A stretch of DNA of 64,000 nucleotides, taken from Candidatus Electrothrix scaldis. Its GTDB lineage: Bacteria > Desulfobacterota > Desulfobulbia > Desulfobulbales > Desulfobulbaceae. Below, piece by piece: positions 1 to 64,000 of the stretch. The stretch covers positions 1,627,501 through 1,691,500 of the forward strand of contig CP138355.1 in the NCBI GenBank assembly GCA_033584155.1, written 5' to 3'. Both the position numbers and the translations under genes were made by a program. The notes under the pieces were generated by a model. The model saw only the letters and a list, made by a program, of their open reading frames with translations, was not told the origin of the DNA and did no database searches. Within the stretch, counting starts at the first letter, position 1. Every line of letters begins with the position of its first letter.

Positions 1-6
1 GAGGAA

Positions 7-85
7 GCCCGATCGTATGATCGGGCTGAACCGGATCACATGATCGGGCCTAGTCCGAACGCATGATCGAGTTTCTATTGACATA
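7..85. repeat. 23-bp degenerate tandem repeat with a palindrome
   Basis: Three units begin at 17, 40 and 63, each opening with ATGATCGGG or ATGATCGAG, giving a 23-bp period. Positions 7-26 form a perfect palindrome, GCCCGATC / GATCGGGC around GTAT. The third unit is degenerate beyond its first 9 bases. No gene is seen in the first 190 bases. The function is unknown; a protein-binding array or the edge of a longer array outside the window are both possible. Confidence 0.6.
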
Positions 86-190
86 GATCTGACAGAGTCG
101 ATTCCCCGCAAGCGGGACGAGAAGGTCATGGAGATGCTGAAAAGGAGGTGTTGCGAGGGGAGGGGGGGCTTTAACTTTCTTCAGGAATAC

Positions 191-832
191 TCAAAACAAA
201 TCTGCCGAAAACAGACTCACCTCATCACCCTGCAAAAGATTAAAGCAGAGTTGCAAACCCCATACACCGACCAGCAGTGCATAGGAGAAAAGATTGACTC
301 TGTACATCAGCCGTTTCGGATTGATATTTCTCTCATGGGCCTGCTTCCGAATAAAAGCGGATTCCAGCCATACAGAGACAAAATAGGCAGGCAATAAACC
401 GACGATTCCACCGAATGGAATCAACCAAAATATCTTTCCTTCGTACGCTGGAAAAGGCAGAATAACCGATGCCAGTATAACAAGGTCACTCAATCTGTCC
501 AATATTTCGTTCTTGTAAAAGGCGGTAAGGCTTGCACTTATGGGAATCGAGGCAAAAAATTGTAAAAACCAAGCAATAGGACACCCGAGGACAGTTGAGA
601 TCAGATTAGCCTTGAAAGAAATAAGGGTTGCTGTAAACCAATGAAGCGAGAGAGACTCCTTCAGCAAGATCGCCTCAATCAGGATCACCGGTACAAGCAG
701 AGAAAGCATAAAGGGCAGTTGGACCGCAACGATGGGAATCCCCGCGTTGGCGTAGGAATAGGATGCCGTGAGCAGCACGACAAGACATCCTGCGGTGATA
801 AGAAAGAGTTTGTTCATTCGAGCATGTATCAT
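191..832 (-). CDS. Multi-pass membrane protein of unknown function
   Basis: This 213-residue protein has about five or six hydrophobic segments: an N-terminal one (about 9-30), a second immediately after it, then segments around 85-105, 115-130, 135-155 and a last one near 180-200. A short positively charged loop (about residues 160-175) precedes the last segment. I do not recognise the family. A second in-frame ATG at 817 gives a 208-residue protein that starts with a more typical signal-anchor; neither start has a clear ribosome-binding site. It lies 24 bp downstream of the transglutaminase-like gene on the same strand, so the two are probably co-transcribed. Confidence 0.6.
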   Translation of the reverse strand: MIHARMNKLFLITAGCLVVLLTASYSYANAGIPIVAVQLPFMLSLLVPVILIEAILLKESLSLHWFTATLISFKANLISTVLGCPIAWFLQFFASIPISASLTAFYKNEILDRLSDLVILASVILPFPAYEGKIFWLIPFGGIVGLLPAYFVSVWLESAFIRKQAHERNINPKRLMYRVNLFSYALLVGVWGLQLCFNLLQGDEVSLFSADLF

Positions 833-856
833 GCTGCGGGGATGGATTAGGTGTCT

Positions 857-2323
857 TTATTGCGGGACGGGCAGGATCTCAATCTGCAATTTCCCGATCA
901 AGGCCCCGATAGCAAGCTGTGCTTCCAGGTCTCCACGGGTGAAACGGATGTGGTACAGATCCGCAGGAATCTGATTGACCGTGGTATCTACGCTGAGCCA
1001 TTGACCATCCAGGCAGACCTCATTCCAGGCGTGATAATAAAAGGCATCGTGTTGCATGGTTACCCCGGCTGCAATTGTGGTGGGGAGATTGAGGCTACGG
1101 GCAAGGCCAGCAAAAAGAGCGGCATGCTCATTGCAATCACCCTTGCCATTTTTCAGCGTTGTGAGAGCATCGGGCAGGCCGATAACCGGCCGTTTCTCAA
1201 GATTTTTGTACACCCAGTCCGTGAGGAGTTCCACTTGACGAGTAGGGTCCGTTTCTTCGCCTACAATCTCTTGAGCCTTTGCCTTGAGAACAGGATCATC
1301 TGATTGAACATAACGACTGGCCTGTAAGCTGGCATCATCCCCAGCACAGCTGTTTACACCTGTTGTCTCTTCTTCCCCTGATACCGGAGGAAAATCCTCT
1401 TTGTTCAGGGTGAGTTTGCCATCAGCAAAATGCTGCCGTCCTCCGTTGAGTTCGACCTCTGCATCTTTCGGGAACTGAAGGCGAAATGTTGCTGCTGGGC
1501 TGTTTTCTTCAAGGAGCTGTCCTGTGTATTGCACAGCAACGGCGGATAAGAGCTCATCGCCACCATCCTGAATGTCCATCGCCTTAAATTTTGGTTCTGC
1601 CTGGAAGACAAAGCCCACTGGTGACTGTTCGCGTACGACCTGTCCCTCGTCGTTGAGCCAGAAGTCAGTTTGCATCCCGGCATATGACTCTGTGAAGAGA
1701 TGTATATTATATATCCTTTTGTTAAGGAGTTTTTTCTCTTGGCCTTTATAGGTAATGACAGAGGTCTTTGCAGAGAGTGAAAAGGGATCAAAGAAGGGGA
1801 TCTTTAGCTTGTCTCCTTTTTCTTTGAGTTCACTTAATAAGTAGCTTCGTTGATTAAGTGGGAGGACAGGAGGGGCTTGGAGGGTAATCGTATCCTCCAT
1901 TGTTGCTCCTCCGGTATCCAGAGAAAAATGAACCGTGTTTCCTTCCACTCGACCGTGTGCCGTTGTGTTGTAAAACGGTGAAGAGAAAGAAAATTTAAAG
2001 GTGCGCAAGCGCAGGTTGTTTTCCGTTATTGCCGTGAGGCTCATCTTGACCGGTTGGACGGAATTCAGGACCTTCAGTCGTAGCGAGGCCTCTTGCTGAA
2101 TACGTAGACGGTTCTCCTCGTCATCCGGGCGGACATCCTCCATCACATAACCGATACGCTTATTTTGGAGATATACACCATAATATTGTTGGTATTTGGC
2201 AAGAGTAAGGACTTTTTGCTCCGTACTATCTAAGGTGCTTATTAAGAAATCCTTTTTCACCAAGACAACTAACAGGGCGAGCCAAGAGCAGACGACGAGT
2301 AATTTGACGACACGAAATTTCAT
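857..2323 (-). CDS. Membrane-anchored transglutaminase-like (cysteine protease fold) protein
   Basis: This 488-residue protein has an N-terminal signal-anchor (residues 7-22) followed by a long beta-rich extracytoplasmic region of unknown fold. A C-terminal transglutaminase-like domain starts near residue 350. The expected triad is visible: Cys397 in KGDCNEHA, His431 in YYHAWNE and Asp446 in LSVDTT. In this superfamily (PF01841) the triad supports protein cross-linking or, in bacteria, peptidase activity. The substrate here is unknown. The domain arrangement is that of secreted bacterial transglutaminase-like proteins rather than eukaryotic transglutaminases. Its location outside the inner membrane is inferred from the N-terminus. 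Confidence 0.8.
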   Translation of the reverse strand: MKFRVVKLLVVCSWLALLVVLVKKDFLISTLDSTEQKVLTLAKYQQYYGVYLQNKRIGYVMEDVRPDDEENRLRIQQEASLRLKVLNSVQPVKMSLTAITENNLRLRTFKFSFSSPFYNTTAHGRVEGNTVHFSLDTGGATMEDTITLQAPPVLPLNQRSYLLSELKEKGDKLKIPFFDPFSLSAKTSVITYKGQEKKLLNKRIYNIHLFTESYAGMQTDFWLNDEGQVVREQSPVGFVFQAEPKFKAMDIQDGGDELLSAVAVQYTGQLLEENSPAATFRLQFPKDAEVELNGGRQHFADGKLTLNKEDFPPVSGEEETTGVNSCAGDDASLQASRYVQSDDPVLKAKAQEIVGEETDPTRQVELLTDWVYKNLEKRPVIGLPDALTTLKNGKGDCNEHAALFAGLARSLNLPTTIAAGVTMQHDAFYYHAWNEVCLDGQWLSVDTTVNQIPADLYHIRFTRGDLEAQLAIGALIGKLQIEILPVPQ

Positions 2324-2451
2324 AGCAAATAAGAAGGTATGTAGAAAAAGGAAGATATTCCGTTATTGCTTCCTTATGTGCTGGTCATTATGAACTGAAC
2401 TGTAAGAAGGAAGGAAAGAGAGGATTGAAGACGGATGAGCAAGACAGATAA

Positions 2452-2472
2452 TGTCCCGATATTATCGGGACA
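2452..2472. repeat. Perfect intergenic palindrome
   Basis: TGTCCCGAT / ATCGGGACA around ATT gives a 9-bp perfect stem between two minus-strand genes. There is no T-run, so it is not a standard intrinsic terminator. It resembles other short palindromes scattered in this window's intergenic DNA. Confidence 0.55.
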
Positions 2473-2515
2473 GAGGGTGACTTTCCTTGTCCCGGCTCAT
2501 AGCTGTATTTGTCAA

Positions 2516-2863
2516 CTATAATTTATTATCCCAAGTGCCGTCCTCGGTTACAACTTTCATATCAACTTCCGTATCATAATAAGTATAGCCGAAGATGGTG
2601 GCCGCGCCATAATATGTATAACCGATCTTTACTTTTTTACGATCAAGCTCCTCAAAAGAAAATTTTGATGGCAAGCCCATAAGTTCAAGGTTTTCTTTTA
2701 CTTCGCTTTGAACGAGATCTGGACGTTGATATTTTTTTATCGAATTGGCCTTCTCCTGCAGCATATAGCCTGTCTTCTTTTTTTCCAACATAATGGAGCC
2801 AATTTGCCAGGAGGGCACCCCTATTACTGCCACAATGACAATCCATATGATATTCTTGACCAT
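2516..2863 (-). CDS. Small membrane-anchored protein of unknown function
   Basis: The 115-residue product has one N-terminal transmembrane segment (about residues 4-21, rich in I and V) followed by a charged soluble domain of about 90 residues. The C-terminal half contains two near-copies of a Y-T-Y-Y-based strand (GYTYYGA and GYTYYDT). The size and layout (one helix, then a small alpha/beta domain) recall DUF4845-like proteins, but I cannot assign the family. It is flanked by palindromes and is probably transcribed alone. Confidence 0.6.
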   Translation of the reverse strand: MVKNIIWIVIVAVIGVPSWQIGSIMLEKKKTGYMLQEKANSIKKYQRPDLVQSEVKENLELMGLPSKFSFEELDRKKVKIGYTYYGAATIFGYTYYDTEVDMKVVTEDGTWDNKL

Positions 2864-2962
2864 CTTTTTCTCCGTTTATTGTGTGAAGATTTTGTCTGCT
2901 TATTTATATGAAAGGGGCCGGAGATTCCTCGAATCAGCGCTTTACTTTCATGCCCTTGTTGT

Positions 2963-2981
2963 CCCGCCCTCAAGGGGCGGG
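2963..2981. terminator. GC-rich hairpin downstream of clpA
   Basis: CCCGCCC and GGGCGGG pair around a short loop about 55 bp beyond the clpA stop. No T-run follows on the minus strand, so this may be a factor-dependent or mRNA 3'-end hairpin rather than a classical terminator. Confidence 0.4.
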
Positions 2982-3035
2982 ATGTAACTTTTCGTCGTAT
3001 AAGGAATTTTCTTCCAGAGCGGGTAGGGATAAGGC

Positions 3036-5306
3036 TTATTCAGGATACTTAAACGTCATTTGTCCCTTACGGCGGCCAATGCGTACCTTACCTCCCTTGC
3101 GGAGTTTGCCAAAGAGGATCTCATCAGTCAGTACATCGCCTATCTCTTTCATGATTAAGCGCCGTAGCGGTCGTGCGCCGTATGCCGGATCATAGCCCTC
3201 TTCTGCTAAGCCATGTCGTGCCGCCGGAGTTAGGGAAATTTCGACATTCTTATCTGCCAGCTGCCCTTGAAGTTCAACCACCATCTTGTCTACAATTCGT
3301 TCTACCGCATCCAGTTCCAAGGCGTGGAAGGTGATAGCGCTATCAAGTCGGTTTCTGAATTCTGGAGTAAAGAGGTTTTTCAGAGCCTTCTGCTCTTTTC
3401 CTTTTGAATCTCCGATAAAACCGATAGTCCTCTCGGTCATCTCTCTCGCACCGGCATTGGTGGTCATGATAAGGATAACATTGCGGAAATCAGCTCTCCG
3501 GCCACTATTGTCTGTCAGGGTCGAGTGATCCATTACCTGGAGAAGAATGGAGAAAACGTCTGGATGAGCTTTTTCAATTTCATCCAGCAGGAGTACAGTA
3601 TGGGGGTGCTTGCGGATAGCATCGGTCAAAAGGCCTCCCTGCTCAAAACCGACATAGCCGGGAGGAGCTCCGATGAGCCGGGCTACGGCATGCTTTTCCA
3701 TGTATTCGCTCATGTCAAAGCGCTCAAAATGTATGCCCATAGACTGAGCTAATTGCCGGGCAACCTCGGTTTTTCCTACACCTGTGGGGCCTGCAAAGAG
3801 GAAACAGCCTGTGGGAGAAAGAGGGTTTCCCAGGCCCGCCTTGGAGCGTTTCACTGCCCGTACCACCTCAATCACAGCCTCATCCTGACCAAAGATAACG
3901 GATTTAAGCTCGTCCTCCAAATGACGTAAGCCATCGGTCTCATCATTATTTACAGAGACCACAGGCACCCTGGCCATTTTAGAGACGATGCGTTCCACAT
4001 CTTCGATGGTCACAGTTGCACCGGTCTTGCCAGCCAGCCGCAGAGATGCTCCGACTTCGTCCATAACGTCAATGGCCTTATCTGGAAGGAAACGATCATT
4101 AATGTAGCGCTCAGCTAATTCCGCCGTTGTCTCGATAGCCTCCTCTGAGTAGGACAGATCATGGTGCTTTTCGTAGCGGGATTGCAGACCTTTCAGGATC
4201 TCGCAGGTTTCCTCGACAGAGGGTTCCTCAATATCTATTTTCTGGAAGCGACGGGATAATGCCCTGTCTTTTTCAATATAGCTTTTATGCTCTTCATAGG
4301 TGGTTGAGCCGATGCAGCGGATGGTTCCAGCCTGAAGCGCAGGTTTCAGAAGGTTAGATGCATCCATAGAACCGCCGCTGGTTGCGCCTGCTCCGACAAT
4401 GGTATGCATTTCATCGATAAAGAGGATCGCATTGTCTTTTTCCTCCACTGCTGCTATAACGGCCTTCAGTCGTTTCTCAAAATCGCCCCGATATTTGGTG
4501 CCAGCAACAAGGGCTCCCATATCCAACATATAAATGGTCGTATCTTGAAGCAGGTCCGGTACCATCTTTGCTGGATCAGGCTCTTCTTCTTTTCGGGTCA
4601 AGCCATCCTCGTGAATACGTAGGGCAAGCCCTTCCGCAATGGCGGTTTTTCCTACCCCAGGCTCTCCGACCAGTAAGGGGTTGTTTTTGCGCCTCCGACA
4701 AAGGACTTGCATCATTCTTTCCAGCTCAAGGTTCCGCCCGATTAAGGGGTCAATTCGCCCTTGCTTTGCTAATTCAGCGAAATTGACAGTAAACTGTTCC
4801 AGAATATCTTCCTTGCCCTTCTGCTTCTTGGTATCCGCAGCAGAAATACCGGGTTTTGGTGCTGGTTTTTGCTGGAGGGTTTCCGGGATATTATGCGAGA
4901 TATACTCCACAACATCCATCCGTCCGACTCCTTCACTTCCGAGAAAGTAGACCGCGTGTGAGTCCGGTTCCGCAAAGATAGATACCAGAACATCGCCGGT
5001 ATCCACCTCTTTTTTGCCGCAGCTCTGGACGTGATTGACCGCCCGTTGTAATACTCGGTTAAAGGCAACCGTCTGCGAAGGCTCATCCTTGTCTGCGCCT
5101 AATAAGGGAACTCCTCCTGCAAGAAACTCCTGCAGTCTTTCTCTGATTGAATTATTATCGCCGCCACATTTATTAATAATATGAGCGGCCAACTCATCAT
5201 GCAAAAGCCCCCAAAGCATGTGTTCAACAGTCACATACTCGTGTTTTTTTGCCTTTGCCTCTTTTATTGCCTTGATCAAGGCCAATTCTAATTCTCGACT
5301 CAACAT
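3036..5306 (-). CDS. clpA: ATP-dependent Clp protease ATP-binding subunit ClpA
   Basis: ClpA is the AAA+ unfoldase that feeds substrates to the ClpP peptidase in the cytoplasm. The 756-residue product has the N-terminal Clp repeat domain (about 1-145), a first AAA module with Walker A GEPGVGKT (residues 214-221) and Walker B ILFIDEMH, and a second module with GPTGVGKT and [13 protein letters not shown]. The C-terminal D2-small domain carries AYGARPLRR. There is no ClpB-type middle coiled coil, and the length fits ClpA (about 750). The ClpS adaptor gene lies 46 bp upstream in the same direction, the usual clpS-clpA arrangement, which strongly supports ClpA over ClpC. Confidence 0.96.
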
Positions 5307-5352
5307 AGCAGTATTCTGGCTAAACGGTGGCGTATAAATGCCGGAAGGTCAG

Positions 5353-5667
5353 TTATGCCTTCTCCAATGAGCATTTCAACGGAAATTGATTTTTGCGGGC
5401 TGTCTGATGCACTTCCGACACCTTGGTTTCTCCAATTTCTCGGGAATAAATTCCGGCAACCCCCATTCCCTGGTGATGGACATTTAACATAATTGACGTT
5501 GCCTCTGCTGTGTCCTTGCCGAAGATAGTTTCCAGCACCATAACCACGAACTCCATGGTTGTATAATCGTCATTATGGAGAAGTACTTTATACAGGGGAG
5601 GTTCCTGAAGTTCTTTCTTGTCCTTGGTCAGTATTTCTTCCCTATGTCCTGAATCTGTTTTTCCCAT
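5353..5667 (-). CDS. clpS: ATP-dependent Clp protease adaptor ClpS
   Basis: ClpS binds the ClpA N-domain and delivers N-degron substrates. The 104-residue product has the family core: PLYKVLLHNDDYTTMEFVV, then the helix with the VHHQG motif and a GVAGIYSREIGETK segment. The N-terminal tail of about 20 charged residues is the flexible extension that enters the ClpA pore. It is the first gene of the clpS-clpA operon. Confidence 0.95.
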   Translation of the reverse strand: MGKTDSGHREEILTKDKKELQEPPLYKVLLHNDDYTTMEFVVMVLETIFGKDTAEATSIMLNVHHQGMGVAGIYSREIGETKVSEVHQTARKNQFPLKCSLEKA

Positions 5668-5818
5668 CTTCCTGATTATATGCTGTTAAAATCTCAAATG
5701 TCAATCTGCCATCCAATCTTCAGTATTTTTATTCCTGTTACAATAACATAAAAAGGTTTGATTTGTCTGGCGTTACTTGTAAAAGTCTTTCTTCTTACTC
5801 CTTTTCGTATTGTAATGC

Positions 5819-7210
5819 TCAAGGATGATTTTGCAAGCTTACTTTCTCTGTTGCGTTCATCATTGAGAGGATCAGATGCTGTAGAACAGTGTCTGTATCT
5901 ACAGGAGATCCTTTTAGCCTCATATCTGCCTGGAGGATATCTTCTAGCCAACGCCGGAGAAGAGTGACTGAAAAACCGGCAGCTGTCTTGAAACGCATGT
6001 ACAGGGCAAAGGGATGGCCGGATAATTCTGATTTCCAGCGCTCATTTTGTTTTAGGGCAGGCAGGCACTGATTTTGAAAGACTTGGGCTGAGATCCCTGG
6101 ACGAAAATTATATTGCCCCTGTTCCTGTAAGAGGCGAAAAAGGAGGAGGGTGCGGGTAAAATTGCGTAATGTTGCCAGGATGGCCAGAGCATGGATGCCA
6201 TTTTCCTGGAGGCGCGCGGTGATAAGCAGGGCCTGATCAATCTGTTTGTCGCTGATCGCCTGGGTGAGTTCAAAAACGGCTTCCTGGCGTGTGCGTCCCA
6301 CCATGCGGTCAAGATCTTCTCCAGTGATTTGCTGCGCTTCTCCCACAGATAAAGCCAGTTTTTCTGTTTCCATGACAACGGCAACAGGATGAAATCCTAC
6401 CCGTTCCAGCAACTGCTCCATAACCTGAGGCGCCATGCTTTTGTTCATTTTTCGCAACACGATGCGCACTTGCTCTTGGAGAATTACCTTTTGCTCTTTC
6501 TTGGCTTGAGCGCTGGCCCCTGTGTCCACATGGAGGTCTATAACAGCGTATTTTTCTTTAAAGGCCTTATAGAGTTTTTTCCGTTTATCCACCTCCTCGG
6601 CCAGGAGTATCAGGATATTATTTTGAGGTATACCTGCATCCAGGGCTGCCAGAGTCATCTCTCCGGCATTTTGACTCGGGCGCGCGCCTTCAGGCCGAGC
6701 TTGCTCAGGGAATCGCGCAAGGAGTTCGCCGGTCCAGGAAATGTTGCTATCAGGCTTGGCAAAACCAAAACATTTTTTCCATTGGGCAGGACTCAATATT
6801 CCGGGATCGTTTTCTGTGTCACGGCTATCCAAGCCTCCTGCCTCCATCATTGCCTGAAGGTATTTGAAGGCCTTTTCCGGCTTATTCTTTTCATTGGCCT
6901 GCACTGCTCGTTTCCATATGCCTTGGGCCACATTTTTGGAGTGAAATAGGCGTGTGTTGTTGACTCGAAAGATCTGTTTGCCACCCAAGAGGCTGAAGCT
7001 GCGGAGTTTGGAGAGAGTGTAATTGCTGTCCTCTGCATCGCCATCGATATTATGTACGGTCCCACCAGCTGCACACAGGAGCTTTGTGAGTTGGTCTGCC
7101 GCTTGTTGACAGAGGTAACGTTCTCCGATAAACAGGTAGGCGGGAAAAAAAACTCCTTTTTTGCTCTCTTGAAAAAGGGTGTCGAGCTTATTTCTTTCGT
7201 AAACAGGCAT
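5819..7210 (-). CDS. holA: DNA polymerase III delta subunit
   Basis: HolA opens the beta sliding clamp as part of the clamp loader. The N-terminal region has the delta-subunit signature: AYLFIGERYLCQQAADQL, then a small-domain strand with SLLGGKQIFRVNN. The C-terminal half has the characteristic LALSVGEAQQITGEDLDRMVG and FELTQAISDKQIDQAL segments of the collar domain. The reading frame is open from 7267, but the methionine at 7210 (MPVYERNK) gives the normal family N-terminus; the 19 residues before it look spurious. The product (463 residues) is longer than E. coli HolA because of an insertion around residues 100-210 containing low-conservation linker sequence. Confidence 0.85.
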   Translation of the reverse strand: MPVYERNKLDTLFQESKKGVFFPAYLFIGERYLCQQAADQLTKLLCAAGGTVHNIDGDAEDSNYTLSKLRSFSLLGGKQIFRVNNTRLFHSKNVAQGIWKRAVQANEKNKPEKAFKYLQAMMEAGGLDSRDTENDPGILSPAQWKKCFGFAKPDSNISWTGELLARFPEQARPEGARPSQNAGEMTLAALDAGIPQNNILILLAEEVDKRKKLYKAFKEKYAVIDLHVDTGASAQAKKEQKVILQEQVRIVLRKMNKSMAPQVMEQLLERVGFHPVAVVMETEKLALSVGEAQQITGEDLDRMVGRTRQEAVFELTQAISDKQIDQALLITARLQENGIHALAILATLRNFTRTLLLFRLLQEQGQYNFRPGISAQVFQNQCLPALKQNERWKSELSGHPFALYMRFKTAAGFSVTLLRRWLEDILQADMRLKGSPVDTDTVLQHLILSMMNATEKVSLQNHP

Positions 7211-7267
7211 GGTGCTGAATATAAGATGATAATGATGCGTCAGAGAAACTTTGGATAGAGAAATCAC

Positions 7268-7564
7268 GCTCCATCACATCGAGAAAAGGTGGCGGACGAA
7301 ACGGCCCGTAAAGGTTTATCTTGCGTCTCTGTAATAGCACAGGGTGGGAGAAATTTTAAAGAACTGAGTGAGGGATAACCTCGCTATAATTTTTGTTTAT
7401 ACTTACCCTGATTCTAGCGGTAAAAAAATTCTCCTGGGAAATTCCTTTGTTGTCGAGTATCATAAAGCATTTTTCGCGTTTGCGAAAAATATTTTTATTT
7501 TTTCCTGCACAAGTTCCTTGAAGCGTATAAGAAAATTAACCTCTATGTGCAACGTGCAATGTAC
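7268..7564. other. Divergent intergenic region holA / RNase E/G gene
   Basis: About 300 bases between two divergent genes. No small ORF with a ribosome-binding site is evident. The 100 bases before the RNase gene are AT-rich and probably carry its promoter and leader, but I cannot pick one -35/-10 pair with confidence. Confidence 0.4.
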
Positions 7565-9118
7565 ATGAGTGTTGAACAAGCAATTGCCGATCCAAGCAAA
7601 CGGCTTCCTGATAGCACACGCAACATGTATACAGACATTGTGATAAATGCCACACCTTATGAGAACCGTATTGCGGTGGTGGAGCGCGGCAACCTGCTGG
7701 AGTTTCACCTCGAACGGCCATCAGAAAAAGGCTTAGTGGGTAATATCTATCAAGGAAAGGTCGTTCGGGTGCTCCCTGGAATGCAGGCAGCTTTTGTTGA
7801 TATCGGCCTTGAACGCACAGGTTTTCTTTATGTTGATGATATTGATATGTCAATGTCACAGCTTGCCGATGGAGAGCTCAGTTATCCTTCTCCTGTAAGA
7901 AACACCCCGACCAATCCGGCAATCGAGGATATGGTAAAAGAAGGGCAGACGATTTTGGTTCAGATTGCAAAAGAACCTATCGGCTCGAAAGGTGCCCGTC
8001 TGACCTGTCATATTACTCTGCCGTGCCGAAATTTGGTCTTTATGCCCTTGACTGATCATATCGGTATTTCTCGTAAAATAGAGGATGAAGAGGTGCGGGA
8101 TGAATTACGGCAAAAAATTGAGCGACTTCGTCCAGAAGGGACCGGCTTTATTGTCCGTACTGTTGCGGAGAATGTTACAGCAGCCGAGATAGAGGCGGAT
8201 ATGGAGTTTCTCCTCCTGCTGTGGGATGATATCCGCTCTCATGCCCAACGGGCAGTTGCTCCCAGTCTGATCTATAAGGACCTGGACTTAGTCCTCAGGG
8301 CTGTACGTGATCTTTTTACAGAGAGTGTAAATGAATTGGTTGTCGATTCTCAAAGTATGCATGAACGACTGCTCAACTTTGTCATGACCTTTGCCCCGAA
8401 GTTAAAAAGTAGGATAGTCTATTACGATAGTGAGGTTCCTATTTTTGATGCCTATGGTATTGAAGTAAACGTTGGCCGTGCTATAGATAAAAAAGTTTGG
8501 TTGCGTTCTGGAGGATACCTTATTATTGAGACCACTGAAGCCTTAACTGTGGTAGATGTAAATACTGGGCGTTATGTAGGGAAAAATAATCTGAACGAGA
8601 CTATTTTCAAGACCAATATGGAAGCGGTGGAGGAGATTGCTTACCAGCTCCGACTTCGCAATATTGGGGGGATCATTATTATTGATTTCATCGATATGGA
8701 GATAGAACAACATCGGGATGAACTCTATGATACCTTTCAGGAGGCTATGCGCAAGGATAAAAATCGGGTCAATATCCTCAAGGTTTCAGAGTTTGGCTTG
8801 GTTCAGATGACCCGGAAGCGCTCCAGTGAGAGCTTATCCCAACTTATGTGTGAGCCCTGCTTTTATTGCGGTGGAGAGGGCATCGTGAAATCACGACAAA
8901 CTATCTGTTATGAGATTTTTCGCAAGATATATCGTGATAATCGTACAGCGAGTGGAAAAAGTATAACGATCAGAGTGCATCCGCATATTGCCGCAACACT
9001 ATCGCAGGATGAGGCGCATCACCTCCGACATCTCGAAAAAACCACCGGAAAAGAGATCACGGTCTCTTCAGTGCATAATTTGCATGTGCATCGGTATCAA
9101 GTCGTTTGGGATGAATAA
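7565..9118 (+). CDS. rng: Ribonuclease E/G family endoribonuclease
   Basis: This enzyme cleaves single-stranded RNA in rRNA maturation and mRNA decay. An S1-like RNA-binding domain follows the MYTDIVINATP start region, with GLVGNIYQGKVVRVLPGM and AAFVDIG. The catalytic DNase-I-like part contains both acidic residues in VVDVNTGRY and IIIDFIDME, and the zinc-link cysteines are present in CEPCFYCGGEG. The length (about 518 residues) fits the short RNase G form without the RNase E degradosome tail. The start is uncertain: GTG 7547, ATG 7559, 7565 and 7625 are all in frame and none has a clear ribosome-binding site. The methionine at 7625 matches the canonical RNase G N-terminus. Confidence 0.92.
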   Translation: MSVEQAIADPSKRLPDSTRNMYTDIVINATPYENRIAVVERGNLLEFHLERPSEKGLVGNIYQGKVVRVLPGMQAAFVDIGLERTGFLYVDDIDMSMSQLADGELSYPSPVRNTPTNPAIEDMVKEGQTILVQIAKEPIGSKGARLTCHITLPCRNLVFMPLTDHIGISRKIEDEEVRDELRQKIERLRPEGTGFIVRTVAENVTAAEIEADMEFLLLLWDDIRSHAQRAVAPSLIYKDLDLVLRAVRDLFTESVNELVVDSQSMHERLLNFVMTFAPKLKSRIVYYDSEVPIFDAYGIEVNVGRAIDKKVWLRSGGYLIIETTEALTVVDVNTGRYVGKNNLNETIFKTNMEAVEEIAYQLRLRNIGGIIIIDFIDMEIEQHRDELYDTFQEAMRKDKNRVNILKVSEFGLVQMTRKRSSESLSQLMCEPCFYCGGEGIVKSRQTICYEIFRKIYRDNRTASGKSITIRVHPHIAATLSQDEAHHLRHLEKTTGKEITVSSVHNLHVHRYQVVWDE

Positions 9119-9176
9119 TTTTCGCAAGTCGAGTTAGAAAGATCATATACGATCATCAATAATCTTACCAATTATC

Positions 9177-10565
9177 ATGAGGCCGAACAACAGACGTAGA
9201 ATAGGCATTTCTTCTCGCTCAGCAAATAAAAAATGGCTGGGACGTAATTTTCTTATCATTCTGAGCCTGCTTTTTCTTCTTGCAGCAGGAGTGACTGGAT
9301 TTATTCTCTTTGAAACGGAAAAACCGCAAGTCACCTTGAGTCAAGATCTTCAGTTCCTTGGTAGTCCACTGGAAATCGAGGTTCAAGCGACAGACCAAAA
9401 GAGTGGTATTCAGCAGATAGCCATTACTCTTCAGCAGAACGAACAGGAGTTTCAGCTTTTTAAGAAAGATTTTCCTCGACAGGCTTGGCTTTCAAAGGCA
9501 GGCCCAGGAGAAATAGAAGAGACGCTCACCTTGGATGTGCAAAAGGCTGGGGGGAAGGAGGGCGACGCGAAACTTACCGTTTCAGTGCATGATTTCTCTC
9601 TTAATGGAGCCTTGCAAGGAAATGAAACAGCCCTTGTTTTTCCGGTAAAGATTGATACCAAACCACCACGGGTTCATATCGAACATGCCCAGCAGTATAT
9701 CACCCCAGGTGGAAGTGGTATCGTTGTTTACAGCGTTTCTGAGCCTTCAGAGCGACATGGTGTTATGTTAGATGATACCTTTTTTCAGGGATATCCCCTC
9801 CGAGGGAGCACAAAGCGATTTATAGCCTATATTGCCTTGCCCTGGAATAGTGACAAACCGGAGCAGGCGCGGGTTATTGCTGTAGATCAGGCTGGTAATG
9901 AGGGCAGCACTCCTTTCTCTATGCGATTCAAATCGGCAAAGGAGAAGAAAGATAGGATTAATATTTCAGATGGTTTCCTCAATAAGAAAATTCCTGAATT
10001 TGAAGATAGTTACCCCCAACTGAACGGAACAAATCTGGAAAAATACCTTATTGTTAATAGGACTGTTCGTGTGCAAAATGCAGAGAAGATTGCTGTTCTT
10101 TGCAATAACACGGAAAGCGAGCAGCTCTGGGAAGGTCGTTTTCTTCGGATGGCTGGTGCTGGTCGAGCTGGTTTTGCTGATCAACGCACCTATTACTATA
10201 AGGGAGAGCCTATTGATCATCAGACACATCTGGGGATGGATATCGCCTCAACAGCACGGGTTGAGGTTGAGGCTGCAAATAATGGAAAGATTATCTTTGC
10301 CGACTACCTCGGCATTTATGGCAATATGGTGATGATAGATCATGGTCAGGGACTGACCAGTTTGTATTCTCATCTGAGCCGCATTGCTGTAGAAGTAGGG
10401 CAGACCGTGGAAAAAGGAGAGGTTATAGGCAATTCAGGGACAACGGGGATGGCCGGGGGCGATCATCTCCATTTTTCCATGTTGGTCCACGGTATTTTTG
10501 TTACCCCGATAGAGTGGTGGGATTCACACTGGATTGATGTAAATATTAACAAGATCATTGAGTGA
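9177..10565 (+). CDS. M23-family (LytM-type) murein endopeptidase, membrane-anchored
   Basis: The 462-residue protein has an N-terminal arginine-rich cytoplasmic tail, one transmembrane helix (about 22-45), a periplasmic beta-rich region with a TDQKSGIQQI Ig-like strand, and a C-terminal LytM domain. The zinc and catalytic motifs are HLGMD near residue 357 and HLHFS near residue 430. Such enzymes cut peptidoglycan cross-links or activate amidases. The gene lies 58 bp downstream of the RNase gene. Both motifs are intact, so it is probably an active enzyme rather than a degenerate activator. Confidence 0.87.
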   Translation: MRPNNRRRIGISSRSANKKWLGRNFLIILSLLFLLAAGVTGFILFETEKPQVTLSQDLQFLGSPLEIEVQATDQKSGIQQIAITLQQNEQEFQLFKKDFPRQAWLSKAGPGEIEETLTLDVQKAGGKEGDAKLTVSVHDFSLNGALQGNETALVFPVKIDTKPPRVHIEHAQQYITPGGSGIVVYSVSEPSERHGVMLDDTFFQGYPLRGSTKRFIAYIALPWNSDKPEQARVIAVDQAGNEGSTPFSMRFKSAKEKKDRINISDGFLNKKIPEFEDSYPQLNGTNLEKYLIVNRTVRVQNAEKIAVLCNNTESEQLWEGRFLRMAGAGRAGFADQRTYYYKGEPIDHQTHLGMDIASTARVEVEAANNGKIIFADYLGIYGNMVMIDHGQGLTSLYSHLSRIAVEVGQTVEKGEVIGNSGTTGMAGGDHLHFSMLVHGIFVTPIEWWDSHWIDVNINKIIE

Positions 10566-10596
10566 TTCATGCAAGCGGTGTTCGTGTGAACTTCTC

Positions 10597-10625
10597 TCTC
10601 GGTCCCCCTGGGCCGAGATAATAAA
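10597..10625 (+). repeat. Hairpin repeat ending in GATAATAAA (copy 1)
   Basis: TCTCGG and CCGAGA form a stem with additional pairing around a CCCT loop, followed directly by TAATAAA. A near-identical element is found at 43330-43357 after another gene. Here it sits between the M23 peptidase and the LptF-like gene. It may be a short interspersed palindromic element or an mRNA 3'-end structure. Confidence 0.6.
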
Positions 10626-10657
10626 ATTTTCCCACTCAGGGGCTCTGATCAAAAAAT

Positions 10658-12091
10658 ATGCAGCGCAAAGGCATTCCTTTTCTCCTCTACAGCTATATAG
10701 CAACTGAATTGCTGGCACCTTTTTTTGCCAGCTTTCTTATTCTGTATGGGGTGTTTTTTCTGATCCGCCTCATTCCACTGCTGGAAGTTGTTCTGGAATT
10801 AGGGATTAATCTGCCTGATTTTATCCGTCTCTTTTCCTATATTTTCCCCCACATGCTCCTTTACGTTATTCCTATGGCGAGCATGGCCGGGGTTATTATC
10901 GGTTTTACCCGTCTAACCAATGAACGGGAAATTCTTGCCCTGAAAGCCTGCGGTATCAGCCTGCGACAGATGTTGCCTCCAGTTGTCATGGTGGCGTCCG
11001 TTATCGCCTTACTTACAGGGTATTTTTCTGTTCATTTGATCCCGGCCGGACAGATTGCCATGCATCAGCTGATGTTTCAATTGGCGAAGGAAAAAATAGA
11101 CAGCGGAATTAAAGAAAAGAAATTCACAGAAGCTCTTGGGGATCTGGTTGTTTATGTTGATGATATAGATGAGCAGGAGCACTGGAACGGGGTGTATGTC
11201 TCGGACATGCGGGACAGGGAACAGCCGATAATTATTATGGCCAAGAAAGGCCGTATGAAGGCAAACATCAAAACGATGTCCGTTATTATTGTTCTGGATG
11301 ACGGAACCCTTCATAATACCAGTGGGTTGGATAGTCAGATTGTGCGTTTCAATCGCTATCAGTTGAATATCCCCTTAAAGCCACCGACTCGTATTGATGG
11401 GGATGATGTGACTACGCTGAGCCGGGGGAGTATGTCGCAGGCACAGCTTGTGGAGGCTGCCCAGGAGTACGGAGTTGACTCTCAAGTCGGTGTTAATTAT
11501 TTGACGGAATATCATCATCGCCTTGCCTTGCCTGTAGGTTGCCTTATTCTTAGTTTGTTGGGCCTTCCCTTGGGCCTTCAGGCAGGGCCTGGTCGTAAAG
11601 CTGTTGGTATTCCTTTAGGTTTGGGTTTTTTTGTCCTCTATTATATTGTTTTTACTCTGTTCAGAGTTATGGCAGAAGATATGGCCTTGCCGCTTCTGGC
11701 AGGGATGTGGTTGCCCAATGTTATCTTTGCTGTCATGACCGGGGTTATCTTCTGGCGTGTTGAACAGGAGAAACCCATTTTTTCTGAGCGCCTTACCCTG
11801 CGACTTGAGGCTGTTTTTGATGTCCTTTTTCTTGTGCCCTTCAAACGGGTTGCTCAAACATTCAAGAGCTTACTGGGTAGTAGGGAAAAACAGAAGAAGC
11901 AGGCTGATCCGGCTTGGGACGGGATGCTTGTGCATGCTGACGCCAAAGAACGGGTTTTTCATTTGCCGGGCTGCGAACAGTACCATTGCACGAACTGCAC
12001 ACTTCAGTTTAATAGTGTTTATGTCGCTTATGAAGCTGGGTTTGAACCCTGTCCCTACTGTGCAACACAGGCGAAATCGTACGACCTTTAA
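10658..12091 (+). CDS. LptF/LptG-type permease (YjgP/YjgQ) with C-terminal zinc-binding extension
   Basis: Members of this family form the inner-membrane part of the LPS export ABC transporter with LptB. Six membrane segments are visible: three near the N-terminus (about 12-40, 55-80, 98-120) and three in 285-370, flanking a periplasmic jelly-roll region. The normal family length is about 360-390. This 477-residue protein continues with a basic linker and a Cys/His module (about residues 425-470) with spacing C-x4-HC-x2-C and PCPYC, similar to the Ada-type metal-binding fold (HLPGC and FEPCPYC). The extension is unusual. The next gene starts 3 bp downstream. Confidence 0.85.
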   Translation: MQRKGIPFLLYSYIATELLAPFFASFLILYGVFFLIRLIPLLEVVLELGINLPDFIRLFSYIFPHMLLYVIPMASMAGVIIGFTRLTNEREILALKACGISLRQMLPPVVMVASVIALLTGYFSVHLIPAGQIAMHQLMFQLAKEKIDSGIKEKKFTEALGDLVVYVDDIDEQEHWNGVYVSDMRDREQPIIIMAKKGRMKANIKTMSVIIVLDDGTLHNTSGLDSQIVRFNRYQLNIPLKPPTRIDGDDVTTLSRGSMSQAQLVEAAQEYGVDSQVGVNYLTEYHHRLALPVGCLILSLLGLPLGLQAGPGRKAVGIPLGLGFFVLYYIVFTLFRVMAEDMALPLLAGMWLPNVIFAVMTGVIFWRVEQEKPIFSERLTLRLEAVFDVLFLVPFKRVAQTFKSLLGSREKQKKQADPAWDGMLVHADAKERVFHLPGCEQYHCTNCTLQFNSVYVAYEAGFEPCPYCATQAKSYDL

Positions 12092-12094
12092 GAG

Positions 12095-13018
12095 ATGATG
12101 AAGACGGTCATGCAGTATTCTTTGAGGCTCCTGGTGACTGGCCTCCTGCTTTATCTTATCCTTCGCAGCATCCATCCTCGTGAAATAGCTGCAGCGCTGG
12201 AGACAACTTCTCCAACCTATCTCCTTCTTGCCCTGCTTGCGCAATTATCCTGCTTGAGTGTAGCTGCATATCGGTGGCAATTGATTGTCAGCCGTCTTGG
12301 TTTTAACGCGTCCTTTGTCTTCTATTGGGGAACGTATTTTAAGGGGGCTTTTTTAAATCAGGGGCTTCCTACCAGTATCGGAGGGGATGGGGCACGGATT
12401 TACGACTGTGCCAAAGTGACTGGTTCTACAGAGGATGCCTTTTTCGGGGTGTTTATTGATCGCGTCATTGGACTTGCAGGCCTCTTGTTACTTAATGTCG
12501 GAGCTCTCCTGGTCAATTCTTACCTTTTGCCAAGGCGTATTTACTATCCTTTGCTCTTTATTCTTATAGTGCTAGCCACCTGCTTGCTTCTCTTGTTTTT
12601 TTTGCGGAAATTTTCTTTTTTTACAGTTGGCAAGTACCTTGGTTTTCTCGGAAGACTTTCGGAGCGCTATTTTCAGGTGTATTCTTCTTTGCCTGCCCTT
12701 GTAAGTCAACTCAGCCTCTCCATTCTTATCCATCTCTTCTCTATGGGCTCTTTCTTTTTCATTGGACAGGGCGTGGGGCTGGACTTTTCTCTGCAGGTTT
12801 ACCTGGTTTTGGTGCCACCGGTGATTCTCTTGACCCTGCTCCCTATCTCATTGGCAGGCTGGGGATTACGGGAAGGGGCTATGGTCGCCTTTTTTCTTCT
12901 CATCGGTGCTGAAAAATCTCAAGTACTGACACTCTCCCTGCTCTACGGTATTGTGACGCTCGTCGCCTCACTGCCAGGCCTAGCTATTTGGCTTTTTCGC
13001 AAAAATCCACAGATATAA
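12095..13018 (+). CDS. Flippase-like integral membrane protein (UPF0104 / lysylphosphatidylglycerol synthase TM family)
   Basis: The 307-residue protein has about eight transmembrane segments and the family signature in the first third: GAFLNQGLPTSIGGDGARI and AFFGVFIDRVIGL. The family is related to the membrane part of MprF and to glycolipid flippases. No aminoacyl-transferase domain is attached, so this is the stand-alone form. Two adjacent ATGs (12095 and 12098) are possible starts. The 3-bp gap after the LptF-like gene implies translational coupling and a shared role in envelope lipid or LPS handling. Confidence 0.83.
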   Translation: MMKTVMQYSLRLLVTGLLLYLILRSIHPREIAAALETTSPTYLLLALLAQLSCLSVAAYRWQLIVSRLGFNASFVFYWGTYFKGAFLNQGLPTSIGGDGARIYDCAKVTGSTEDAFFGVFIDRVIGLAGLLLLNVGALLVNSYLLPRRIYYPLLFILIVLATCLLLLFFLRKFSFFTVGKYLGFLGRLSERYFQVYSSLPALVSQLSLSILIHLFSMGSFFFIGQGVGLDFSLQVYLVLVPPVILLTLLPISLAGWGLREGAMVAFFLLIGAEKSQVLTLSLLYGIVTLVASLPGLAIWLFRKNPQI

Positions 13019-13049
13019 AAGGATTTTTTTTGAGGTTCGTCGTCGATTT

Positions 13050-13763
13050 TTATGAGTTGGCTTTCCTTTTCTGCTCCAGTCCTAAGGCAAGTCCTAAGAT
13101 GCTCCCTAATATATAGAGCAAGCCGCCAGCCCATAGGATATCACTGATAAAGTGCCCACCTTGAAGAATCCTTGCTATTCCCACTAATGTGCCGAAAAGT
13201 AGGCCAGCAATGAGGAATGCCTCTGCGGACCGTCTGTTTCTGTCTCTCAGAATAAACCAAGGCGCCATGAGAAAAAAGGCTATTGCTGCATGCCCTGAGG
13301 GGAAAGAACTATTCTCACCTCCGCTCCCAGGCTGCCAGCATTGGGTGAATTTATACTCCCCTCCGAATTCAACAACCTGACGTGGTCGAGGGCGGCCAAG
13401 TTGATCCTTGAGCAAGACATTGATCACTAAGCCTGGTCCAAGGCCGAGGAGGAGCAGAATGAATATGGCTCGTTTGCGCCAAGGAGCAAACCGTGCTTTA
13501 AAGAAGCCTATCAGAAGAATAACCAAGGCAGAGACAGCGAGTATGATTGCCGGAATCGGTGCGAGTTTGTAGAGGAGATTCCAGGGAAAGAGATTGCCTA
13601 CCGGCCAGGCTCTATTGCATTCAGGGAGAGCTGCGGCAATAGTATGGTCGCGCGGGACAAGTGAGGTGATAAACAGGTCAGCATTGGTGACCCAAAAAAT
13701 AGCCGTTACAACGAGAAGAGCAACCGTGACAAGTGCTGGCTCCAGGAGTTTTTTCTTACGCAT
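13050..13763 (-). CDS. PAP2-superfamily phosphatase
   Basis: The three PAP2 motifs are present in the 237-residue protein: KDQLGRPRPR (motif 1), FPSGHAA (motif 2) and GIARILQGGHFISD (motif 3), the last containing the catalytic His. Six hydrophobic segments make it an integral inner-membrane enzyme with a periplasmic active site. Members dephosphorylate undecaprenyl pyrophosphate, phosphatidyl phosphates or lipid A 1-phosphate. The CWQPG insertion between motifs 1 and 2 is typical of the lipid A phosphatase-like branch, but the substrate is uncertain. It is convergent with the flippase-like gene. Confidence 0.85.
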   Translation of the reverse strand: MRKKKLLEPALVTVALLVVTAIFWVTNADLFITSLVPRDHTIAAALPECNRAWPVGNLFPWNLLYKLAPIPAIILAVSALVILLIGFFKARFAPWRKRAIFILLLLGLGPGLVINVLLKDQLGRPRPRQVVEFGGEYKFTQCWQPGSGGENSSFPSGHAAIAFFLMAPWFILRDRNRRSAEAFLIAGLLFGTLVGIARILQGGHFISDILWAGGLLYILGSILGLALGLEQKRKANS

Positions 13764-13987
13764 AAAGCATTCTAAACAGGGGAATGAGGTGTTGGTGTGG
13801 AGCCATCAAAAGGATGGAAGGGCATAAAACGATTTTGCGCGAAAGGCGGTTCAGTTTTCTTGGTGGATATAACTTTTTCTATTTACAGATACAGAGTAAT
13901 AATACTATATTGAATCCGCGAATGCCAGCGGGTGCAGAGTAATTTTTTATGCATTCTTATGGTAGAGATTTTTTAGCAAGAAAAGAC

Positions 13988-14064
13988 GGGCGGGTAGCTC
14001 AGCTGGATAGAGTGTTGGCCTCCGAAGCCAAAGGTCGCGGGTTCGAATCCCGCCTCGCCCACCA
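13988..14064 (+). tRNA. tRNA-Arg (anticodon CCG)
   Basis: A complete cloverleaf: acceptor GGGCGGG pairs with CTCGCCC, D-arm GCTC/GAGT, anticodon stem TTGGC/GCCAA enclosing the loop CTCCGAA (anticodon CCG), and T-arm GCGGG-TTCGAAT-CCCGC. The CCA end is encoded. It marks the upstream side of an accessory region, a common integration neighbourhood. Confidence 0.97.
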
Positions 14065-14072
14065 GATATATC

Positions 14073-14109
14073 AGGGAGTTAGGCTGTGAAGCTTAACTCC
14101 CTTTTTTTA
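14073..14109 (+). terminator. Intrinsic terminator of tRNA-Arg
   Basis: GGGAGTTA pairs with TAACTCCC and is followed by seven Ts. It starts 9 bases after the CCA end of the tRNA. Confidence 0.9.
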
Positions 14110-14124
14110 TTCCCCAGCGTATTT

Positions 14125-14450
14125 CCCACACTTTGCCTCGTTTTTATTTTTCTTGTGGGGAACAAAGCACCGTCAAAAATCCAAACGAAAACCATCCGAA
14201 AATCTTTCCAGGTATTTTTCAGTTTTCTTTTTTTAGGAAGAACAGCAGCCGTGAAACAAAGCTGTCTGTCGTTAGAGAGAGGTGGAAGGGAGGCGCAATC
14301 AAGGCGCGGGGGTATAAGGACCCCAGAAACAAGAAGGCCCGACCGTGATACAGATCATGTCTGTAACAGGGGATCGGGCTCGATTAAATATAAGGTACAA
14401 TAATCGCCTGTCTTGTCAATACCTGAAATGCTTCCGGTGTACCTGTGCTT
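14125..14450. repeat. Left flanking repeat segments of the island
   Basis: Two segments here match the region around 19.7 kb. Positions 14125-14160 (CCCACA, then TTGCCTCGTTTT, then GTGGGG) resemble 19661-19696. Positions 14426-14450 (AATGCTT, CGGT, TACCTGTGCTT) resemble 19729-19753 with two mismatches in 25 bases. The order is the same at both ends. The first segment has an internal dyad (CCCACA/TGTGGG). Positions 14337-14383 contain nested palindromes. No gene is seen between the tRNA terminator and the Fic gene. Confidence 0.6.
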
Positions 14451-14457
14451 CCTCTCA

Positions 14458-14526
14458 TGTATACAAAAAGCTGTTTTCCTATACACGACAACCTGCTAAT
14501 GTATAGAAAATCTCTTTTTCTATACA
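14458..14526. promoter_or_regulatory. Two palindromic operator-like sites upstream of fic
   Basis: TGTATA-N16-TATACA at 14458-14485 and TGTATA-N15-TATACA at 14500-14526 lie 45-113 bases before the Fic start. The matched half-sites and near-equal spacing suggest a dimeric DNA-binding regulator. The adjacent Fic protein has a C-terminal winged-helix region, so autoregulation is plausible. Confidence 0.55.
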
Positions 14527-14570
14527 TGAACCATCAGTAACTATCCCGCAGACCACAGGCACAGACCTTT

Positions 14571-15641
14571 ATGCTGAAATTCCTGCCCCCGGAGAACGAC
14601 CCGGAAACAAAACAGGTTCTGAAGAAAATGGCATCCGCCCACCGCTACCTTGCGGAACTCAAGGGCATGGCGGCCACGATCCCCAATGAATCAATCCTGA
14701 TTTCCACCCTGACCTTACAGGAAGCCAAAGACAGTTCAGAGATTGAGAACATCATAACCACCCATGACGACCTGTACAAATCAGAGTTGTTCGTCAATCT
14801 GATCCAAAGTCCTGCTGCAAAAGAGGTGGGGAATTATGCAACGGCCCTGCAAAAGGGGTTTGCCTTGGTGCGTGAAAGCCGCCTGCTGACCGTCAATCAC
14901 ATTCTGGAGATTCATAAAGAGCTGGAGCAGAACAACGCCGGTATCAGGAAGTTACCCGGAACAGAGTTGAAGAACCAGCAGACCGGGGCCACGGTCTACA
15001 CCCCGCCGCAAGACCATCAGGAGATTGTGCGGCTCATGACCAATCTGGAACAGTTCATCAATGACGATACAATCAGCGACCTTGACCCCTTGGTGAAAAT
15101 GGCCTTGATTCATTATCAGTTTGAATCAATCCATCCGTTCTATGATGGAAACGGCAGAACCGGGCGGATCATCAATATTCTGTATCTGGTTGCCAAAGAC
15201 CTGCTGCACCTGCCGGTGCTCTATCTGAGTCGCTATATTATCAGGACAAAGGGGGAGTATTACCGGCTATTGCAAGGGGTGCGGGATCGTGAGGATTGGG
15301 AAAGCTGGATTCTCTACATGCTGCACGGGGTGGAAAGCACGGCCCGGCAGACGATATGGATAATCAAGGCCATAAAAACGGCAATGATGGATTACAAGCA
15401 CCGTATCCGGGCGGAGTTTCCCAAGATGTACAGTCAGGATTTACTGAACAACCTGTTCCGGCATCCGTACACTAAAATTGAATATCTTCAGAATGATTTA
15501 CGGGTTACCCGGCTGACAGCAAGCAGGTATCTTGCGCAGCTCACTGAGTCCGGTTTTCTGAAAAAGGCGAAGGTGGGGCGGTACAACTATTATATCAATC
15601 AGCCGTTGATGGATTTGTTTGCTGATATACCGGAGTTGTGA
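14571..15641 (+). CDS. Fic family protein (AMPylator type) with C-terminal winged helix
   Basis: Fic enzymes transfer AMP or other phosphate-containing groups to target proteins. The 356-residue protein has the active-site motif HPFYDGNGRTGR at residues 188-199. An inhibitory helix lies near the N-terminus (SSEIEN, about 55-60), fitting class II self-inhibited Fic proteins with the N-terminal Fic_N domain. Residues 295-345 form a winged-helix domain (RVTRLTASRYLAQL). All catalytic residues are intact. It is the first gene of the accessory island after tRNA-Arg, is preceded by two operator-like palindromes and has no obvious antitoxin partner. The target is unknown. Confidence 0.88.
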   Translation: MLKFLPPENDPETKQVLKKMASAHRYLAELKGMAATIPNESILISTLTLQEAKDSSEIENIITTHDDLYKSELFVNLIQSPAAKEVGNYATALQKGFALVRESRLLTVNHILEIHKELEQNNAGIRKLPGTELKNQQTGATVYTPPQDHQEIVRLMTNLEQFINDDTISDLDPLVKMALIHYQFESIHPFYDGNGRTGRIINILYLVAKDLLHLPVLYLSRYIIRTKGEYYRLLQGVRDREDWESWILYMLHGVESTARQTIWIIKAIKTAMMDYKHRIRAEFPKMYSQDLLNNLFRHPYTKIEYLQNDLRVTRLTASRYLAQLTESGFLKKAKVGRYNYYINQPLMDLFADIPEL

Positions 15642-15710
15642 TTTGCGCAGCGTTTAGCGTTGTTATCCTCCAACAGAAAGACTGGTTATTATACGTGGTT
15701 CTGTGAAGTT

Positions 15711-16415
15711 TTAAAGAACCTCAATTACGCTAACTTGACATTCTTCTGATATTCTTCTGATATATTCATCAAGATCGTTAAGAAAATATTTGATCGTCTC
15801 AAGGCACCATTCAGCAAGTTTTGCATTTATTATTCGATGCGGAATATCAAATTTTCCTTTTCCATCTCCATAAAATGGACTTGGTGTTATTTTTAAATTT
15901 TTATCGAAAAAATTCAGCAATTTTCTCATTTTTTCTATAGGTTCAACGGGTAAATAGTCGGTTTCAGTGTAATCGTTTTTATAAAAACGTGCATTGTAAT
16001 GAACCAGTTGATTTCGTAATTCTATTATTTTTCCTATGTTATCTAACTGCGTTTTCTTTTGATCATTGTTATTATCTTTTTTTAGCAATTCTATCAGTAA
16101 GGTATATTTCCCTACAATACCTTTATATTTTTTCTCCTCGTTAAGATTGTTATCTTTTAAGTAGTTATAAAGATTAGCACAAGATGGAACGTGAGAATAA
16201 AGCTGTGACACCCATTCAAATTGTTCATTTATGTTAGCCTCAAGTGCTGCAACTGATGAGATTATTGCGCTGGTTGAATACGCAATATAATTTTCTTCTT
16301 TATTATAATTATCTGAATCAACTTCTATTGCTAAAGCATTTGTTATAGCAAGTTCAGATGCTTTGATGTGAATCCTGCTTAATGGGTACAGTTCAAGCGC
16401 ATAAAATTTCATCAT
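15711..16415 (-). CDS. Hypothetical protein, AT-rich island gene
   Basis: A 234-residue predicted soluble, mostly helical protein. A helix with IISSVAALEANINEQFEW (about residues 50-68) and a RNQLVHYN motif near residue 135 recall bacterial proteins of RiboL-PSP/HEPN or MAE_28990-like type, in which an RNxLVH-type motif is common. That resemblance is tentative. Its base composition is clearly more AT-rich than the flanking housekeeping genes, which suggests acquisition by transfer. No partner nucleotidyltransferase gene is adjacent. Confidence 0.6.
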   Translation of the reverse strand: MMKFYALELYPLSRIHIKASELAITNALAIEVDSDNYNKEENYIAYSTSAIISSVAALEANINEQFEWVSQLYSHVPSCANLYNYLKDNNLNEEKKYKGIVGKYTLLIELLKKDNNNDQKKTQLDNIGKIIELRNQLVHYNARFYKNDYTETDYLPVEPIEKMRKLLNFFDKNLKITPSPFYGDGKGKFDIPHRIINAKLAEWCLETIKYFLNDLDEYIRRISEECQVSVIEVL

Positions 16416-16546
16416 CAGTGAATTACCCCATTACATTGACTGTTCCCTCAAAATGTGTAGAGCGGTTTTTTTAGCGGATCATCCGGGCAGCGGGCCGCAT
16501 GATTTGAGGGTGTGGAGAAAGGAAAAGTTTGTACCTGAACGGCTTG

Positions 16547-17863
16547 TTATTTTATCGGATGTATTGTTCTGAATAAACCATTATTGCCATAGAACCCTAA
16601 GTTGCCATCTGTTTCAATCATGTAATACTCTCCGAAATTATTTCCTTCAACGTTATCAAGGCGTATTCCTCCCGAACGAGTTTTCTGTATCAACATTTCT
16701 TCTTCGAGTACGCTACCATCCTTAAAGTTTGTAACCATGACAAATTTACCATCTCGTTTAACAAGGGCATATATACCGCCCGCAATTCCTTCGTCAAACC
16801 ATTCTTTAATCACTTTGCCATATTGAGAGGTTTTCTTGGCAAGCAGTTTATCTTCTTCCTCAATGGTCATGCCAAGTATCTTTACTTCAAGATTAGGTTT
16901 AAAATGAGTTATAGCCCAGGCACCTTGCCCCATCTCCATATCTGGCAAAAGATAGAAAATAAATAAAAGATCGTATGTTGTTGGCTCATCTTTTTTCAAC
17001 TTTAAAGCAAGATTTCTTAAAGAGTCTTCCGTAACTTTCCTTTCAAGCCTTATTGAAATAAGGCACTTTGATATATTTCCGATACGCTGCTTTTCTTTTT
17101 TTATGACAGTATATTGTATTCCTTGAAAAGACGCTGATTCTTTTGCCGTGTTCGCTGTTTGCGGAAAAGAAGGCTCAACTGGCTTTGCTGGCAAATCTGC
17201 TACTGTATTATTATTTGCAGGTGGTGCGGGAGAAGGAACCGTCTTTCTATCGAAGGATGGGAGCATCCTCCCGAATATCAAAGCGAAAAAGATAAATCCA
17301 AGGAAGCAGAAAACAAGACATCCACCGCAGCCGCAGCCTGACTTCTGTTTTTTTCTTCGCGGTGATGCACCACAGCCCGGACAGGATTCTGCTCTTTTGC
17401 TTATTTCCTTTCCACAGTCTTTGCACCTGCAAAGCGGTGATTTCGATCTTTCTCTTTCTTTTGCATACTCATGACTGATTTTCTCTGTCAGGTTGCCAAA
17501 AAGCTCTTTTGCCTTTTTGATAACGCCTAAAATCCGAAGATATGGAGATACCGACTGACTCCTTGGAGTCATCCGAACAACGTTCTCTTTTTTTTGTTCC
17601 GACCCTTTGAGCCGGGATGGGTGCTTATATTTCCTTTGAGTAACATTTTCAATTTTCTCATATACTATACCACACTCAGGGCATTCCCAGTCAGGGGCGG
17701 TGTCTGCACTTTTTCTTATATATCCACATTTGCCGCATTTCTTTGCCGCCTGCAAAGGAATCTTGCCTCCACAGGCTTTACATTTTGCGTATTTTCTTCC
17801 TGCCGGAATTTTCGAGGGATTTACACTGTATTTTTTCCCACAGTTAGAGCAAAAGCAATCCAT
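16547..17863 (-). CDS. Zinc-ribbon membrane protein of unknown function
   Basis: The 438-residue protein begins with an MJ0042-type zinc ribbon (CxNC near residue 5, CKAC near 32), followed by CGKCGY and CPECGI pairs, giving two or three metal sites in the first 75 residues. A second double zinc ribbon (CRCKDC then CPGCG, about 145-168) precedes a poly-Cys/Gly stretch and one transmembrane helix (about 185-200). The C-terminal 230 residues are a beta-rich domain with no family I recognise. The layout suggests a membrane-tethered sensor or scaffold with a cytoplasmic zinc part. It is within the AT-rich island. Confidence 0.65.
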   Translation of the reverse strand: MDCFCSNCGKKYSVNPSKIPAGRKYAKCKACGGKIPLQAAKKCGKCGYIRKSADTAPDWECPECGIVYEKIENVTQRKYKHPSRLKGSEQKKENVVRMTPRSQSVSPYLRILGVIKKAKELFGNLTEKISHEYAKERERSKSPLCRCKDCGKEISKRAESCPGCGASPRRKKQKSGCGCGGCLVFCFLGFIFFALIFGRMLPSFDRKTVPSPAPPANNNTVADLPAKPVEPSFPQTANTAKESASFQGIQYTVIKKEKQRIGNISKCLISIRLERKVTEDSLRNLALKLKKDEPTTYDLLFIFYLLPDMEMGQGAWAITHFKPNLEVKILGMTIEEEDKLLAKKTSQYGKVIKEWFDEGIAGGIYALVKRDGKFVMVTNFKDGSVLEEEMLIQKTRSGGIRLDNVEGNNFGEYYMIETDGNLGFYGNNGLFRTIHPIK

Positions 17864-18158
17864 TTGATTTTCACAGGGAAAACTGAGTTTATAAGTTGTT
17901 GACCTCGTTCAACTGGCAACGTGTAGTTAAAGGCAACCAAGCCCACCTTTTATAACATTTGAGCTTCTTGTTTTCAACCGTGCAATTCCTGTTTATATCG
18001 CGTTATCAGAACGCTGAGAATGGGTGATACAAAATGAATTAAGGATGCTGGCGGGTGACCGGGGGCGGATCGGGGGGGGATTGAAAGGCTGGTTCACGGA
18101 CTGTATCGTGCTTTGTGCCCGGTGGGAATATAGACAACTTACTTAATGACGCACAAGG

Positions 18159-18890
18159 TTAAGAATTGTCGTGCCCTTCCTCACCTAAAGTGCTTTTATA
18201 CTTCTCATAGAGTATAGGAATATCGAAAAGTTTTTTTATACTACCCAACCACCTTTTTTCAGACATGGTATCAGGTGGAAAAAAAGAATTAAAAACGGAA
18301 TTCAACTGTGTCTTTGATATAAAGAATAAAATACCAGAGATGTAAAGTGCCACTGAGTTTTGAGGATGTTCCAATTCAATTGGATTCATAATTATCTTAC
18401 TATCAATTTTGCCATCAATTCGTACAAGAATTGTATAAAAAGGAAACTCTGAGGGGAGACCGGGATTTTCGCCTAGAAGCATTTTCCTTAAAATTTCTTG
18501 ATTATGAGCATCAAGATTGACCGAAAAATTTTTATCAGAAGATACTGAAAGTCTCCATAAAATGGATAATATAAACAATCTGATTTCTTTGTATCTATAG
18601 TTCTTTATTTCAATCAGCCCGTTATCAACTATATGTATTTCAATATCTTTTCGTCCAATGAAAAAATTTCTAAAATACTTCTCAAAACGTCCAATTTTTT
18701 GCTCACAATCATGACACATTAACTTCTCTTTCGGCCCATCTTGAGGGGGAAATTTTATCTCTTTAGACGAAAGATATTTAAATTTATTTTTATAATCTTC
18801 TCCATCTCTACAATGCTTCACAAGCCATTTAGGAATAATATGAGAGACACGTAGTTCTCGTTCTTGAAGACAAAGACGACAGGTATTCAA
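18159..18890 (-). CDS. HNH-like zinc protein, possible endonuclease
   Basis: About 243 residues. The N-terminal part has CRLC, then SHIIPKWL, then MCHDCEQKIG, the arrangement seen in HNH-type proteins where two CxxC pairs bind zinc and the SHI(I/V)P histidine is near the active site. The frame is open from an ATG at 18947. A TTG at 18890 has a good ribosome-binding site (AAAGGA six bases upstream) and places CxxC at residue 3, as is usual in such proteins, so I chose it. The remaining region is helical and unassigned. Low GC, inside the island; a mobile-element or defence role is only inference. Confidence 0.55.
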   Translation of the reverse strand: MNTCRLCLQERELRVSHIIPKWLVKHCRDGEDYKNKFKYLSSKEIKFPPQDGPKEKLMCHDCEQKIGRFEKYFRNFFIGRKDIEIHIVDNGLIEIKNYRYKEIRLFILSILWRLSVSSDKNFSVNLDAHNQEILRKMLLGENPGLPSEFPFYTILVRIDGKIDSKIIMNPIELEHPQNSVALYISGILFFISKTQLNSVFNSFFPPDTMSEKRWLGSIKKLFDIPILYEKYKSTLGEEGHDNS

Positions 18891-19081
18891 AATTAATCCT
18901 TTTAGGCGGTGTTGACGGCAGAGACATATCATTTCTGTATGACCCAAAAACTATCCCGTCCGATTATTTACCACCCCATCCCTACAGCTTCAACCTCTTT
19001 CCCCTTCCTCCTGCCCATCATCCGCAATCAGGTATTCTTCCCGCACCTCTTCCGGGGCCGGTTCAGTCCATAGTTATCGTC

Positions 19082-19432
19082 TCATCCCGGCTGAATATCA
19101 ATAGCCGCACGAACAAACGCGGCCTGTGGATTCGGTGCATTTTCAATATCCTTCATGCACCTGTCGCTGATCTCAGCCCCTTTCTCCTGTCGCATCTCCC
19201 GTATCATCTCGGCAAACATTTCAACGCCTGCACGGTCGTTATCCAAAGGCTCCGGGCTGTCCTGCCAGCGTTCCGGGTTCCGGTTGTTCAGCCAGTATTT
19301 AGCCGCCGCCACATTCGCCGGTATCACCTTATTTTTTGTTACCCGCCGCACCTCTTGGCCGTTCTCTTCAGTGACCGCAACTTCTTTCCACTCCGAGTCA
19401 AGCGCAGCCTGGAGTAGGGCGGACTTTAGCAC
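19082..19432 (-). pseudogene. Truncated phage terminase small-subunit-like gene
   Basis: The 116-residue frame resembles the C-terminal part of terminase small subunits: an ALLQAAL helix, a short charged hairpin, then ANVAAAKYWLNNRNPERWQD, where the (A/T)AAxxWLxNRxPxxW pattern is characteristic. The N-terminal helix-turn-helix needed for DNA recognition is absent; an in-frame stop lies about 14 codons upstream of the GTG start. No large terminase, portal or other phage gene follows. It is best read as a prophage relic at the right end of the island. A 65-codon frame at 19471-19668 on the same strand may be another fragment but is not recognisable. Confidence 0.45.
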
Positions 19433-19660
19433 ATGAGCAAGGTGAGCGGCCTTTCCGGCTTCAGGAAATATTATCCTTCATCAAGAATATTCCCGCTTGA
19501 TTCCGGGTGGACTTCCCACCATTCCCGGCTCATTTTCCCGTTCATGCCGAGAACAGAGTCTTTCTTGGCACCACGGGAGATTTTCGGTTCCAACAGGTGA
19601 TTATGGGCCTTCAGGATTTCAGCAACCTTGCGGGCCGCTCCTGCGGAGGAGCGTGCCGTG

Positions 19661-19753
19661 CCCCACATGTTGCCTCGTTTTCATTTCCTGTGGGGGACAC
19701 GAAAATCCGCCGCTGTTGCTCTCTAAAAAAATGCTTTCGGTATACCTGTGCTT
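19661..19753. repeat. Right flanking repeat segments of the island
   Basis: Positions 19661-19696 and 19729-19753 match, in order and orientation, the two segments at 14125-14160 and 14426-14450. The distance between the two matching blocks is shorter here (33 bases versus 266), so material was gained on the left or lost on the right. Confidence 0.6.
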
Positions 19754-19839
19754 AATAGGTGAGATGAAGACACGCACGCAGAGCCTGTGATCTCAAGCTC
19801 TGCATGCATTGTGTTGTTATGGCCTTTGGGGATGGCGAA

Positions 19840-19867
19840 GAAAAACCCCGCCAGAAGGGCGGGGTTG
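19840..19867 (-). terminator. Intrinsic terminator of nifV-nifA
   Basis: On the minus strand AACCCCGCC pairs with GGCGGGGTT around a 4-base loop and runs into TTTTT-CTTC. It lies about 10 bases beyond the nifA stop. Confidence 0.85.
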
Positions 19868-19872
19868 GTTGA

Positions 19873-21516
19873 TTAATACAGGGGGGGGCGCTGGAGATTG
19901 AATTTTTTAATTCGGTAGCCTATCTGACGCTGGGTGAGTCCCAACTCGCGAGCTGCCCGTGCCTGCACCCAACCGTGCCGTTTCAGAGCTGATTCCACCT
20001 GTTCACGTTCCAATTCCTGGAGGGAGCGAGGGGCGCCGCCATTTTCTGTGTTTCGCTGTTCAGGCATCTGGTAAGAGGACAGGGACGGCTCTTCTCGGTG
20101 GTGATGATCCTGTATGATCCGTTCCCCCGGAGGCTGGAGGAAATACCCCGGAAGATCATGGACAGAAAGCATGTCTCCGGTGGAAAGAATAACCAGTCGT
20201 TCCATAAGGTTCTGCAGCTCTCGAACATTGCCTGGCCAGTCGTAATCGGTCATCAGGTCGAGAAACTCTCTGGTCATCCGTACATTTTTGTCATTTCTTT
20301 TATTGCTCGCCTTGAGGAAGAAATCCGTCAGCAGAGGGATGTCGTCTTTTCTTTCGCGAAGCGGCGGCAGAACAATGGGTACGACATTGAGTCGATAGTA
20401 AAGGTCATTACGGAAGGTCCCGTTGAGCACAGCCTTTTCCAGGCTGACATTGGTTGCTGCAATGATACGCACATCCACGTTGATGGTACGATTAGAACCC
20501 AGGCGCTCAAACTGCTGCTCCTGAAGTACCCGAAGCAATTTTGCCTGAAGGGTCAGAGGCATTTCGCCAATTTCATCAAGAAAAAGCGTACCGTTGTCTG
20601 CTAATTCAAAGCGTCCTTCCCTGGTGCCATCAGCACCGGTAAACGCGCCCTTATTATGACCGAACAGCTCGCTTTCCAGGAGGTTTTCCGGGAGGGCAGC
20701 ACAGTTGATTTTTACAAAGGGATTTTCTCGCCGAGGGCTGGCCTCGTGAATAGCCTGGGCGGCCAGCTCTTTTCCTGTTCCTGACTCACCGAGGAGCAGG
20801 ACACTGGCGCGGCTGGGGGCAACCCGTTCAATGCTCCAGAAAACTTCCTGCATGGTTTTGCACTGGCCGATAATATAATGCTTTTTATGGCGGGCATGGA
20901 GGCGAGCCTTCAGGCTCTGGTTTTCTGAAACAAGTTTCTGCCGATCTTGCCGAATCGCCTGATTCAGATTGAGAAACTGGGAAATCAGAGTGGAGAGCAC
21001 CGTCAGGAAGCGGACATCTTCCTCAAGGGAAATCTCCAGGCCAAAGAGGCGATCAACACTCAGGACACCCACTGGTTTTTCTTTGAGCAATACCGGTACA
21101 CCAATAAAAGAGAGCTTGGTTTTGCTGTACATCTGCCGGGAACCTGTACGGTTCAGGAAAAGAGGCTCACTGTCGATATCTGGGACAATGAATGGTGCTC
21201 CGCTTCGGAACACTTTTCCGTAGATTCCCTCGTCAAAATTGTAAATGCCCCGCTGTTCTTCTTCAATGCTCAGGCCATATGAGGCCCGGATGGTCAGATG
21301 TGTTTGCTCTTCATTGAGGAGTGCCAGAGTGGCACGCTCCATGCGTAAGGTATCATGGAGGACTTTGAGGATGGCGGAAAGGGCTGTGTCCAGATGGACT
21401 GCCGACCCGATCAGTTTAACGATACGATAGAGCGCCTTGATTTCCAGAGCTTCTGTGCCTTCAGACGCGAAACTATGGTTGGGGAAGAGGTTGGCTTCCT
21501 CTTTCTCCTTAAGCAT
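19873..21516 (-). CDS. nifA: Nif-specific sigma-54-dependent activator NifA
   Basis: NifA binds TGT-N10-ACA sites and activates RNA polymerase with sigma-54 at nif promoters. The 547-residue protein has an N-terminal GAF domain (about 35-185), a central AAA+ domain with Walker A GESGTGKE, the sigma-54 contact loop GAFTGA and Walker [11 protein letters not shown], then a C-terminal Fis-type helix-turn-helix ([39 protein letters not shown]). The lineage with nifV 25 bp upstream and the nif structural operon next door supports NifA over other enhancer-binding proteins. The predicted binding site is at 24243-24258. Confidence 0.93.
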
Positions 21517-21541
21517 GTCTTTTTCCTCTCATTCAGAAAGT

Positions 21542-22657
21542 TTAACAGCACTCTGCGGCAACGCGGAGCAGCTGCTCTTGATTAAGTACTTCACCGCCGG
21601 AACGTATCCGGCTCACGAGTTCTTTGATTTGCATTTCATCAAGCCGGAGCCCTGCCTTATGCAGTTGCAACTGAACAGCTCTGGCTCCGGTCTTTCCCCC
21701 GAAATGAAGCCGTCTTTTTCCGCCGACACGTTCCGGGGCATATGGTTCGTAAATATCAGGGTTAACAGTCAGTCCATGCTGATGCAGTCCGCTTTCGCAG
21801 GTAAAGATGGCTGAACCGACCAAGGGGTGATTATCTGCTATATCCCTTCCTGTTATTTCGGCAAGGAATTGACAGAGCTCCGGGACGAACTCTGGGTAAT
21901 ACCGTTTTTCTCCCAGAACGAGGGAGAGGTAGCCGATAACTTCTTCGAGGCGGCAGTTGCCCGTCCGCTCTCCGAGTCCAAGTACCGTGGCATCAAGACA
22001 GTCAGCCCCGGCTTCCAGCGCGGCAATGGAGTTGGCTGTAGCCATACCGAAATCGTTATGGCAATGCACTGCAAGCGGGATCTGTACAGCATCTTTTACT
22101 GTCTGCACCAAGGTTGTCATGCGTGCCGGGGAGCAGATTCCCACGGTGTCTGCCAGACGGATTCTGGTCGCCCCGTGTCCCTTGGCTGTTTCTGCCGTTG
22201 CAATCAGAAAATCTATATCAGCCCGTGAGGCATCTTCCATGCCCACGGAAACCGCCGGAATACCGGCTGCCAAGGCCTGTTTGATTGACGAGGCAAGTGT
22301 CTTGCTTATCCAGTCTCGGTCTTTTCCTAATCGTTCCTGGATGTGCGGATCTGAAACCGGAATGGATAGGGCCAGCAGGTCTGGGGAGCAGGTAGCTGCA
22401 AAGGCGATATCTTCAGCTTTGCAGCGGCACCACAGGCTGAGCCGACAGGAGCCAGCTGTTATTTCTCTGGCTTTTTGGACAAGCCTGGGAAGATTGGAGT
22501 GTACAGGGGCTGCAATACCAAGTTCAATTTCTTCAATGCCAACCCTGTATAATTTCCTAATAATAGTATATTTGTCCTCATCGGAGAAGAGGACACTCGG
22601 TGTCTGCTCACCCTCCCGGAGGGTGGAGTCGATAATTTTTGGCTGGTTGATGCGCAT
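21542..22657 (-). CDS. nifV: Homocitrate synthase NifV
   Basis: NifV condenses acetyl-CoA with 2-oxoglutarate to make homocitrate, the organic ligand of the FeMo cofactor. The DSTLREGEQTP motif is at the N-terminus and the metal-binding HCHNDFGMATAN in the barrel, followed by GLGERTGNCRLEEV, as in HMGL-like homocitrate synthases. The frame is open to 22747, but the methionine at 22657 (MRINQPKIIDST) gives the family N-terminus and a length of about 371. It is upstream of nifA and probably co-transcribed. No NifA site or sigma-54 promoter was found before it. Confidence 0.93.
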   Translation of the reverse strand: MRINQPKIIDSTLREGEQTPSVLFSDEDKYTIIRKLYRVGIEEIELGIAAPVHSNLPRLVQKAREITAGSCRLSLWCRCKAEDIAFAATCSPDLLALSIPVSDPHIQERLGKDRDWISKTLASSIKQALAAGIPAVSVGMEDASRADIDFLIATAETAKGHGATRIRLADTVGICSPARMTTLVQTVKDAVQIPLAVHCHNDFGMATANSIAALEAGADCLDATVLGLGERTGNCRLEEVIGYLSLVLGEKRYYPEFVPELCQFLAEITGRDIADNHPLVGSAIFTCESGLHQHGLTVNPDIYEPYAPERVGGKRRLHFGGKTGARAVQLQLHKAGLRLDEMQIKELVSRIRSGGEVLNQEQLLRVAAECC

Positions 22658-22747
22658 CTGTTCGTTCTGATTTGGTTCCCCTCTGGCGGGCAACTGAATC
22701 TTGGATACAGGGAAAAATATATATACAGATAAAGGTATCCACATCAT

Positions 22748-23520
22748 GTGCCATTTTATCCTTTTTTCGCGGGGAGGGGAGAATGGATGGAAAACCAGAG
22801 TATTGCAGAGCGAGGGGAGTGCTTGTTAAGTGGGCAATTGGGGGGATAAAGTTTACAATATTGATCCTTTTGTTAACTTTGAACACATAAATGTGAGAAA
22901 TGATGCTTTGGTGTAGGGGGTATGGATAGATAAAAGAGGGTGGATTGGGGGTATTTTGGGGAGGGAACGGAAGGTCGAGTAGATGCGTGGGATTTCCGTT
23001 TTGTTCGTGGATGTGTTTTGTGTAAGGTTTTGCGGTGTAACTCCTTTGGGTGCCTCGGTTGCCCTGCGATTTGAATGCTCAGGCTTTCTCTTAACTCGCT
23101 TTGTCGTTACGTGGTCTGAAGATAATCCGTGATCCCGAATTGTTCAATCCGAAATAGGTGTTTTTTGTTTGCGTCACTCCTTCGTTCCTGTAGCTTAGAA
23201 AATGCGCAAAAAGTATTCTCTGGAATTAACCGTTTCTAGTACTTTGTATGCTCCGTGGGAGAGGATGACATGCTTAAATCAACCGTATCTTCCTGGTCAT
23301 AAATTTGATGGTTCTGCTCAGAAAGTTGCAGGAACAGCTTGAAAATTTATATCTTTCACGGTTTTTACTTTTACGCAGCCAGCTGAATCATATTATCGCT
23401 CGATTTTTTGCGTTCTTTGAGTAAATGCCAAGGCAAGTCCTGCAGTATTGCCTGTATGAGAGGTTGGCTTTTTGAGGATGCTCTATTTCGTTTGTTCTTC
23501 AACGCCCTTTTTATGATCAG
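22748..23520. other. Intergenic region between nifV and a TPR remnant
   Basis: About 770 bases. No convincing gene or RNA was found on either strand. The first 150 bases are the likely promoter region of nifV-nifA. A TGT-N9-ACA sequence near 22880 is one base short of the NifA-site spacing. The rest appears to be decayed sequence. Confidence 0.5.
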
Positions 23521-23799
23521 AATCAATTTAGAATGTCGGAACTGCTTTACGAAGAGGCTCTGGATATCTATCGAAGTCTTGCCGAGTCAAACCCCGAAGT
23601 ATTTATGCAGGATGTAGCGGTGACGCTTGTAAGTATGAGTGTTTTTTATTTGAGCGCCGTCCCGGATAAGAAGAAATCATCCGCTTTGGCAGAGGAAGCT
23701 GTAAAAATACTACGTCCTTTCGGTGAAAATGTGCCGGACCTTGAACCTTACATGGAAATAGCTGAACAAGTTTTGCAGGTGAATAGAAGGGGAGGTTGA
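23521..23799 (+). pseudogene. Tetratricopeptide-repeat protein fragment
   Basis: An open stretch encodes QFRMSELLYEEALDIYRSLAESNPE followed by a repeat helix pair and a second ALAEEAVKIL helix, about 90 residues in total. This is the C-terminal end of the multi-TPR proteins with ALEIYRxLAxxNPExYxPDVAxTL repeats. In-frame translation starts only at an internal ATG (23533), a stop lies about 17 codons upstream, and no further repeats precede it. I read it as the tail of a deleted TPR gene rather than a functional small protein. Confidence 0.5.
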
Positions 23800-24190
23800 T
23801 AGAGGAGTACTGTGTTCAGTGTGTAATCAGCTTGGAATGGCATGATGCCCATCGTCATGTCTTCTGTGCCGACGTCCTTCGTGCCGTTTTATGCTCCCAG
23901 CTCGGCGCCTGAAACCCTTACTTTTCCATAATTCACTGATAACTCTTAAGTTTCCAGTCTCCTCTAGCATCTTTTTTCAATGCTCCCCTGAATTTGTAGC
24001 CCTTTTTGTAAGGAATTACCCTTATCTTCCCTTCTTATCTGCTGTTTTTGCACTATTACTTTGTCTGTGTCCTTCTCTGGCAAAGATCTGCGTGAGAGCT
24101 TGTTGGATTATGTTCTTTTTAAAATATCTTCTGATAACAAATTGATATGCCGATAATTCGGTGGAGATATAGTGGTGCTATTGTGTCACA
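23800..24190. other. Intergenic region upstream of the nif operon
   Basis: Nearly 400 bases without a supported gene. The sequence from about 23890 on is pyrimidine-rich. Regulatory sites for nifH begin after this. Confidence 0.4.
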
Positions 24191-24230
24191 AAGTGGCAAT
24201 AAACGCTTTAATTTGAACAAAAGTGGCAAT
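24191..24230 (+). repeat. Paired AAGTGGCAAT boxes upstream of nifH
   Basis: AAGTGGCAAT occurs exactly at 24191-24200 and 24221-24230, 30 bp apart (about three helical turns), each preceded by ACAA or CACA. A related GTGGCAT is at 24277. The position just upstream of the NifA site suggests a second regulator, but no protein is assigned. Confidence 0.4.
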
Positions 24231-24242
24231 ATTATACCTTAA

Positions 24243-24258
24243 TGTAGATATGTAGACA
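24243..24258 (+). promoter_or_regulatory. NifA upstream activating site
   Basis: TGT-N10-ACA with exact spacing, 96 bases upstream of the sigma-54 promoter, the usual enhancer distance. It matches the NifA consensus and NifA is encoded nearby. Confidence 0.7.
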
Positions 24259-24353
24259 AAAGGGTTTTTGTAGTATGTGGCATTTTTTGCCCTGTATAGT
24301 GGAGATAAAATTTAGAGTGCTGATATTAAAAGATATAAAAAAAACTTTCAGTT

Positions 24354-24369
24354 CGGCACGGCCCTTGCT
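24354..24369 (+). promoter_or_regulatory. Sigma-54 promoter of nifHI1I2DK
   Basis: CGGCACGGCCCTTGCT matches TGGCACGNNNNTTGCW with only the first base different. GG and GC are separated by exactly 10 bases. The expected transcription start is near 24381, giving an 83-base leader to nifH. Confidence 0.8.
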
Positions 24370-24427
24370 GTGTAAGGGGTAACAAGCGACACGAAGCTGG
24401 TCGCAAGGCAATCAAAGGACCGGATGA

Positions 24428-25288
<861 letters not shown>

Positions 25289-25304
25289 GATAGGCCCCAG
25301 TTGT

Positions 25305-25360
25305 GGGCAGACGCGGTGTCTGCCCTGTTACAAAGCGGATACATGTAGGTTATACCTACA
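25305..25360 (+). promoter_or_regulatory. Two intercistronic hairpins between nifH and nifI1
   Basis: 25305-25325 is GGGCAGAC-GCGGT-GTCTGCCC (8-bp perfect stem). 25344-25360 is TGTAGGT-TAT-ACCTACA (7-bp stem). Neither has a T-run, so they are more likely to stabilise the nifH mRNA 3' end or attenuate downstream expression than to terminate fully. Confidence 0.6.
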
Positions 25361-25415
25361 AGATTCGGAATCACAACACAGAATTAGTTTTACATTCTAC
25401 TCAGGAGAATAACTC

Positions 25416-25760
25416 ATGTTAATGATTAGAGCCATCGTTCGTCCGGAGAAATCCGATGACATTCTTGCTGCCCTCATGGATGCAGGTTTTCCGGCAGTAA
25501 CCAAATATTCCGTGGCTGGACGCGGTAAACAACGTGGTATTAAAATCGGTGACGTCACCTATGATGAGATTCCGAAAATGATGCTGATGTCCGTCGTTCA
25601 GGACGAAGATAAAGATTTTGTAATCCAAACCATCATGGATACCGCCAGAACCTCTGAGAAGGGTGCTTTTGGTGACGGTAAGATTTTTGTAAGTGAAGTT
25701 GAGGAAGTCTATACCATCAGTTCCGGAGTTAAAGAAGGAGCCGTTGAGGAGGCCGCGTAA
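25416..25760 (+). CDS. nifI1: PII-family nitrogen regulator NifI1
   Basis: NifI1 together with NifI2 inhibits the nitrogenase MoFe protein in response to ammonium via 2-oxoglutarate and ATP in anaerobic archaea and bacteria. The 114-residue product starts MLMIRAIVRPEKSDDIL and has the PII fold with its ligand-binding C-terminal strand segment (GAFGDGKIFV). The T-loop (about residues 35-55) lacks the uridylylated Tyr context of GlnB. The stop codon overlaps the nifI2 start by one base. Confidence 0.95.
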   Translation: MLMIRAIVRPEKSDDILAALMDAGFPAVTKYSVAGRGKQRGIKIGDVTYDEIPKMMLMSVVQDEDKDFVIQTIMDTARTSEKGAFGDGKIFVSEVEEVYTISSGVKEGAVEEAA

Positions 25761-26134
25761 TGAAAGAAGTCGTCGCTGTGGTACGCATCAATATGATGAA
25801 CCAGACCAAGCAGGCTTTAAGCGATGTCGGGGTTGACGCATATTTTGTCCGTGAGGCTCAGGGCCGGGGCAAAGGTTTTGCTAATCCTAAGGTGCTTGAA
25901 GGGGTCGATAACGGATACGAGGAAGCGGCAGCCGTGCTGGGAGAAAAAGGAAAACTTTATCCCAAGCGAGTGGTAACCGTGGTGGTTGAGGACGACAAGG
26001 TAGAAGACGTTGTCAAAGCTATTATTGAGCCTAACCAGACCGGAAAGCCGGGTGACGGCAAGATTTTTGTCTTGCCAGTATCTGATTCTGTCCGGGTTCG
26101 GACTGGAGAGACAGGCGAGGCAGCTATCGTCTGA
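25760..26134 (+). CDS. nifI2: PII-family nitrogen regulator NifI2
   Basis: The 124-residue partner of NifI1, with the longer T-loop typical of NifI2 (GKGFANPKVLEGVDNGYEEA region, about residues 35-60) and the PII C-terminal signature PGDGKIFVLPV. It overlaps nifI1 by one base and precedes nifD by 29 bases, the standard nifH-I1-I2-D-K order. With NifI1 it probably switches nitrogenase off post-translationally. Confidence 0.95.
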   Translation: MKEVVAVVRINMMNQTKQALSDVGVDAYFVREAQGRGKGFANPKVLEGVDNGYEEAAAVLGEKGKLYPKRVVTVVVEDDKVEDVVKAIIEPNQTGKPGDGKIFVLPVSDSVRVRTGETGEAAIV

Positions 26135-26163
26135 GCCTGAATAGGAATTTTGAGGAGAACAAA

Positions 26164-27810
26164 ATGGGAGCAGCAGAAAAACTGGTGCAGTGGGATCCCA
26201 CCGATGTTAAGGCGGAGCTGATTAAGAAGTATCCGCCCAAGGTGGCCCGAAAACGCGCCAAGCAGATAATGATTAATGAAGCCTTGGAGAATGGTACGCC
26301 GGAGATTACGGCAAACGTTCGTACCATCCCTGGCATCATCACCATGCGCGGGTGTACATACGCTGGTTGTAAGGGCGTTATCATGGGACCGACTCGCGAT
26401 ATTGTCAATCTGGTTCACGGACCCATCGGGTGTAGCTTTTACGCTTGGTTGACCCGACGTAATCAGACTGATCCAGGTCCGGATGACAGTCCTGATAACG
26501 AGAACTTCATGAACTACTGTTTTTCCACCGATATGCAGGATCAGGATATTATCTTCGGTGGGGAGAAGAAACTGGCTGCCGCAGTTCAGGAAGCGTATGA
26601 CCTGTTTCATCCCAAGTCTATCGCTATCTTTGCAACCTGTCCGGTCGGTTTGATCGGTGATGATATTCACACCGTTGCAAAGAACATGAAAGCAAAATTT
26701 GGCGATTGTAACGTCTATGCTTTCAGCTGTGAGGGCTACAAAGGTGTTTCTCAGTCAGCTGGTCATCATATCGCCAATAATCAGGTTTTCCGTCATATCG
26801 TTGGTGAGAATGACGAACCGATTGAAGGTAAGTACAAAATCAACCTGCTCGGTGAGTACAACATCGGTGGTGATGGGTTCGAGATTGATCGAATTTTTAA
26901 AAAATGCGGTATTACCAATGTCTCAACCTTTTCCGGTAACTCCACGTATAACCAGTTCGCTACAGCACATCAGGCTGATTTGAACGCGGTTATGTGTCAT
27001 CGGTCCATCAACTACGTGGCCGATATGCTGGAAACCAAATTCGGTATTCCCTGGATCAAGGTGAACTTCATCGGCGCTAACGCTACAGCGAAGTCTCTGC
27101 GTAAGATTGCTGCCTACTTTGAGGATCAGGAGCTGATTGACAAAGTAGAAGCTGTCATCGCTGAAGAAATGCCTGAGGTAGATGCTGCTGCTCAGGGTGC
27201 GAAGTTGCATACCGATGGCAAGACCGCCATGATGTTTGTGGGTGGTTCTCGTGCGCATCATTACCAGGAGCTGTTCAAAGAGTTGGGTATGAAGACCATC
27301 TCTGCTGGTTATGAGTTTGCCCATCGTGATGACTACGAGGGTCGTGAAGTACTGCCGACCATCAAGCTTGATGCCGATAGTCGGAATATTGAGGAAATCG
27401 AGGTAGAGGCAGATCCAGAGCGTTTCAATCCGCGTAAGAGCGATGAGGCTATGAAGTCTCTGGAAGAGAGCGGTCTGAAGTTTAAAGAGTACAAAGGGCT
27501 TGCTCCAGATATGGAAGAAGGCACCTTAGTTATCGATGACTTGAACCAGTACGAAGCTGAGAAGCTGGTTGAGCTGATGAAGCCGGATATCTTCTGCGCT
27601 GGTATCAAAGAAAAATTCTCCATCCAGAAGCTGGGTGTACCCATGAAGCAGCTGCACAGCTATGATTCTGGTGGACCTTATGCCGGATTTCAGGGCGCGA
27701 TCAACTTCTATAAAGAGATTGATCGGCTGGTGAGCAGCAAAGTCTGGAGCTACATGAAGGCTCCTTGGCAGGAAAATCCGCAGCTCTCCGGCACCTTTGT
27801 CTGGGAATAA
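26164..27810 (+). CDS. nifD: Nitrogenase MoFe protein alpha chain NifD
   Basis: The alpha subunit carries the FeMo cofactor. P-cluster ligands are visible as Cys64 (MRGCTYAGC), Cys90 (GPIGC) and Cys159 (FATCPVGLIGDD). FeMoco ligands are Cys278 (VMCHRSINYV) and His498 (QLHSYDS). At 548 residues it is somewhat longer than Azotobacter NifD (492), mostly through an insertion around residues 385-470 rich in acidic residues, typical of the anaerobe-type enzymes with NifI. It precedes nifK by 136 bases containing hairpins. Confidence 0.97.
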   Translation: MGAAEKLVQWDPTDVKAELIKKYPPKVARKRAKQIMINEALENGTPEITANVRTIPGIITMRGCTYAGCKGVIMGPTRDIVNLVHGPIGCSFYAWLTRRNQTDPGPDDSPDNENFMNYCFSTDMQDQDIIFGGEKKLAAAVQEAYDLFHPKSIAIFATCPVGLIGDDIHTVAKNMKAKFGDCNVYAFSCEGYKGVSQSAGHHIANNQVFRHIVGENDEPIEGKYKINLLGEYNIGGDGFEIDRIFKKCGITNVSTFSGNSTYNQFATAHQADLNAVMCHRSINYVADMLETKFGIPWIKVNFIGANATAKSLRKIAAYFEDQELIDKVEAVIAEEMPEVDAAAQGAKLHTDGKTAMMFVGGSRAHHYQELFKELGMKTISAGYEFAHRDDYEGREVLPTIKLDADSRNIEEIEVEADPERFNPRKSDEAMKSLEESGLKFKEYKGLAPDMEEGTLVIDDLNQYEAEKLVELMKPDIFCAGIKEKFSIQKLGVPMKQLHSYDSGGPYAGFQGAINFYKEIDRLVSSKVWSYMKAPWQENPQLSGTFVWE

Positions 27811-27817
27811 TCTGTAG

Positions 27818-27923
27818 GGGTAGGCCCTGTGCCTGCCCAGTAAAAACAGGGCGGACACTGAGGTTCGACCCTACACCCCATGTGCGGAAAATAACTGCAG
27901 GGGCAATGTGATATTGCCCCTGC
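27818..27923 (+). promoter_or_regulatory. Hairpin-rich nifD-nifK spacer
   Basis: 27897-27923 is a perfect 11-bp stem, GCAGGGGCAAT / ATTGCCCCTGC, with a 5-base loop and no T-run. Upstream, GTAGGG and CCCTAC (about 27814-27874) can pair around a weaker structure. Similar palindromes occur elsewhere in the window (51110-51143), so this may be an inserted repetitive element within the operon. Confidence 0.55.
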
Positions 27924-27946
27924 ATCAGAATACGAGGTAACACAGG

Positions 27947-29320
27947 ATGTTATTACGACATACTCCCAAAGAAATCAGCGAGCGCAAAGCCTTGGCCATT
28001 AATCCGGCTAAGACCTGCCAGCCCATCGGTGCTATGTATGCGGCTCTGGGCATCCACGGATGTCTGCCGCACAGCCACGGATCTCAGGGCTGTTGCGCTT
28101 ACCATCGTTCAACTCTGACCCGGCATTATAAAGAGCCCATTTCTGCCGGTACCAGCTCCTTTACTGAGGGTGCATCTGTATTCGGTGGTCAGGCGAACCT
28201 GATGCAGGCTTTTAATAATATTTTTACAGTCTACAATCCGGAAATCATAGCGGTACATACCACCTGTCTGTCAGAGACCATTGGTGATGACCTTCCCCAG
28301 ATTCGTAAAAAAGGAATCAAAGAGGGTAAGATTCCTGAGGGTAAAGAAGTTATCTACGCTTCTACCCCCAGCTATGTAGGCTCTCATGTAACCGGTTTCT
28401 CTAACATGGTAAAAGGAATGACCATGTTGGCTGAGACAACCGGCAAGAAAAACGGCAAGGTAAACCTGATCCCTGGTTGGGTTGAGCCCTGCGATATGGA
28501 AGAGCTGAAGCGGATGAGCAAGCTGATGGGTGTTTCCACCATCATGTTCCCGGATACCTCTGGTGTCCTGAACAGCCCGCTGACCGGCGAGTACAAGATG
28601 TTCCCGGATGGAGGAACCACTATTGCCGAGCTGAAATCTTCCGGCGATTCCGTAGGTACTTTGGCTCTGGGTGAGTGGTGCTCCGGTGATGCAGCTCGTG
28701 AGCTGGACAAGAAGAATAAAGTACCTTGCACCGTACTGGACATGCCTTTTGGCCTCAAAGCAACTGATCGTTTTGTTGATGCTTTGCGGACCATTGCTGG
28801 CGTAAGCGTACCTGAAGAAATCATGAACGAGCGTGGTCAGCTGGTTGATCTGATTTCTGATATGCATCAGTACTTCTATAACAAGAAAGTAGCCTTGGCT
28901 GGTGATCCTGATCAGCTCATCGCTATGACAGAGTTCCTGGTCTCCATTGACATGTGTCCTGTACACATCGTTACCGGTACCCCGGGTAAGAAGTTTGAGA
29001 AACGTATCAAGGAGATCACCAAAGATATGCCTTTCGAAGTGAATGTAAAGGCAAAAGGCGATTTTTTCCTCCTCCACCAGTGGATGAAGAATGAGCCGGT
29101 TGATCTGCTGATCAGCAACACCTATGGCAAGTACATTGCCCGTGACGAAGATGTACCTTTTGTCCGCTGGGGCTTCCCCATCCTGGATCGTCAGGGACAT
29201 CAGTACTTCCCCACTGTTGGTTACAAAGGTGGCCTCCGTCTCCTGGAGAAGATCCTCACTGCTGTGCTTGATCGCAAAGATCGTGACGATTCTGAAAGCA
29301 AATTCGAGTTGGTGCTGTAA
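27947..29320 (+). CDS. nifK: Nitrogenase MoFe protein beta chain NifK
   Basis: The beta subunit completes the alpha2-beta2 MoFe protein and shares the P-cluster. Ligand cysteines are Cys24 (AKTCQPIGAM), Cys49 (GSQGCCAYHR) and Cys107 (HTTCLSETIGDD). At 457 residues it lacks the N-terminal extension of the Azotobacter type, as usual for anaerobe-type NifK. It is the last gene of the operon, followed by a strong terminator. A relic of a second nifK-like 3' end lies at 36535-36642. Confidence 0.97.
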   Translation: MLLRHTPKEISERKALAINPAKTCQPIGAMYAALGIHGCLPHSHGSQGCCAYHRSTLTRHYKEPISAGTSSFTEGASVFGGQANLMQAFNNIFTVYNPEIIAVHTTCLSETIGDDLPQIRKKGIKEGKIPEGKEVIYASTPSYVGSHVTGFSNMVKGMTMLAETTGKKNGKVNLIPGWVEPCDMEELKRMSKLMGVSTIMFPDTSGVLNSPLTGEYKMFPDGGTTIAELKSSGDSVGTLALGEWCSGDAARELDKKNKVPCTVLDMPFGLKATDRFVDALRTIAGVSVPEEIMNERGQLVDLISDMHQYFYNKKVALAGDPDQLIAMTEFLVSIDMCPVHIVTGTPGKKFEKRIKEITKDMPFEVNVKAKGDFFLLHQWMKNEPVDLLISNTYGKYIARDEDVPFVRWGFPILDRQGHQYFPTVGYKGGLRLLEKILTAVLDRKDRDDSESKFELVL

Positions 29321-29351
29321 GAACAGGAAGAAAAGTCAGAGGAAGAACAGA

Positions 29352-29385
29352 ATGGCGGAGCTGCAAGGCTCTGCCATTTTTGTTT
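29352..29385 (+). terminator. Intrinsic terminator of the nif operon
   Basis: ATGGCGGAGC pairs with GCTCTGCCAT around a short loop, followed by TTTTTGTTT, about 30 bases after nifK. Confidence 0.9.
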
Positions 29386-29421
29386 GAGCTCTACCTGTCT
29401 GCAAAGGAAACCAAAGAATAC

Positions 29422-30603
29422 TTATTCCGTTTGGAGTAGCAACAGTTCATGCACCCGTTGCTGGATAAAGTTTTCAATAATGCTCAAGCGATGAGCAGGT
29501 AGGTTATAGCGGGGATGCCTTCTGAAACGGAAATTGATCAGCCTGCGCAGTTTCTTCTTCTGTGCGGCGGTGATCACCTGTTGTGCAAAGACCACAAAGT
29601 CCTGTGAGGTTGCCATTAAGCGGGTGCCGATATAATTTTTCATATCCTGAAGGTCATCGTCCATTGCGTAGTTAAACAGCGACAGACCGTTATCAAAGAT
29701 CGGGGCTGTATCGACAATTGAGTTGCTGTCGTTGTCGATGAGTAGGCCGAAATTACCGAAATGCCGGTCCTCGTTGCATATGACCGCATCAAAAATGAGC
29801 ATGTCGATGAGCGAATCATAATATCTCTCGCCGAGTTGCTTGTAATACTGCATCACAACCGGCCAGCCGCCCTCCGGCACAAGTCTTCCAGCCGGAATAT
29901 ACGCCCTGTTAAGGCTGGTAAAGAGTTCACAGGTTGAACAGAGCTGCCCTTTCCATTGGCGAAGATTATATTCGACAGCATTCAACCCCATAGTCTGGGC
30001 GATTTGCCAGGCGTAAAATTCGGAATACGGTTCATTGCCTGCATTGGCCGCGCCAGTGGAACCCGCCTTATACAGGACAATCTTCCCCCCTGTCCTGCGC
30101 CAGCATTTCGCCAGCATTCCCCCTGTGGTCAACTCCGGGGTTGAAGCAAAATCACTCCGTATGTACTCGCCGTAGCCGGTGTAGGCGATCAGCGAGAGGA
30201 TACGGCTGAACCTGTTTTCATAGAGATTATAGCGGGCAAAGGTTCCGTTAAAAGATTCCTCCGCAACCCAGTAGCAGTCATTCAGAGACAGACCCCGGCA
30301 GATATCGATAATCCCTTTGGTATCGTTGACGTTCAAACCGAGCTTTGCCAGAAAACTCTGAACAAAGGCCCTGTTGCGCGGGATAATCCGACGTTTGAGC
30401 CATTTCAGCAGACCGGTGTCGGTTGGGTCAAGGTCAAGGGGGAATAAGTGCTGCGTGTTGCTGTTGCATTCAAGGATTTGCGCAGACAGGCCAGCAATGG
30501 GGTCGGAGTGCAGATTGAATCTGAGTAATGCTTGGTCGCGATGTTTGAGGAGATAGGTCATGGGGGAGTTCTCTGGTGATATTGCTGACAGCCGTTCATG
30601 CAT
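29422..30603 (-). CDS. HipA-like kinase-fold protein
   Basis: HipA-type proteins are Ser/Thr kinases of the PI3K-like fold, often toxins that phosphorylate translation factors. The 393-residue protein has the C-terminal catalytic signature ICNEDRHFGNFGLLID (about residue 280) and the Mg-binding APIFDNG. GKIVLYKAG (about 175) is the candidate ATP-binding lysine region. The N-terminal HipA half is unlike E. coli HipA, and no HipB-like antitoxin is adjacent, so this is the stand-alone, CtkA-like form. The start at 30603 has GAGAGGG directly upstream; ATG at 30561 is an alternative. Confidence 0.75.
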   Translation of the reverse strand: MHERLSAISPENSPMTYLLKHRDQALLRFNLHSDPIAGLSAQILECNSNTQHLFPLDLDPTDTGLLKWLKRRIIPRNRAFVQSFLAKLGLNVNDTKGIIDICRGLSLNDCYWVAEESFNGTFARYNLYENRFSRILSLIAYTGYGEYIRSDFASTPELTTGGMLAKCWRRTGGKIVLYKAGSTGAANAGNEPYSEFYAWQIAQTMGLNAVEYNLRQWKGQLCSTCELFTSLNRAYIPAGRLVPEGGWPVVMQYYKQLGERYYDSLIDMLIFDAVICNEDRHFGNFGLLIDNDSNSIVDTAPIFDNGLSLFNYAMDDDLQDMKNYIGTRLMATSQDFVVFAQQVITAAQKKKLRRLINFRFRRHPRYNLPAHRLSIIENFIQQRVHELLLLQTE

Positions 30604-30725
30604 CCCTCTCGGCTCATTTGTAGAAGCTCTTTGATGAGTAAAATAACATCTTGATATTCCTTTACTTTTATTGCCCTTCCCTAATTCCTGACAGTCAGAA
30701 AAAAAGCAATCTTTGCAACGAGAAC

Positions 30726-31253
30726 TTATTCTTCTATAAAGCTGTTATCATAGATAAAGCTTAACTCATCTTTAAATCCCCAGCCATCACATGCCTCACT
30801 TACAATCTTTTCACATTTTTTTTGAAATGGAGATAGACTGCCGTGTTTTTCCGCTAACCCGATAGCATCGTTAAACATATTACACATACTGCTATAGAAT
30901 GGCGCATCAATATCACCATACTGAGCAGTGTAATTAACTCCTTGTTCAACATAATGAAGCATAATATCTACGATGAGATGAGGCTTGTCTGAGATTTTTT
31001 TGAAATCACTTATCGCCTTCTTGGCAACTGACAATCGTGCTTTTCCATAGCCTCTTTTCGGAAAAAATTCATGAGTGATGATGTCTTTATATTTCTCCAA
31101 GACATACTCTTCGCCCTCGGCACTGAAAGCAACAGTGTAATACTCTTTCACTTGAGGGATCTTCTTGAACAAATTGATAATTTCATCGGTCAATTCTTTT
31201 TCAGATTTCCCGGACAGTTCTTTTCTCAGCTGTGATATTGTGATGTTTTTCAT
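30726..31253 (-). CDS. DUF6155-family hypothetical protein
   Basis: A 175-residue protein beginning MKNITISQLRKELSGKSEKEL, a pattern I associate with the DUF6155 family (function unknown). It is helical with no membrane segment. The start lies 31 bp downstream of a truncated copy of the Rpn-family 5' end (31284-31350), in the same orientation. It may have been brought in with, or transcribed from, that mobile sequence. Confidence 0.6.
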   Translation of the reverse strand: MKNITISQLRKELSGKSEKELTDEIINLFKKIPQVKEYYTVAFSAEGEEYVLEKYKDIITHEFFPKRGYGKARLSVAKKAISDFKKISDKPHLIVDIMLHYVEQGVNYTAQYGDIDAPFYSSMCNMFNDAIGLAEKHGSLSPFQKKCEKIVSEACDGWGFKDELSFIYDNSFIEE

Positions 31254-31283
31254 GGGGTTGTATTGGATGATTTTTGAGATTAC

Positions 31284-31350
31284 AGCGGACTCCGGGGCTT
31301 TCCATCAGGTATTTGAAGACCACGTCGTAGATGGGGTTGGCTCTGCGCAT
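31284..31350 (-). pseudogene. Truncated 5' end of an Rpn-family gene (copy 1)
   Basis: From an ATG at 31350 the minus strand encodes MRRANPIYDVVFKYLME, nearly identical to the first 17 residues of the intact gene starting at 32250, then diverges. No downstream Rpn sequence remains. Confidence 0.75.
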
Positions 31351-31386
31351 CAATTCAACCTCCTTTCTGAAGTGCTGGAAGAAGAG

Positions 31387-32250
31387 TTATTCAGAGCTTT
31401 TCAGCCTTTTTTTCAGTTCCGCAATTATTCTTTCTTGTTCATCCAACTTTCTGTCCTTCTCATCCAGCTGTTTGTCCTTTTCCTCTAACTTTTTCTTATG
31501 CTTTTCTATTGACCTCTCCATATTCTCCAGCTCCTCCAGAATATCGTCCTCCGCGTCCATCGTGTCCATAACCTGTTTCTCCGCCGCAGCCCTGATCAGC
31601 CGTCTGACCAGTCTTCGGTATTCTTCGGGATAGTCTTCCTCGTTGATCTCCAGGATATGATCGCTCACCTTTCTGTGCTGATCAAAGATACTGAGCAACT
31701 GCTCCAAGCGGCTTCGGTAGGGCTGTTGTAGGCTCGGTATCTGAACAACAAAGCTGTCGTGGGTCAGGCTTTCGATGAACTTCTCCCGACAGGCAAGCTG
31801 CTCCCCGGTGATGCCGTCGTAGTACGCTCTCTGCACCTTGATCACGGCCCTGTCCGTGCCGCGCAGACGATGGCCGAGGAAATAGATGCTGATGATGGGC
31901 AGGGCCTTTCTGTTGCCGTCGTCATCATGATAGACGTTCTCCCGGTTTCTGTACTGTTCGCCCAGATAGCGGCGGAAGCGCATGATGTCGGTGGAAAACT
32001 TGGCCTTCTGGATTTCAATGATGACCTTGCGGTATCCGTCCTCTTTCAGGCGGATTTTGGCGGCAAAGTCGAGGCGGTACACGGTGATGCAGCGGTTCCG
32101 TCCGGAGAACTCAGCGGTGCTCTCCTGCGGATGGAAGTTAAGCTCGACGATCTCCTCGCCGATGATCTCGGACAGCAGCAGCACGGCGGATTCGCGGTCT
32201 TCCATCAGGTACTTGAAGACCACATCGTAGATAGGGTTGGCTATGCGCAT
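31387..32250 (-). CDS. Rpn-family PD-(D/E)XK nuclease / putative transposase
   Basis: Rpn proteins are recombination-promoting DNA endonucleases of the transposase_31/PD-(D/E)XK group. The 287-residue product starts MRIANPIYDVVFKYLMEDRES and has the nuclease core RLDFAAKIR ... KVIIEIQKAK (about residues 58-85), where D and E-x-Q fit the catalytic pattern. The last 50 residues form a coiled coil of repeated KxxEEKDKQLDEKD heptads. It overlaps the ParE toxin gene by 10 bp, so it is co-transcribed behind the toxin-antitoxin pair. Its first 67 bp are duplicated on both sides. Confidence 0.75.
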   Translation of the reverse strand: MRIANPIYDVVFKYLMEDRESAVLLLSEIIGEEIVELNFHPQESTAEFSGRNRCITVYRLDFAAKIRLKEDGYRKVIIEIQKAKFSTDIMRFRRYLGEQYRNRENVYHDDDGNRKALPIISIYFLGHRLRGTDRAVIKVQRAYYDGITGEQLACREKFIESLTHDSFVVQIPSLQQPYRSRLEQLLSIFDQHRKVSDHILEINEEDYPEEYRRLVRRLIRAAAEKQVMDTMDAEDDILEELENMERSIEKHKKKLEEKDKQLDEKDRKLDEQERIIAELKKRLKSSE

Positions 32251-32537
32251 CGATCAATCCAATAATAGGGACGTTGCTTTTGATGCATCACCGCAATAAT
32301 GACAATTTCATCCGGGTCGTTGCGGTACAGCAGACTGTATGGGAATTGCGGCAGCAGGTATCTTTGTATGCCTGATCCGACGTGAGGCCAAGTTTCCGGA
32401 TTCTCTCGAATCTGCTCTATTCCCAGTTCAACGGCGGCGAGAAAACGTTCTCCGAGTCGGGCTGCACACGCTTCATAGTATAATGCGGCTTCAGTCATCT
32501 CGACTTCCGCAGGCAGCAGAAAACGAAGTTCTTTCAT
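32241..32537 (-). CDS. RelE/ParE-family toxin
   Basis: A 98-residue protein with the ParE fold: A-x-x-Y-Y at about 23, LGERFLAAVE helix, PETWPHVGSGIQRYLLPQFPYSLLYR, typical of ParE toxins (DNA gyrase inhibitors) rather than mRNA-cleaving RelE. The antitoxin gene precedes it with a 4-bp overlap. It overlaps the downstream Rpn gene by 10 bp. Confidence 0.85.
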   Translation of the reverse strand: MKELRFLLPAEVEMTEAALYYEACAARLGERFLAAVELGIEQIRENPETWPHVGSGIQRYLLPQFPYSLLYRNDPDEIVIIAVMHQKQRPYYWIDRCA

Positions 32538-32773
32538 CTGATTTCACGCAGTTTTGCGCGGGCGTCCCGAAAAACTTCTTCCGCTGATCGACTTGGAATA
32601 TTGCCCTCCTTATATTTCCGATAACGTCTCCCGGCTTCTTTCACCCAGAGGCTTTCGCATTCCGATTCATTGAGTTCATCCAAGCTGCTGATCAGGCGGG
32701 AAAGCAGGACAGATCGTTCCTGCAGCGGCAATTGACGGGCCAGTTGTTCGCATTGTTCCAGATCGGTATTCAT
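32534..32773 (-). CDS. Addiction-module antitoxin (CHP02574 type)
   Basis: A 79-residue protein matching the short addiction-module component family: LPLQERSVLLSRLISSLDE, then a WVKEAGRRYRKYKEG and a C-terminal AEEVFRDARAKLR helix. Such proteins pair with ParE-type toxins. The 4-bp overlap with the toxin gene fits a coupled operon. Confidence 0.85.
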   Translation of the reverse strand: MNTDLEQCEQLARQLPLQERSVLLSRLISSLDELNESECESLWVKEAGRRYRKYKEGNIPSRSAEEVFRDARAKLREIR

Positions 32774-32856
32774 TATGAACGGTTCCTTGAAGTATTAAAT
32801 TGATACAGGCAATGATTCTTCATTCGTAACGATTTATTATAGCACAGAAACTGTAA

Positions 32857-32876
32857 GGGCGAAAAATTTTTCGCCC
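32857..32876. repeat. Perfect 20-bp palindrome
   Basis: GGGCGAAAAA / TTTTTCGCCC is a perfect inverted repeat with no loop, just after the third Rpn 5' fragment. The stem could form a terminator on either strand. Confidence 0.6.
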
Positions 32877-32880
32877 CTGC

Positions 32881-32947
32881 AGCGGACTCTGGGTCTTTCT
32901 ATCAGATCGTTGAAGACCACGTCGCAGATCGGGTTGGCTATGCGCAT
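32881..32947 (-). pseudogene. Truncated 5' end of an Rpn-family gene (copy 3)
   Basis: From an ATG at 32947 the minus strand encodes MRIANPICDVVFNDLIE, similar to the start of the intact gene at 32250. The remainder of the gene is missing. Confidence 0.75.
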
Positions 32948-32967
32948 GGTTTTTTCTCAGAAGGATA

Positions 32968-35430
32968 TTACCGGTAGTTCTCATCATCAGCAGTGCAAGC
33001 ACCACCATTATCGCCATGATCCGAGATATCATATCCACCGTCATTTGATATAAGCTGACACATAGCGCAATCATATCCGTTAAGAGGAACATCGACAACA
33101 TTATATTCTTGAAGTGAAATTTCTCTGGTAATAGTTTGGCTATAGGAGGAACCAGAACAAGTGTTCCCATAATGGTCTTGAAAAAAAACACAGTTTAAAG
33201 TAACCGAAAACTCATTAACAGGATTAGTGTAATTATCCGTGTAAATCTCAAATCTTGCCTCATTATTCGTTGGGCTGTAACAGCCTTGGTTCGTATAGGT
33301 ATTACGAAATGATCTCATATATAAATTATTGTTAACCTCAATGGTTGTTTCTTCAAATTGCCTTCCAATTTCCCCCAAAACGCCATGCCCTGACGCGAAA
33401 ACAGTGTACTCATCGCCTTTATTTTCTCCAAAAGTTAAGGTTGCGTCACAAGAGATCCAAATCCCAGTTTTGCTGCATCCATCCGAGGTTATAACAGCAT
33501 CATCAGGAAATACTTCCCACCGAATTGAATCCCAAGAAAAACTATTGTTTTTTCCATCGTCAATTCCTACTGATAACCTCATTTCATCATCATTTATTGA
33601 ACCGCTCGTGGTAATTCCGCTTAGACGAGGAATTGAAAAAAACTTCAGATATCCAATCGGGTAGATGCATCCTTCGTCCGAACCCAGCAAACATGTCTCG
33701 GGCAATACATCCCAAGATTTTCCAAGGATACGAAGATTGACGGCCAAATTGCTTTCAAGCCCTAATTGGGCATCAAAATAGATCAACTGCATTGTTCGCT
33801 CCGGATGAGCCGCCAAAAAATCAATATTATCAGTAATTAGAGTTGACCCTATATCAGATTTGATAAATGGTTCGACGGTGAGTGTTGCACTGGCAACCTT
33901 GTAAAAACGCACCTCAACTGACGGAATAAGCCGAATTGTCGCATGGGCATATCCAAATATCTCCAAAGAAGGCTGTAACGATGCACTTTCATCTGAAATG
34001 ATATAAGGTGTCCATTTCTCTCCATCATAGCTGGTACCTATTTCGATACTTTTAGATACATCAGCAGAGGCTTGAGCATTAATTTCAGAACTTGCCTGTG
34101 TCGTAGCTTCTACGTTCATTTTCAGTGTTATTTCTTGATAAACCGGTATACCAGACGGACCTAATAAATAAATGGATGTCCATTTTTTCTGCCAAAGCTG
34201 CCAGTCTTTCTCCCATTGTCCCGATGCCGAAAAATTATATTTTGCCAGTGCGTTAAAGGACAGAGTACCTTTTGCTGCGACCTTAGCACTTTTCAGTTCT
34301 TTAAAAACAAGACCACCCCATTCCGCCTCGGTGATTACCTTGGGTTCAAATTTAGCAGTAACGCTTGCAGTGAATTGCTGACTGCTGCTTTCAGCATACG
34401 TTATGATACTTGAGCTGCCTTGAGGAACTACACTCAGCTTATCCTCTTGATAGGCAAAATCTGTCTGTTCTGCTGAGAGTAAATTGTTCTTCCAGTCAAT
34501 TCTCCTGTACCTGTCTTCGCTTTGCATTGCGCTGAGATTACCGGAAGCAACATTGTTACTCATGCTCTGTTGCGCAGCCTCTTCCTGCACATCAACAAGT
34601 TTCATGGATGAGTATATTGAGGCGCGATCAAACACATCGCTTAATGATGCGTCACTTGTCACTACAGATACCGAACCATCAGTTAATTTTGTTGCAGAAA
34701 CAACACGACGTAACGTAGTGCCGCCCGCAACATTTTCGGCAATCAGAATGTTATCAGTTCCCGGCGGAGTACCTGTGGAAAAAAGGTACGTAATGTCGTC
34801 ATCAGTTGTATATTTGCCAAGACCGAGATCTTCCGCCTGCACCACAACGGAGGAAGCATCCGGCAAAACTGTATTTTGAAAGGTTTTCGCTTGCAGAGTA
34901 TTAGAACTTTCTTTGCTGCTGTCGCTGTATTCGGCTACAATAACAGCATAATACAGTTTACCAGCTTCCAGTCCTGAAATTTCAGCCTGCGTACTGTCTG
35001 TTACCGTCTTTTTAAGGGTAGCCGGACCGGGAGTAAATTCCTCTTGCTCGCTTAAATGAATATCATAGCGTATGCTACCTTCATGACTCGCGGGCAGCCA
35101 AGCCAATTCCAGCGAATTTGTACCGGTAGCCACCATTAAAGACAATTGAATATTACCTCTACCGGCAGCCTGCTTTAAGGCAAGCTCCGCATCACCCGAC
35201 CCAACCTTCCCGCTCCCATCTACATCCAAATCCGTACAACTCTCCTCATGCCCTGTCAGCATCCGCATAACCCTGACAGCTTTTTCCATGTCAGCACTGC
35301 TGGATGCAAGACATTCATTAGCGGAACTTCCCACTGAGGCAATCAGAAAGAGTATAATCCCGACCCCGAAAAATACTGTGCGTATCCGGCTGCTCATTGT
35401 ATCCTTTATCCCTTGTTGTGCTGATGACAT
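32968..35430 (-). CDS. Large secreted protein with dockerin-like repeat and fibronectin type III domain
   Basis: The 820-residue protein has a signal peptide (about 1-42). Residues 45-95 contain a dockerin-like helix and Ca-binding loop (DLDVDGSGKVGSGDAELALK). A fibronectin type III domain follows (about 105-190, with YYAVIVAEYSDSSKESSNT). The rest is beta-rich and unassigned, with paired cysteines near the C-terminus (CYSP, CVFF, CSGS, CAMC). The start at 35430 has AGGAGAG upstream; ATG at 35397 is the alternative. The adjacent upstream gene encodes a cohesin-like protein, which makes a non-covalent pairing possible. It is probably exported to the cell surface. Confidence 0.7.
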   Translation of the reverse strand: MSSAQQGIKDTMSSRIRTVFFGVGIILFLIASVGSSANECLASSSADMEKAVRVMRMLTGHEESCTDLDVDGSGKVGSGDAELALKQAAGRGNIQLSLMVATGTNSLELAWLPASHEGSIRYDIHLSEQEEFTPGPATLKKTVTDSTQAEISGLEAGKLYYAVIVAEYSDSSKESSNTLQAKTFQNTVLPDASSVVVQAEDLGLGKYTTDDDITYLFSTGTPPGTDNILIAENVAGGTTLRRVVSATKLTDGSVSVVTSDASLSDVFDRASIYSSMKLVDVQEEAAQQSMSNNVASGNLSAMQSEDRYRRIDWKNNLLSAEQTDFAYQEDKLSVVPQGSSSIITYAESSSQQFTASVTAKFEPKVITEAEWGGLVFKELKSAKVAAKGTLSFNALAKYNFSASGQWEKDWQLWQKKWTSIYLLGPSGIPVYQEITLKMNVEATTQASSEINAQASADVSKSIEIGTSYDGEKWTPYIISDESASLQPSLEIFGYAHATIRLIPSVEVRFYKVASATLTVEPFIKSDIGSTLITDNIDFLAAHPERTMQLIYFDAQLGLESNLAVNLRILGKSWDVLPETCLLGSDEGCIYPIGYLKFFSIPRLSGITTSGSINDDEMRLSVGIDDGKNNSFSWDSIRWEVFPDDAVITSDGCSKTGIWISCDATLTFGENKGDEYTVFASGHGVLGEIGRQFEETTIEVNNNLYMRSFRNTYTNQGCYSPTNNEARFEIYTDNYTNPVNEFSVTLNCVFFQDHYGNTCSGSSYSQTITREISLQEYNVVDVPLNGYDCAMCQLISNDGGYDISDHGDNGGACTADDENYR

Positions 35431-35458
35431 ATCTCTCTCCTGCGCGCCTGAAGCGGAA

Positions 35459-36316
35459 TCATTTTCCTAACAGCAACCAAAGTACCGGCGTAATAACGAT
35501 CTTTTTGTATCCGGTGCCGCCGGGTGCGTTTTCCTCTTTCGGATTAAAGGGATTCCCCGCCGGATCGGTTTCTCCGGCAAGCTGATTCAGGTATTCCTGC
35601 AGATCAGTATATCCGTCATGATCATAATCAGTTGAAGCGTCCGCTGTGATCAGATTGCCGAAGACCGCGATCTCCCAGGCATCGTCGATACCGTCCTGAT
35701 CGCTATCCACAACTGCGCTCTGAACAAGAATATTACCAGCAGTCAAAGAAACCGGAATGCTTGTTCCCTCCTCGTTGGTCAGCAAAGGAAGTGACTCGCC
35801 GCCTGCTGAATATCCGCAACTTTCTACATTCATGGATACCGGTACAATAGAAACAGGATAAATGCCGTCCGGCACGTTCTCCGCCACCGTAAAGCTGAGT
35901 TCAAACAGGGTAGTAGCGGTCTGCCCAGCCTTCACCCTTGTCCCGGCAAGCTGTACCCTCCCGTCAAGCAATTTATACACCACAGGACTTGTGTAGGTCA
36001 CGCCGTCCACCTGTATCTCAGCGGGCGGCAGCGGATCAGGAATGGGATTCAATGCCTGCCACTGCTCGGAAAAGGTACCGAAGAACGGGGAATCCACCGA
36101 ACTGAGGAGGAAATAATCGGTGTTATAGCTCAGGGCGAGAACTGCGGCGGCTATTGCCGCAGGCTGATCAACGCTGATCCGTACCGTGATGCTGTCGCCG
36201 GGATGAGCGGTCGTATTTTCAACCTGAAGGAAAACGGCCCTGCTTGTACTCGGCAGAATCAGGCAAAAACAGAAAGCAGCAAGCCCGCAAAGAGCTGTGT
36301 TGGTTCTGGTTGTCAT
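35459..36316 (-). CDS. Secreted cohesin-like protein with calcium-binding repeats
   Basis: About 285 residues: a signal peptide, then a cohesin-like beta-sandwich (PGDSITVRISVDQPAAIAAAV ... FELSFTVAENVPDGIYPV), then thrombospondin type 3-like Ca-binding repeats (DSDQDGIDDAWE and DYDHDGYTDLQEYL), and a hydrophobic C-terminal tail ending LLLGK. The frame is open to 36424, but the ATG at 36316 has a perfect AGGAGG site and is followed by the signal peptide. It is 28 bp upstream of the dockerin-like gene, so both are probably made together. A cohesin-dockerin pair outside a cellulosome context is inference. Confidence 0.72.
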   Translation of the reverse strand: MTTRTNTALCGLAAFCFCLILPSTSRAVFLQVENTTAHPGDSITVRISVDQPAAIAAAVLALSYNTDYFLLSSVDSPFFGTFSEQWQALNPIPDPLPPAEIQVDGVTYTSPVVYKLLDGRVQLAGTRVKAGQTATTLFELSFTVAENVPDGIYPVSIVPVSMNVESCGYSAGGESLPLLTNEEGTSIPVSLTAGNILVQSAVVDSDQDGIDDAWEIAVFGNLITADASTDYDHDGYTDLQEYLNQLAGETDPAGNPFNPKEENAPGGTGYKKIVITPVLWLLLGK

Positions 36317-36534
36317 GAAAAACCTCCTGTTGAGAGAACAAAAGAGGGAAAGGAAAATGATGAGGTGTGCCCTGAATGCGGAAGCGAAAAGAGAGGTCAT
36401 GCCGGGACGCATGGAGGACGCCATTTACTTGAACATCATCAGCCCGATATGTCAAGGTTTAATATGGATGAACTGTTGCGTTGCCGCGTCCCATAATTTT
36501 GTAAAACCGGTGAAGCTGGTCAGGACATATTCAC

Positions 36535-36642
36535 CTGCCGGAGAATATTCTCATTGCTTTGTTTGACCGTAAAGATCGTGACGATCCAGAAACCAAAATC
36601 GAGCTGGTGCGGCAGGGAGTAAGTAGATGTGGTTATGTTTGA
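36535..36642 (+). pseudogene. Relic of a nifK-like C-terminus
   Basis: An open stretch encodes LPENILIALFDRKDRDD then PETKIELVRQGV before a stop. The nifK C-terminus here reads LLEKILTAVLDRKDRDD then SESKFELVL and stop. Seven residues in a row (DRKDRDD) are identical and the DNA identity over the last 45 bases is high. No upstream nif sequence remains. Confidence 0.65.
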
Positions 36643-36858
36643 CAACTTATCCTGAAGAGTTTATATTTTAAAGTATAAATTTCTGATAGTGCCCCTTTGA
36701 AGTGTTGTTTAAGCTGACAGTCAATCATAGTCCAATGAAACTGCTCATTTTTTGATGCGAAAGGCTGTTTTTGTGACTTGCAGTTATTGCTCATCTTTAT
36801 GTATAGCAACACTCAACAGGGCTACCATCAAATTTCTTATGATAAGGGGGAGAGCTCT

Positions 36859-37095
36859 ATGCAGGCAACCAGCAAAGATTTACGATTTCACACAAAAAAA
36901 ATCCTTGATGCGGCAAGGAGGGGCGAGGAAGTTGTCATCACCTTTCATGGAAAGCCATACGCGAAAATTGTTCCTCTCGACGAGCACAGAACAAAGGATA
37001 AACAGAACGAATTCTGCGGGATGTGGAAAGATCGGGAAGATATGAAGGATGTTGAAGGGTACGTCCGGCAACTCAGGAAGGGAAGGTCGTTTTGA
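36859..37095 (+). CDS. Phd/YefM-type antitoxin
   Basis: A 78-residue antitoxin with the MQATSKDLRFHTKKILDAARRGEEVVITFHGKP pattern of the Phd/YefM DNA-binding fold, followed by a toxin-neutralising C-terminal region (MWKDREDM). The frame is open upstream to 36778, but the ATG at 36859 has AAGGGGGAG in front of it and gives the family N-terminus. It overlaps the VapC-type toxin gene by 4 bp. Confidence 0.85.
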   Translation: MQATSKDLRFHTKKILDAARRGEEVVITFHGKPYAKIVPLDEHRTKDKQNEFCGMWKDREDMKDVEGYVRQLRKGRSF

Positions 37096-37475
37096 TTGTC
37101 GATACAGATGTGCTGATCTGGTACTCAAGGGGATATCAGAGTGCGATAGATCTTGTCCACAGTTTAGGTCGGTTTTCGCTGTCTGTGGTGACCTATATGG
37201 AAATTGTCCAAGGGGTGCGGAACAAACAGGAGCTCAGCGCCTTTCAGAAGGCATTGGGTATACTTAACGCACGGGTCATTCAGATTGACGAGCTGATCTC
37301 CACCAAAGCGATGTTCTATGTCGAGCAGTACGCGCTGAGTCATTCTATGGAACTGGCTGATGCTCTGATCGGTGCTTCAGCGGTGATCAGGCAGATGCCG
37401 CTGGTCACGGGAAACGAAAAGCATTATAAGCATCTGCCGGAAATTCAGATTCAGAAATTTTTGGTTAATGGTTGA
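37092..37475 (+). CDS. VapC-type PIN-domain toxin
   Basis: A 127-residue PIN-domain ribonuclease. The acidic residues are present in IVDTDVLIWY (D4, D6), TYMEIVQG (E), and SMELADALIG and TGNEKHY. It starts with TTG at 37092, overlapping the antitoxin stop (TTGA). PIN toxins cleave tRNA or rRNA; the antitoxin is the upstream Phd-type protein. Confidence 0.87.
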   Translation: MIVDTDVLIWYSRGYQSAIDLVHSLGRFSLSVVTYMEIVQGVRNKQELSAFQKALGILNARVIQIDELISTKAMFYVEQYALSHSMELADALIGASAVIRQMPLVTGNEKHYKHLPEIQIQKFLVNG

Positions 37476-37509
37476 TTGTGTGAGAATGCCCCTTGCGTCC
37501 TGGCAAGGT

Positions 37510-38337
37510 TCACCATTGCAGGGCCACAGCCCTTTTTCCGAGGATGTAATCATCAAAGATCGTTTTCGCTACAGCATCCTTTCCTGCCATTCCGGCACAA
37601 ACATGCAAGGGCAGCAGATGCTCCTCCCGTGGGTGACAGTAGTGCGCTCCTGGCGCTTTGTCCCATTGCATGAGACGTTCCTCTCGTTCTGCCTGTGATA
37701 ACGCACCATCTGTACAGGTTGCAATGATCCAGTCCTGGAAGCTGTCATTGGCTTCATCACGGGGCTTGCTTCCATCCCAAACAAATCCCATCATATTATG
37801 AAAGGAGAATCCTGAGCCGATCACCAGGATGTTCTCGCTCATCAGCTCGGTTAAGGCAGCTCCCAAGGCCAAATGGGCTGCTGGATCCAGGCCGCTGATC
37901 AGTGAAAGCTGGGTGCAGGGGATGTCGGCAGCAGGGTACATCAGTTTGAGTGGAATAAAGAGCCCGTGATCAAAACCGCGTTCATGGTCCAGCCTGTTTT
38001 CTCTCTTGTCCTGGGTGAGGAGTTGCTGGATTTTTTCTACAAGTTCAGGTGTGCCAGGAGCAGGGTAGGTGATGCGGTAGGATTCTTCAGGGAAACCATA
38101 GTAATCATAGAGCAGATCAGGTTTGGGAGCGCTCAGCAGCGTTGCTGTTTTTTCTTCCCAGTGGGCGCTGATCACCAGGATTGCCTCTGGTTTGCTGATT
38201 GAGGCAGGAAGCTTTTCCATAAATTCCACCATCGCGGCATGATTTGCATCCCCGAGCAGAGGAAGGGGGCCTCCTCCATGCGAGCAATAGATGATGGTTC
38301 CTTTTTTTTCTGATGTTGTGCTGGCGAACATGGACAT
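37510..38337 (-). CDS. LigB-family extradiol dioxygenase (DOPA 4,5-dioxygenase-like)
   Basis: The 275-residue protein has the class III extradiol ring-cleavage fold: SHGGGPLPLLGD (metal-binding His at about 20), ISAHWEE, DHGLFIPLKLMYP (second His) and SGFSFHNM. It resembles the YgiD group that opens DOPA or related catechols. No aromatic-degradation genes are nearby, so the physiological substrate is unknown. Convergent with the VapC-type gene. Confidence 0.85.
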   Translation of the reverse strand: MSMFASTTSEKKGTIIYCSHGGGPLPLLGDANHAAMVEFMEKLPASISKPEAILVISAHWEEKTATLLSAPKPDLLYDYYGFPEESYRITYPAPGTPELVEKIQQLLTQDKRENRLDHERGFDHGLFIPLKLMYPAADIPCTQLSLISGLDPAAHLALGAALTELMSENILVIGSGFSFHNMMGFVWDGSKPRDEANDSFQDWIIATCTDGALSQAEREERLMQWDKAPGAHYCHPREEHLLPLHVCAGMAGKDAVAKTIFDDYILGKRAVALQW

Positions 38338-38565
38338 TTCCCTGATTTTTTTCTGAGTTATTTATACATTATAGGAAGGTCTTTTGCGGAAAAAATCTGG
38401 TATTCCAGATGGTTTTTACTTCTGCTTGTTGTACTGCGTAACTTTATTATGGCAGGGAAGGGGGCTTGTGAACGGATCGGAAGAACCAACGAACAACGGC
38501 CTGAGATCATTGCGATCCCAGGCCGTAAAAAAAACTTTGTTCAGCCGAAAGCTCTACTGGTATTT

Positions 38566-38739
38566 TTACCACCAGCAAACGGTTTTATCGGCATCAAAAA
38601 TCTTTTTGACCAGCTCATCGTAATCCGGGCTCTCACCGTAGAGGTTGAACTCATCAGCATCACGATCACGGTTGAGAATGCCAACCAGTGTTTTTACATC
38701 ATCATTCGGCTCAGAACGATAGACCTGTAAAATTTTCAT
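38566..38739 (-). CDS. 57-residue small protein in the sulfur cluster
   Basis: An ORF with a strong ribosome-binding site (GAGGAGG about 7 bases before ATG) encodes MKILQVYRSEPNDDVKTLVG, then a charged helix with LNRDRDADEFNLYG and DYDELVKKIFDAD, ending TVCWW. It starts 18 bp after the second dsrE-like gene and is clearly part of that operon. The single Cys is two residues before the C-terminus, the position of redox or persulfide-carrying residues in DsrC-like carriers, but no family is assigned. Published YTD clusters also include short hypothetical genes. Confidence 0.6.
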   Translation of the reverse strand: MKILQVYRSEPNDDVKTLVGILNRDRDADEFNLYGESPDYDELVKKIFDADKTVCWW

Positions 38740-38757
38740 TGCGTATTCCTCCTCGTC

Positions 38758-39105
38758 CTATTCTGCACATGCAGGTGGTGGGGTCTTGGTCTGCTTGGGC
38801 AGGCCGTAGGGGATGATAAAGTCAGCATCACGCATTCTCTCACCCAAAGCTTCCAGGTCGATATTGGTCATCTCAACACCTTCAGGCAGGTCTTCTGGTG
38901 CATCGGTACCACAGCTCAATACCTCGCCCTCCATGTCGGCGATCCACATGATGTTTTCCGCCATGTACTCGGACATTTTCGGGAACTCACCGTTCATCAC
39001 AACCGGGTAACCGTAGTGATTCTCTACGGCAAGCCCAAGGGCAGAACGAATGCCGTCATTATACATACGGTTGGCAATCAGGATGTATACTTTTAATGAT
39101 TCCAT
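38758..39105 (-). CDS. DsrE-family sulfurtransferase-like protein (second copy)
   Basis: The 115-residue protein has the DsrE/F fold with a nucleotide-like start ESLKVYILIANRMYNDGIRSAL and a CGTDAP segment where the persulfide-carrying Cys of DsrE-type proteins would be (about residue 65), plus a second Cys at the C-terminus (PPACAE). DsrE-like proteins accept sulfane sulfur from TusA. It starts 12 bp after the first dsrE-like gene. Confidence 0.75.
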   Translation of the reverse strand: MESLKVYILIANRMYNDGIRSALGLAVENHYGYPVVMNGEFPKMSEYMAENIMWIADMEGEVLSCGTDAPEDLPEGVEMTNIDLEALGERMRDADFIIPYGLPKQTKTPPPACAE

Positions 39106-39117
39106 GTTGTAGGCTCC

Positions 39118-39450
39118 TTATAACACGATGTACTTACCGCATTCATCCAGCAGAGCGCCGTGGAATGCCTGGGTTCTCATCTGTTTTGCTGTCAGTCCTG
39201 CCGGAATGTCCATTTCAGAGTCATATCCTTCGCAGGTGTAGCTGTCAGCACAAATGGCAAGATTCTCTTCTCCACACAGTTCAGCAAGACCTTTGAAACG
39301 AGGATCTTTGGTCAGGTGGATGGATTTGTAGGTAAAGAAAATCATGGGCTTCTTGCCTGCCTTGTCAGCGGCTTCCGCTATGCCCACAACATGTGTCATG
39401 TTTTGCGGGGATGTTACAAAAATAGCAAGTTTATTCGGATCAGCAGCCAT
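39118..39450 (-). CDS. DsrE-family sulfurtransferase-like protein (first copy)
   Basis: A 110-residue DsrE/F-fold protein starting MAADPNKLAIFVTSPQNMTHVVG. Cysteines are at CGEENLAICADSYTCEG (three close together) and CGKYIVL near the end. The fold and the position after tusA suggest sulfur acceptance from TusA. With its downstream copy it may form a heteromer, as DsrE, DsrF and DsrH do. Confidence 0.75.
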   Translation of the reverse strand: MAADPNKLAIFVTSPQNMTHVVGIAEAADKAGKKPMIFFTYKSIHLTKDPRFKGLAELCGEENLAICADSYTCEGYDSEMDIPAGLTAKQMRTQAFHGALLDECGKYIVL

Positions 39451-39513
39451 CGGCCTTGTCCTCCTTCAGATACGTTATCAACGTATGCGCTTTTATATCA
39501 ACGTAAACAGAAA

Positions 39514-39771
39514 TTAACCTTTTTGAACGAAAAAGCTAATGTATCCTGTTTCTTCTTTCTCTCCGAGGTATTCGTGACCAGCACGAGCACACCAGCCGGG
39601 GATGTCGTTTCTTGAACCCGGATCTGTTCCGTCGATCTGCAGGATTTTGCCGGTATCGATTTTGCCAATCTCTTTTTTGGTGCGCAGCAGGGGCATGGGG
39701 CAGCTCAGTCCTTTTGCGTCGAGTACTGATGCAACATCCAATCCTTCAGGTGCAGTCTTTACGTCACTCAT
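39514..39771 (-). CDS. tusA: TusA-family sulfur carrier
   Basis: An 85-residue TusA fold: the active-site motif is CPMP within LDAKGLSCPMPLLRTKK, and the C-terminal half contains GSRNDIPGWCARAGH, which has an additional Cys common in respiratory TusA paralogues. It is a cytoplasmic persulfide shuttle between a membrane sulfur importer and DsrE-type acceptors. It is the first gene of the minus-strand operon, divergent from yedE. Confidence 0.88.
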   Translation of the reverse strand: MSDVKTAPEGLDVASVLDAKGLSCPMPLLRTKKEIGKIDTGKILQIDGTDPGSRNDIPGWCARAGHEYLGEKEETGYISFFVQKG

Positions 39772-40205
39772 TTGATTCTCCTACCGTGTTAAAAATAAAA
39801 AAATATGTACAGTACAGCCTAATATAATTTTGTCTGAAATGCCCTGAAACTGCGACGTTTCAGTTTTTCTTGTTGGAAAATAACTGTTTCATATAACGAA
39901 TAGGATCTCGTCTGTCAAGGGATTAATGCAAGTGGATTTCTTGGGTATTATTCTGTTAACCCATTGAAAGCCTGTTTAATATTTTGAATGTGGGATAGTT
40001 TTGCATCCCAGTTCCTTGAACGGTCTTGACAAAACCCCCTTGTACAGGTAAAGAAAGGCCTGATAAAAGGTCTGTTTGCTGTGTAACCTTATGCAAGGTA
40101 AATATTTTTTTGATCGAAATATAGGCCATTGGCCAGAGTTAATAGGACGAAACAGTATTAATTTTTGTCCAGCAAGAAGAATTTGAAGAGTGAGGAGATG
40201 TTTTT
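39772..40205. promoter_or_regulatory. Divergent control region of the sulfur cluster
   Basis: About 434 bases between tusA and the YedE-family gene. A hairpin with CTGAAAC/GTTTCAG followed by TTTTT lies at 39847-39872 on the plus strand, like a small terminator with no obvious gene in front. A TTGACA at 40026 lacks a good -10 partner. Promoters for both directions must be here, but I cannot place them. Confidence 0.5.
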
Positions 40206-41549
40206 ATGAATGAGTCTAGTTTGTTAGGCAAAGCAAGGGCGTTGTATAAACAGCTCTGCGAAACCGAATGGAACGCCAATATGACCGGCGTCCTTATCGC
40301 TATTTTGAGCATTTTGATTATGGTCTGGTGGCGCCCCTGGGGTGCGGTCGGTGCTATCCGTAACTGGGGTGATTGGATACTGTACGGCCTGAGTTTCGGA
40401 CACACGAAGGAACCGACAGCAGCGTTGTTCAGCTCCGGTTCCGTTATCGGTATCGGGTTTGTCGGCGGTTCCTTTCTTTCCGCCTGCCTTGGCGGTCAGT
40501 TCGCCTTCCGTTTTCCTCCGTACCGTGAGGTAGTGAAGGCCATTATTGCCGGTATTCTTATGGGCGTTGGTTCTGCTTTGGCCGGTGGTTGTAATGTAGG
40601 TGGTATGTATAATGCACTGGGTAACTTGGCTGCAAATGGTTTTTCCATGTGGCTCGGTATTGTGATCGGCGTTATCCTCGGGCTGTGGCTGCTCTATAAA
40701 GAAATGGAGTATATCACCTGGGGCTCAAGCGGATCCTGGACTGTTGAGGTCCCTCGTTTTGCCCAAACTTTGGTTGGACTTGGTGCCCTTGCCGCCTTGA
40801 TCTGGGGTGCATATCAGTACAGCGGATATGATGGGGATCATGATGTCGATTACGCAGCCTCTTTGTCCGGTATCCTGTTAATTGCTGCCGGTCTCGGTTA
40901 TTCCATGCATCGTGGGCGTTGGTGCATGATTCAGGGCTTCCGTGAGCCGCACATGACCGGTGACTGCACCTTGGCAAAATCTGTGGCCCTGTCTATCTTT
41001 ATCCTGGCTATCGGCGGTGCTGTTGTAAAATTCGCAGTGCCGTACAGCAATGAGGGCGTGCCTGTTCTGGCACCTGTGAACTATGTGCGCGGAACCTTTG
41101 GTTGGGTTGGTATTGTTGGTGGTTTTTTGTTCGGGCTGGGCGGTATGCTGGCTGGCGGCTGCGGGTCAGGTACCCTCTGGCGCGTGGGCGAAGGCCAGAT
41201 CAAGCTCTGGATTGTGGTGCCCTTCTTCGGTATTGCCAATGCCCTGATGGATAAATGGTTCAAGGGGATGGAGTTTGAGATCGGAGGAGCAAAATTGAAC
41301 GATCTGATGGTTCAGGCTAAATTAGGCCTCATCGGTTACGATGTCGAGGAAATTCGGGAGGCCATTGAGGATGCTGAAACCATCACTATTACGGGTATTG
41401 AGAAGGCTGGTTACCTGGGTAAATATATCTACATGCCTGATGCTATGGGATATGGCTGGACCCTTGGTCTGATCGCCCTGAGCATGGCAGTATGGTACAT
41501 CATTGTTACCTGGAACGAGGACAGTAATAAGCTGATCGTCCCCATGTGA
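40206..41549 (+). CDS. YeeE/YedE-family sulfur transporter
   Basis: YeeE/YedE proteins import thiosulfate or other sulfur species using a relay of conserved Cys. The 447-residue protein has about ten transmembrane segments in two homologous halves, each with a characteristic motif: ALAGGCNVGGM in the first and MLAGGCGSGTLWR in the second. The pairing with TusA and two DsrE-like proteins matches the YTD cluster seen in sulfur-disproportionating bacteria. Followed by its own terminator. Confidence 0.88.
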   Translation: MNESSLLGKARALYKQLCETEWNANMTGVLIAILSILIMVWWRPWGAVGAIRNWGDWILYGLSFGHTKEPTAALFSSGSVIGIGFVGGSFLSACLGGQFAFRFPPYREVVKAIIAGILMGVGSALAGGCNVGGMYNALGNLAANGFSMWLGIVIGVILGLWLLYKEMEYITWGSSGSWTVEVPRFAQTLVGLGALAALIWGAYQYSGYDGDHDVDYAASLSGILLIAAGLGYSMHRGRWCMIQGFREPHMTGDCTLAKSVALSIFILAIGGAVVKFAVPYSNEGVPVLAPVNYVRGTFGWVGIVGGFLFGLGGMLAGGCGSGTLWRVGEGQIKLWIVVPFFGIANALMDKWFKGMEFEIGGAKLNDLMVQAKLGLIGYDVEEIREAIEDAETITITGIEKAGYLGKYIYMPDAMGYGWTLGLIALSMAVWYIIVTWNEDSNKLIVPM

Positions 41550-41576
41550 TGTCTCGCTGATCCAACGGTGTTTTTT

Positions 41577-41617
41577 AAGGTCGCAATATCCAGGCGGGTA
41601 TTGCGGCCTTTTTTTAT
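41577..41617 (+). terminator. Intrinsic terminator of the YedE-family gene
   Basis: GGTCGCAATA pairs with TATTGCGGCC, followed by TTTTTTT. Confidence 0.9.
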
Positions 41618-41656
41618 AGAGATGAATGATGCTGTCACGAAGAATATTTGGTAGAG

Positions 41657-42256
41657 ATGAAGCAAAGAGAAATTTTACGAAAAGAACGACTTGCTGCGCG
41701 GGATCAGTTGGAAGCAAGCCAGCGTCGAAGCAAGAGCGAGCATATACAGGCACGGCTCCTTGAACAGCCGATTATACATGATGCAGGGCACCTCTTTATC
41801 TATGTTCATTTTCGCAGTGAGGTGGAAACCCTGCGTCTGATTGAGCACTGTCTCGCCGCAGGAAAAAAAGTTTCCGTCCCGGTGACCCTGCGTAAAGAAT
41901 CACGGCTCCTGGCTGTGCAGCTTACTGATCCGACAACACAGCTGGCACCGGGCTGCTTCGGAATACTGGAGCCGACAGCAGAGCAGATTGCCCGGGCCAC
42001 CATTGATCCGGCAGATATTGAGGCTGTTCTTGTGCCGGGCTCGGTTTTTGATTCCTACGGCGGCCGGCTGGGATATGGAGGGGGGTATTATGATCGTTTT
42101 CTGACCCAGGATGCTCCTCAGGCCCGGCGGATCGGGTTGGCCTATTCTTTGCAAATGGTTGAGCAGGTGCCGATGGAGGCGCATGACCAATATATGGATA
42201 TACTTATTACTGAACAGCAGATATATGACTGCAGAAACCTGCGGGAGGGGATGTGA
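41657..42256 (+). CDS. 5-formyltetrahydrofolate cyclo-ligase
   Basis: The enzyme converts 5-formyl-THF to methenyl-THF with ATP. The 199-residue product has the family signatures: RxERLAARDQL near the start, HFRSEVETLRLIEHCLAAGKKVSVP, and VPGSVFDSYGGRLGYGGGYYDRFL (the C-terminal G-rich motif). The frame is open from a TTG at 41648; ATG at 41657 is more likely. The stop overlaps the next gene's ATG by one base, implying coupling. Confidence 0.93.
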   Translation: MKQREILRKERLAARDQLEASQRRSKSEHIQARLLEQPIIHDAGHLFIYVHFRSEVETLRLIEHCLAAGKKVSVPVTLRKESRLLAVQLTDPTTQLAPGCFGILEPTAEQIARATIDPADIEAVLVPGSVFDSYGGRLGYGGGYYDRFLTQDAPQARRIGLAYSLQMVEQVPMEAHDQYMDILITEQQIYDCRNLREGM

Positions 42257-43323
42257 TGCGGAAAACAGGAGTGTATAGAGATAATCTCTTTTTGGAGCAT
42301 CAGACCAGTAGCAGCCACCCGGACTCACCGGATCGCTTGCGGATTATTTATGAGGTCCTGGATAATGGTCACACCGCAGACAATTTTATTTTTCCCGATT
42401 TTAAACCGGTCTCGGATGAGATTCTCCATATGAATCATTCTCCGATCATGGTGGATCGGGTAGCATCAACAAAGGGCCGGGGGATTGAGTATCTGGATTC
42501 TGATACCCAGACCTCAGCCCGTTCCTATGAAGCAGCCTGTCTTGCTGCCGGTGCCCTGATAGACGGTATTGCCCGTATTAACCGAGGGGAGCTGGATAAT
42601 GCCTTTTGTCTGGTGCGTCCTCCAGGGCATCACGCAGAGTGGGGTGAGTCTGGTGGCTTCTGTCTCTTTAATAATGTGGCAATAGCTGCGCGCTGGGCCA
42701 TGCAGGAGCTTGGGATGCAGCGTATCCTGATTTTGGATTGGGATCTGCATCACGGTAACGGCACCCAGAATAGTTTTTATGATAGCGATAAGGTGCTGTA
42801 TCTCTCCAGTCATCAATATCCTTTTTTTCCGGGCACCGGGGCTTTTCCAGAGATAGGGAATGGCGATGGGGAAGGATTTACTTTTAATATCCCGCTTGCC
42901 GGTGGGGAAGGGGATATGGAGTTCGCTCGGATCGTGAATGAATTGGTCGTTCCTCTAGCCCGAGCGTACCAGCCTGAACTGATTTTGATCTCCTGCGGTT
43001 TTGACATACATAGTGATGATCCCTTAGGGGGAATGAAGGTTACATCGGCTGGTTTTGCCTGGATGACCCGCCAGCTGATCGCTGTGGCTGAGGAAGTCTG
43101 TCAGGGAAAGATATTATTTACTCTGGAAGGAGGATATGATCTGGGAGCCATGCGGGATGGAAGTCTTGCTGTATTGGCAGAACTGTGTGGAAAGGAACTC
43201 AGGTGCGGATACCATACGAATCTTTCCGATGAGGAGGCAGCCCAGTTTGCCTCTTCAGCAGTGCCCTGTCAGGCTTTGGATTATATTCTTGATATTGTCA
43301 GGCATTACTGGGAAAAGATCTAG
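42256..43323 (+). CDS. Histone deacetylase-superfamily amidohydrolase
   Basis: The 355-residue protein is an arginase/deacetylase-fold amidohydrolase with zinc site DWDLHHGNGT, CGFDIHSDDPLGG and the GGYDLGAM motif. PPGHHAEW supplies the catalytic His pair. Bacterial members deacetylate acetylpolyamines, acetoin-pathway intermediates or unknown amides. A GTG at 42253 is an alternative start. Cotranscribed with the folate gene, but a functional link is unclear. Confidence 0.88.
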   Translation: MRKTGVYRDNLFLEHQTSSSHPDSPDRLRIIYEVLDNGHTADNFIFPDFKPVSDEILHMNHSPIMVDRVASTKGRGIEYLDSDTQTSARSYEAACLAAGALIDGIARINRGELDNAFCLVRPPGHHAEWGESGGFCLFNNVAIAARWAMQELGMQRILILDWDLHHGNGTQNSFYDSDKVLYLSSHQYPFFPGTGAFPEIGNGDGEGFTFNIPLAGGEGDMEFARIVNELVVPLARAYQPELILISCGFDIHSDDPLGGMKVTSAGFAWMTRQLIAVAEEVCQGKILFTLEGGYDLGAMRDGSLAVLAELCGKELRCGYHTNLSDEEAAQFASSAVPCQALDYILDIVRHYWEKI

Positions 43324-43329
43324 CTTTCA

Positions 43330-43357
43330 TCTCGGCCTCTCGGGCCGAGATAATAAA
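43330..43357 (+). repeat. Hairpin repeat ending in GATAATAAA (copy 2)
   Basis: TCTCGGCC-TCTC-GGGCCGAGA followed by TAATAAA, nearly identical to 10597-10625. Outer CTTTCA/TGAAAG arms extend the stem. Confidence 0.65.
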
Positions 43358-43429
43358 GCCTGAAAGTGAACTTGGCCGGTTTTATTTTGCCGACCACGTT
43401 CATATAAAACGTACTATATAACGTATGAG

Positions 43430-43453
43430 AAAGGGGACGTTCAGTCCCCTTTT
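43430..43453 (+). terminator. Intrinsic terminator after the deacetylase-like gene
   Basis: AAAGGGGAC and GTCCCCTTTT form a hairpin with a GTTCA loop ending in a T-run. Confidence 0.75.
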
Positions 43454-43671
43454 GCTTTGCTCCTTCCTTGCTTTTTCGCTCTATCTTTCTTCCTCCGTAC
43501 TTTGCCTTGGATGAACCAGGTATTCGACAGCTCTTCTTGTCGAGTTTTTCTGGATTGATCGTATCTTTCTGATGTCACATGTATATTTTTTACCCATTTT
43601 CAAATGGAGAAAGATAATAATTTATTTCAAGGGTAACGAGCTTGTTTCTTTCGTTATATGAACTTTTTTTC

Positions 43672-43700
43672 TTGACGCTTGCTGGCAGTGTGGGTATATT
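43672..43700 (+). promoter_or_regulatory. Sigma-70 promoter upstream of the riboswitch
   Basis: TTGACG at 43672-43677, a spacer of exactly 17 bases, then TATATT at 43695-43700. This is close to the consensus and drives a leader of about 240 bases to the ORF at 43950. Confidence 0.75.
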
Positions 43701-43847
43701 TTATACATCAAGGGTGAGGAAGAAAAAGAGTCCGAGAGAAAAAATCATAACCGGACATAATCATGCACCTCGCCTGTCTTTCATCATAACAATGAGGCAA
43801 CGAACGCTTTAAGCGGTTGCCCAGCTTTTCTGGTTGGCACCAGAAAG

Positions 43848-43923
43848 TTGATAAAGCCACAGCCGTCGTGAGACGGTGTCGGAAAGCCACGGGTCTCCAG
43901 CGGGGAGATAGCCGGGTCGCCTA
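43848..43923 (+). ncRNA. GEMM-like cyclic dinucleotide riboswitch
   Basis: A structured leader between the promoter and the 59-codon ORF. GCCGTC-GTGA-GACGGT is a hairpin capped by a GNRA tetraloop, as in GEMM-I. It is followed by GGAAAGCCACGGGTCTCC, a second hairpin with GGGGAGATAGCCGGG, and then a G/C-rich closing segment. The AAAGCC and ACGGGTCT...AGATAGCCGGG elements match the class that binds c-di-GMP or 3',3'-cGAMP. The segment preceding the first hairpin (GATAAAGCC) has A where Vc2 has G20, compatible with the GEMM-Ib (cGAMP) variant, though this alignment is by eye. Two other hairpins lie just upstream (43805-43847). Confidence 0.65.
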
Positions 43924-43949
43924 CTTTTCCCCCTTACCAGGAGGTTGTT

Positions 43950-44129
43950 ATGAACACTCCACACATATTTTCCACTTGTATTGCCCGTATTATTGATTGG
44001 TCAATACGTCTTTTGAGACGCTTTCGTTCATATGGAAGCGGACATTTTTCTTCAGAATTAGTTCCAGCTTTTACTTTTCATCAGGGCAAGCCTGTTCCTG
44101 TTCGTGTTGATATCAGAAGGTTCCGGTAA
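43950..44129 (+). CDS. 59-residue protein controlled by the GEMM-like riboswitch
   Basis: ATG at 43950 has AGGAGG seven bases upstream, directly after the riboswitch. The product is basic, with a hydrophobic/amphipathic helix (STCIARIIDWSIRLLRRF, about residues 8-25) followed by a C-terminal part with VPVRVDIRRFR. It has no recognisable family. The combination of promoter, riboswitch, strong ribosome-binding site and small ORF argues that it is translated, despite its length. It lies 128 bases before the PIN-domain gene. Confidence 0.6.
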   Translation: MNTPHIFSTCIARIIDWSIRLLRRFRSYGSGHFSSELVPAFTFHQGKPVPVRVDIRRFR

Positions 44130-44257
44130 GATTTTTAGAGAAGTTTTCTGAAAATAATTCCGGTAGGTGACCTGCTTCAGGATGAGGATCCTGATGAACG
44201 CAACCCGTCTGCGTAGCCCTTGTGTAGCTGGGGAAAGAGAGAGTGAAGAGGTAATAT

Positions 44258-44686
44258 ATGAATGTCTATTTGGATAATTGTTGTATGAACAGGCTGTTCG
44301 ATGATCAGTCAGACCGCCGTATCCGTTTTGAATCCGAGGCTGTGAAATTGATTCTGTCGCTTTGTGAACAGCGGCGTTGGCATAATGTTGCCCAGTTTGA
44401 GATAGATCAGATTCCTGATGAGGACAGAAGGAAGAAAATGCAATTGCTTTGTAAGCAGTCCGATGATGTCATCACCATAGACAGGAGTATATCGGCACGG
44501 GCAAAGGAATTGGAGAAAAAAGGAATCCAGGCCTTTGATGCGCTGCATCTGGCCTGTGCAGAGGATGGTGCCGATGTCTTTTTGACTGTAGATGATAAGC
44601 TGCTCAAGCAGGCATTGCGCATTGAGGATTTGAAGGTGCCGGTCAACAACCCGGTTGTATGGCTTATAACAGAGGAATTGGTATGA
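44258..44686 (+). CDS. PIN-domain protein
   Basis: A 142-residue PIN-like nuclease. NVYLDNCCMNR supplies the first Asp, AFDALHLACAEDGADVFLTVDD the remaining acidic residues. This group often starts with (V/L)YLDNCC and occurs with a small partner gene. The partner here is probably the downstream 62-residue protein, which overlaps by 4 bp. Confidence 0.75.
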   Translation: MNVYLDNCCMNRLFDDQSDRRIRFESEAVKLILSLCEQRRWHNVAQFEIDQIPDEDRRKKMQLLCKQSDDVITIDRSISARAKELEKKGIQAFDALHLACAEDGADVFLTVDDKLLKQALRIEDLKVPVNNPVVWLITEELV

Positions 44687-44871
44687 AGATAGTAGATGGC
44701 AAAGTACAATGGGCAGGACTTGAGGCTGGCTGTAGAAATATCAGTACGATAGAATTAATTCGTTATCTCCAGAAAGTTGACAGTGGTTCCGGGGATTATG
44801 TACAGGATCGGCAGGAATGGCAACAGGAGTACACTGTTGATATGCTGCTTGGTGCTGTCGATCAAGGGTAG
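44683..44871 (+). CDS. Small protein coupled to the PIN-domain gene
   Basis: The 62-residue product (MKIVDGKVQWAGLEAGCRN start) overlaps the PIN gene by ATGA. It is acidic toward the C-terminus and likely an antitoxin or regulator, but it has no family I recognise. The frame is open upstream to 44659, but ATG at 44683 is the coupled start. A strong terminator follows. Confidence 0.6.
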   Translation: MKIVDGKVQWAGLEAGCRNISTIELIRYLQKVDSGSGDYVQDRQEWQQEYTVDMLLGAVDQG

Positions 44872-44879
44872 GAGGAAGG

Positions 44880-44920
44880 GGCCGCCTCCTGTACCGTGTA
44901 GCAGGAGGCGGTCTTTTTTT
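44880..44920 (+). terminator. Intrinsic terminator after the PIN gene pair
   Basis: GCCGCCTCCTG pairs with CAGGAGGCGG, followed by TTTTTTT. Confidence 0.93.
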
Positions 44921-44994
44921 GCCTCACTCCCCATCTCTTCTCATCCTTCCTGATTTTCGAATCTTCTCCTTTATCCTCTCTTTGCTCTGAATTC

Positions 44995-45288
44995 TCATCG
45001 AAAACTTAATGTCTTGCTTGACATAGGGACTGTAACGGTTTTAAATCTTTCTTTTTTCATTAGAACATCCCTGTCGTCCTGAGCAACCGGCTCCAGCGGA
45101 TCATCATAGCGGAGCACGGAATTACGGAGTTCCTCCAGGACGCTCTGTGGTTTATTGGGCAATGGAGATATTTTCAGGACCGGTTTTCCGTGATCTGTGA
45201 TGATCAGCTCCTCACCTTTTTCCTGTATTTCCCCGAAATACTTGAGTGCCTGGAGCTTAAAGCCTGATTTTGAAATCTTTTCGGGCAT
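44995..45288 (-). CDS. Orphan Phd/YefM-type antitoxin
   Basis: A 97-residue Phd-type antitoxin: SKSGFKLQALKYFGEIQEKGEELIITDHGKPVLKISP, followed by VLEELRNSVLRYDDPLEPVAQDDRDVL, the usual C-terminus. About 20 further residues (from MKKERF on) are not part of the family. No VapC-like gene follows where the toxin should start, so the toxin was probably deleted and the C-terminus extended into unrelated DNA. Confidence 0.75.
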   Translation of the reverse strand: MPEKISKSGFKLQALKYFGEIQEKGEELIITDHGKPVLKISPLPNKPQSVLEELRNSVLRYDDPLEPVAQDDRDVLMKKERFKTVTVPMSSKTLSFR

Positions 45289-45515
45289 TATGTTCCTCTT
45301 CGAATTGATTTCTCTATTATGACTATGTTAGCATGGTCATATTTTGGTATCAAGAAGTTTCCCTGACCGGAGATGGATCTCCGGGATGTTTCTTATCGGG
45401 CGTTCCTTGCCGGATAAAATAACGTCACAAAGGGGATATTGCAAAGATTGGGGTACTGTGTTCAGCGGCGGACAGGCTGAGGCGTGATCCCGTACAAATT
45501 TGGGGGAGAGGGATG

Positions 45516-45842
45516 ATGAGAGCACAAAGCATAACTTTTCAGTCTCCGAGAGAGGTACTGGCCTTGATACGTGAGTGCCTTGAAGCATCAGACCCTGATC
45601 GCCTTTATGGTGCAGTTGAGGAGCAGCCTTCAGAATTCTGGCGGCAGCCTATTTTCGATGATCTTACCGCAATAGAAGAACACAATTCGTTGGAAACGGT
45701 CTTTCTTACAGAGCAGGTTTTTCCTATAGAAGGAAATGAGTTTAAGCTCGGTGGATGCAGTGGTCCAACCAGGCATCTTCATATTGATCTCGTTCGCGAT
45801 CAGGTTGCATGGCGTCTCAAGAAAATTTGGAAGTGTCGGTAA
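45516..45842 (+). CDS. Hypothetical protein
   Basis: A 108-residue acidic protein with no recognisable family. It begins MRAQSITFQSPREVLALIREC and contains two Trp near the middle and end (EFWRQP, VAWRLKKIW). Adjacent ATGs are at 45513 and 45516 with GGGAGAGGG before them. It precedes the large repeat protein by about 50 bases in the same direction. Confidence 0.5.
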   Translation: MRAQSITFQSPREVLALIRECLEASDPDRLYGAVEEQPSEFWRQPIFDDLTAIEEHNSLETVFLTEQVFPIEGNEFKLGGCSGPTRHLHIDLVRDQVAWRLKKIWKCR

Positions 45843-45892
45843 ACTTTGCTGTTACTTATTTGGGTGTTACTGCTCTGTGATGAGGAGATAGA

Positions 45893-47188
45893 ATGAAACG
45901 CATAATAGATAGTGTTCGACGTAACCTTTTTAATGCAAAAGGATATTTTCTTTTTGCATTGCTGCTTATTTTTTGGGGTGGACAAGAAAGTTTTGCCGCA
46001 GGATGGGTAGATGTAAACGTTGGCGTAACTGTATCTCCTTCGCCTGTCACAGTCGGTAAAAACTTTGACGTTTCTTTCAGTCTGAAGGAATACAAAGGAG
46101 AAAGTAAAACATTCGAATATGTTCAGCTATGGATACAGGATGGACGTGGCAACGACCTGTTTGATGCTGCAACCTGGAACAGTGTGTCTTTTTCACCTTG
46201 GCAGCAGAAAAGTTTTTCCACCACTACTTTTCTTGATCCTGCTTGGGGGAGAAAACCTGGGGCATATCGTGCGATAGTCCGGGGTAAGGTGGCTGGTGAT
46301 GTTCCTTTTAACTTCGGGATTATCAGTGGCAGCGGAGCTGTGAATCCTCGGAGCTTTTCTGCTGCTCCTATAATCGCCCAAGTGCCTATGTCCGGCCCTC
46401 CTGGGACTACCTTTACTCAGTGGGGAGAGGGATTCACTGCTAACAGTACAGCAAGTCTGCACGTAAAGAAGCCTGATGGGACCGAGTACGATCCTCAGCC
46501 GCTTGGGATGGACAGTATTGGTCATTTTGAAGTTCCCTATACAGCACCGATGGATAAGGAACCGGGGCAGTACACTTGGTGGGTGATTGATGGTCCGACC
46601 GGAATTTCCAGTAACCAGGTAACCTATACGATTGAAGAACCTCCTGTCAATCCTGCTATTGCGCAGTCTCCCATGTCCGGTCCTCCGGGCACGACCTTTA
46701 CCCAATGGGGTACCGGCTTTACGCCGAACAGTACAGCAAGTCTGCATGTAAAGAAACCTGATGGAACTGAATACGATCCTCAGCAGCTTGGAATGGACAG
46801 TATTGGTCATTTTGAAATTCCGTATCCGTCTCCGATGGACAAGGCGCCGGGACAGTACACTTGGTGGGTGGTTGACGGCCCGACGGGAATTTCCAGTAAT
46901 CAGGTGACGTATACTATCGAGCAGCCGCCGGTGAATCCGACAATCGCTCAGTCACCGATGTCAGGCGTTCCCGGCACGACCTTTACGCAGTGGGGCACCG
47001 GCTTTACGCCGAACAGTACAGCAAGTCTGCATGTAAAGAAACCTGATGGAACAGAGTACGATCCTCAGCAGCTTGAAATGGATAGTACCGGTCATTTCGA
47101 AGTTCCGTATCCGTCTCCGATGGACAAGGAACCTGGGCAGTACACTTGGTGGGTGGTTGATGGCCCGACGGGAATTTCCAGTAATTAG
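45893..47188 (+). CDS. N-terminal part of a giant secreted repeat protein, ending at a premature TAG
   Basis: A 431-codon piece: signal peptide (about residues 18-37), a beta-sandwich domain (about 40-155), then the first three 95-residue repeats starting at 46367, 46652 and 46937. The stop TAG at 47186-47188 occupies the place where the other repeats have CAG (SSNQVTY), so a single C-to-T change cuts the protein. Without it the frame continues to 50974. Whether the stop is real, a sequencing error in a repeat or decoded is unknown. Confidence 0.8.
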   Translation: MKRIIDSVRRNLFNAKGYFLFALLLIFWGGQESFAAGWVDVNVGVTVSPSPVTVGKNFDVSFSLKEYKGESKTFEYVQLWIQDGRGNDLFDAATWNSVSFSPWQQKSFSTTTFLDPAWGRKPGAYRAIVRGKVAGDVPFNFGIISGSGAVNPRSFSAAPIIAQVPMSGPPGTTFTQWGEGFTANSTASLHVKKPDGTEYDPQPLGMDSIGHFEVPYTAPMDKEPGQYTWWVIDGPTGISSNQVTYTIEEPPVNPAIAQSPMSGPPGTTFTQWGTGFTPNSTASLHVKKPDGTEYDPQQLGMDSIGHFEIPYPSPMDKAPGQYTWWVVDGPTGISSNQVTYTIEQPPVNPTIAQSPMSGVPGTTFTQWGTGFTPNSTASLHVKKPDGTEYDPQQLEMDSTGHFEVPYPSPMDKEPGQYTWWVVDGPTGISSN

Positions 47189-48064
47189 GTGACGTATACT
47201 ATCGAGCAGCCGCCGGTGAATCCGACAATCGCTCAGTCACCGATGTCAGGCGTTCCCGGCACGACCTTTACGCAGTGGGGCACCGGCTTTACGCCGAACA
47301 GTACAGCAAGTCTGCATGTAAAGAAACCTGATGGAACAGAGTACGATCCTCAGCAGCTTGAAATGGATAGTACCGGTCATTTCGAAGTTCCGTATCCGTC
47401 TCCGATGGACAAGGAGCCGGGACAGTACACTTGGTGGGTGGTTGATGGTCCGACGGGTATTTCCAGTAATCAGGTGACGTATACTATCGAGCAGCCGCCA
47501 GTGAATCCGGCAATTGCTCAGTCACCGATGTCAGGCGTTCCCGGTACGACCTTTACGCAATGGGGTACCGGCTTTACGCCGAACAGTACAGCAACCCTGC
47601 ATTTCAAAAAGCCTGATGGTACGGAGTATCCGACGCAGCAGCAGGCGATGGATAGTACAGGTCATTTTGAGACGCAGTATACCGCTCCGACAGATAAAGA
47701 ACCTGGGCAGTATATCTGGTGGGCTGTTGACGGCCCGACAGGTACTTCCAGTAATCAGGTGACCTATACCATCGAGCAGCCTTCTTCTAATCCGACTGTT
47801 GCTCAAACACCAATGTTTGGCAAGCCAGGGACGATTTTTAAACAGTGGGGAACTGGCTTCACGCCGAACAGTACGGCAACATTGCATATTCAAAAGCCGG
47901 ATGGTACCGAATATCAACCTGATATCATGCAAATTGATGGGGAAGGAAATTTTGTTACCTCTTATACGGTCCCTGCTGATAAACCTGTTGGATTATATAC
48001 TTGGTGGGTTATTGATGATCATTTAAACGTTAGCAGCAACCAAGTTGTATATTCAATCAGTTCG
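46367..48064 (+). repeat. Six tandem 285-bp coding repeats
   Basis: Units start at 46367, 46652, 46937, 47222, 47507 and 47792, always exactly 285 bp apart. Each encodes 95 residues with (I/V)AQxPMSGxPGTTFTQWGxGFTxNSTA and GQYTWWVxDG. Units 3 and 4 are almost identical, implying recent duplication or gene conversion, while unit 6 is the most divergent and slightly shorter. Confidence 0.95.
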
Positions 48065-50974
48065 GAGTCTCAAGAAATAGCAGACATTGAAGTGAGTATC
48101 GTAGAAAGTAAATCAGTGTACACCGAAGGAGATTTTCTTAGCTACAATATTTACATAAAAAATAATGGGGAGGATTTTGCTTCTGACGTAATTATTGATG
48201 TCAATCATACTGAAGGATACAGGAGTATTGATAAACAATGGGAATGCTTAGATCATGACTTGTCGATAAATAACGATACTGCCTGCGAGAGATTAGAACT
48301 AACTAGCAATTCGGCAAAATTCACAGCAAATATTCCTTCAGGGGAGTATGTTCTTGTCAGAGTGTCTGGTTATTCTGAATCAGGATTTGGCATGATCAAG
48401 CTTACAGCAGAAGCACATGGCGCAATAGAGGACCCAGATCAAGAGAACAATAGAGCTATTTCTATTCTACAGACACAGCTACCTGGTTTACCACGTAATC
48501 ATGCTACTGAGCTACGATTGTTATCTTGGGGTGGAGTTGCAGCAGATACGGTTGTTCTAACCCACGGTTTGCAAGACAGTCCTTGTTTCGCCTCTGAACT
48601 CTGGACAGGATCAAAGAGTGAGCCTGCTCAGGCAGGTTATCTGATTAAAGAGGCAATAAAAAATACAGACAAGCATATAAATATTTATCAATTCTTTTGG
48701 GAAGGAGCCTGTCAGGAACATTTAGATGTAGTGGGTATCCCAAATACTGGGATATCGATAGGGCGAACCCCATACAATATGGCTTATATACTGGCACGGC
48801 AAAACGTGTATTTTGCCGCCCAGCAGCTCGCTAAACAGCTCTATGATGCGCTTGGCCCAAATTACGATAAAAAGATCCACTTTATAGGTCACTCTCTCGG
48901 TACAGCGGTTAATGCGTATGCCGCCGATATTTTTTTGAATAAAGAATTGAATGTCAACACAGCGCAGGTAACAATTCTTGATCACCCAAATCATATAGGT
49001 AAAATAGCCTTTTTTATTAAGGATGATGAAACATCTGAAAGGATATGGGGATTCGATGAGAACTTCTTTGCCAATGTTCTACCGTTCTACCGTCAGGGAT
49101 TAAAATTATATGTTGACAACTATCATTCCGCTAAATCGGAAAACAACAAATTGGTATCGGCTGGTGTCGGAACCGATGTAACAGGAGATGTTTTTAATCA
49201 TGCTCCACTTATAGATCCGCATGAAGTCGGAGACACATTTCTTCCGGGAGAAGCTGCTGGTGGTTTTATAGATAATGATCATTCAGGTGTTCATCAATGG
49301 TATCGTTGGACTATCTCGCCAAAGGACCAAGAGAATTTTCAAGGAGATTCGGTATGTCCTGATAATAAATGGAACGGAGAACCTGGATATTGGATAGGAT
49401 ATAATTGGCGAGGATTAAATAATACTCTTAATCCTTGCCCAGAACGATGGGGAGGTTGGAAGGAAAGCGTTCTGATTAGTGATCCTGCTGATTTTCCTTG
49501 GCCAAACGGAAATAATGCCAGTGCAACCAATAGCACGGATGTCGAGACATCAAAGAGCAATCCGGTTGGATGCAGTGCTCCTTCCGGTAACTTCATCGCC
49601 ACAGTTTGTAGTGAACCCGTCTCTTCTGCTTCGACAGCCAAGGTCGCATCATATGCAGCAAGCCAAGTGCAATCATTGGACGAAGAACCTGAAATTCCCA
49701 AATCATACATTGAGTTTGAGGTTAGCGTTCCCGAGTTCCTCCGCTATATCAGCTTTGACTACAGCTTCAGCAATATCGGTGACGGTGATTATGTCTATGT
49801 TTTCTTGGATGGAAATGTTGTCTGGAAAATGGGTGGTGAAGCCTTGAGTGCAGGCGAGACCGTTTCCTCGGATCTGATTCCTGTTCGCTCTGAAACGGGC
49901 CAGAAAAAGTTGATTATCGCTCTCTACGGAGTAGGCGAGCAGAACGCTCAGTTTAGCTTAGATAACTTTAAGTTCACCACAGCCTTAGATACAGATAACG
50001 ATGGATATGCCGATGACGAGGACGCATTTCCAGATGATCCTGTTGAATGGGAAGATACCGACGAAGACGGCATCGGCAACAACGCTGATCTGGACGACGA
50101 CAATGATGGCTTTCTGGACACCGCCGATGCCTTCCCACTTGATCCCAACGAAAATTTAGACACTGACGGCGACGGCATTGGTGATAATGCCGACCTCGAC
50201 GACGGAATGTATCCTGACCTCGCTATGATCACCTCTTCATCCAACAAAGGGGGGCTTATGCCGGGAGAAAGTTTTACCTACTCCTCCACCGTGAAGAACA
50301 AGGGGACAGGAAGGGCGTCAGTTTCAATGCTTCGTTATTATCTTTCTTCTGATTCGACAATCGATAGTAGTGATACAATGATAGGGAGCAGGGACGTTCC
50401 TACGATCAACTCCGGCAACACCTCATGGGGATATATTAACCTGAACGCCCCGACAGACGTTGGTACCTATTGGGTCGGCAGTTGTGTTGATACCATCAGC
50501 GGTGAAAGCAGTACGACCAATAATTGCAGTTCCGGGTTCCGAATTGTCGTTGCAACCCAGCTGCCGGATCTGATTGTCTCCAGCCTCAGTGTTCCTTCAT
50601 CAGTAGAGGCGGGAAAATCCTTCAGCACGACTGCCCAATTCAAAAATCAAGGTAATCTGGACGCAACTTCGACAACAGCGAGTTGGTACTATATGGATAT
50701 CGCGGCCCAGACAACTTCCGACGTGATTCATGAGGAGGAGATCCGGGACTTGGCCGTCAACCAGACCATATCCCGCACGACCAGTCTCAGGGCTCCCTGC
50801 AAAGATGGGGATTATTTCCTCTCAACCTGCATTAACTCGGGTTGGAATGTGGAACAGGGCGGGAATAACAACTGTCAGCTCAAAAGCCTGACTATAACCC
50901 CGGCAACGGGCATTTGCAGCGAAGATGGGTCGTTTTCCGCTCTTCCTGCGATTCTCTATCTGCTGCTGAAGTAA
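47189..50974 (+). CDS. C-terminal part of the giant repeat protein: lipase-like domain, calcium repeats, CARDB-like domains
   Basis: The 1261 codons continue the frame after the TAG. They contain three more repeats, a CARDB-like sandwich (about residues 290-430), and an alpha/beta-hydrolase/lipase-like domain with oxyanion-region VVLTHGLQDSP and nucleophile motif GHSLG (about residue 566). The domain has plausible acid (DHPNH) and base (NDHSGVHQWY) residues. Next come thrombospondin type 3-like Ca-binding repeats (DTDNDGYADDEDAFP; DTDGDGIGDNADLDD), two CARDB-like domains and a hydrophobic tail ending LLLK. The protein is probably surface-displayed; substrate unknown. Confidence 0.8.
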   Translation: MTYTIEQPPVNPTIAQSPMSGVPGTTFTQWGTGFTPNSTASLHVKKPDGTEYDPQQLEMDSTGHFEVPYPSPMDKEPGQYTWWVVDGPTGISSNQVTYTIEQPPVNPAIAQSPMSGVPGTTFTQWGTGFTPNSTATLHFKKPDGTEYPTQQQAMDSTGHFETQYTAPTDKEPGQYIWWAVDGPTGTSSNQVTYTIEQPSSNPTVAQTPMFGKPGTIFKQWGTGFTPNSTATLHIQKPDGTEYQPDIMQIDGEGNFVTSYTVPADKPVGLYTWWVIDDHLNVSSNQVVYSISSESQEIADIEVSIVESKSVYTEGDFLSYNIYIKNNGEDFASDVIIDVNHTEGYRSIDKQWECLDHDLSINNDTACERLELTSNSAKFTANIPSGEYVLVRVSGYSESGFGMIKLTAEAHGAIEDPDQENNRAISILQTQLPGLPRNHATELRLLSWGGVAADTVVLTHGLQDSPCFASELWTGSKSEPAQAGYLIKEAIKNTDKHINIYQFFWEGACQEHLDVVGIPNTGISIGRTPYNMAYILARQNVYFAAQQLAKQLYDALGPNYDKKIHFIGHSLGTAVNAYAADIFLNKELNVNTAQVTILDHPNHIGKIAFFIKDDETSERIWGFDENFFANVLPFYRQGLKLYVDNYHSAKSENNKLVSAGVGTDVTGDVFNHAPLIDPHEVGDTFLPGEAAGGFIDNDHSGVHQWYRWTISPKDQENFQGDSVCPDNKWNGEPGYWIGYNWRGLNNTLNPCPERWGGWKESVLISDPADFPWPNGNNASATNSTDVETSKSNPVGCSAPSGNFIATVCSEPVSSASTAKVASYAASQVQSLDEEPEIPKSYIEFEVSVPEFLRYISFDYSFSNIGDGDYVYVFLDGNVVWKMGGEALSAGETVSSDLIPVRSETGQKKLIIALYGVGEQNAQFSLDNFKFTTALDTDNDGYADDEDAFPDDPVEWEDTDEDGIGNNADLDDDNDGFLDTADAFPLDPNENLDTDGDGIGDNADLDDGMYPDLAMITSSSNKGGLMPGESFTYSSTVKNKGTGRASVSMLRYYLSSDSTIDSSDTMIGSRDVPTINSGNTSWGYINLNAPTDVGTYWVGSCVDTISGESSTTNNCSSGFRIVVATQLPDLIVSSLSVPSSVEAGKSFSTTAQFKNQGNLDATSTTASWYYMDIAAQTTSDVIHEEEIRDLAVNQTISRTTSLRAPCKDGDYFLSTCINSGWNVEQGGNNNCQLKSLTITPATGICSEDGSFSALPAILYLLLK

Positions 50975-51030
50975 ACAGTAACGAATCAGGTTAGTTTGAA
51001 GAATAGTGAAATATGGAGGAAAGGATTTCG

Positions 51031-51067
51031 AAAGCCCCCCTGAGTCAGATAAGGCTTCAGGGGGCTT
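51031..51067 (+). terminator. Hairpin after the giant protein gene
   Basis: AAGCCCCCCTGA pairs with TTCAGGGGGCTT. There is no T-run, but its placement 57 bases after the stop suggests transcript-end formation. Confidence 0.5.
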
Positions 51068-51109
51068 CAAGTCCCACTCTCTTTTCCCGTTGCTGGAAGA
51101 GTAAACCCT

Positions 51110-51143
51110 GAGGGGCAATGCCGTCAGGGACGGTGTTGCCCTC
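51110..51143. repeat. Intergenic palindrome of the GGGGCAAT type
   Basis: GAGGGGCAATGCCGTC pairs with GACGGTGTTGCCCTC with one mismatch. The GGGGCAAT/ATTGCCCC core also occurs at 27897-27923 inside the nif operon. It lies just before gatC. Confidence 0.55.
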
Positions 51144-51181
51144 TTTCAATATGTTCCTTTGAAACCAAATACAATAAGAAG

Positions 51182-51469
51182 ATGAAAATAACCAAACAAG
51201 AAGTAGAACGGGTGGCCGCGCTGGCCCGTCTGGAGTTGAGCGAAGAGGAAATCGAGAAGCTGACCCCGCAATTGGATCATATCCTCAGCTATGTGGCCAA
51301 ACTGGATGAACTGGACACCGAAGGTGTACCGGTGACCACCCATACCCAGAGCGTGACCAACGCCTTTCGGGAAGATGAGGTGCGGGAATCCCTGCCGCGT
51401 GAGAAGGCTCTTGCCAATACAGCCAAAGAGAATGGCGAGGCCTTTGTGGTGCCCAAGGTTGTGGGCTGA
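51182..51469 (+). CDS. gatC: Asp-tRNA(Asn)/Glu-tRNA(Gln) amidotransferase subunit C
   Basis: GatC stabilises the GatA-GatB amidotransferase that makes Gln-tRNA(Gln) and Asn-tRNA(Asn). The 95-residue product has the ITKQEVERVAALARLELSEEE start, the QLDHILSYVAKLDELDTEGV helix and the VPKVV end. No gatA or gatB follows in this window; the next genes run the other way. Confidence 0.95.
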   Translation: MKITKQEVERVAALARLELSEEEIEKLTPQLDHILSYVAKLDELDTEGVPVTTHTQSVTNAFREDEVRESLPREKALANTAKENGEAFVVPKVVG

Positions 51470-51489
51470 TAAAGAGAAGGGAAGGGGAG

Positions 51490-51516
51490 ACCCGTGCTGG
51501 TAAGTCCAGCACGGGT
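51490..51516. terminator. Hairpin between convergent gatC and FmdE-family genes
   Basis: ACCCGTGCTGG pairs with CCAGCACGGGT around TAAGT. No T-run; possibly a bidirectional transcript end. Confidence 0.5.
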
Positions 51517-51548
51517 GAACATGTTTCCTGAGAGGATGCCCGGTGCTC

Positions 51549-52130
51549 TCAGAGCACCTGATAATAGCGCTGACCAGCGCATGCCCGGCAGATGATGCGC
51601 CCTTCTTCTGCAACGTCCCGGCTGTCCTGCACATGGTCACCGCATTGCTCGCATTGTACCCGGCGTTGGGGACGGCCCGGCATATCACAGGATGGGATAG
51701 TGACCATCACCTCCTGCACAGTAAAGAGCTCTTCCTCTGGCATAACCCTGTAGGCAGCCAGCTGTTGTTGGTATTTCTCCTCAACCTCCGGGCAATATTT
51801 TTTCGAGAGCTCACGGGATTCCTCGCGTGCTGTCACCCGGACCGCCTGAGCGGTCTCCAGATTGACAAAGGTCGCTGCCATAACCCCGAAATCCATCCAG
51901 CGCATGGAGCGCTTGCCCAGGCTACATCCGGTGACAGACTGGATTGCATCGGTGGCACAACGGTCGATTTCCACCAGTACGTAGAGTTTTTTTCTGTCCG
52001 CACCCTTGGGATCCTCGATACCGATGCGCTCAAGGCCCAGCATGGACATCCGTACCCCAATGACCTGTCCGGCACAGATATGGCCGTGGATCTTAGTCGA
52101 GACTTCTAAAAGTTCATCAAAAGATTCCAT
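51549..52130 (-). CDS. FmdE-family protein with zinc ribbon
   Basis: The 193-residue protein matches the formylmethanofuran dehydrogenase subunit E family: HGHICAGQVIGVRMSMLGL (metal-binding HGHxCxG), DRCATDAIQSVTGCSLGK, and a C-terminal zinc ribbon (CEQCGD ... CRACAG). In non-methanogens the family is thought to be molybdenum-enzyme related, without a firm role. The ATG at 52130 (AGGAGA upstream) is preferred over an open frame to 52226. It starts 5 bp after the engB stop. Confidence 0.88.
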   Translation of the reverse strand: MESFDELLEVSTKIHGHICAGQVIGVRMSMLGLERIGIEDPKGADRKKLYVLVEIDRCATDAIQSVTGCSLGKRSMRWMDFGVMAATFVNLETAQAVRVTAREESRELSKKYCPEVEEKYQQQLAAYRVMPEEELFTVQEVMVTIPSCDMPGRPQRRVQCEQCGDHVQDSRDVAEEGRIICRACAGQRYYQVL

Positions 52131-52135
52131 ATATC

Positions 52136-52828
52136 TTATTCTCCTGTTTCGCTGTCTTGCTGAGGAGTTTCTTCCACCAGCTCTTCCCGGCAAAAGGCCG
52201 CCAGCTTGTTCTGTAATTCCTGGCATCCCAAGCCACTCTTGGCTGAAAAGAGCAGGCGATCAGTCGGTGCAATATTCAGGGCCGCATCCAAGGCAGCTGC
52301 CTGCTTAGCCTGCTTATTTTTTGAGAGCTTATCTGCCTTGGTATAGACCGGCAGGCTGGGGATGTTGTTATACTGCAACCAGTCCAGCATCTCCCGGTCC
52401 GTATTTTTGAGGGAGTGCCGCAAGTCAATGATGACGACCACACAGGCCAAGGTCTCCCGTTCCAGCAGGTAGCCGCTGATCAGTACTTCCCAGTCCGAAC
52501 GCATCTGTTTGTTCACCTGGGCAAAGCCATACCCTGGCAGGTCGACCAGATAAAGCTGCTCCTTGACCTCGAAAAAATTCAGGCTGCGGGTTTTGCCCGG
52601 CTTGGAGCTGGTCTTGACCAGGTTCTTCCGGTTCACCAGCTTGTTAATCAAGCTGGACTTGCCCACATTGGAGCGGCCAGCAAAGGCGATTTCCGGGTAG
52701 AGCGGCTCAGGCAGCTGGCGCAGACTGAAGACCGAGTCGACAAAGGAAACCTGGTTGAAGTTTATCATTGGGTTGCGGCTCCTCAGGGCCGTGGGTGCGG
52801 GTGGGCGAAATTCCTCTCGCTGTTGCAT
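52136..52828 (-). CDS. engB: Ribosome biogenesis GTPase EngB (YsxC/YihA)
   Basis: The product has the GTPase motifs G1 GRSNVGKSS (residues 51-59), G3 DLPGYG, G4 TKADK and G5 SAK. EngB acts in late 50S assembly. The frame gives 230 residues with ATG at 52828; ATG at 52768 (MINFNQVSFV) matches the usual N-terminus better and is an alternative. It is part of the hisI-hisG-engB-FmdE run on the minus strand. Confidence 0.94.
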   Translation of the reverse strand: MQQREEFRPPAPTALRSRNPMINFNQVSFVDSVFSLRQLPEPLYPEIAFAGRSNVGKSSLINKLVNRKNLVKTSSKPGKTRSLNFFEVKEQLYLVDLPGYGFAQVNKQMRSDWEVLISGYLLERETLACVVVIIDLRHSLKNTDREMLDWLQYNNIPSLPVYTKADKLSKNKQAKQAAALDAALNIAPTDRLLFSAKSGLGCQELQNKLAAFCREELVEETPQQDSETGE

Positions 52829-52855
52829 TCATCAAAGGGAGACAGCAGGTTCTTT

Positions 52856-53728
52856 TCAGATGACCTTATTCAGAGAATACTCAATAATCCCCTCAGCGCC
52901 GATCTTTTTCAGCTGTGGAATCAGATCCCGGACCTGATGCTCGGAGATAACCGTTTCCACAGAGAACCAGGGCTGCTTGTAGAGGCGAGCCACGGTGGGT
53001 GCGGTAACGCTGGGCAGGATCTCCAGGATTTCCTCAAAGCGCTCTTCGGGCACGTTCATCTTCAGGCCGACGATCTTATCTGCCCGCAGGGCCCCTTGCA
53101 GGAGCATGGCGATATGGTCGATCTTGTCTTTTTTCCAGGAATCCTTCAATGCCTCATGACTGGCAATCAACTGGGTATTGGATTGCATCAGCTCATGGAT
53201 AACCCGTAGGCCGTGGGCACGAATAGTGGTCTCGGTTTCGGTGACTTCAACAATGGCATCGGCAAGACCGGAAACCGCCTTGGCCTCAGTTGCACCCCAG
53301 GAAAAGGAAATATCCACGTTCATGCCCCGCTCTGTAAAGAAGTTACGGGTCACGTTGACCAGCTCCGTGGATATGCGTTTGCCGTCCAGTTGTTCTACCG
53401 AGGTGATGGGGGAGTCTCCTGGCACGGCAATAACCCAGCGGGTGGGTTTCTTGCTGACCTTGGAGTAGACCAGATCCTCAACCACAACAATGTCTGAACC
53501 GTTTTCCAGGGTCCAGTCCTTGCCTGTGATACCAGCATCCAGCAAGCCGTCCTCAACATAGCGGGACATTTCCTGCGGGCGGCAGATGTACACGGAGAGC
53601 TCCGGGTCATCAACCTCCGGGAAGTAGTTCCTGGCCGCCATTTTGATCTTCCAGCCGGATTTTTCAAACAGGGCAATGGTTGCCTTTTCCAGGCTGCCTT
53701 TGGGTATACCTACTTTTAATACACTCAT
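52856..53728 (-). CDS. hisG: ATP phosphoribosyltransferase HisG, long form
   Basis: HisG catalyses the first step of histidine biosynthesis. The 290-residue product starts MSVLKVGIPKGSLEKATIALFEKSGW and has GSDIVVVEDLVYSK and the ETGTT-region VEVTETETTIRAHGLRV, with a C-terminal ACT-like regulatory domain (VTAPTVARLYKQPWFSVETVI). That fits the long, HisZ-independent form. The frame remains open upstream to 53821, but the ATG at 53728 has GAGGA in front and begins the family. hisI lies upstream. Confidence 0.95.
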   Translation of the reverse strand: MSVLKVGIPKGSLEKATIALFEKSGWKIKMAARNYFPEVDDPELSVYICRPQEMSRYVEDGLLDAGITGKDWTLENGSDIVVVEDLVYSKVSKKPTRWVIAVPGDSPITSVEQLDGKRISTELVNVTRNFFTERGMNVDISFSWGATEAKAVSGLADAIVEVTETETTIRAHGLRVIHELMQSNTQLIASHEALKDSWKKDKIDHIAMLLQGALRADKIVGLKMNVPEERFEEILEILPSVTAPTVARLYKQPWFSVETVISEHQVRDLIPQLKKIGAEGIIEYSLNKVI

Positions 53729-53903
53729 AATATCCTCAATATTGACGAGTCCGCATGTCGGGGCTCGGGAGATTAATAAAACAAATACGAAGAGTAGGGG
53801 GGAGACAACGAAGGCGATCACAAGGATCGCCTAGAAATCACCCTACCAAATTTGTTGCTCGTAGGGACGATTAACAAATCGTCCAACGAAGAGTTAAGAC
53901 GAA
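53729..53903. other. Spacer between hisI and hisG with two hairpins
   Basis: GGCGATC/GATCGCC at about 53811-53831 and GGACGATT/AATCGTCC at 53863-53883 form short stems. There is no supported gene in this spacer. Confidence 0.5.
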
Positions 53904-54281
53904 TCAGCCATAGACCTTGCTCGGATCAAAGATTGGCTCTGCGATGATCTCCAGGTCATCACCGTTGACCCGGCGGAAGAAACAGCTGGCATAACCCTTA
54001 TGGCAGGCTGCCCCGCCCAGTTGCTCCACCTTGAAGACCACCGTGTCTTGGTCACAGTCCACCAGGATCTCTTTGACCAGCTGGACATGACCTGAGGATT
54101 CGCCTTTGAGCCAAAGTTTGTTGCGGGAGCGACTCCAGTAATGGGCTTTACCTGTTTCCAGGGTTTTTTGCCAGGATTCTTTGTTGATATAGGCCAGCAT
54201 CAGGACCTCGCCGCTGGCTGCGTCCTGGGCAATGGCGGGCAGGAGGCCGTCTTTTGATTTTGTGAAGTTGAGTTCAGGCAT
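53904..54281 (-). CDS. hisI: Phosphoribosyl-AMP cyclohydrolase
   Basis: HisI opens the adenine ring of PR-AMP, the third step of histidine biosynthesis. The 125-residue product has [39 protein letters not shown] and the zinc-site [29 protein letters not shown]. It is the stand-alone cyclohydrolase without HisE. Its first 82 bases overlap the end of the upstream Rpn-family gene in another frame. Confidence 0.95.
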
Positions 54282-55183
54282 TTTTTTGTAGATTGTGATT
54301 GAGATAACGAGTCTGTTTGCTGCTCAGTATTTTGATCCCGCAGGCTGATAATGAGTTCCTTGGATAATCCCGTGCCTGCGGCAATAATTTCGGGATCTAT
54401 ATTCTGCGCCAGCAGGTTTCGGGCTATAGAGAGCTTTGCTTCCTGTTCACCTTTCTCTCTTCCTTCCTGTATCCCGTCTTTTCGTGCTTTTTCCAGCGAT
54501 CCTTTCTGCAGCCAGATAAAATCCCGGCGTTTAAACTGTACTTCAAGCTCGTCCTCGTTCATTCCGGCGGTGTTCGCCAGGTCAAAGGCATCAAGAAGGT
54601 TCGGTTCGGAAAATGTTTTCGGGACAAAATCAAGTTCACCGGCATTTTTGATAAAATAAATCCATTTATCCGTCACCGAGGACAGTTCTTTCTCGCTCTT
54701 GGTAAATTTCGGTAGCTCAATAAAAATGAGTTCAATGTCTCCGCTGTACTGAACAAAGCTTTCCTTTTCCCGCAGGTTCCAGTAAGAAATCACCCGGTCG
54801 AATTCAGGAAACATCTCGAAATCAGTGATGGTCAGGGCGATGACCGGTTCCAGAGTCGCATACTTTTCCGATTTTTTGAGCTGGGTGGAATAGAGCTTGG
54901 CCGCGTTGTACAGCACCCGTTTTTCAAAGCCCTCTACGTTGAGCACCTGCATTTCGATGATGACCTTGCGCTGATCCGACAGCACGGCCTTGACATCCAC
55001 ATAGCTGTCTTTCATGCCTTTGAGCAGTGGGACTTGATACGGATCAACAATGGTGAGATCTGTAATTCCAGCGTCCCCGAAGTCAATGACCGCGTTGAGA
55101 AAATCAATCAGGATAGCTTTGGACTGCTCGCTGCCGAAGACCCGCTTAAAGGCGAAGTCGGTTTTAACGTCTAGGAAGTCCAT
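54200..55183 (-). CDS. Rpn-family PD-(D/E)XK nuclease / putative transposase (second subtype)
   Basis: A 327-residue protein of the transposase_31-like type: [43 protein letters not shown] (D and E-x-Q nuclease core), [10 protein letters not shown], and a C-terminal helix with [22 protein letters not shown]. The last 30 residues (from QSTKKCLNS on) are atypical and come from an 82-bp overlap with hisI in another frame, so the gene end was probably altered by a frameshift or by insertion next to hisI. Only distantly related to the gene at 31387-32250. Confidence 0.75.
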
Positions 55184-55291
55184 GACAGCCTCACTAATTT
55201 CGCGTTCTGGATTCTTGTTCTGGTGCCCAAGCTCCAGCTTGGGAACCAGCTAAAACCAGCTAACCAGCTAAATTCTCTTTCAGTTGCAATC

Positions 55292-55462
55292 CTACTCACA
55301 CTCCTTGGCATGATCAATGGTAAACTCATCAGAGACATCATAGATATAAGGATAATCCAGCGAGGTGATGCGGATAAAGGCAACCAGCTCCCCGTCCGCA
55401 TAGACCGGCGAAACAGGATCTTCCCCCCAACGATAACCCAAGAGACTTATCTCCAGGCCAAA
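55292..55462 (-). other. Open frame after HigA, fragment of unknown protein
   Basis: In the same frame as the HigA gene, 56 codons stay open after its TAG: RWGEDPVSPVYADGELVAFI, then TSLDYPYIYDVSDEFTID, stop TAG at 55292. A TTG at 55441 could start it. It looks protein-like but is short and unrecognised. The adjoining sequence has triple ACCAGCTAA short repeats near 55248-55270. Confidence 0.35.
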
Positions 55463-55747
55463 CTACAGCTCTACCCGCTTCAATCCGCTCAAATCCACCT
55501 TCTTCCTGACCTTTCCCAAGTCAAACTGAAGCTGTAGTTTCAGCCATCCTTCGGGAGTCCGCCCGAAAACCTTGGACAGACGCAGGGCCATTTCAGGACT
55601 CACCTTTGAACGTCCGTTCAGCAAAGCAGACAGCCTTTTCCGTGTCACTCCCAATGCCTTGGCCGCATCGGTCACGCTTAATTCTAAGGCATCCAGACAG
55701 AATTCCCGGATAATCTCTCCCGGATGCGGAGGATTGTACATTTCCAT
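55463..55747 (-). CDS. HigA-type antitoxin (orphan)
   Basis: A 94-residue XRE-type antitoxin: [60 protein letters not shown] (helix-turn-helix), then the HigA-typical [13 protein letters not shown]. The frame is open to 55807, and those 20 extra codons read [18 protein letters not shown], which is the N-terminus of a HigB (RelE-like) toxin. The rest of HigB is missing. So higB was deleted internally, fusing its first codons ahead of higA. Confidence 0.82.
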
Positions 55748-55749
55748 AA

Positions 55750-55807
55750 CTGTGTTTCCTGATCGAAACAGTTTCCTCAGCCCTTTATGCTTGAACTTAA
55801 TAATCAT
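55750..55807 (-). pseudogene. Remnant of a HigB toxin N-terminus
   Basis: [18 protein letters not shown] matches the typical HigB start (MIKSFKHKGLxKLFE). All of the remaining about 75 codons are absent. Confidence 0.7.
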
Positions 55808-55945
55808 AACAGATTATACCCTGCGCCGCCGATGTATTCTGCCCCGCAAGGGACGCCCGCCAACAGCAACTCCGATTCTCGAACCTATTCAGCTCCTTGA
55901 CAGCAAAACGATAGATCGCAGTAATGGTTTGATGAATAGAGATGC

Positions 55946-56755
55946 TTAGTGCTTTTGCGGGGCCTCTTGTATTTCTAATTTATGGTGTTTTTCCAAGGTG
56001 GCCAGTTCATCAATCAGCTTGTCTGTCGCGGCCAGAACAATAACGGGTTGCGCCCGACTCTGAATGCCAAGATAGAAATCCTTGGCAATGGGCCAGAGTT
56101 TATTGATACTCTTCACGCTCTTTTCTAGTGCCCCACGATGGCTCTCGTGTTTTGTGATTTTCTGTAAGCCTGTCTCGAATTCACTGACAGATTGTTTCAG
56201 CTGGATAACATTATTACTGTTTTCAATGCCAGCATGGTGAGCAATATAATATTTATTGATCCTTTCCAGGAGGCGGAGTTGACGTTGAATGATGCTTAAC
56301 ATTAATTCTTCAGTGTTCCTTTCTTTCGTCAGGTGCTCCTTTGAGAGGAAGTCAGCAGCCTCAAAGATAGACTCGCTGGCATCAATGACGATAGAACCGT
56401 TCTCGTCGCTGTAGGGCTTGGGCAGGATTTTGGTGAGCTGCTCGTAGGAGGATAAGAGAAATTTCATAATATTCTCTTCTTCCTTACTCTTAATCCCTTG
56501 TTGCAGGATAGGGATATTTTTGTCGAATTCTGCCATGCCATCCTGCATGTGCTGGACAGCTGATTCATAACGAATATCGAGTTCCTTATAAAAATATGAT
56601 TTGGCAATTTTTTGGCTTGCGTACTGAATGTCGCAGGCTGCATTGACAATCTGCTGTCCTTTGTCTTCAGCCGATGCTTGCGCGACGAAGAAACAGACTG
56701 TACAGCAGAATAAAAGGACAAGGGGGGACAGAGTTTTTTGTATCAGGATACTCAT
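55946..56755 (-). CDS. Secreted PilJ-type sensor-like protein
   Basis: The 269-residue product has a signal peptide (about 8-28, ending QASA) and a helical periplasmic region resembling the type IV pili methyl-accepting chemotaxis transducer N-terminal domain (PF13675): AACDIQYASQKIAKSYFYKELDIRYE and INKYYIAHHAGI. No membrane or signalling domain follows, so it is a stand-alone version. The frame is open upstream, but the ATG at 56755 follows GAGGAG and begins the signal peptide. Function unknown. Confidence 0.6.
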   Translation of the reverse strand: MSILIQKTLSPLVLLFCCTVCFFVAQASAEDKGQQIVNAACDIQYASQKIAKSYFYKELDIRYESAVQHMQDGMAEFDKNIPILQQGIKSKEEENIMKFLLSSYEQLTKILPKPYSDENGSIVIDASESIFEAADFLSKEHLTKERNTEELMLSIIQRQLRLLERINKYYIAHHAGIENSNNVIQLKQSVSEFETGLQKITKHESHRGALEKSVKSINKLWPIAKDFYLGIQSRAQPVIVLAATDKLIDELATLEKHHKLEIQEAPQKH

Positions 56756-56923
56756 AATAATTGTCTCCTCTGGACAAAATATGTGTTTGCAGACCATGAA
56801 GAACCCGAGGGGGCTGTCATGTGCTGATGAAGACATCAGGTACTGCGATTGATTTGTTTGCTATTACTGGGGAAAGTACAGAACACAACGCTGAAGGCGC
56901 CGGTTACTGAGAAGGAAGACGAC

Positions 56924-57091
56924 TCAGGCATGGTGCGGTGTCTTGCTTGTATCTCTTTTTTTGCCTTTATTCTCCCGTTCGACAAATTGAATCATGCAGG
57001 ATTGTCTGTGCTGACAATAATCTCCGGGATGGCGGCAGGCCGCTTGTTCAGCCTCCATTCTTTCTCCGTATTTGGTGCATTCAAGCTCCAT
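56924..57091 (-). CDS. Small cysteine-rich protein
   Basis: A 55-residue ORF with CRHPGDYCQHRQSCMIQF preceded by another Cys at position 5. The spacing of the four cysteines resembles short zinc or Fe-S binding proteins. GGAG lies about 9 bases before the ATG. It sits in about 500 bases otherwise without a gene (56837-57348). I have no family name for it. Confidence 0.45.
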   Translation of the reverse strand: MELECTKYGERMEAEQAACRHPGDYCQHRQSCMIQFVERENKGKKRDTSKTPHHA

Positions 57092-57348
57092 CGTTCTGCT
57101 CCATAGTTGGATATATTCAAAAAAACTCAGAGCAAAAAAAACAGTACATTTATGCTGCTGAGCCGCCTTTGTCAAGGTTCTTTCGTTTGTTGGCTCTGTT
57201 GAGCTTTGCTCTGCGGACTTGTCAAATCAGCATGATGTATTATATAGTGGGGCAGCAAAATCAACAACCATAGATCAACAACCATAGGTTTAAAGATATG
57301 GTTGTAATATCTCGTTTGGATGTCAATATTATTATTTGAGGAAAAAAT

Positions 57349-57786
57349 ATGTGCCCTGTCGCCCTGACCGACACTGTCACCGTTGCCTATACAGCCTCTT
57401 TGGAGACCGGAGAGCTGATTGAACAAAGAGATGAAAAGAACCCCGCAGTCGTATCCATCGGAAGCGGTGCCCTGTGTAAGGCCGTTGAGGCTTGCCTGTT
57501 CGGCATGGAGCCGGGGCAGAGCAGGGTAATTCGAGTTGATCCTGAGGATGCCTATGGAATACATCATAAGGAGTTAATGCAGCAGGTTCCCTTGTCTCAT
57601 TTTCAGGGGAAACTCGATCCCAAACCAGGAATGGTCCTTTCCCTGACGGTGAACCGGGAGGGAGAAGAGCATAAGGTCCCTGCTACAATTACTGAGGTGC
57701 AACAGGATAACATTACGGTGGATTATAACCATCCCTTGGCAGGACAAATCATTGTCTATGAGGTCAAGTTGCTCAATATTAGCTGA
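57349..57786 (+). CDS. FKBP-type peptidyl-prolyl isomerase, SlyD-like
   Basis: The 145-residue protein has the SlyD/FKBP order: VTVAYTASLETGELIEQ, an insert-in-flap region, MEPGQSRVIRVDPEDAYG, and VDYNHPLAGQIIVYEVKLL. It lacks the His-rich metal-binding tail of E. coli SlyD. It is a prolyl isomerase and chaperone in the cytoplasm. Confidence 0.88.
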   Translation: MCPVALTDTVTVAYTASLETGELIEQRDEKNPAVVSIGSGALCKAVEACLFGMEPGQSRVIRVDPEDAYGIHHKELMQQVPLSHFQGKLDPKPGMVLSLTVNREGEEHKVPATITEVQQDNITVDYNHPLAGQIIVYEVKLLNIS

Positions 57787-57828
57787 TTCCGCGAAGACGA
57801 CACCACCAGCTGACTGCGTCGAGCAACC

Positions 57829-58044
57829 TTAATCCTGGGCCGGGAACTCGGCTTCCCGTTCCTCGGTGAAATAACAGAAGCGATCCCAGGAGACCTCAGT
57901 CCCGGAAACAGGGCAACGGAGCGCGACCTTTTTTTCATCTATCCCTATGACCAGCCAGTCACCTCTGCGGGGACCATCCTCTATATGTATTTTTTGGCCC
58001 GGAGTCAGAGGGTATCGTTTAAAGAAAAGGACGTTTTCGCTCAT
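57829..58044 (-). CDS. Small protein of unknown function
   Basis: A 71-residue soluble protein of beta-rich character: PGQKIHIEDGPRRGDWLVIGIDEKKVALRCPVSGTEVSWDRF. A Cys-Pro pair and the SxDRF segment resemble zinc-less small domains of sulfate-reducer hypothetical proteins. Convergent with the FKBP gene. Confidence 0.55.
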   Translation of the reverse strand: MSENVLFFKRYPLTPGQKIHIEDGPRRGDWLVIGIDEKKVALRCPVSGTEVSWDRFCYFTEEREAEFPAQD

Positions 58045-58103
58045 AGTGCTCTCCTGGATCAGATCCTGGTGCGTTAAAAGGCTACCATCTCAGAGGGTGG
58101 TTG

Positions 58104-58574
58104 ATGGCAAAGAAGGAAAATCGTATGCATAGTAAACCGGAACCTGAGCTGGATGTCAATCCGTTTCAGCAACTTGATCAGATTGTCAGAACCTTACGCT
58201 CGCCCGATGGTTGTCCCTGGGATCAACGGCAGACCGAAAAGACCTTAAAAAAATATCTGCTGGAAGAGGCCGCCGAGTTGGCTGAGGCCCTTGATGCAGA
58301 AGATCAGGAGCATATACGGGAAGAAATAGGCGACATGTATTTCATCCTGTCCCTGCTCTCTCTTATTATGGAGGAAAAGGACGGTCTTCCGGCAACCGAG
58401 CCTGTGCAGAAGATCTGTGCGAAGATGCTGCGGCGTCACCCCCATGTTTTTGCCCGTAAAGAGGGGCAGGTCTTGTCCGAAGAAGAGTTGCGGGAACAGT
58501 GGGAGCGGATCAAGCAGGAGGAAAAGGCGGATAAGGCGGCAAAGAAAAAGAACGAACAGGAGAACGTTTCCTGA
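58104..58574 (+). CDS. MazG-family nucleotide pyrophosphohydrolase
   Basis: The product hydrolyses NTPs to NMP and pyrophosphate. LRSPDGCPWDQRQTEKTLKKYLLEEAAELAEALD and EEIGDMYFILSLLSLI contain the EExxE and ExxD metal-binding motifs. At 156 residues it is a single MazG domain rather than the duplicated E. coli form, followed by a charged tail with HPHVFAR. ATG at 58104. Confidence 0.9.
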   Translation: MAKKENRMHSKPEPELDVNPFQQLDQIVRTLRSPDGCPWDQRQTEKTLKKYLLEEAAELAEALDAEDQEHIREEIGDMYFILSLLSLIMEEKDGLPATEPVQKICAKMLRRHPHVFARKEGQVLSEEELREQWERIKQEEKADKAAKKKNEQENVS

Positions 58575-58772
58575 GTTTATAGCTCCTTGTTTTGCTGGGA
58601 TTCCTGGTGGAGTTGAAAGGGAACGGATGTTTTTTTCTCCGAAAAGATGTTCCGCAGTTGAGGAAGATGGCGCTTTTTGTTAGGGTAGCGCCGTAGATAA
58701 TACCTTGTAGTTGTTGATCGCCTGCTGGGTTTGGCGAACAATTTTTTCAAAGAGATCGTGTGAGGAGGATGT

Positions 58773-60551
58773 ATGAAAGTTCTGGTCATTGGTTCCGGTG
58801 GCAGGGAACACGCCTTGGTTTGGAAATTAAGCCAGTCGGAAAAGGTAAAGTCCATCTGCTGTGCCCCCGGAAATGCCGGAATAAAAAAAATGGCATCTTG
58901 TGCCAAGATTCGCTCAAATGATGTTGAGGGATTACTGAAATTTGCCAAAAAAGAAAATGTTGATCTGACTATAGTGGGGCCGGAAGATGCCTTGGCCGCC
59001 GGTATTGTTGATCGCTTTGAAGCAGAAGGGTTGCGGATTTTCGGACCGAGCACGGCTGCTGCTGAGTTGGAAAGCAGCAAGGTATTCTGTAAAGATTTTC
59101 TCCAGAAATATAATATTCCCACAGCGGCGTACCAATCCTTTGATAAGGCAGGACCAGCAAAAAAATATATTGACAAGATCGGCGCTCCCTGTGTGGTTAA
59201 GGCTGATGGCTTGGCTGCCGGAAAAGGGGTTATTGTCTGCCAAACCGAAGATGAGGCCAAAGAAGCGGTTGATCAGATGATGAAGGAAAATGCCTTTGGC
59301 GACGCAGGGAGCACTGTGGTCGTTGAAGAGTTTCTTGCCGGTGAAGAGGCCTCGTTTATCGCCTTTGTTGATGGAGAGACCGTGTTGCCTCTGCCCTCCT
59401 CGCAGGATCATAAGGCTGTGTTCGAGGGTGATCGCGGTCCGAATACCGGTGGTATGGGGGCCTATTCACCTGCCCCGATCCTGGATGATGGAATGAGCAT
59501 GCGGGTGATGAATGAGGTCATGCTGCCCACTGTACGAGGGATGGCGGAAGAGGGGCGGCCTTTTAAAGGTATGCTGTACGCCGGTATGATGATTGATGGT
59601 GATAACATCAATGTGCTGGAGTTCAACTGTCGTTTCGGTGACCCTGAGTGTCAGCCCCTGCTTATGCGCCTGCAAACCGATTTAGTAGAGATCCTGGAAA
59701 AGGCCTTGGATGGCAAGCTCAATGAGCTTGAGTTGGAAGTTGATTCCCGGCCAGCGGTTTGTGTGGTCATGGCTTCTGAAGGATATCCGGGAAATTATGT
59801 CACCGGTAACCCGATCTCTGGTCTTATTAATGCCTCAAAATTGCGAGACGTTATGGTCTTTCACGCCGGTACAGCTATCGAAGACCGCAGGACTGTAACC
59901 TCCGGTGGTCGGGTGTTGGGCGTCACAGCAATGGATGCGACGGTGAGTAAGGCCATTGAGCGTGCTTATAAGGCCGTGGATAAAATTAAATGGAAGGGTG
60001 CGTATTACCGCCGAGATATCGGTCATCGAGCATTGACCCATCTCCAGAAAAACACTGGGCCCCTGGTGGGCGTGGTCATGGGCTCAGATTCCGATCTTCC
60101 TATTATGCGGGCAGCCACGGATTTCCTGGATTCCTTGGGAATCAAGAATGAGATCAGAATCTCTTCAGCCCACCGGACCCCAGAGCAGGCTGCGGAATAT
60201 GCCCGGACTGCTGCGCAGCGCGGTTTGAAGATTATTATTGCTGGCGCCGGAATGGCGGCCCATTTGGCAGGGGTTCTGGCGGCACATACTACCCTGCCGG
60301 TTATCGGGGTGCCCATTGACGCTTCTTCCTTGAACGGACTGGATGCCCTGTTGTCCACCGTGCAGATGCCTCCGGGAATCCCGGTGGGCACGATGGGAAT
60401 TGGTAAGGCCGGAGCCAAGAATGCTGCGGTTTTTGCAGCCCGTATCCTTGCAACCTGTAATCCTGAGCTGACAGCGGCTCTTGAACAGCATAGTAAGGAT
60501 ATGGCTGCTCAGGTTGAAGCGAAAAATAAAGCCCTTGCCGAGGGGGAATAA
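58773..60551 (+). CDS. Fused PurD-PurE: phosphoribosylamine-glycine ligase and 5-carboxyaminoimidazole ribonucleotide mutase
   Basis: Residues 1-420 are PurD: MKVLVIGSGGREHALVWKL, the ATP-grasp APCVVKADGLAAGKGV, and GDPECQPLLMRL. Residues from about 428 are PurE: VGVVMGSDSDLPIMRAA, SAHRTPEQ and IAGAGMAAHLAGV. The two catalyse non-consecutive steps of purine synthesis, so the fusion would tether enzymes, not channel a single intermediate. Both halves are complete. I infer that separate purK or class II PurE is not required here. Confidence 0.93.
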   Translation: MKVLVIGSGGREHALVWKLSQSEKVKSICCAPGNAGIKKMASCAKIRSNDVEGLLKFAKKENVDLTIVGPEDALAAGIVDRFEAEGLRIFGPSTAAAELESSKVFCKDFLQKYNIPTAAYQSFDKAGPAKKYIDKIGAPCVVKADGLAAGKGVIVCQTEDEAKEAVDQMMKENAFGDAGSTVVVEEFLAGEEASFIAFVDGETVLPLPSSQDHKAVFEGDRGPNTGGMGAYSPAPILDDGMSMRVMNEVMLPTVRGMAEEGRPFKGMLYAGMMIDGDNINVLEFNCRFGDPECQPLLMRLQTDLVEILEKALDGKLNELELEVDSRPAVCVVMASEGYPGNYVTGNPISGLINASKLRDVMVFHAGTAIEDRRTVTSGGRVLGVTAMDATVSKAIERAYKAVDKIKWKGAYYRRDIGHRALTHLQKNTGPLVGVVMGSDSDLPIMRAATDFLDSLGIKNEIRISSAHRTPEQAAEYARTAAQRGLKIIIAGAGMAAHLAGVLAAHTTLPVIGVPIDASSLNGLDALLSTVQMPPGIPVGTMGIGKAGAKNAAVFAARILATCNPELTAALEQHSKDMAAQVEAKNKALAEGE

Positions 60552-60563
60552 CTCGGTCCTTCG

Positions 60564-61208
60564 GTGCTCTGTTCTGCTTCAGATCCAGCCGCCCTTGACG
60601 AGGCAGCCCGCCTGCTTCGCCAAGGTGGCCTGATCGCCTTTCCCACAGAGACCTATTACGGTCTCGGCGTTGATCCCTTTAATGCCCAGGCCCTCCAACG
60701 CTTATTTGCCGTAAAGCAGCGCCAGACGGACAAGGCTATTCTGGTTCTGGTTGCTGATCAGGCCCAGGTGATCGATTTGGTTGCTGAGGTGCCTGCGGTT
60801 CTGCAGCAACTCATGCATCATTTCTGGCCAGGTCCGTTAACCTTGGTTTTTCCTGGTAGGGCGTCGTTGCCCACCCTTCTCACCGGCGGAACCGGTAATA
60901 TTGGTATTCGCCAGTCGTCCCATCCCTTTGCTGCTCGTTTACTTTCCACCTTCGGTGGACCAATTACCGCCACCAGTGCTAATCGATCTGGTGCGCCTCC
61001 TGCAACAACAGCTGCTGAAGTGCAGGAGAGCTTCGGCTCTGAGATTGATTTTATCCTGGACGGCGGCACGACCCCCGGTGGCGCTGGCTCTACTTTGGTG
61101 AGCTGCGACCAGCAGCAACAACTTCATTGCCTTCGGGAGGGGGCAGTGCCGTTCGGGGAGATTTTTGAGAGTGCGGGTAGTCGTAACTGTTTCAGTTGCG
61201 GAGCATAG
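60564..61208 (+). CDS. L-threonylcarbamoyladenylate synthase (Sua5/YrdC type)
   Basis: It makes threonylcarbamoyl-AMP for the t6A37 modification of tRNAs. The 214-residue protein has GLIAFPTETYYGLGVDPFN, KQRQTDKAILVLV, LTLVFPGRA, GNIGIRQSSHP and TSANRSGAPPATTA. GTG start 12 bp after purDE with no clear own ribosome-binding site. A single-domain YrdC-like member, without the Sua5 C-terminal domain. Confidence 0.92.
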   Translation: MLCSASDPAALDEAARLLRQGGLIAFPTETYYGLGVDPFNAQALQRLFAVKQRQTDKAILVLVADQAQVIDLVAEVPAVLQQLMHHFWPGPLTLVFPGRASLPTLLTGGTGNIGIRQSSHPFAARLLSTFGGPITATSANRSGAPPATTAAEVQESFGSEIDFILDGGTTPGGAGSTLVSCDQQQQLHCLREGAVPFGEIFESAGSRNCFSCGA

Positions 61209-61288
61209 TTGTTGACAAAGCCGCTCTGACCTGTTATTTGGTGCTTTTGTCCCTCCCCCTTTTCTTCTTGCCAAACTAACGGAACATT

Positions 61289-64000
61289 ATGAAACGAAAT
61301 GTTTTTCTGCTGCTGTTCATTCTGGTCACGGGTTTTGTCCGAACATCATACGCCGCCACTTGTGTTCAAATTTCTATTGAGCCGACTGAAGCCAGAGAAG
61401 CCGGTGCCCAATTTGAAGTTGAAGACGGGGGGCTTTTTTGGCGGCAGCAAAGTTATGATAGTAACGCAAAGGCATGTTATCTGTCATCAGGGCCGACCAG
61501 AGTACGCGGCACGGAGATTTCGGGATGGGAAGCGGAAATTATAACCGTTGATGTGGTGGAAGATAAAACGGCTCAAGGTACGTTGCGGTATACTAAAACG
61601 TCATCTGCAACAACCGGTTCCGTCGAAATTACCATAGAGCCTGTGGAAGCACGGAATGCCGGTGCCACTTGGGGAACAATGGTTGATGGAATAGGATGGT
61701 GGGGACCAGCGGAAAGCGGTGAAGAGTACCCCTATTTTCCCACCGGGCCGAAGATAATCAGTTTTAGTGATATTTCGGGCTGGCAGACTCCTGACGATAT
61801 CACGATCACTGTGATTGCCGATAAACTTGTTGAAGCCACGGTAACCTATAGTAAAGATACCTCAGGCCCTGAAACCGGCTCAGTCAAGGTGACGATTTAC
61901 CCGAGCGACGCCATAGATGCCGGAGGCAAATGGGAAGCCCGTCCTTCCGGCGGTACTTGGCAGGGGCCGTACAGTAGCGGTCAGACGGTAGGCGGCTTTC
62001 CGGTTGGTACGGTGAATATCCGCTTTGTCGATATAAGCGGTTGGAATACTCCTGATGCAAAAAACATCACGGTTTCTGCTGATTCTCCTAAGACGACATC
62101 CGGCACCTACACTCAAGATTCCCCCACAACCGGCTCGGTTCAGGTGACTATTAATCCTTCGGAAGCGGTTTCTGCGGGAGCAAAATGGGAGGTCATGATT
62201 CCCGGTATCGGCTGGGAAGGGCCTTTCAGCAGTGGTCGCACTGTCACAGGATTACAACCCGGCAATACCACTGTGCGATTTACGGATGTGACCGGCTGGG
62301 TCACGCCTGCCGAACAAACGGTAAATATCGTTGCCGGTGACACGGCTACGGCTAGCGGTGAATACAGCCAGCACATTGAAAAACCGGATGTCTGCATCGG
62401 TCATGATTACGAACAGCAGACTCCGCTTGCCGGGGTCACGCCGCCGACAGTGGAGATTTCCGGTAATTCCGCAGTCAACGAACAGGCAGAACTCAGCCTG
62501 TCTGCAACCTCCACAGTGGACACTGCCAAGGGCGGCAGTCGATTCTATTACTGGTGCGCGGAAAAGGGCCTGCTCCAAGCCGACCCTGCTCATCCTGATT
62601 ACAGTCAGGTGAAATTTATTGCGCCCAAGGTTGCCGGAAGCGACGAGGATATTCGCATTTACGCCAAGGTCGGCGACACGTTGGGCTATGTGGGCCGGGA
62701 TATCTTTCATGTCAATGTTGCGGAACGCGGTAATTACGATGCAAGCGACCCGGCACCTACTGTCTCTGTCTCCCTGCCGGATATACTCTATGCAGGCCGT
62801 CCCTTCCGTATTCTCTATACCATTGCTGATGCCTTGTTCGCTGCCCGTGCCGAGATGTCTGCTCCAGTACGGATGCAGGCAATGGCGGCAGAGATGAGTG
62901 AGAGCGCAGCAGCGGTTGAAGAACCGGCATCTGATCTCTACACCGATATGTACATCAGCACGGACGGCGGCGACTTTGTTCAGGTGGTGAAGGGACTGCG
63001 TGGGGAGAGCGGAGCATATACAATTATTCCGCCGAGCGTAACAGAGAATTTTGCGGTCAAGGTGGTGGTCACGGACGGTAACAGCACCGTGGAAAAAATC
63101 ATTGATGCTCCGGCGGTTCAGCCTTGGTACGAAATCTCCGGTTACTGCTCGGACGGCGAAAACGGTGAACCGATTCCCAACTGTCTGGTGCAGGCCGCAG
63201 AGGGAGGCAGGGCCTTGAGCGATTACACCGGCGGTTTTGAACTGACCGGGCTTGCCGAGGGCAGCTTTACAGTCAGTGCAGGCCATGCCGACTATTATTT
63301 TGAACCGCGCAAGGTCAGTCTTGCCTTGAGCAAAGACCACTCCAGTCAGGATGTATCTTTTACCGGCTATCCGCTCACCGATGATGACGACGACGGAATG
63401 CCGGATATCTGGGAAGAGAAATATTTCGGCGACCTGTCACAGGACGGCAACGGTGATTTTGATCAGGACGGGCTTGCTGACCTGGATGAATTTTATCAGG
63501 GCACTGATCCGACCTTGGCGGACAGCGATGCGGACGGTATTCCGGACGGTTGGGAAGTCCTGCACGGTCTTGATCCGCTGACCGATGACAGTGGTGATGA
63601 CCCGGATAATGACGGGTTCAGCAATTATGAGGAGTATGACGCAGGTACTGATCCCAATGATGCGAGTTCGCATCCGGTGGTCTGTCATTTCCGGGTGCCG
63701 GGTGACTACGACACCCTGACCCTGGCCGTTCTGGCAGGGCACGGCAGAGCGGACGGAGCTGCGGTCTGTGTCGGTCCGGGAACCTATGAGGAAAATATTG
63801 AGCTGCTGGACAAGGTCTGGCTGGTGGCCGAATCCAAAGATCCGGCGGAAACAGTTATTCTTGGTAACGGCACAAAGGATGTCATTACCATGAACCATGT
63901 TGATTCCGGCGGCGTGGTCGGGTTCACCATCACAAGCAAGGGCAAAGGTAAGAAAAACAAGACTCAGGCTGACGGCATTGTCTTTAAAGGTGCCTCGCAG
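61289..64000 (+). CDS. Giant secreted repeat protein (partial, runs off the window)
   Basis: The frame is open from ATG at 61289 to the end (904 codons so far). It has a signal peptide (about residues 1-24). Four about-80-residue repeats follow (each starting V-x-(I/V)-T/S-I-x-P-x-(E/D)-A then (A/G)G-A-x-W/F). Next are Ig-like or PKD-like segments, a carboxypeptidase regulatory-like domain ([18 protein letters not shown] ...), thrombospondin type 3-like Ca-binding repeats ([26 protein letters not shown]) and the start of a right-handed beta-helix ([13 protein letters not shown] ... [16 protein letters not shown]). A cell-surface or secreted adhesin/lyase-like function is inferred. The C-terminus is outside the window. 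Confidence 0.88.

Follow-up and report, generated by a model that had tools for sequence, protein, structure and literature searches.

A c-di-GMP-I (GEMM-I) riboswitch of canonical ligand genotype stands ahead of a 59-codon ORF (ORF59) and a PIN-domain gene in Candidatus Electrothrix scaldis, and the reading we favour, with moderate confidence, is that it controls translation of the short leader ORF and, through this ORF, the PIN-domain (VapC-like) operon. The unit lies in a stretch of 64,000 nucleotides (the window; contig CP138355.1, positions 1,627,501 to 1,691,500), and its features are collected in Table 1. What is new is a hairpin arm just upstream of the aptamer that can pair instead with the SD (ribosome-binding) region, forming a predicted long-range helix, P0, that covaries across paralogues. 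The aptamer, the promoter, the conservation of the unit and P0 rest on sequence comparison, while the direction of the switch, which is translational and probably OFF with c-di-GMP, is drawn from folding models.

Table 1 Features of the riboswitch unit in window coordinates
Feature	Position	Strand	Remarks
Sigma-70-type promoter TTGACG-17-TATATT	43672..43700	+	Consensus; hexamers and spacing kept in 7/7 syntenic loci
Leader hairpin GGCAAC..GTTGCC	43796..43821	+	Some but not all syntenic loci have a perfect repeat close to the arm
Switching hairpin H	43825..43847	+	5' arm CTTTTCTGGT (43825-43834), 3' arm CCAGAAAG (43840-43847)
P1 5' strand AAAGT	43844..43848	+	Shared with 3' arm of H; nearly invariant
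c-di-GMP-I (GEMM-I) aptamer	43846..43924	+	RF01051, 54.5 bits; G20 = 43856, A47 = 43883, C92 = 43920
P1 3' strand ACTTT	43923..43927	+	Pairs in P1
SD region ACCAGGAGG	43936..43944	+	Can pair with 5' arm of H (predicted helix P0); covariation across paralogues
ORF59, putative translated leader or small basic protein	43950..44129	+	59 codons; C-terminus QGKPVPVRVDIRRFR
PIN-domain protein, 142 aa	44258..44686	+	PF01850, 26.3 bits (cut-off 23.6); next gene of probable operon
62-aa ORF MKIVDGKVQWAG..	44683..44871	+	Start overlaps PIN stop codon; start region conserved in 7 loci

Comparison of the whole window with all Rfam families gave a significant covariance match to RF01051 (gathering threshold 35, E = 6.7e-8), which bears out the GEMM-like riboswitch proposed in an earlier, sequence-only reading of this DNA. 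The GNRA-capped hairpin and GEMM elements described there are also present, the hairpin with a GUGA tetraloop at 43863-43876 inside the aptamer region. In Vc2 numbering the ligand contacts G20, A47 and C92 form the canonical c-di-GMP-I genotype; Vc2 position 20 corresponds to RF01051 model position 11, and its base is G in both Rfam alignments. The A that the sequence-only reading had suggested for this position was mistaken, and the 3',3'-cGAMP sensing that it had linked to that base, the mark of GEMM-Ib riboswitches, finds no support in the genotype of the window copy. The two pairs that follow G20 are both C-G. The 21-46 pair, where C-G replaces the usual G-C, is a compensated change, and because of it the AAAGCC that stands in place of AAGGCA before the hairpin may look unusual. 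By these comparisons the window RNA is a new, well-conserved member of the known c-di-GMP-I riboswitch class, with ligand binding predicted. The c-di-GMP-I-GGC variant (RF03167) was rejected for the window copy, which scores 57.1 bits against a cut-off of 59 and has A at position 47 in place of the diagnostic G. Other weak Rfam matches between 43300 and 44900 (SR6 antitoxin, CRISPR repeat, snoRNAs, a Burkholderia sRNA and a microRNA) were far under cut-off and were taken as chance.

The unit as a whole (promoter, aptamer, SD, a short ORF of 59-77 codons, PIN gene and start of the 62-aa ORF) is syntenic in seven of the eight genus genomes, which we label G000 (the host) to G007; in the remaining one, G006 (69% complete), neither ORF59 nor the PIN gene was found at the cut-offs used. 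The orthologous unit of G004 lies on a contig of 4707 bases. Three promoter-like sites occur in 43300-45000 against 2.3 expected by chance, so that a consensus match alone is weak evidence. The near-consensus promoter noted earlier was nonetheless confirmed, since TTGAC-N18-TA(T/C)ATT is preserved at all seven syntenic loci despite a diverged spacer.

The PIN domain downstream is recognisable by family, and as one half of a type II toxin-antitoxin system it would need an antitoxin partner; searches of NCBIfam and PADLOC (E up to 0.1) gave no family for the neighbouring 59-aa or 62-aa product. With no recognisable antitoxin, we file the locus only as a PIN-domain operon and not as a type II toxin-antitoxin system (VapC/PIN), the 62-aa ORF being a possible partner of the PIN protein. 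Beside the operon, on the minus strand, a 97-aa protein (44995-45288) matches the PhdYeFM antitoxin family weakly, at 19.5 bits against a cut-off of 29.8. Farther on, a large repeat protein (45893-50974) consists of two same-frame ORFs of 431 and 1261 aa, split by one in-frame stop codon, with similar repeats of about 95 residues discernible by eye.

Riboswitches of this class are numerous throughout the genus. The host genome, a single contig of 5.09 Mb, holds 19 RF01051 matches, and the eight genus genomes together hold 146 (G000 19, G001 21, G002 10, G003 21, G004 27, G005 18, G006 9 and G007 21). At least one match was found in 41 of 59 sampled genomes of the family, with 0 to 25 per genome outside the genus. 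For comparison among paralogues we collected 126 distinct aptamer sites by sequence pattern, a false pattern match (L059) having been dropped before counting. Downstream of the aptamer, 108 of these sites have a motif resembling an SD and then a start codon, at a distance of 24-44 bases except for a single site at 72. Of the 108 first ORFs, 59 are complete with fewer than 100 codons, and 11 run off the fetched stretch. At six sites (L066, L078, L080, L096, L105 and L116) the linked ORF has a long N-terminal stretch ahead of a hydrophobic, signal-like segment, and some of these ORFs (L105, for example) resemble by eye the starts of stand-alone short ORFs elsewhere (M.SS.KVPAQGT..IGRLIS). Such shared starts after different copies suggest that the first codons may have been copied together with the riboswitch. 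At one locus of the host genome (L001:1236-1581, G000:C1:4046050-4046395) an Hcp gene (PF05638) is preceded by three tandem c-di-GMP-I aptamers. By eye, every one of them has behind it a segment seemingly complementary to the 3' part of the aptamer, and a T run; these aptamers pass the RF03167 cut-off although base 47 is A. A triple tandem c-di-GMP-I aptamer is known from Bacillus thuringiensis (PMC4759541).

The evidence for P0 comes from these paralogues. An arm resembling CTTTC(C/T)GG stands 5' of the aptamer at 98 of the 126 sites, with a perfect inverted repeat close upstream at 55 of the 98. It has two alternative partners, either CC(A/G)GAAAG at the 5' edge of the aptamer, which gives hairpin H, or the SD region, which gives P0; in the window the AGGAGG ribosome-binding site named earlier was indeed found, at 43939-43944, with the ATG following at 43950. 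Among 46 representatives of the 126 sites (from single-linkage clusters that are uneven, the largest holding 38 sites), cognate arm-SD duplexes reached -17.65 kcal/mol against -15.57 for permuted ones, and none of 2,000 permutations was as low. At the 92 sites with both motifs, one P0 pair covaries (T-A 44, C-G 28, T-G 12 and C-A 8), with a Fisher p of 9.6e-8 if kinship is ignored and of 0.005 over 28 of the 46 representatives.

An alignment made with MAFFT points the same way. It retains 31 of 40 prepared sequences, omitting eight with a longer arm-to-start-codon stretch (L008, L013, L015, L068, L094, L104, L046 and L053) as well as L119. In its 31 rows 92.7% of P0 cells are paired, compared with 45-69% for slid versions; UA is replaced by CG at one pair in seven rows, and doubly changed cells number 10 against 4.4 in shuffles, with one shuffle in 500 as high. 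Three P0 pairs are changed on both sides, a number reached by 76 of 500 shuffles and so not unusual. RNAalifold proposed P0 unprompted (alignment columns 4-10 with 142-148). P0 thus gives the SD an alternative pairing with covariation support, as expected for a translational riboswitch that masks the SD. For H, 95.6% of cells are paired and none is doubly changed, and its arms favour their cognate partners (-10.93 against -9.17 permuted, 0 of 2,000 as low). P1 showed no covariation (-5.34 for cognate strands against -5.56, with 1,689 of 2,000 permutations as low); its strands are nearly invariant, and covariation therefore cannot test it.

How these helices might act together is suggested by folding. 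Free, the window leader 43790-43961 has a minimum (-61.1) that contains H, and with the aptamer and P1 forced the minimum (-54.9) contains the arm-SD helix, a switch for which the ligand would have to pay 6-9 kcal/mol; only this longer segment shows it, SD accessibility in a shorter segment being 0.17 both ways. In the mechanism we propose, the 5' arm would pair with its own 3' arm in the absence of c-di-GMP, leaving the SD free. Binding of c-di-GMP would let the aptamer and P1 form; the AAAG in the 3' arm of H would then go into P1, and the 5' arm, now released, would pair with the SD, stopping translation of the short ORF. Lost leader translation could then lower expression of the PIN operon by polarity (for instance through Rho), as in riboswitch-uORF systems elsewhere, although the 128-base gap between ORF59 and the PIN gene could hold a separate PIN promoter, which counts against such coupling. 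The same riboswitch and SD-masking arm could in principle work in the opposite sense, with the ligand freeing the SD. Covariation cannot reveal direction, and related GEMM riboswitches are described as acting both ways (PMC9262584). The AAAG shared between P1 and the 3' arm of H argues against an ON switch, since a ligand-stabilised P1 should release the 5' arm onto the SD. Folding of 106 of the 126 sites with the aptamer and P1 forced leans likewise, mean SD accessibility going from 0.265 to 0.133; among changes greater than 0.05 it fell at 49 sites and rose at 10, the latter favouring ON. P0 already makes up the ligand-free minimum in the G004 orthologue (L022) and in some paralogues, which counts against the proposed mechanism. 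Taken together we regard an ON switch as unlikely and an OFF switch as the probable direction.

What the switch delivers is a second point on which readings differ, as the 59-residue product could itself be functional cargo, a lineage-specific basic micro-protein under c-di-GMP control. The ORF that had been reported earlier was confirmed, as was its lack of a known family: searches up to E = 1 in Pfam and up to E = 0.1 in NCBIfam and PADLOC gave none. A protein search of 57 relatives at E < 1e-4 returned only G000 and G005 (100%), G004 (69%), G007 (66%) and G003 (46%); a 17-residue match on a Legionella santicrucis contig and matches with E above 0.03, all outside the genus, were rejected as chance. 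In G001 and G002 the short ORF is recognised by position, its sequence barely alignable with ORF59, so that what recurs in seven of the eight genus genomes is a short frame at the same place. The frame is open in the six genomes compared and its length differences are multiples of three, which suggests that ORF59 is translated, with the proviso that these genomes are not independent; in a simulation without indels such a frame stayed open in 30, 23, 15 and 11% of cases at 20, 25, 35 and 45% substitution. The open frame is also what a micro-protein would show, and further points in its favour are the C-terminus, which is conserved among three species (pN/pS over the last 28 codons of 0.13 for G000-G004, 0.21 for G000-G007 and 0.33 for G004-G007), and a model with a helix and C-terminal beta hairpin, in which residues 41-50 have a mean pLDDT of 87. 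Constraint over the same 28 codons disappears in comparisons with G003 (0.59-0.72 in three pairs), and the model, built from a two-sequence alignment, has a mean pLDDT of 67.8 and a pTM of just 0.28. Over the whole ORF, pN/pS runs from 0.40 to 1.04 in 15 pairs from six genomes, and the same pairs give 0.11-0.22 for the PIN gene. Short ORFs after other riboswitch copies are similarly loose (0.47-1.06 in 12 hand-chosen pairs, compared with 0.23-0.54 in 12 such pairs of long ones; one pair, L099-L126, is saturated at synonymous sites). Terminator-like stems inside ORF59 (44007-44040) were discounted, the stretch 43300-45000 having three such stems where chance predicts 1.8. With its position kept and its protein weakly constrained, ORF59 is better described as a probable translated leader, and we hold a conserved micro-protein to be improbable though worth keeping in view. 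Of the riboswitch-controlled micro-protein put forward by the sequence-only reading, then, the riboswitch-led short ORF stands, and the conserved protein does so only in part, most of it being under little constraint. The PIN operon downstream and the SD-masking arm had no place in that earlier reading.

The identity of the signal is the third point, and here the paralogues differ from the window copy. Position 20 is A at three of the 126 sites (L011 in the host genome, L070 and L100), in L011 by the Rfam alignment as well, while a C at this position (L081) reflects a poorly fitting pattern match. Position 92 is U at six sites (L015 in the host genome, L068, L094, L104, L130 and L134), a natural G20/U92 genotype that the Rfam alignment also gives for L015 and L134; the letter at position 92 of L005 is uninformative, its aptamer end having been placed too early. 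The A20 aptamer of L011 (L011:1501-1581, minus strand, G000:C1:1800568-1800648) is a candidate cGAMP-type switch, and the 124-aa protein that follows it has a signal-like N-terminus. Of the U92 aptamers, the host copy lies at L015:1501-1580 (minus strand, G000:C1:3358177-3358256), those of L068, L094, L104 and L130 precede proteins of 122-124 aa with a signal-like N-terminus, and that of L134 precedes a 52-codon ORF. The host genome also has 17 GGDEF matches, and in the 13 where the key site is readable it is Asp in 12 and Thr in one (L159, G000:C1:879876-881147, minus strand). This protein reads GHHAGT, with Thr where Hypr enzymes have Ser, keeps the GGDEF motif and has NMK where NRR is usual; its copies in all eight genus genomes (L190-L197) have Thr and GGDEF, the G002 copy with one in-frame stop. 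A20 paralogues and a conserved Thr-variant enzyme are what speaks for reading the window riboswitch itself as a GEMM-Ib sensor of 3',3'-cGAMP. Set against the G20, A47 and C92 of the window copy, and the G20 of its orthologues in six genomes (G001 to G005 and G007), they leave that reading very improbable; the A20 and U92 paralogues and the Thr-variant protein mean instead that a second signal can be tested for at other sites of the genus. A broader picture, which we offer tentatively and consider doubtful, would have cable bacteria use a large RNA regulon for cyclic dinucleotides. In it, one copied cassette (switching hairpin, aptamer, SD and first codons) would have been placed ahead of secreted proteins, of short leader ORFs and of a PIN nuclease operon and would have come to serve more than one signal, with G20/C92, A20 and U92 aptamers and a genus-wide Thr-variant GGDEF protein that may make cGAMP.

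Cable bacteria, to which this genus belongs, are hard to grow, and to our knowledge their gene regulation is largely unknown; in the openly licensed full-text literature we found no paper on a riboswitch-c-di-GMP regulon in cable bacteria or Electrothrix. With 9 to 27 riboswitches per genome and a platform that can be read from sequence, the aptamers point directly to a set of genes that may be controlled by c-di-GMP. P0 makes a testable prediction, namely that mutations in the arm and in the SD should cancel each other. If the leader-ORF reading is true, c-di-GMP signalling would reach a nuclease-like operon via translation of a short ORF.

Compared with known systems, the window riboswitch shares with RF01051 c-di-GMP-I RNAs the aptamer fold, the GNRA tetraloop, the three ligand contacts and a location 5' of an ORF, and departs from them in its swapped 21-46 pair and in having, directly before the aptamer, a hairpin with an arm that covaries with the SD. 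The Geobacter GEMM-Ib cGAMP riboswitches belong to the same riboswitch class and also occur in many copies per genome (17 GEMM-I copies in G. sulfurreducens, according to PMC6456294), but the window copy has G rather than A at position 20. The Geobacter pilM GEMM switch, as characterised in PMC9262584, is a transcriptional ON switch, from which the SD-masking arm sets the window unit apart. In E. coli the topAI-yjhQ toxin-antitoxin operon is, like the PIN operon, preceded by a short ORF, toiL, and is under translational and Rho-dependent control; as PMC12121999 presents it, toiL works without a riboswitch and senses ribosome stalling. The B12 riboswitch of M. tuberculosis ppe2, on the account given in PMC11260477, is a translational OFF switch acting on a short leader ORF that is translated ahead of the gene. 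Ligand, aptamer and host differ, but the window unit would likewise have a riboswitch governing a short leader ORF in the OFF direction, with a predicted coupling between this leader and the PIN gene.
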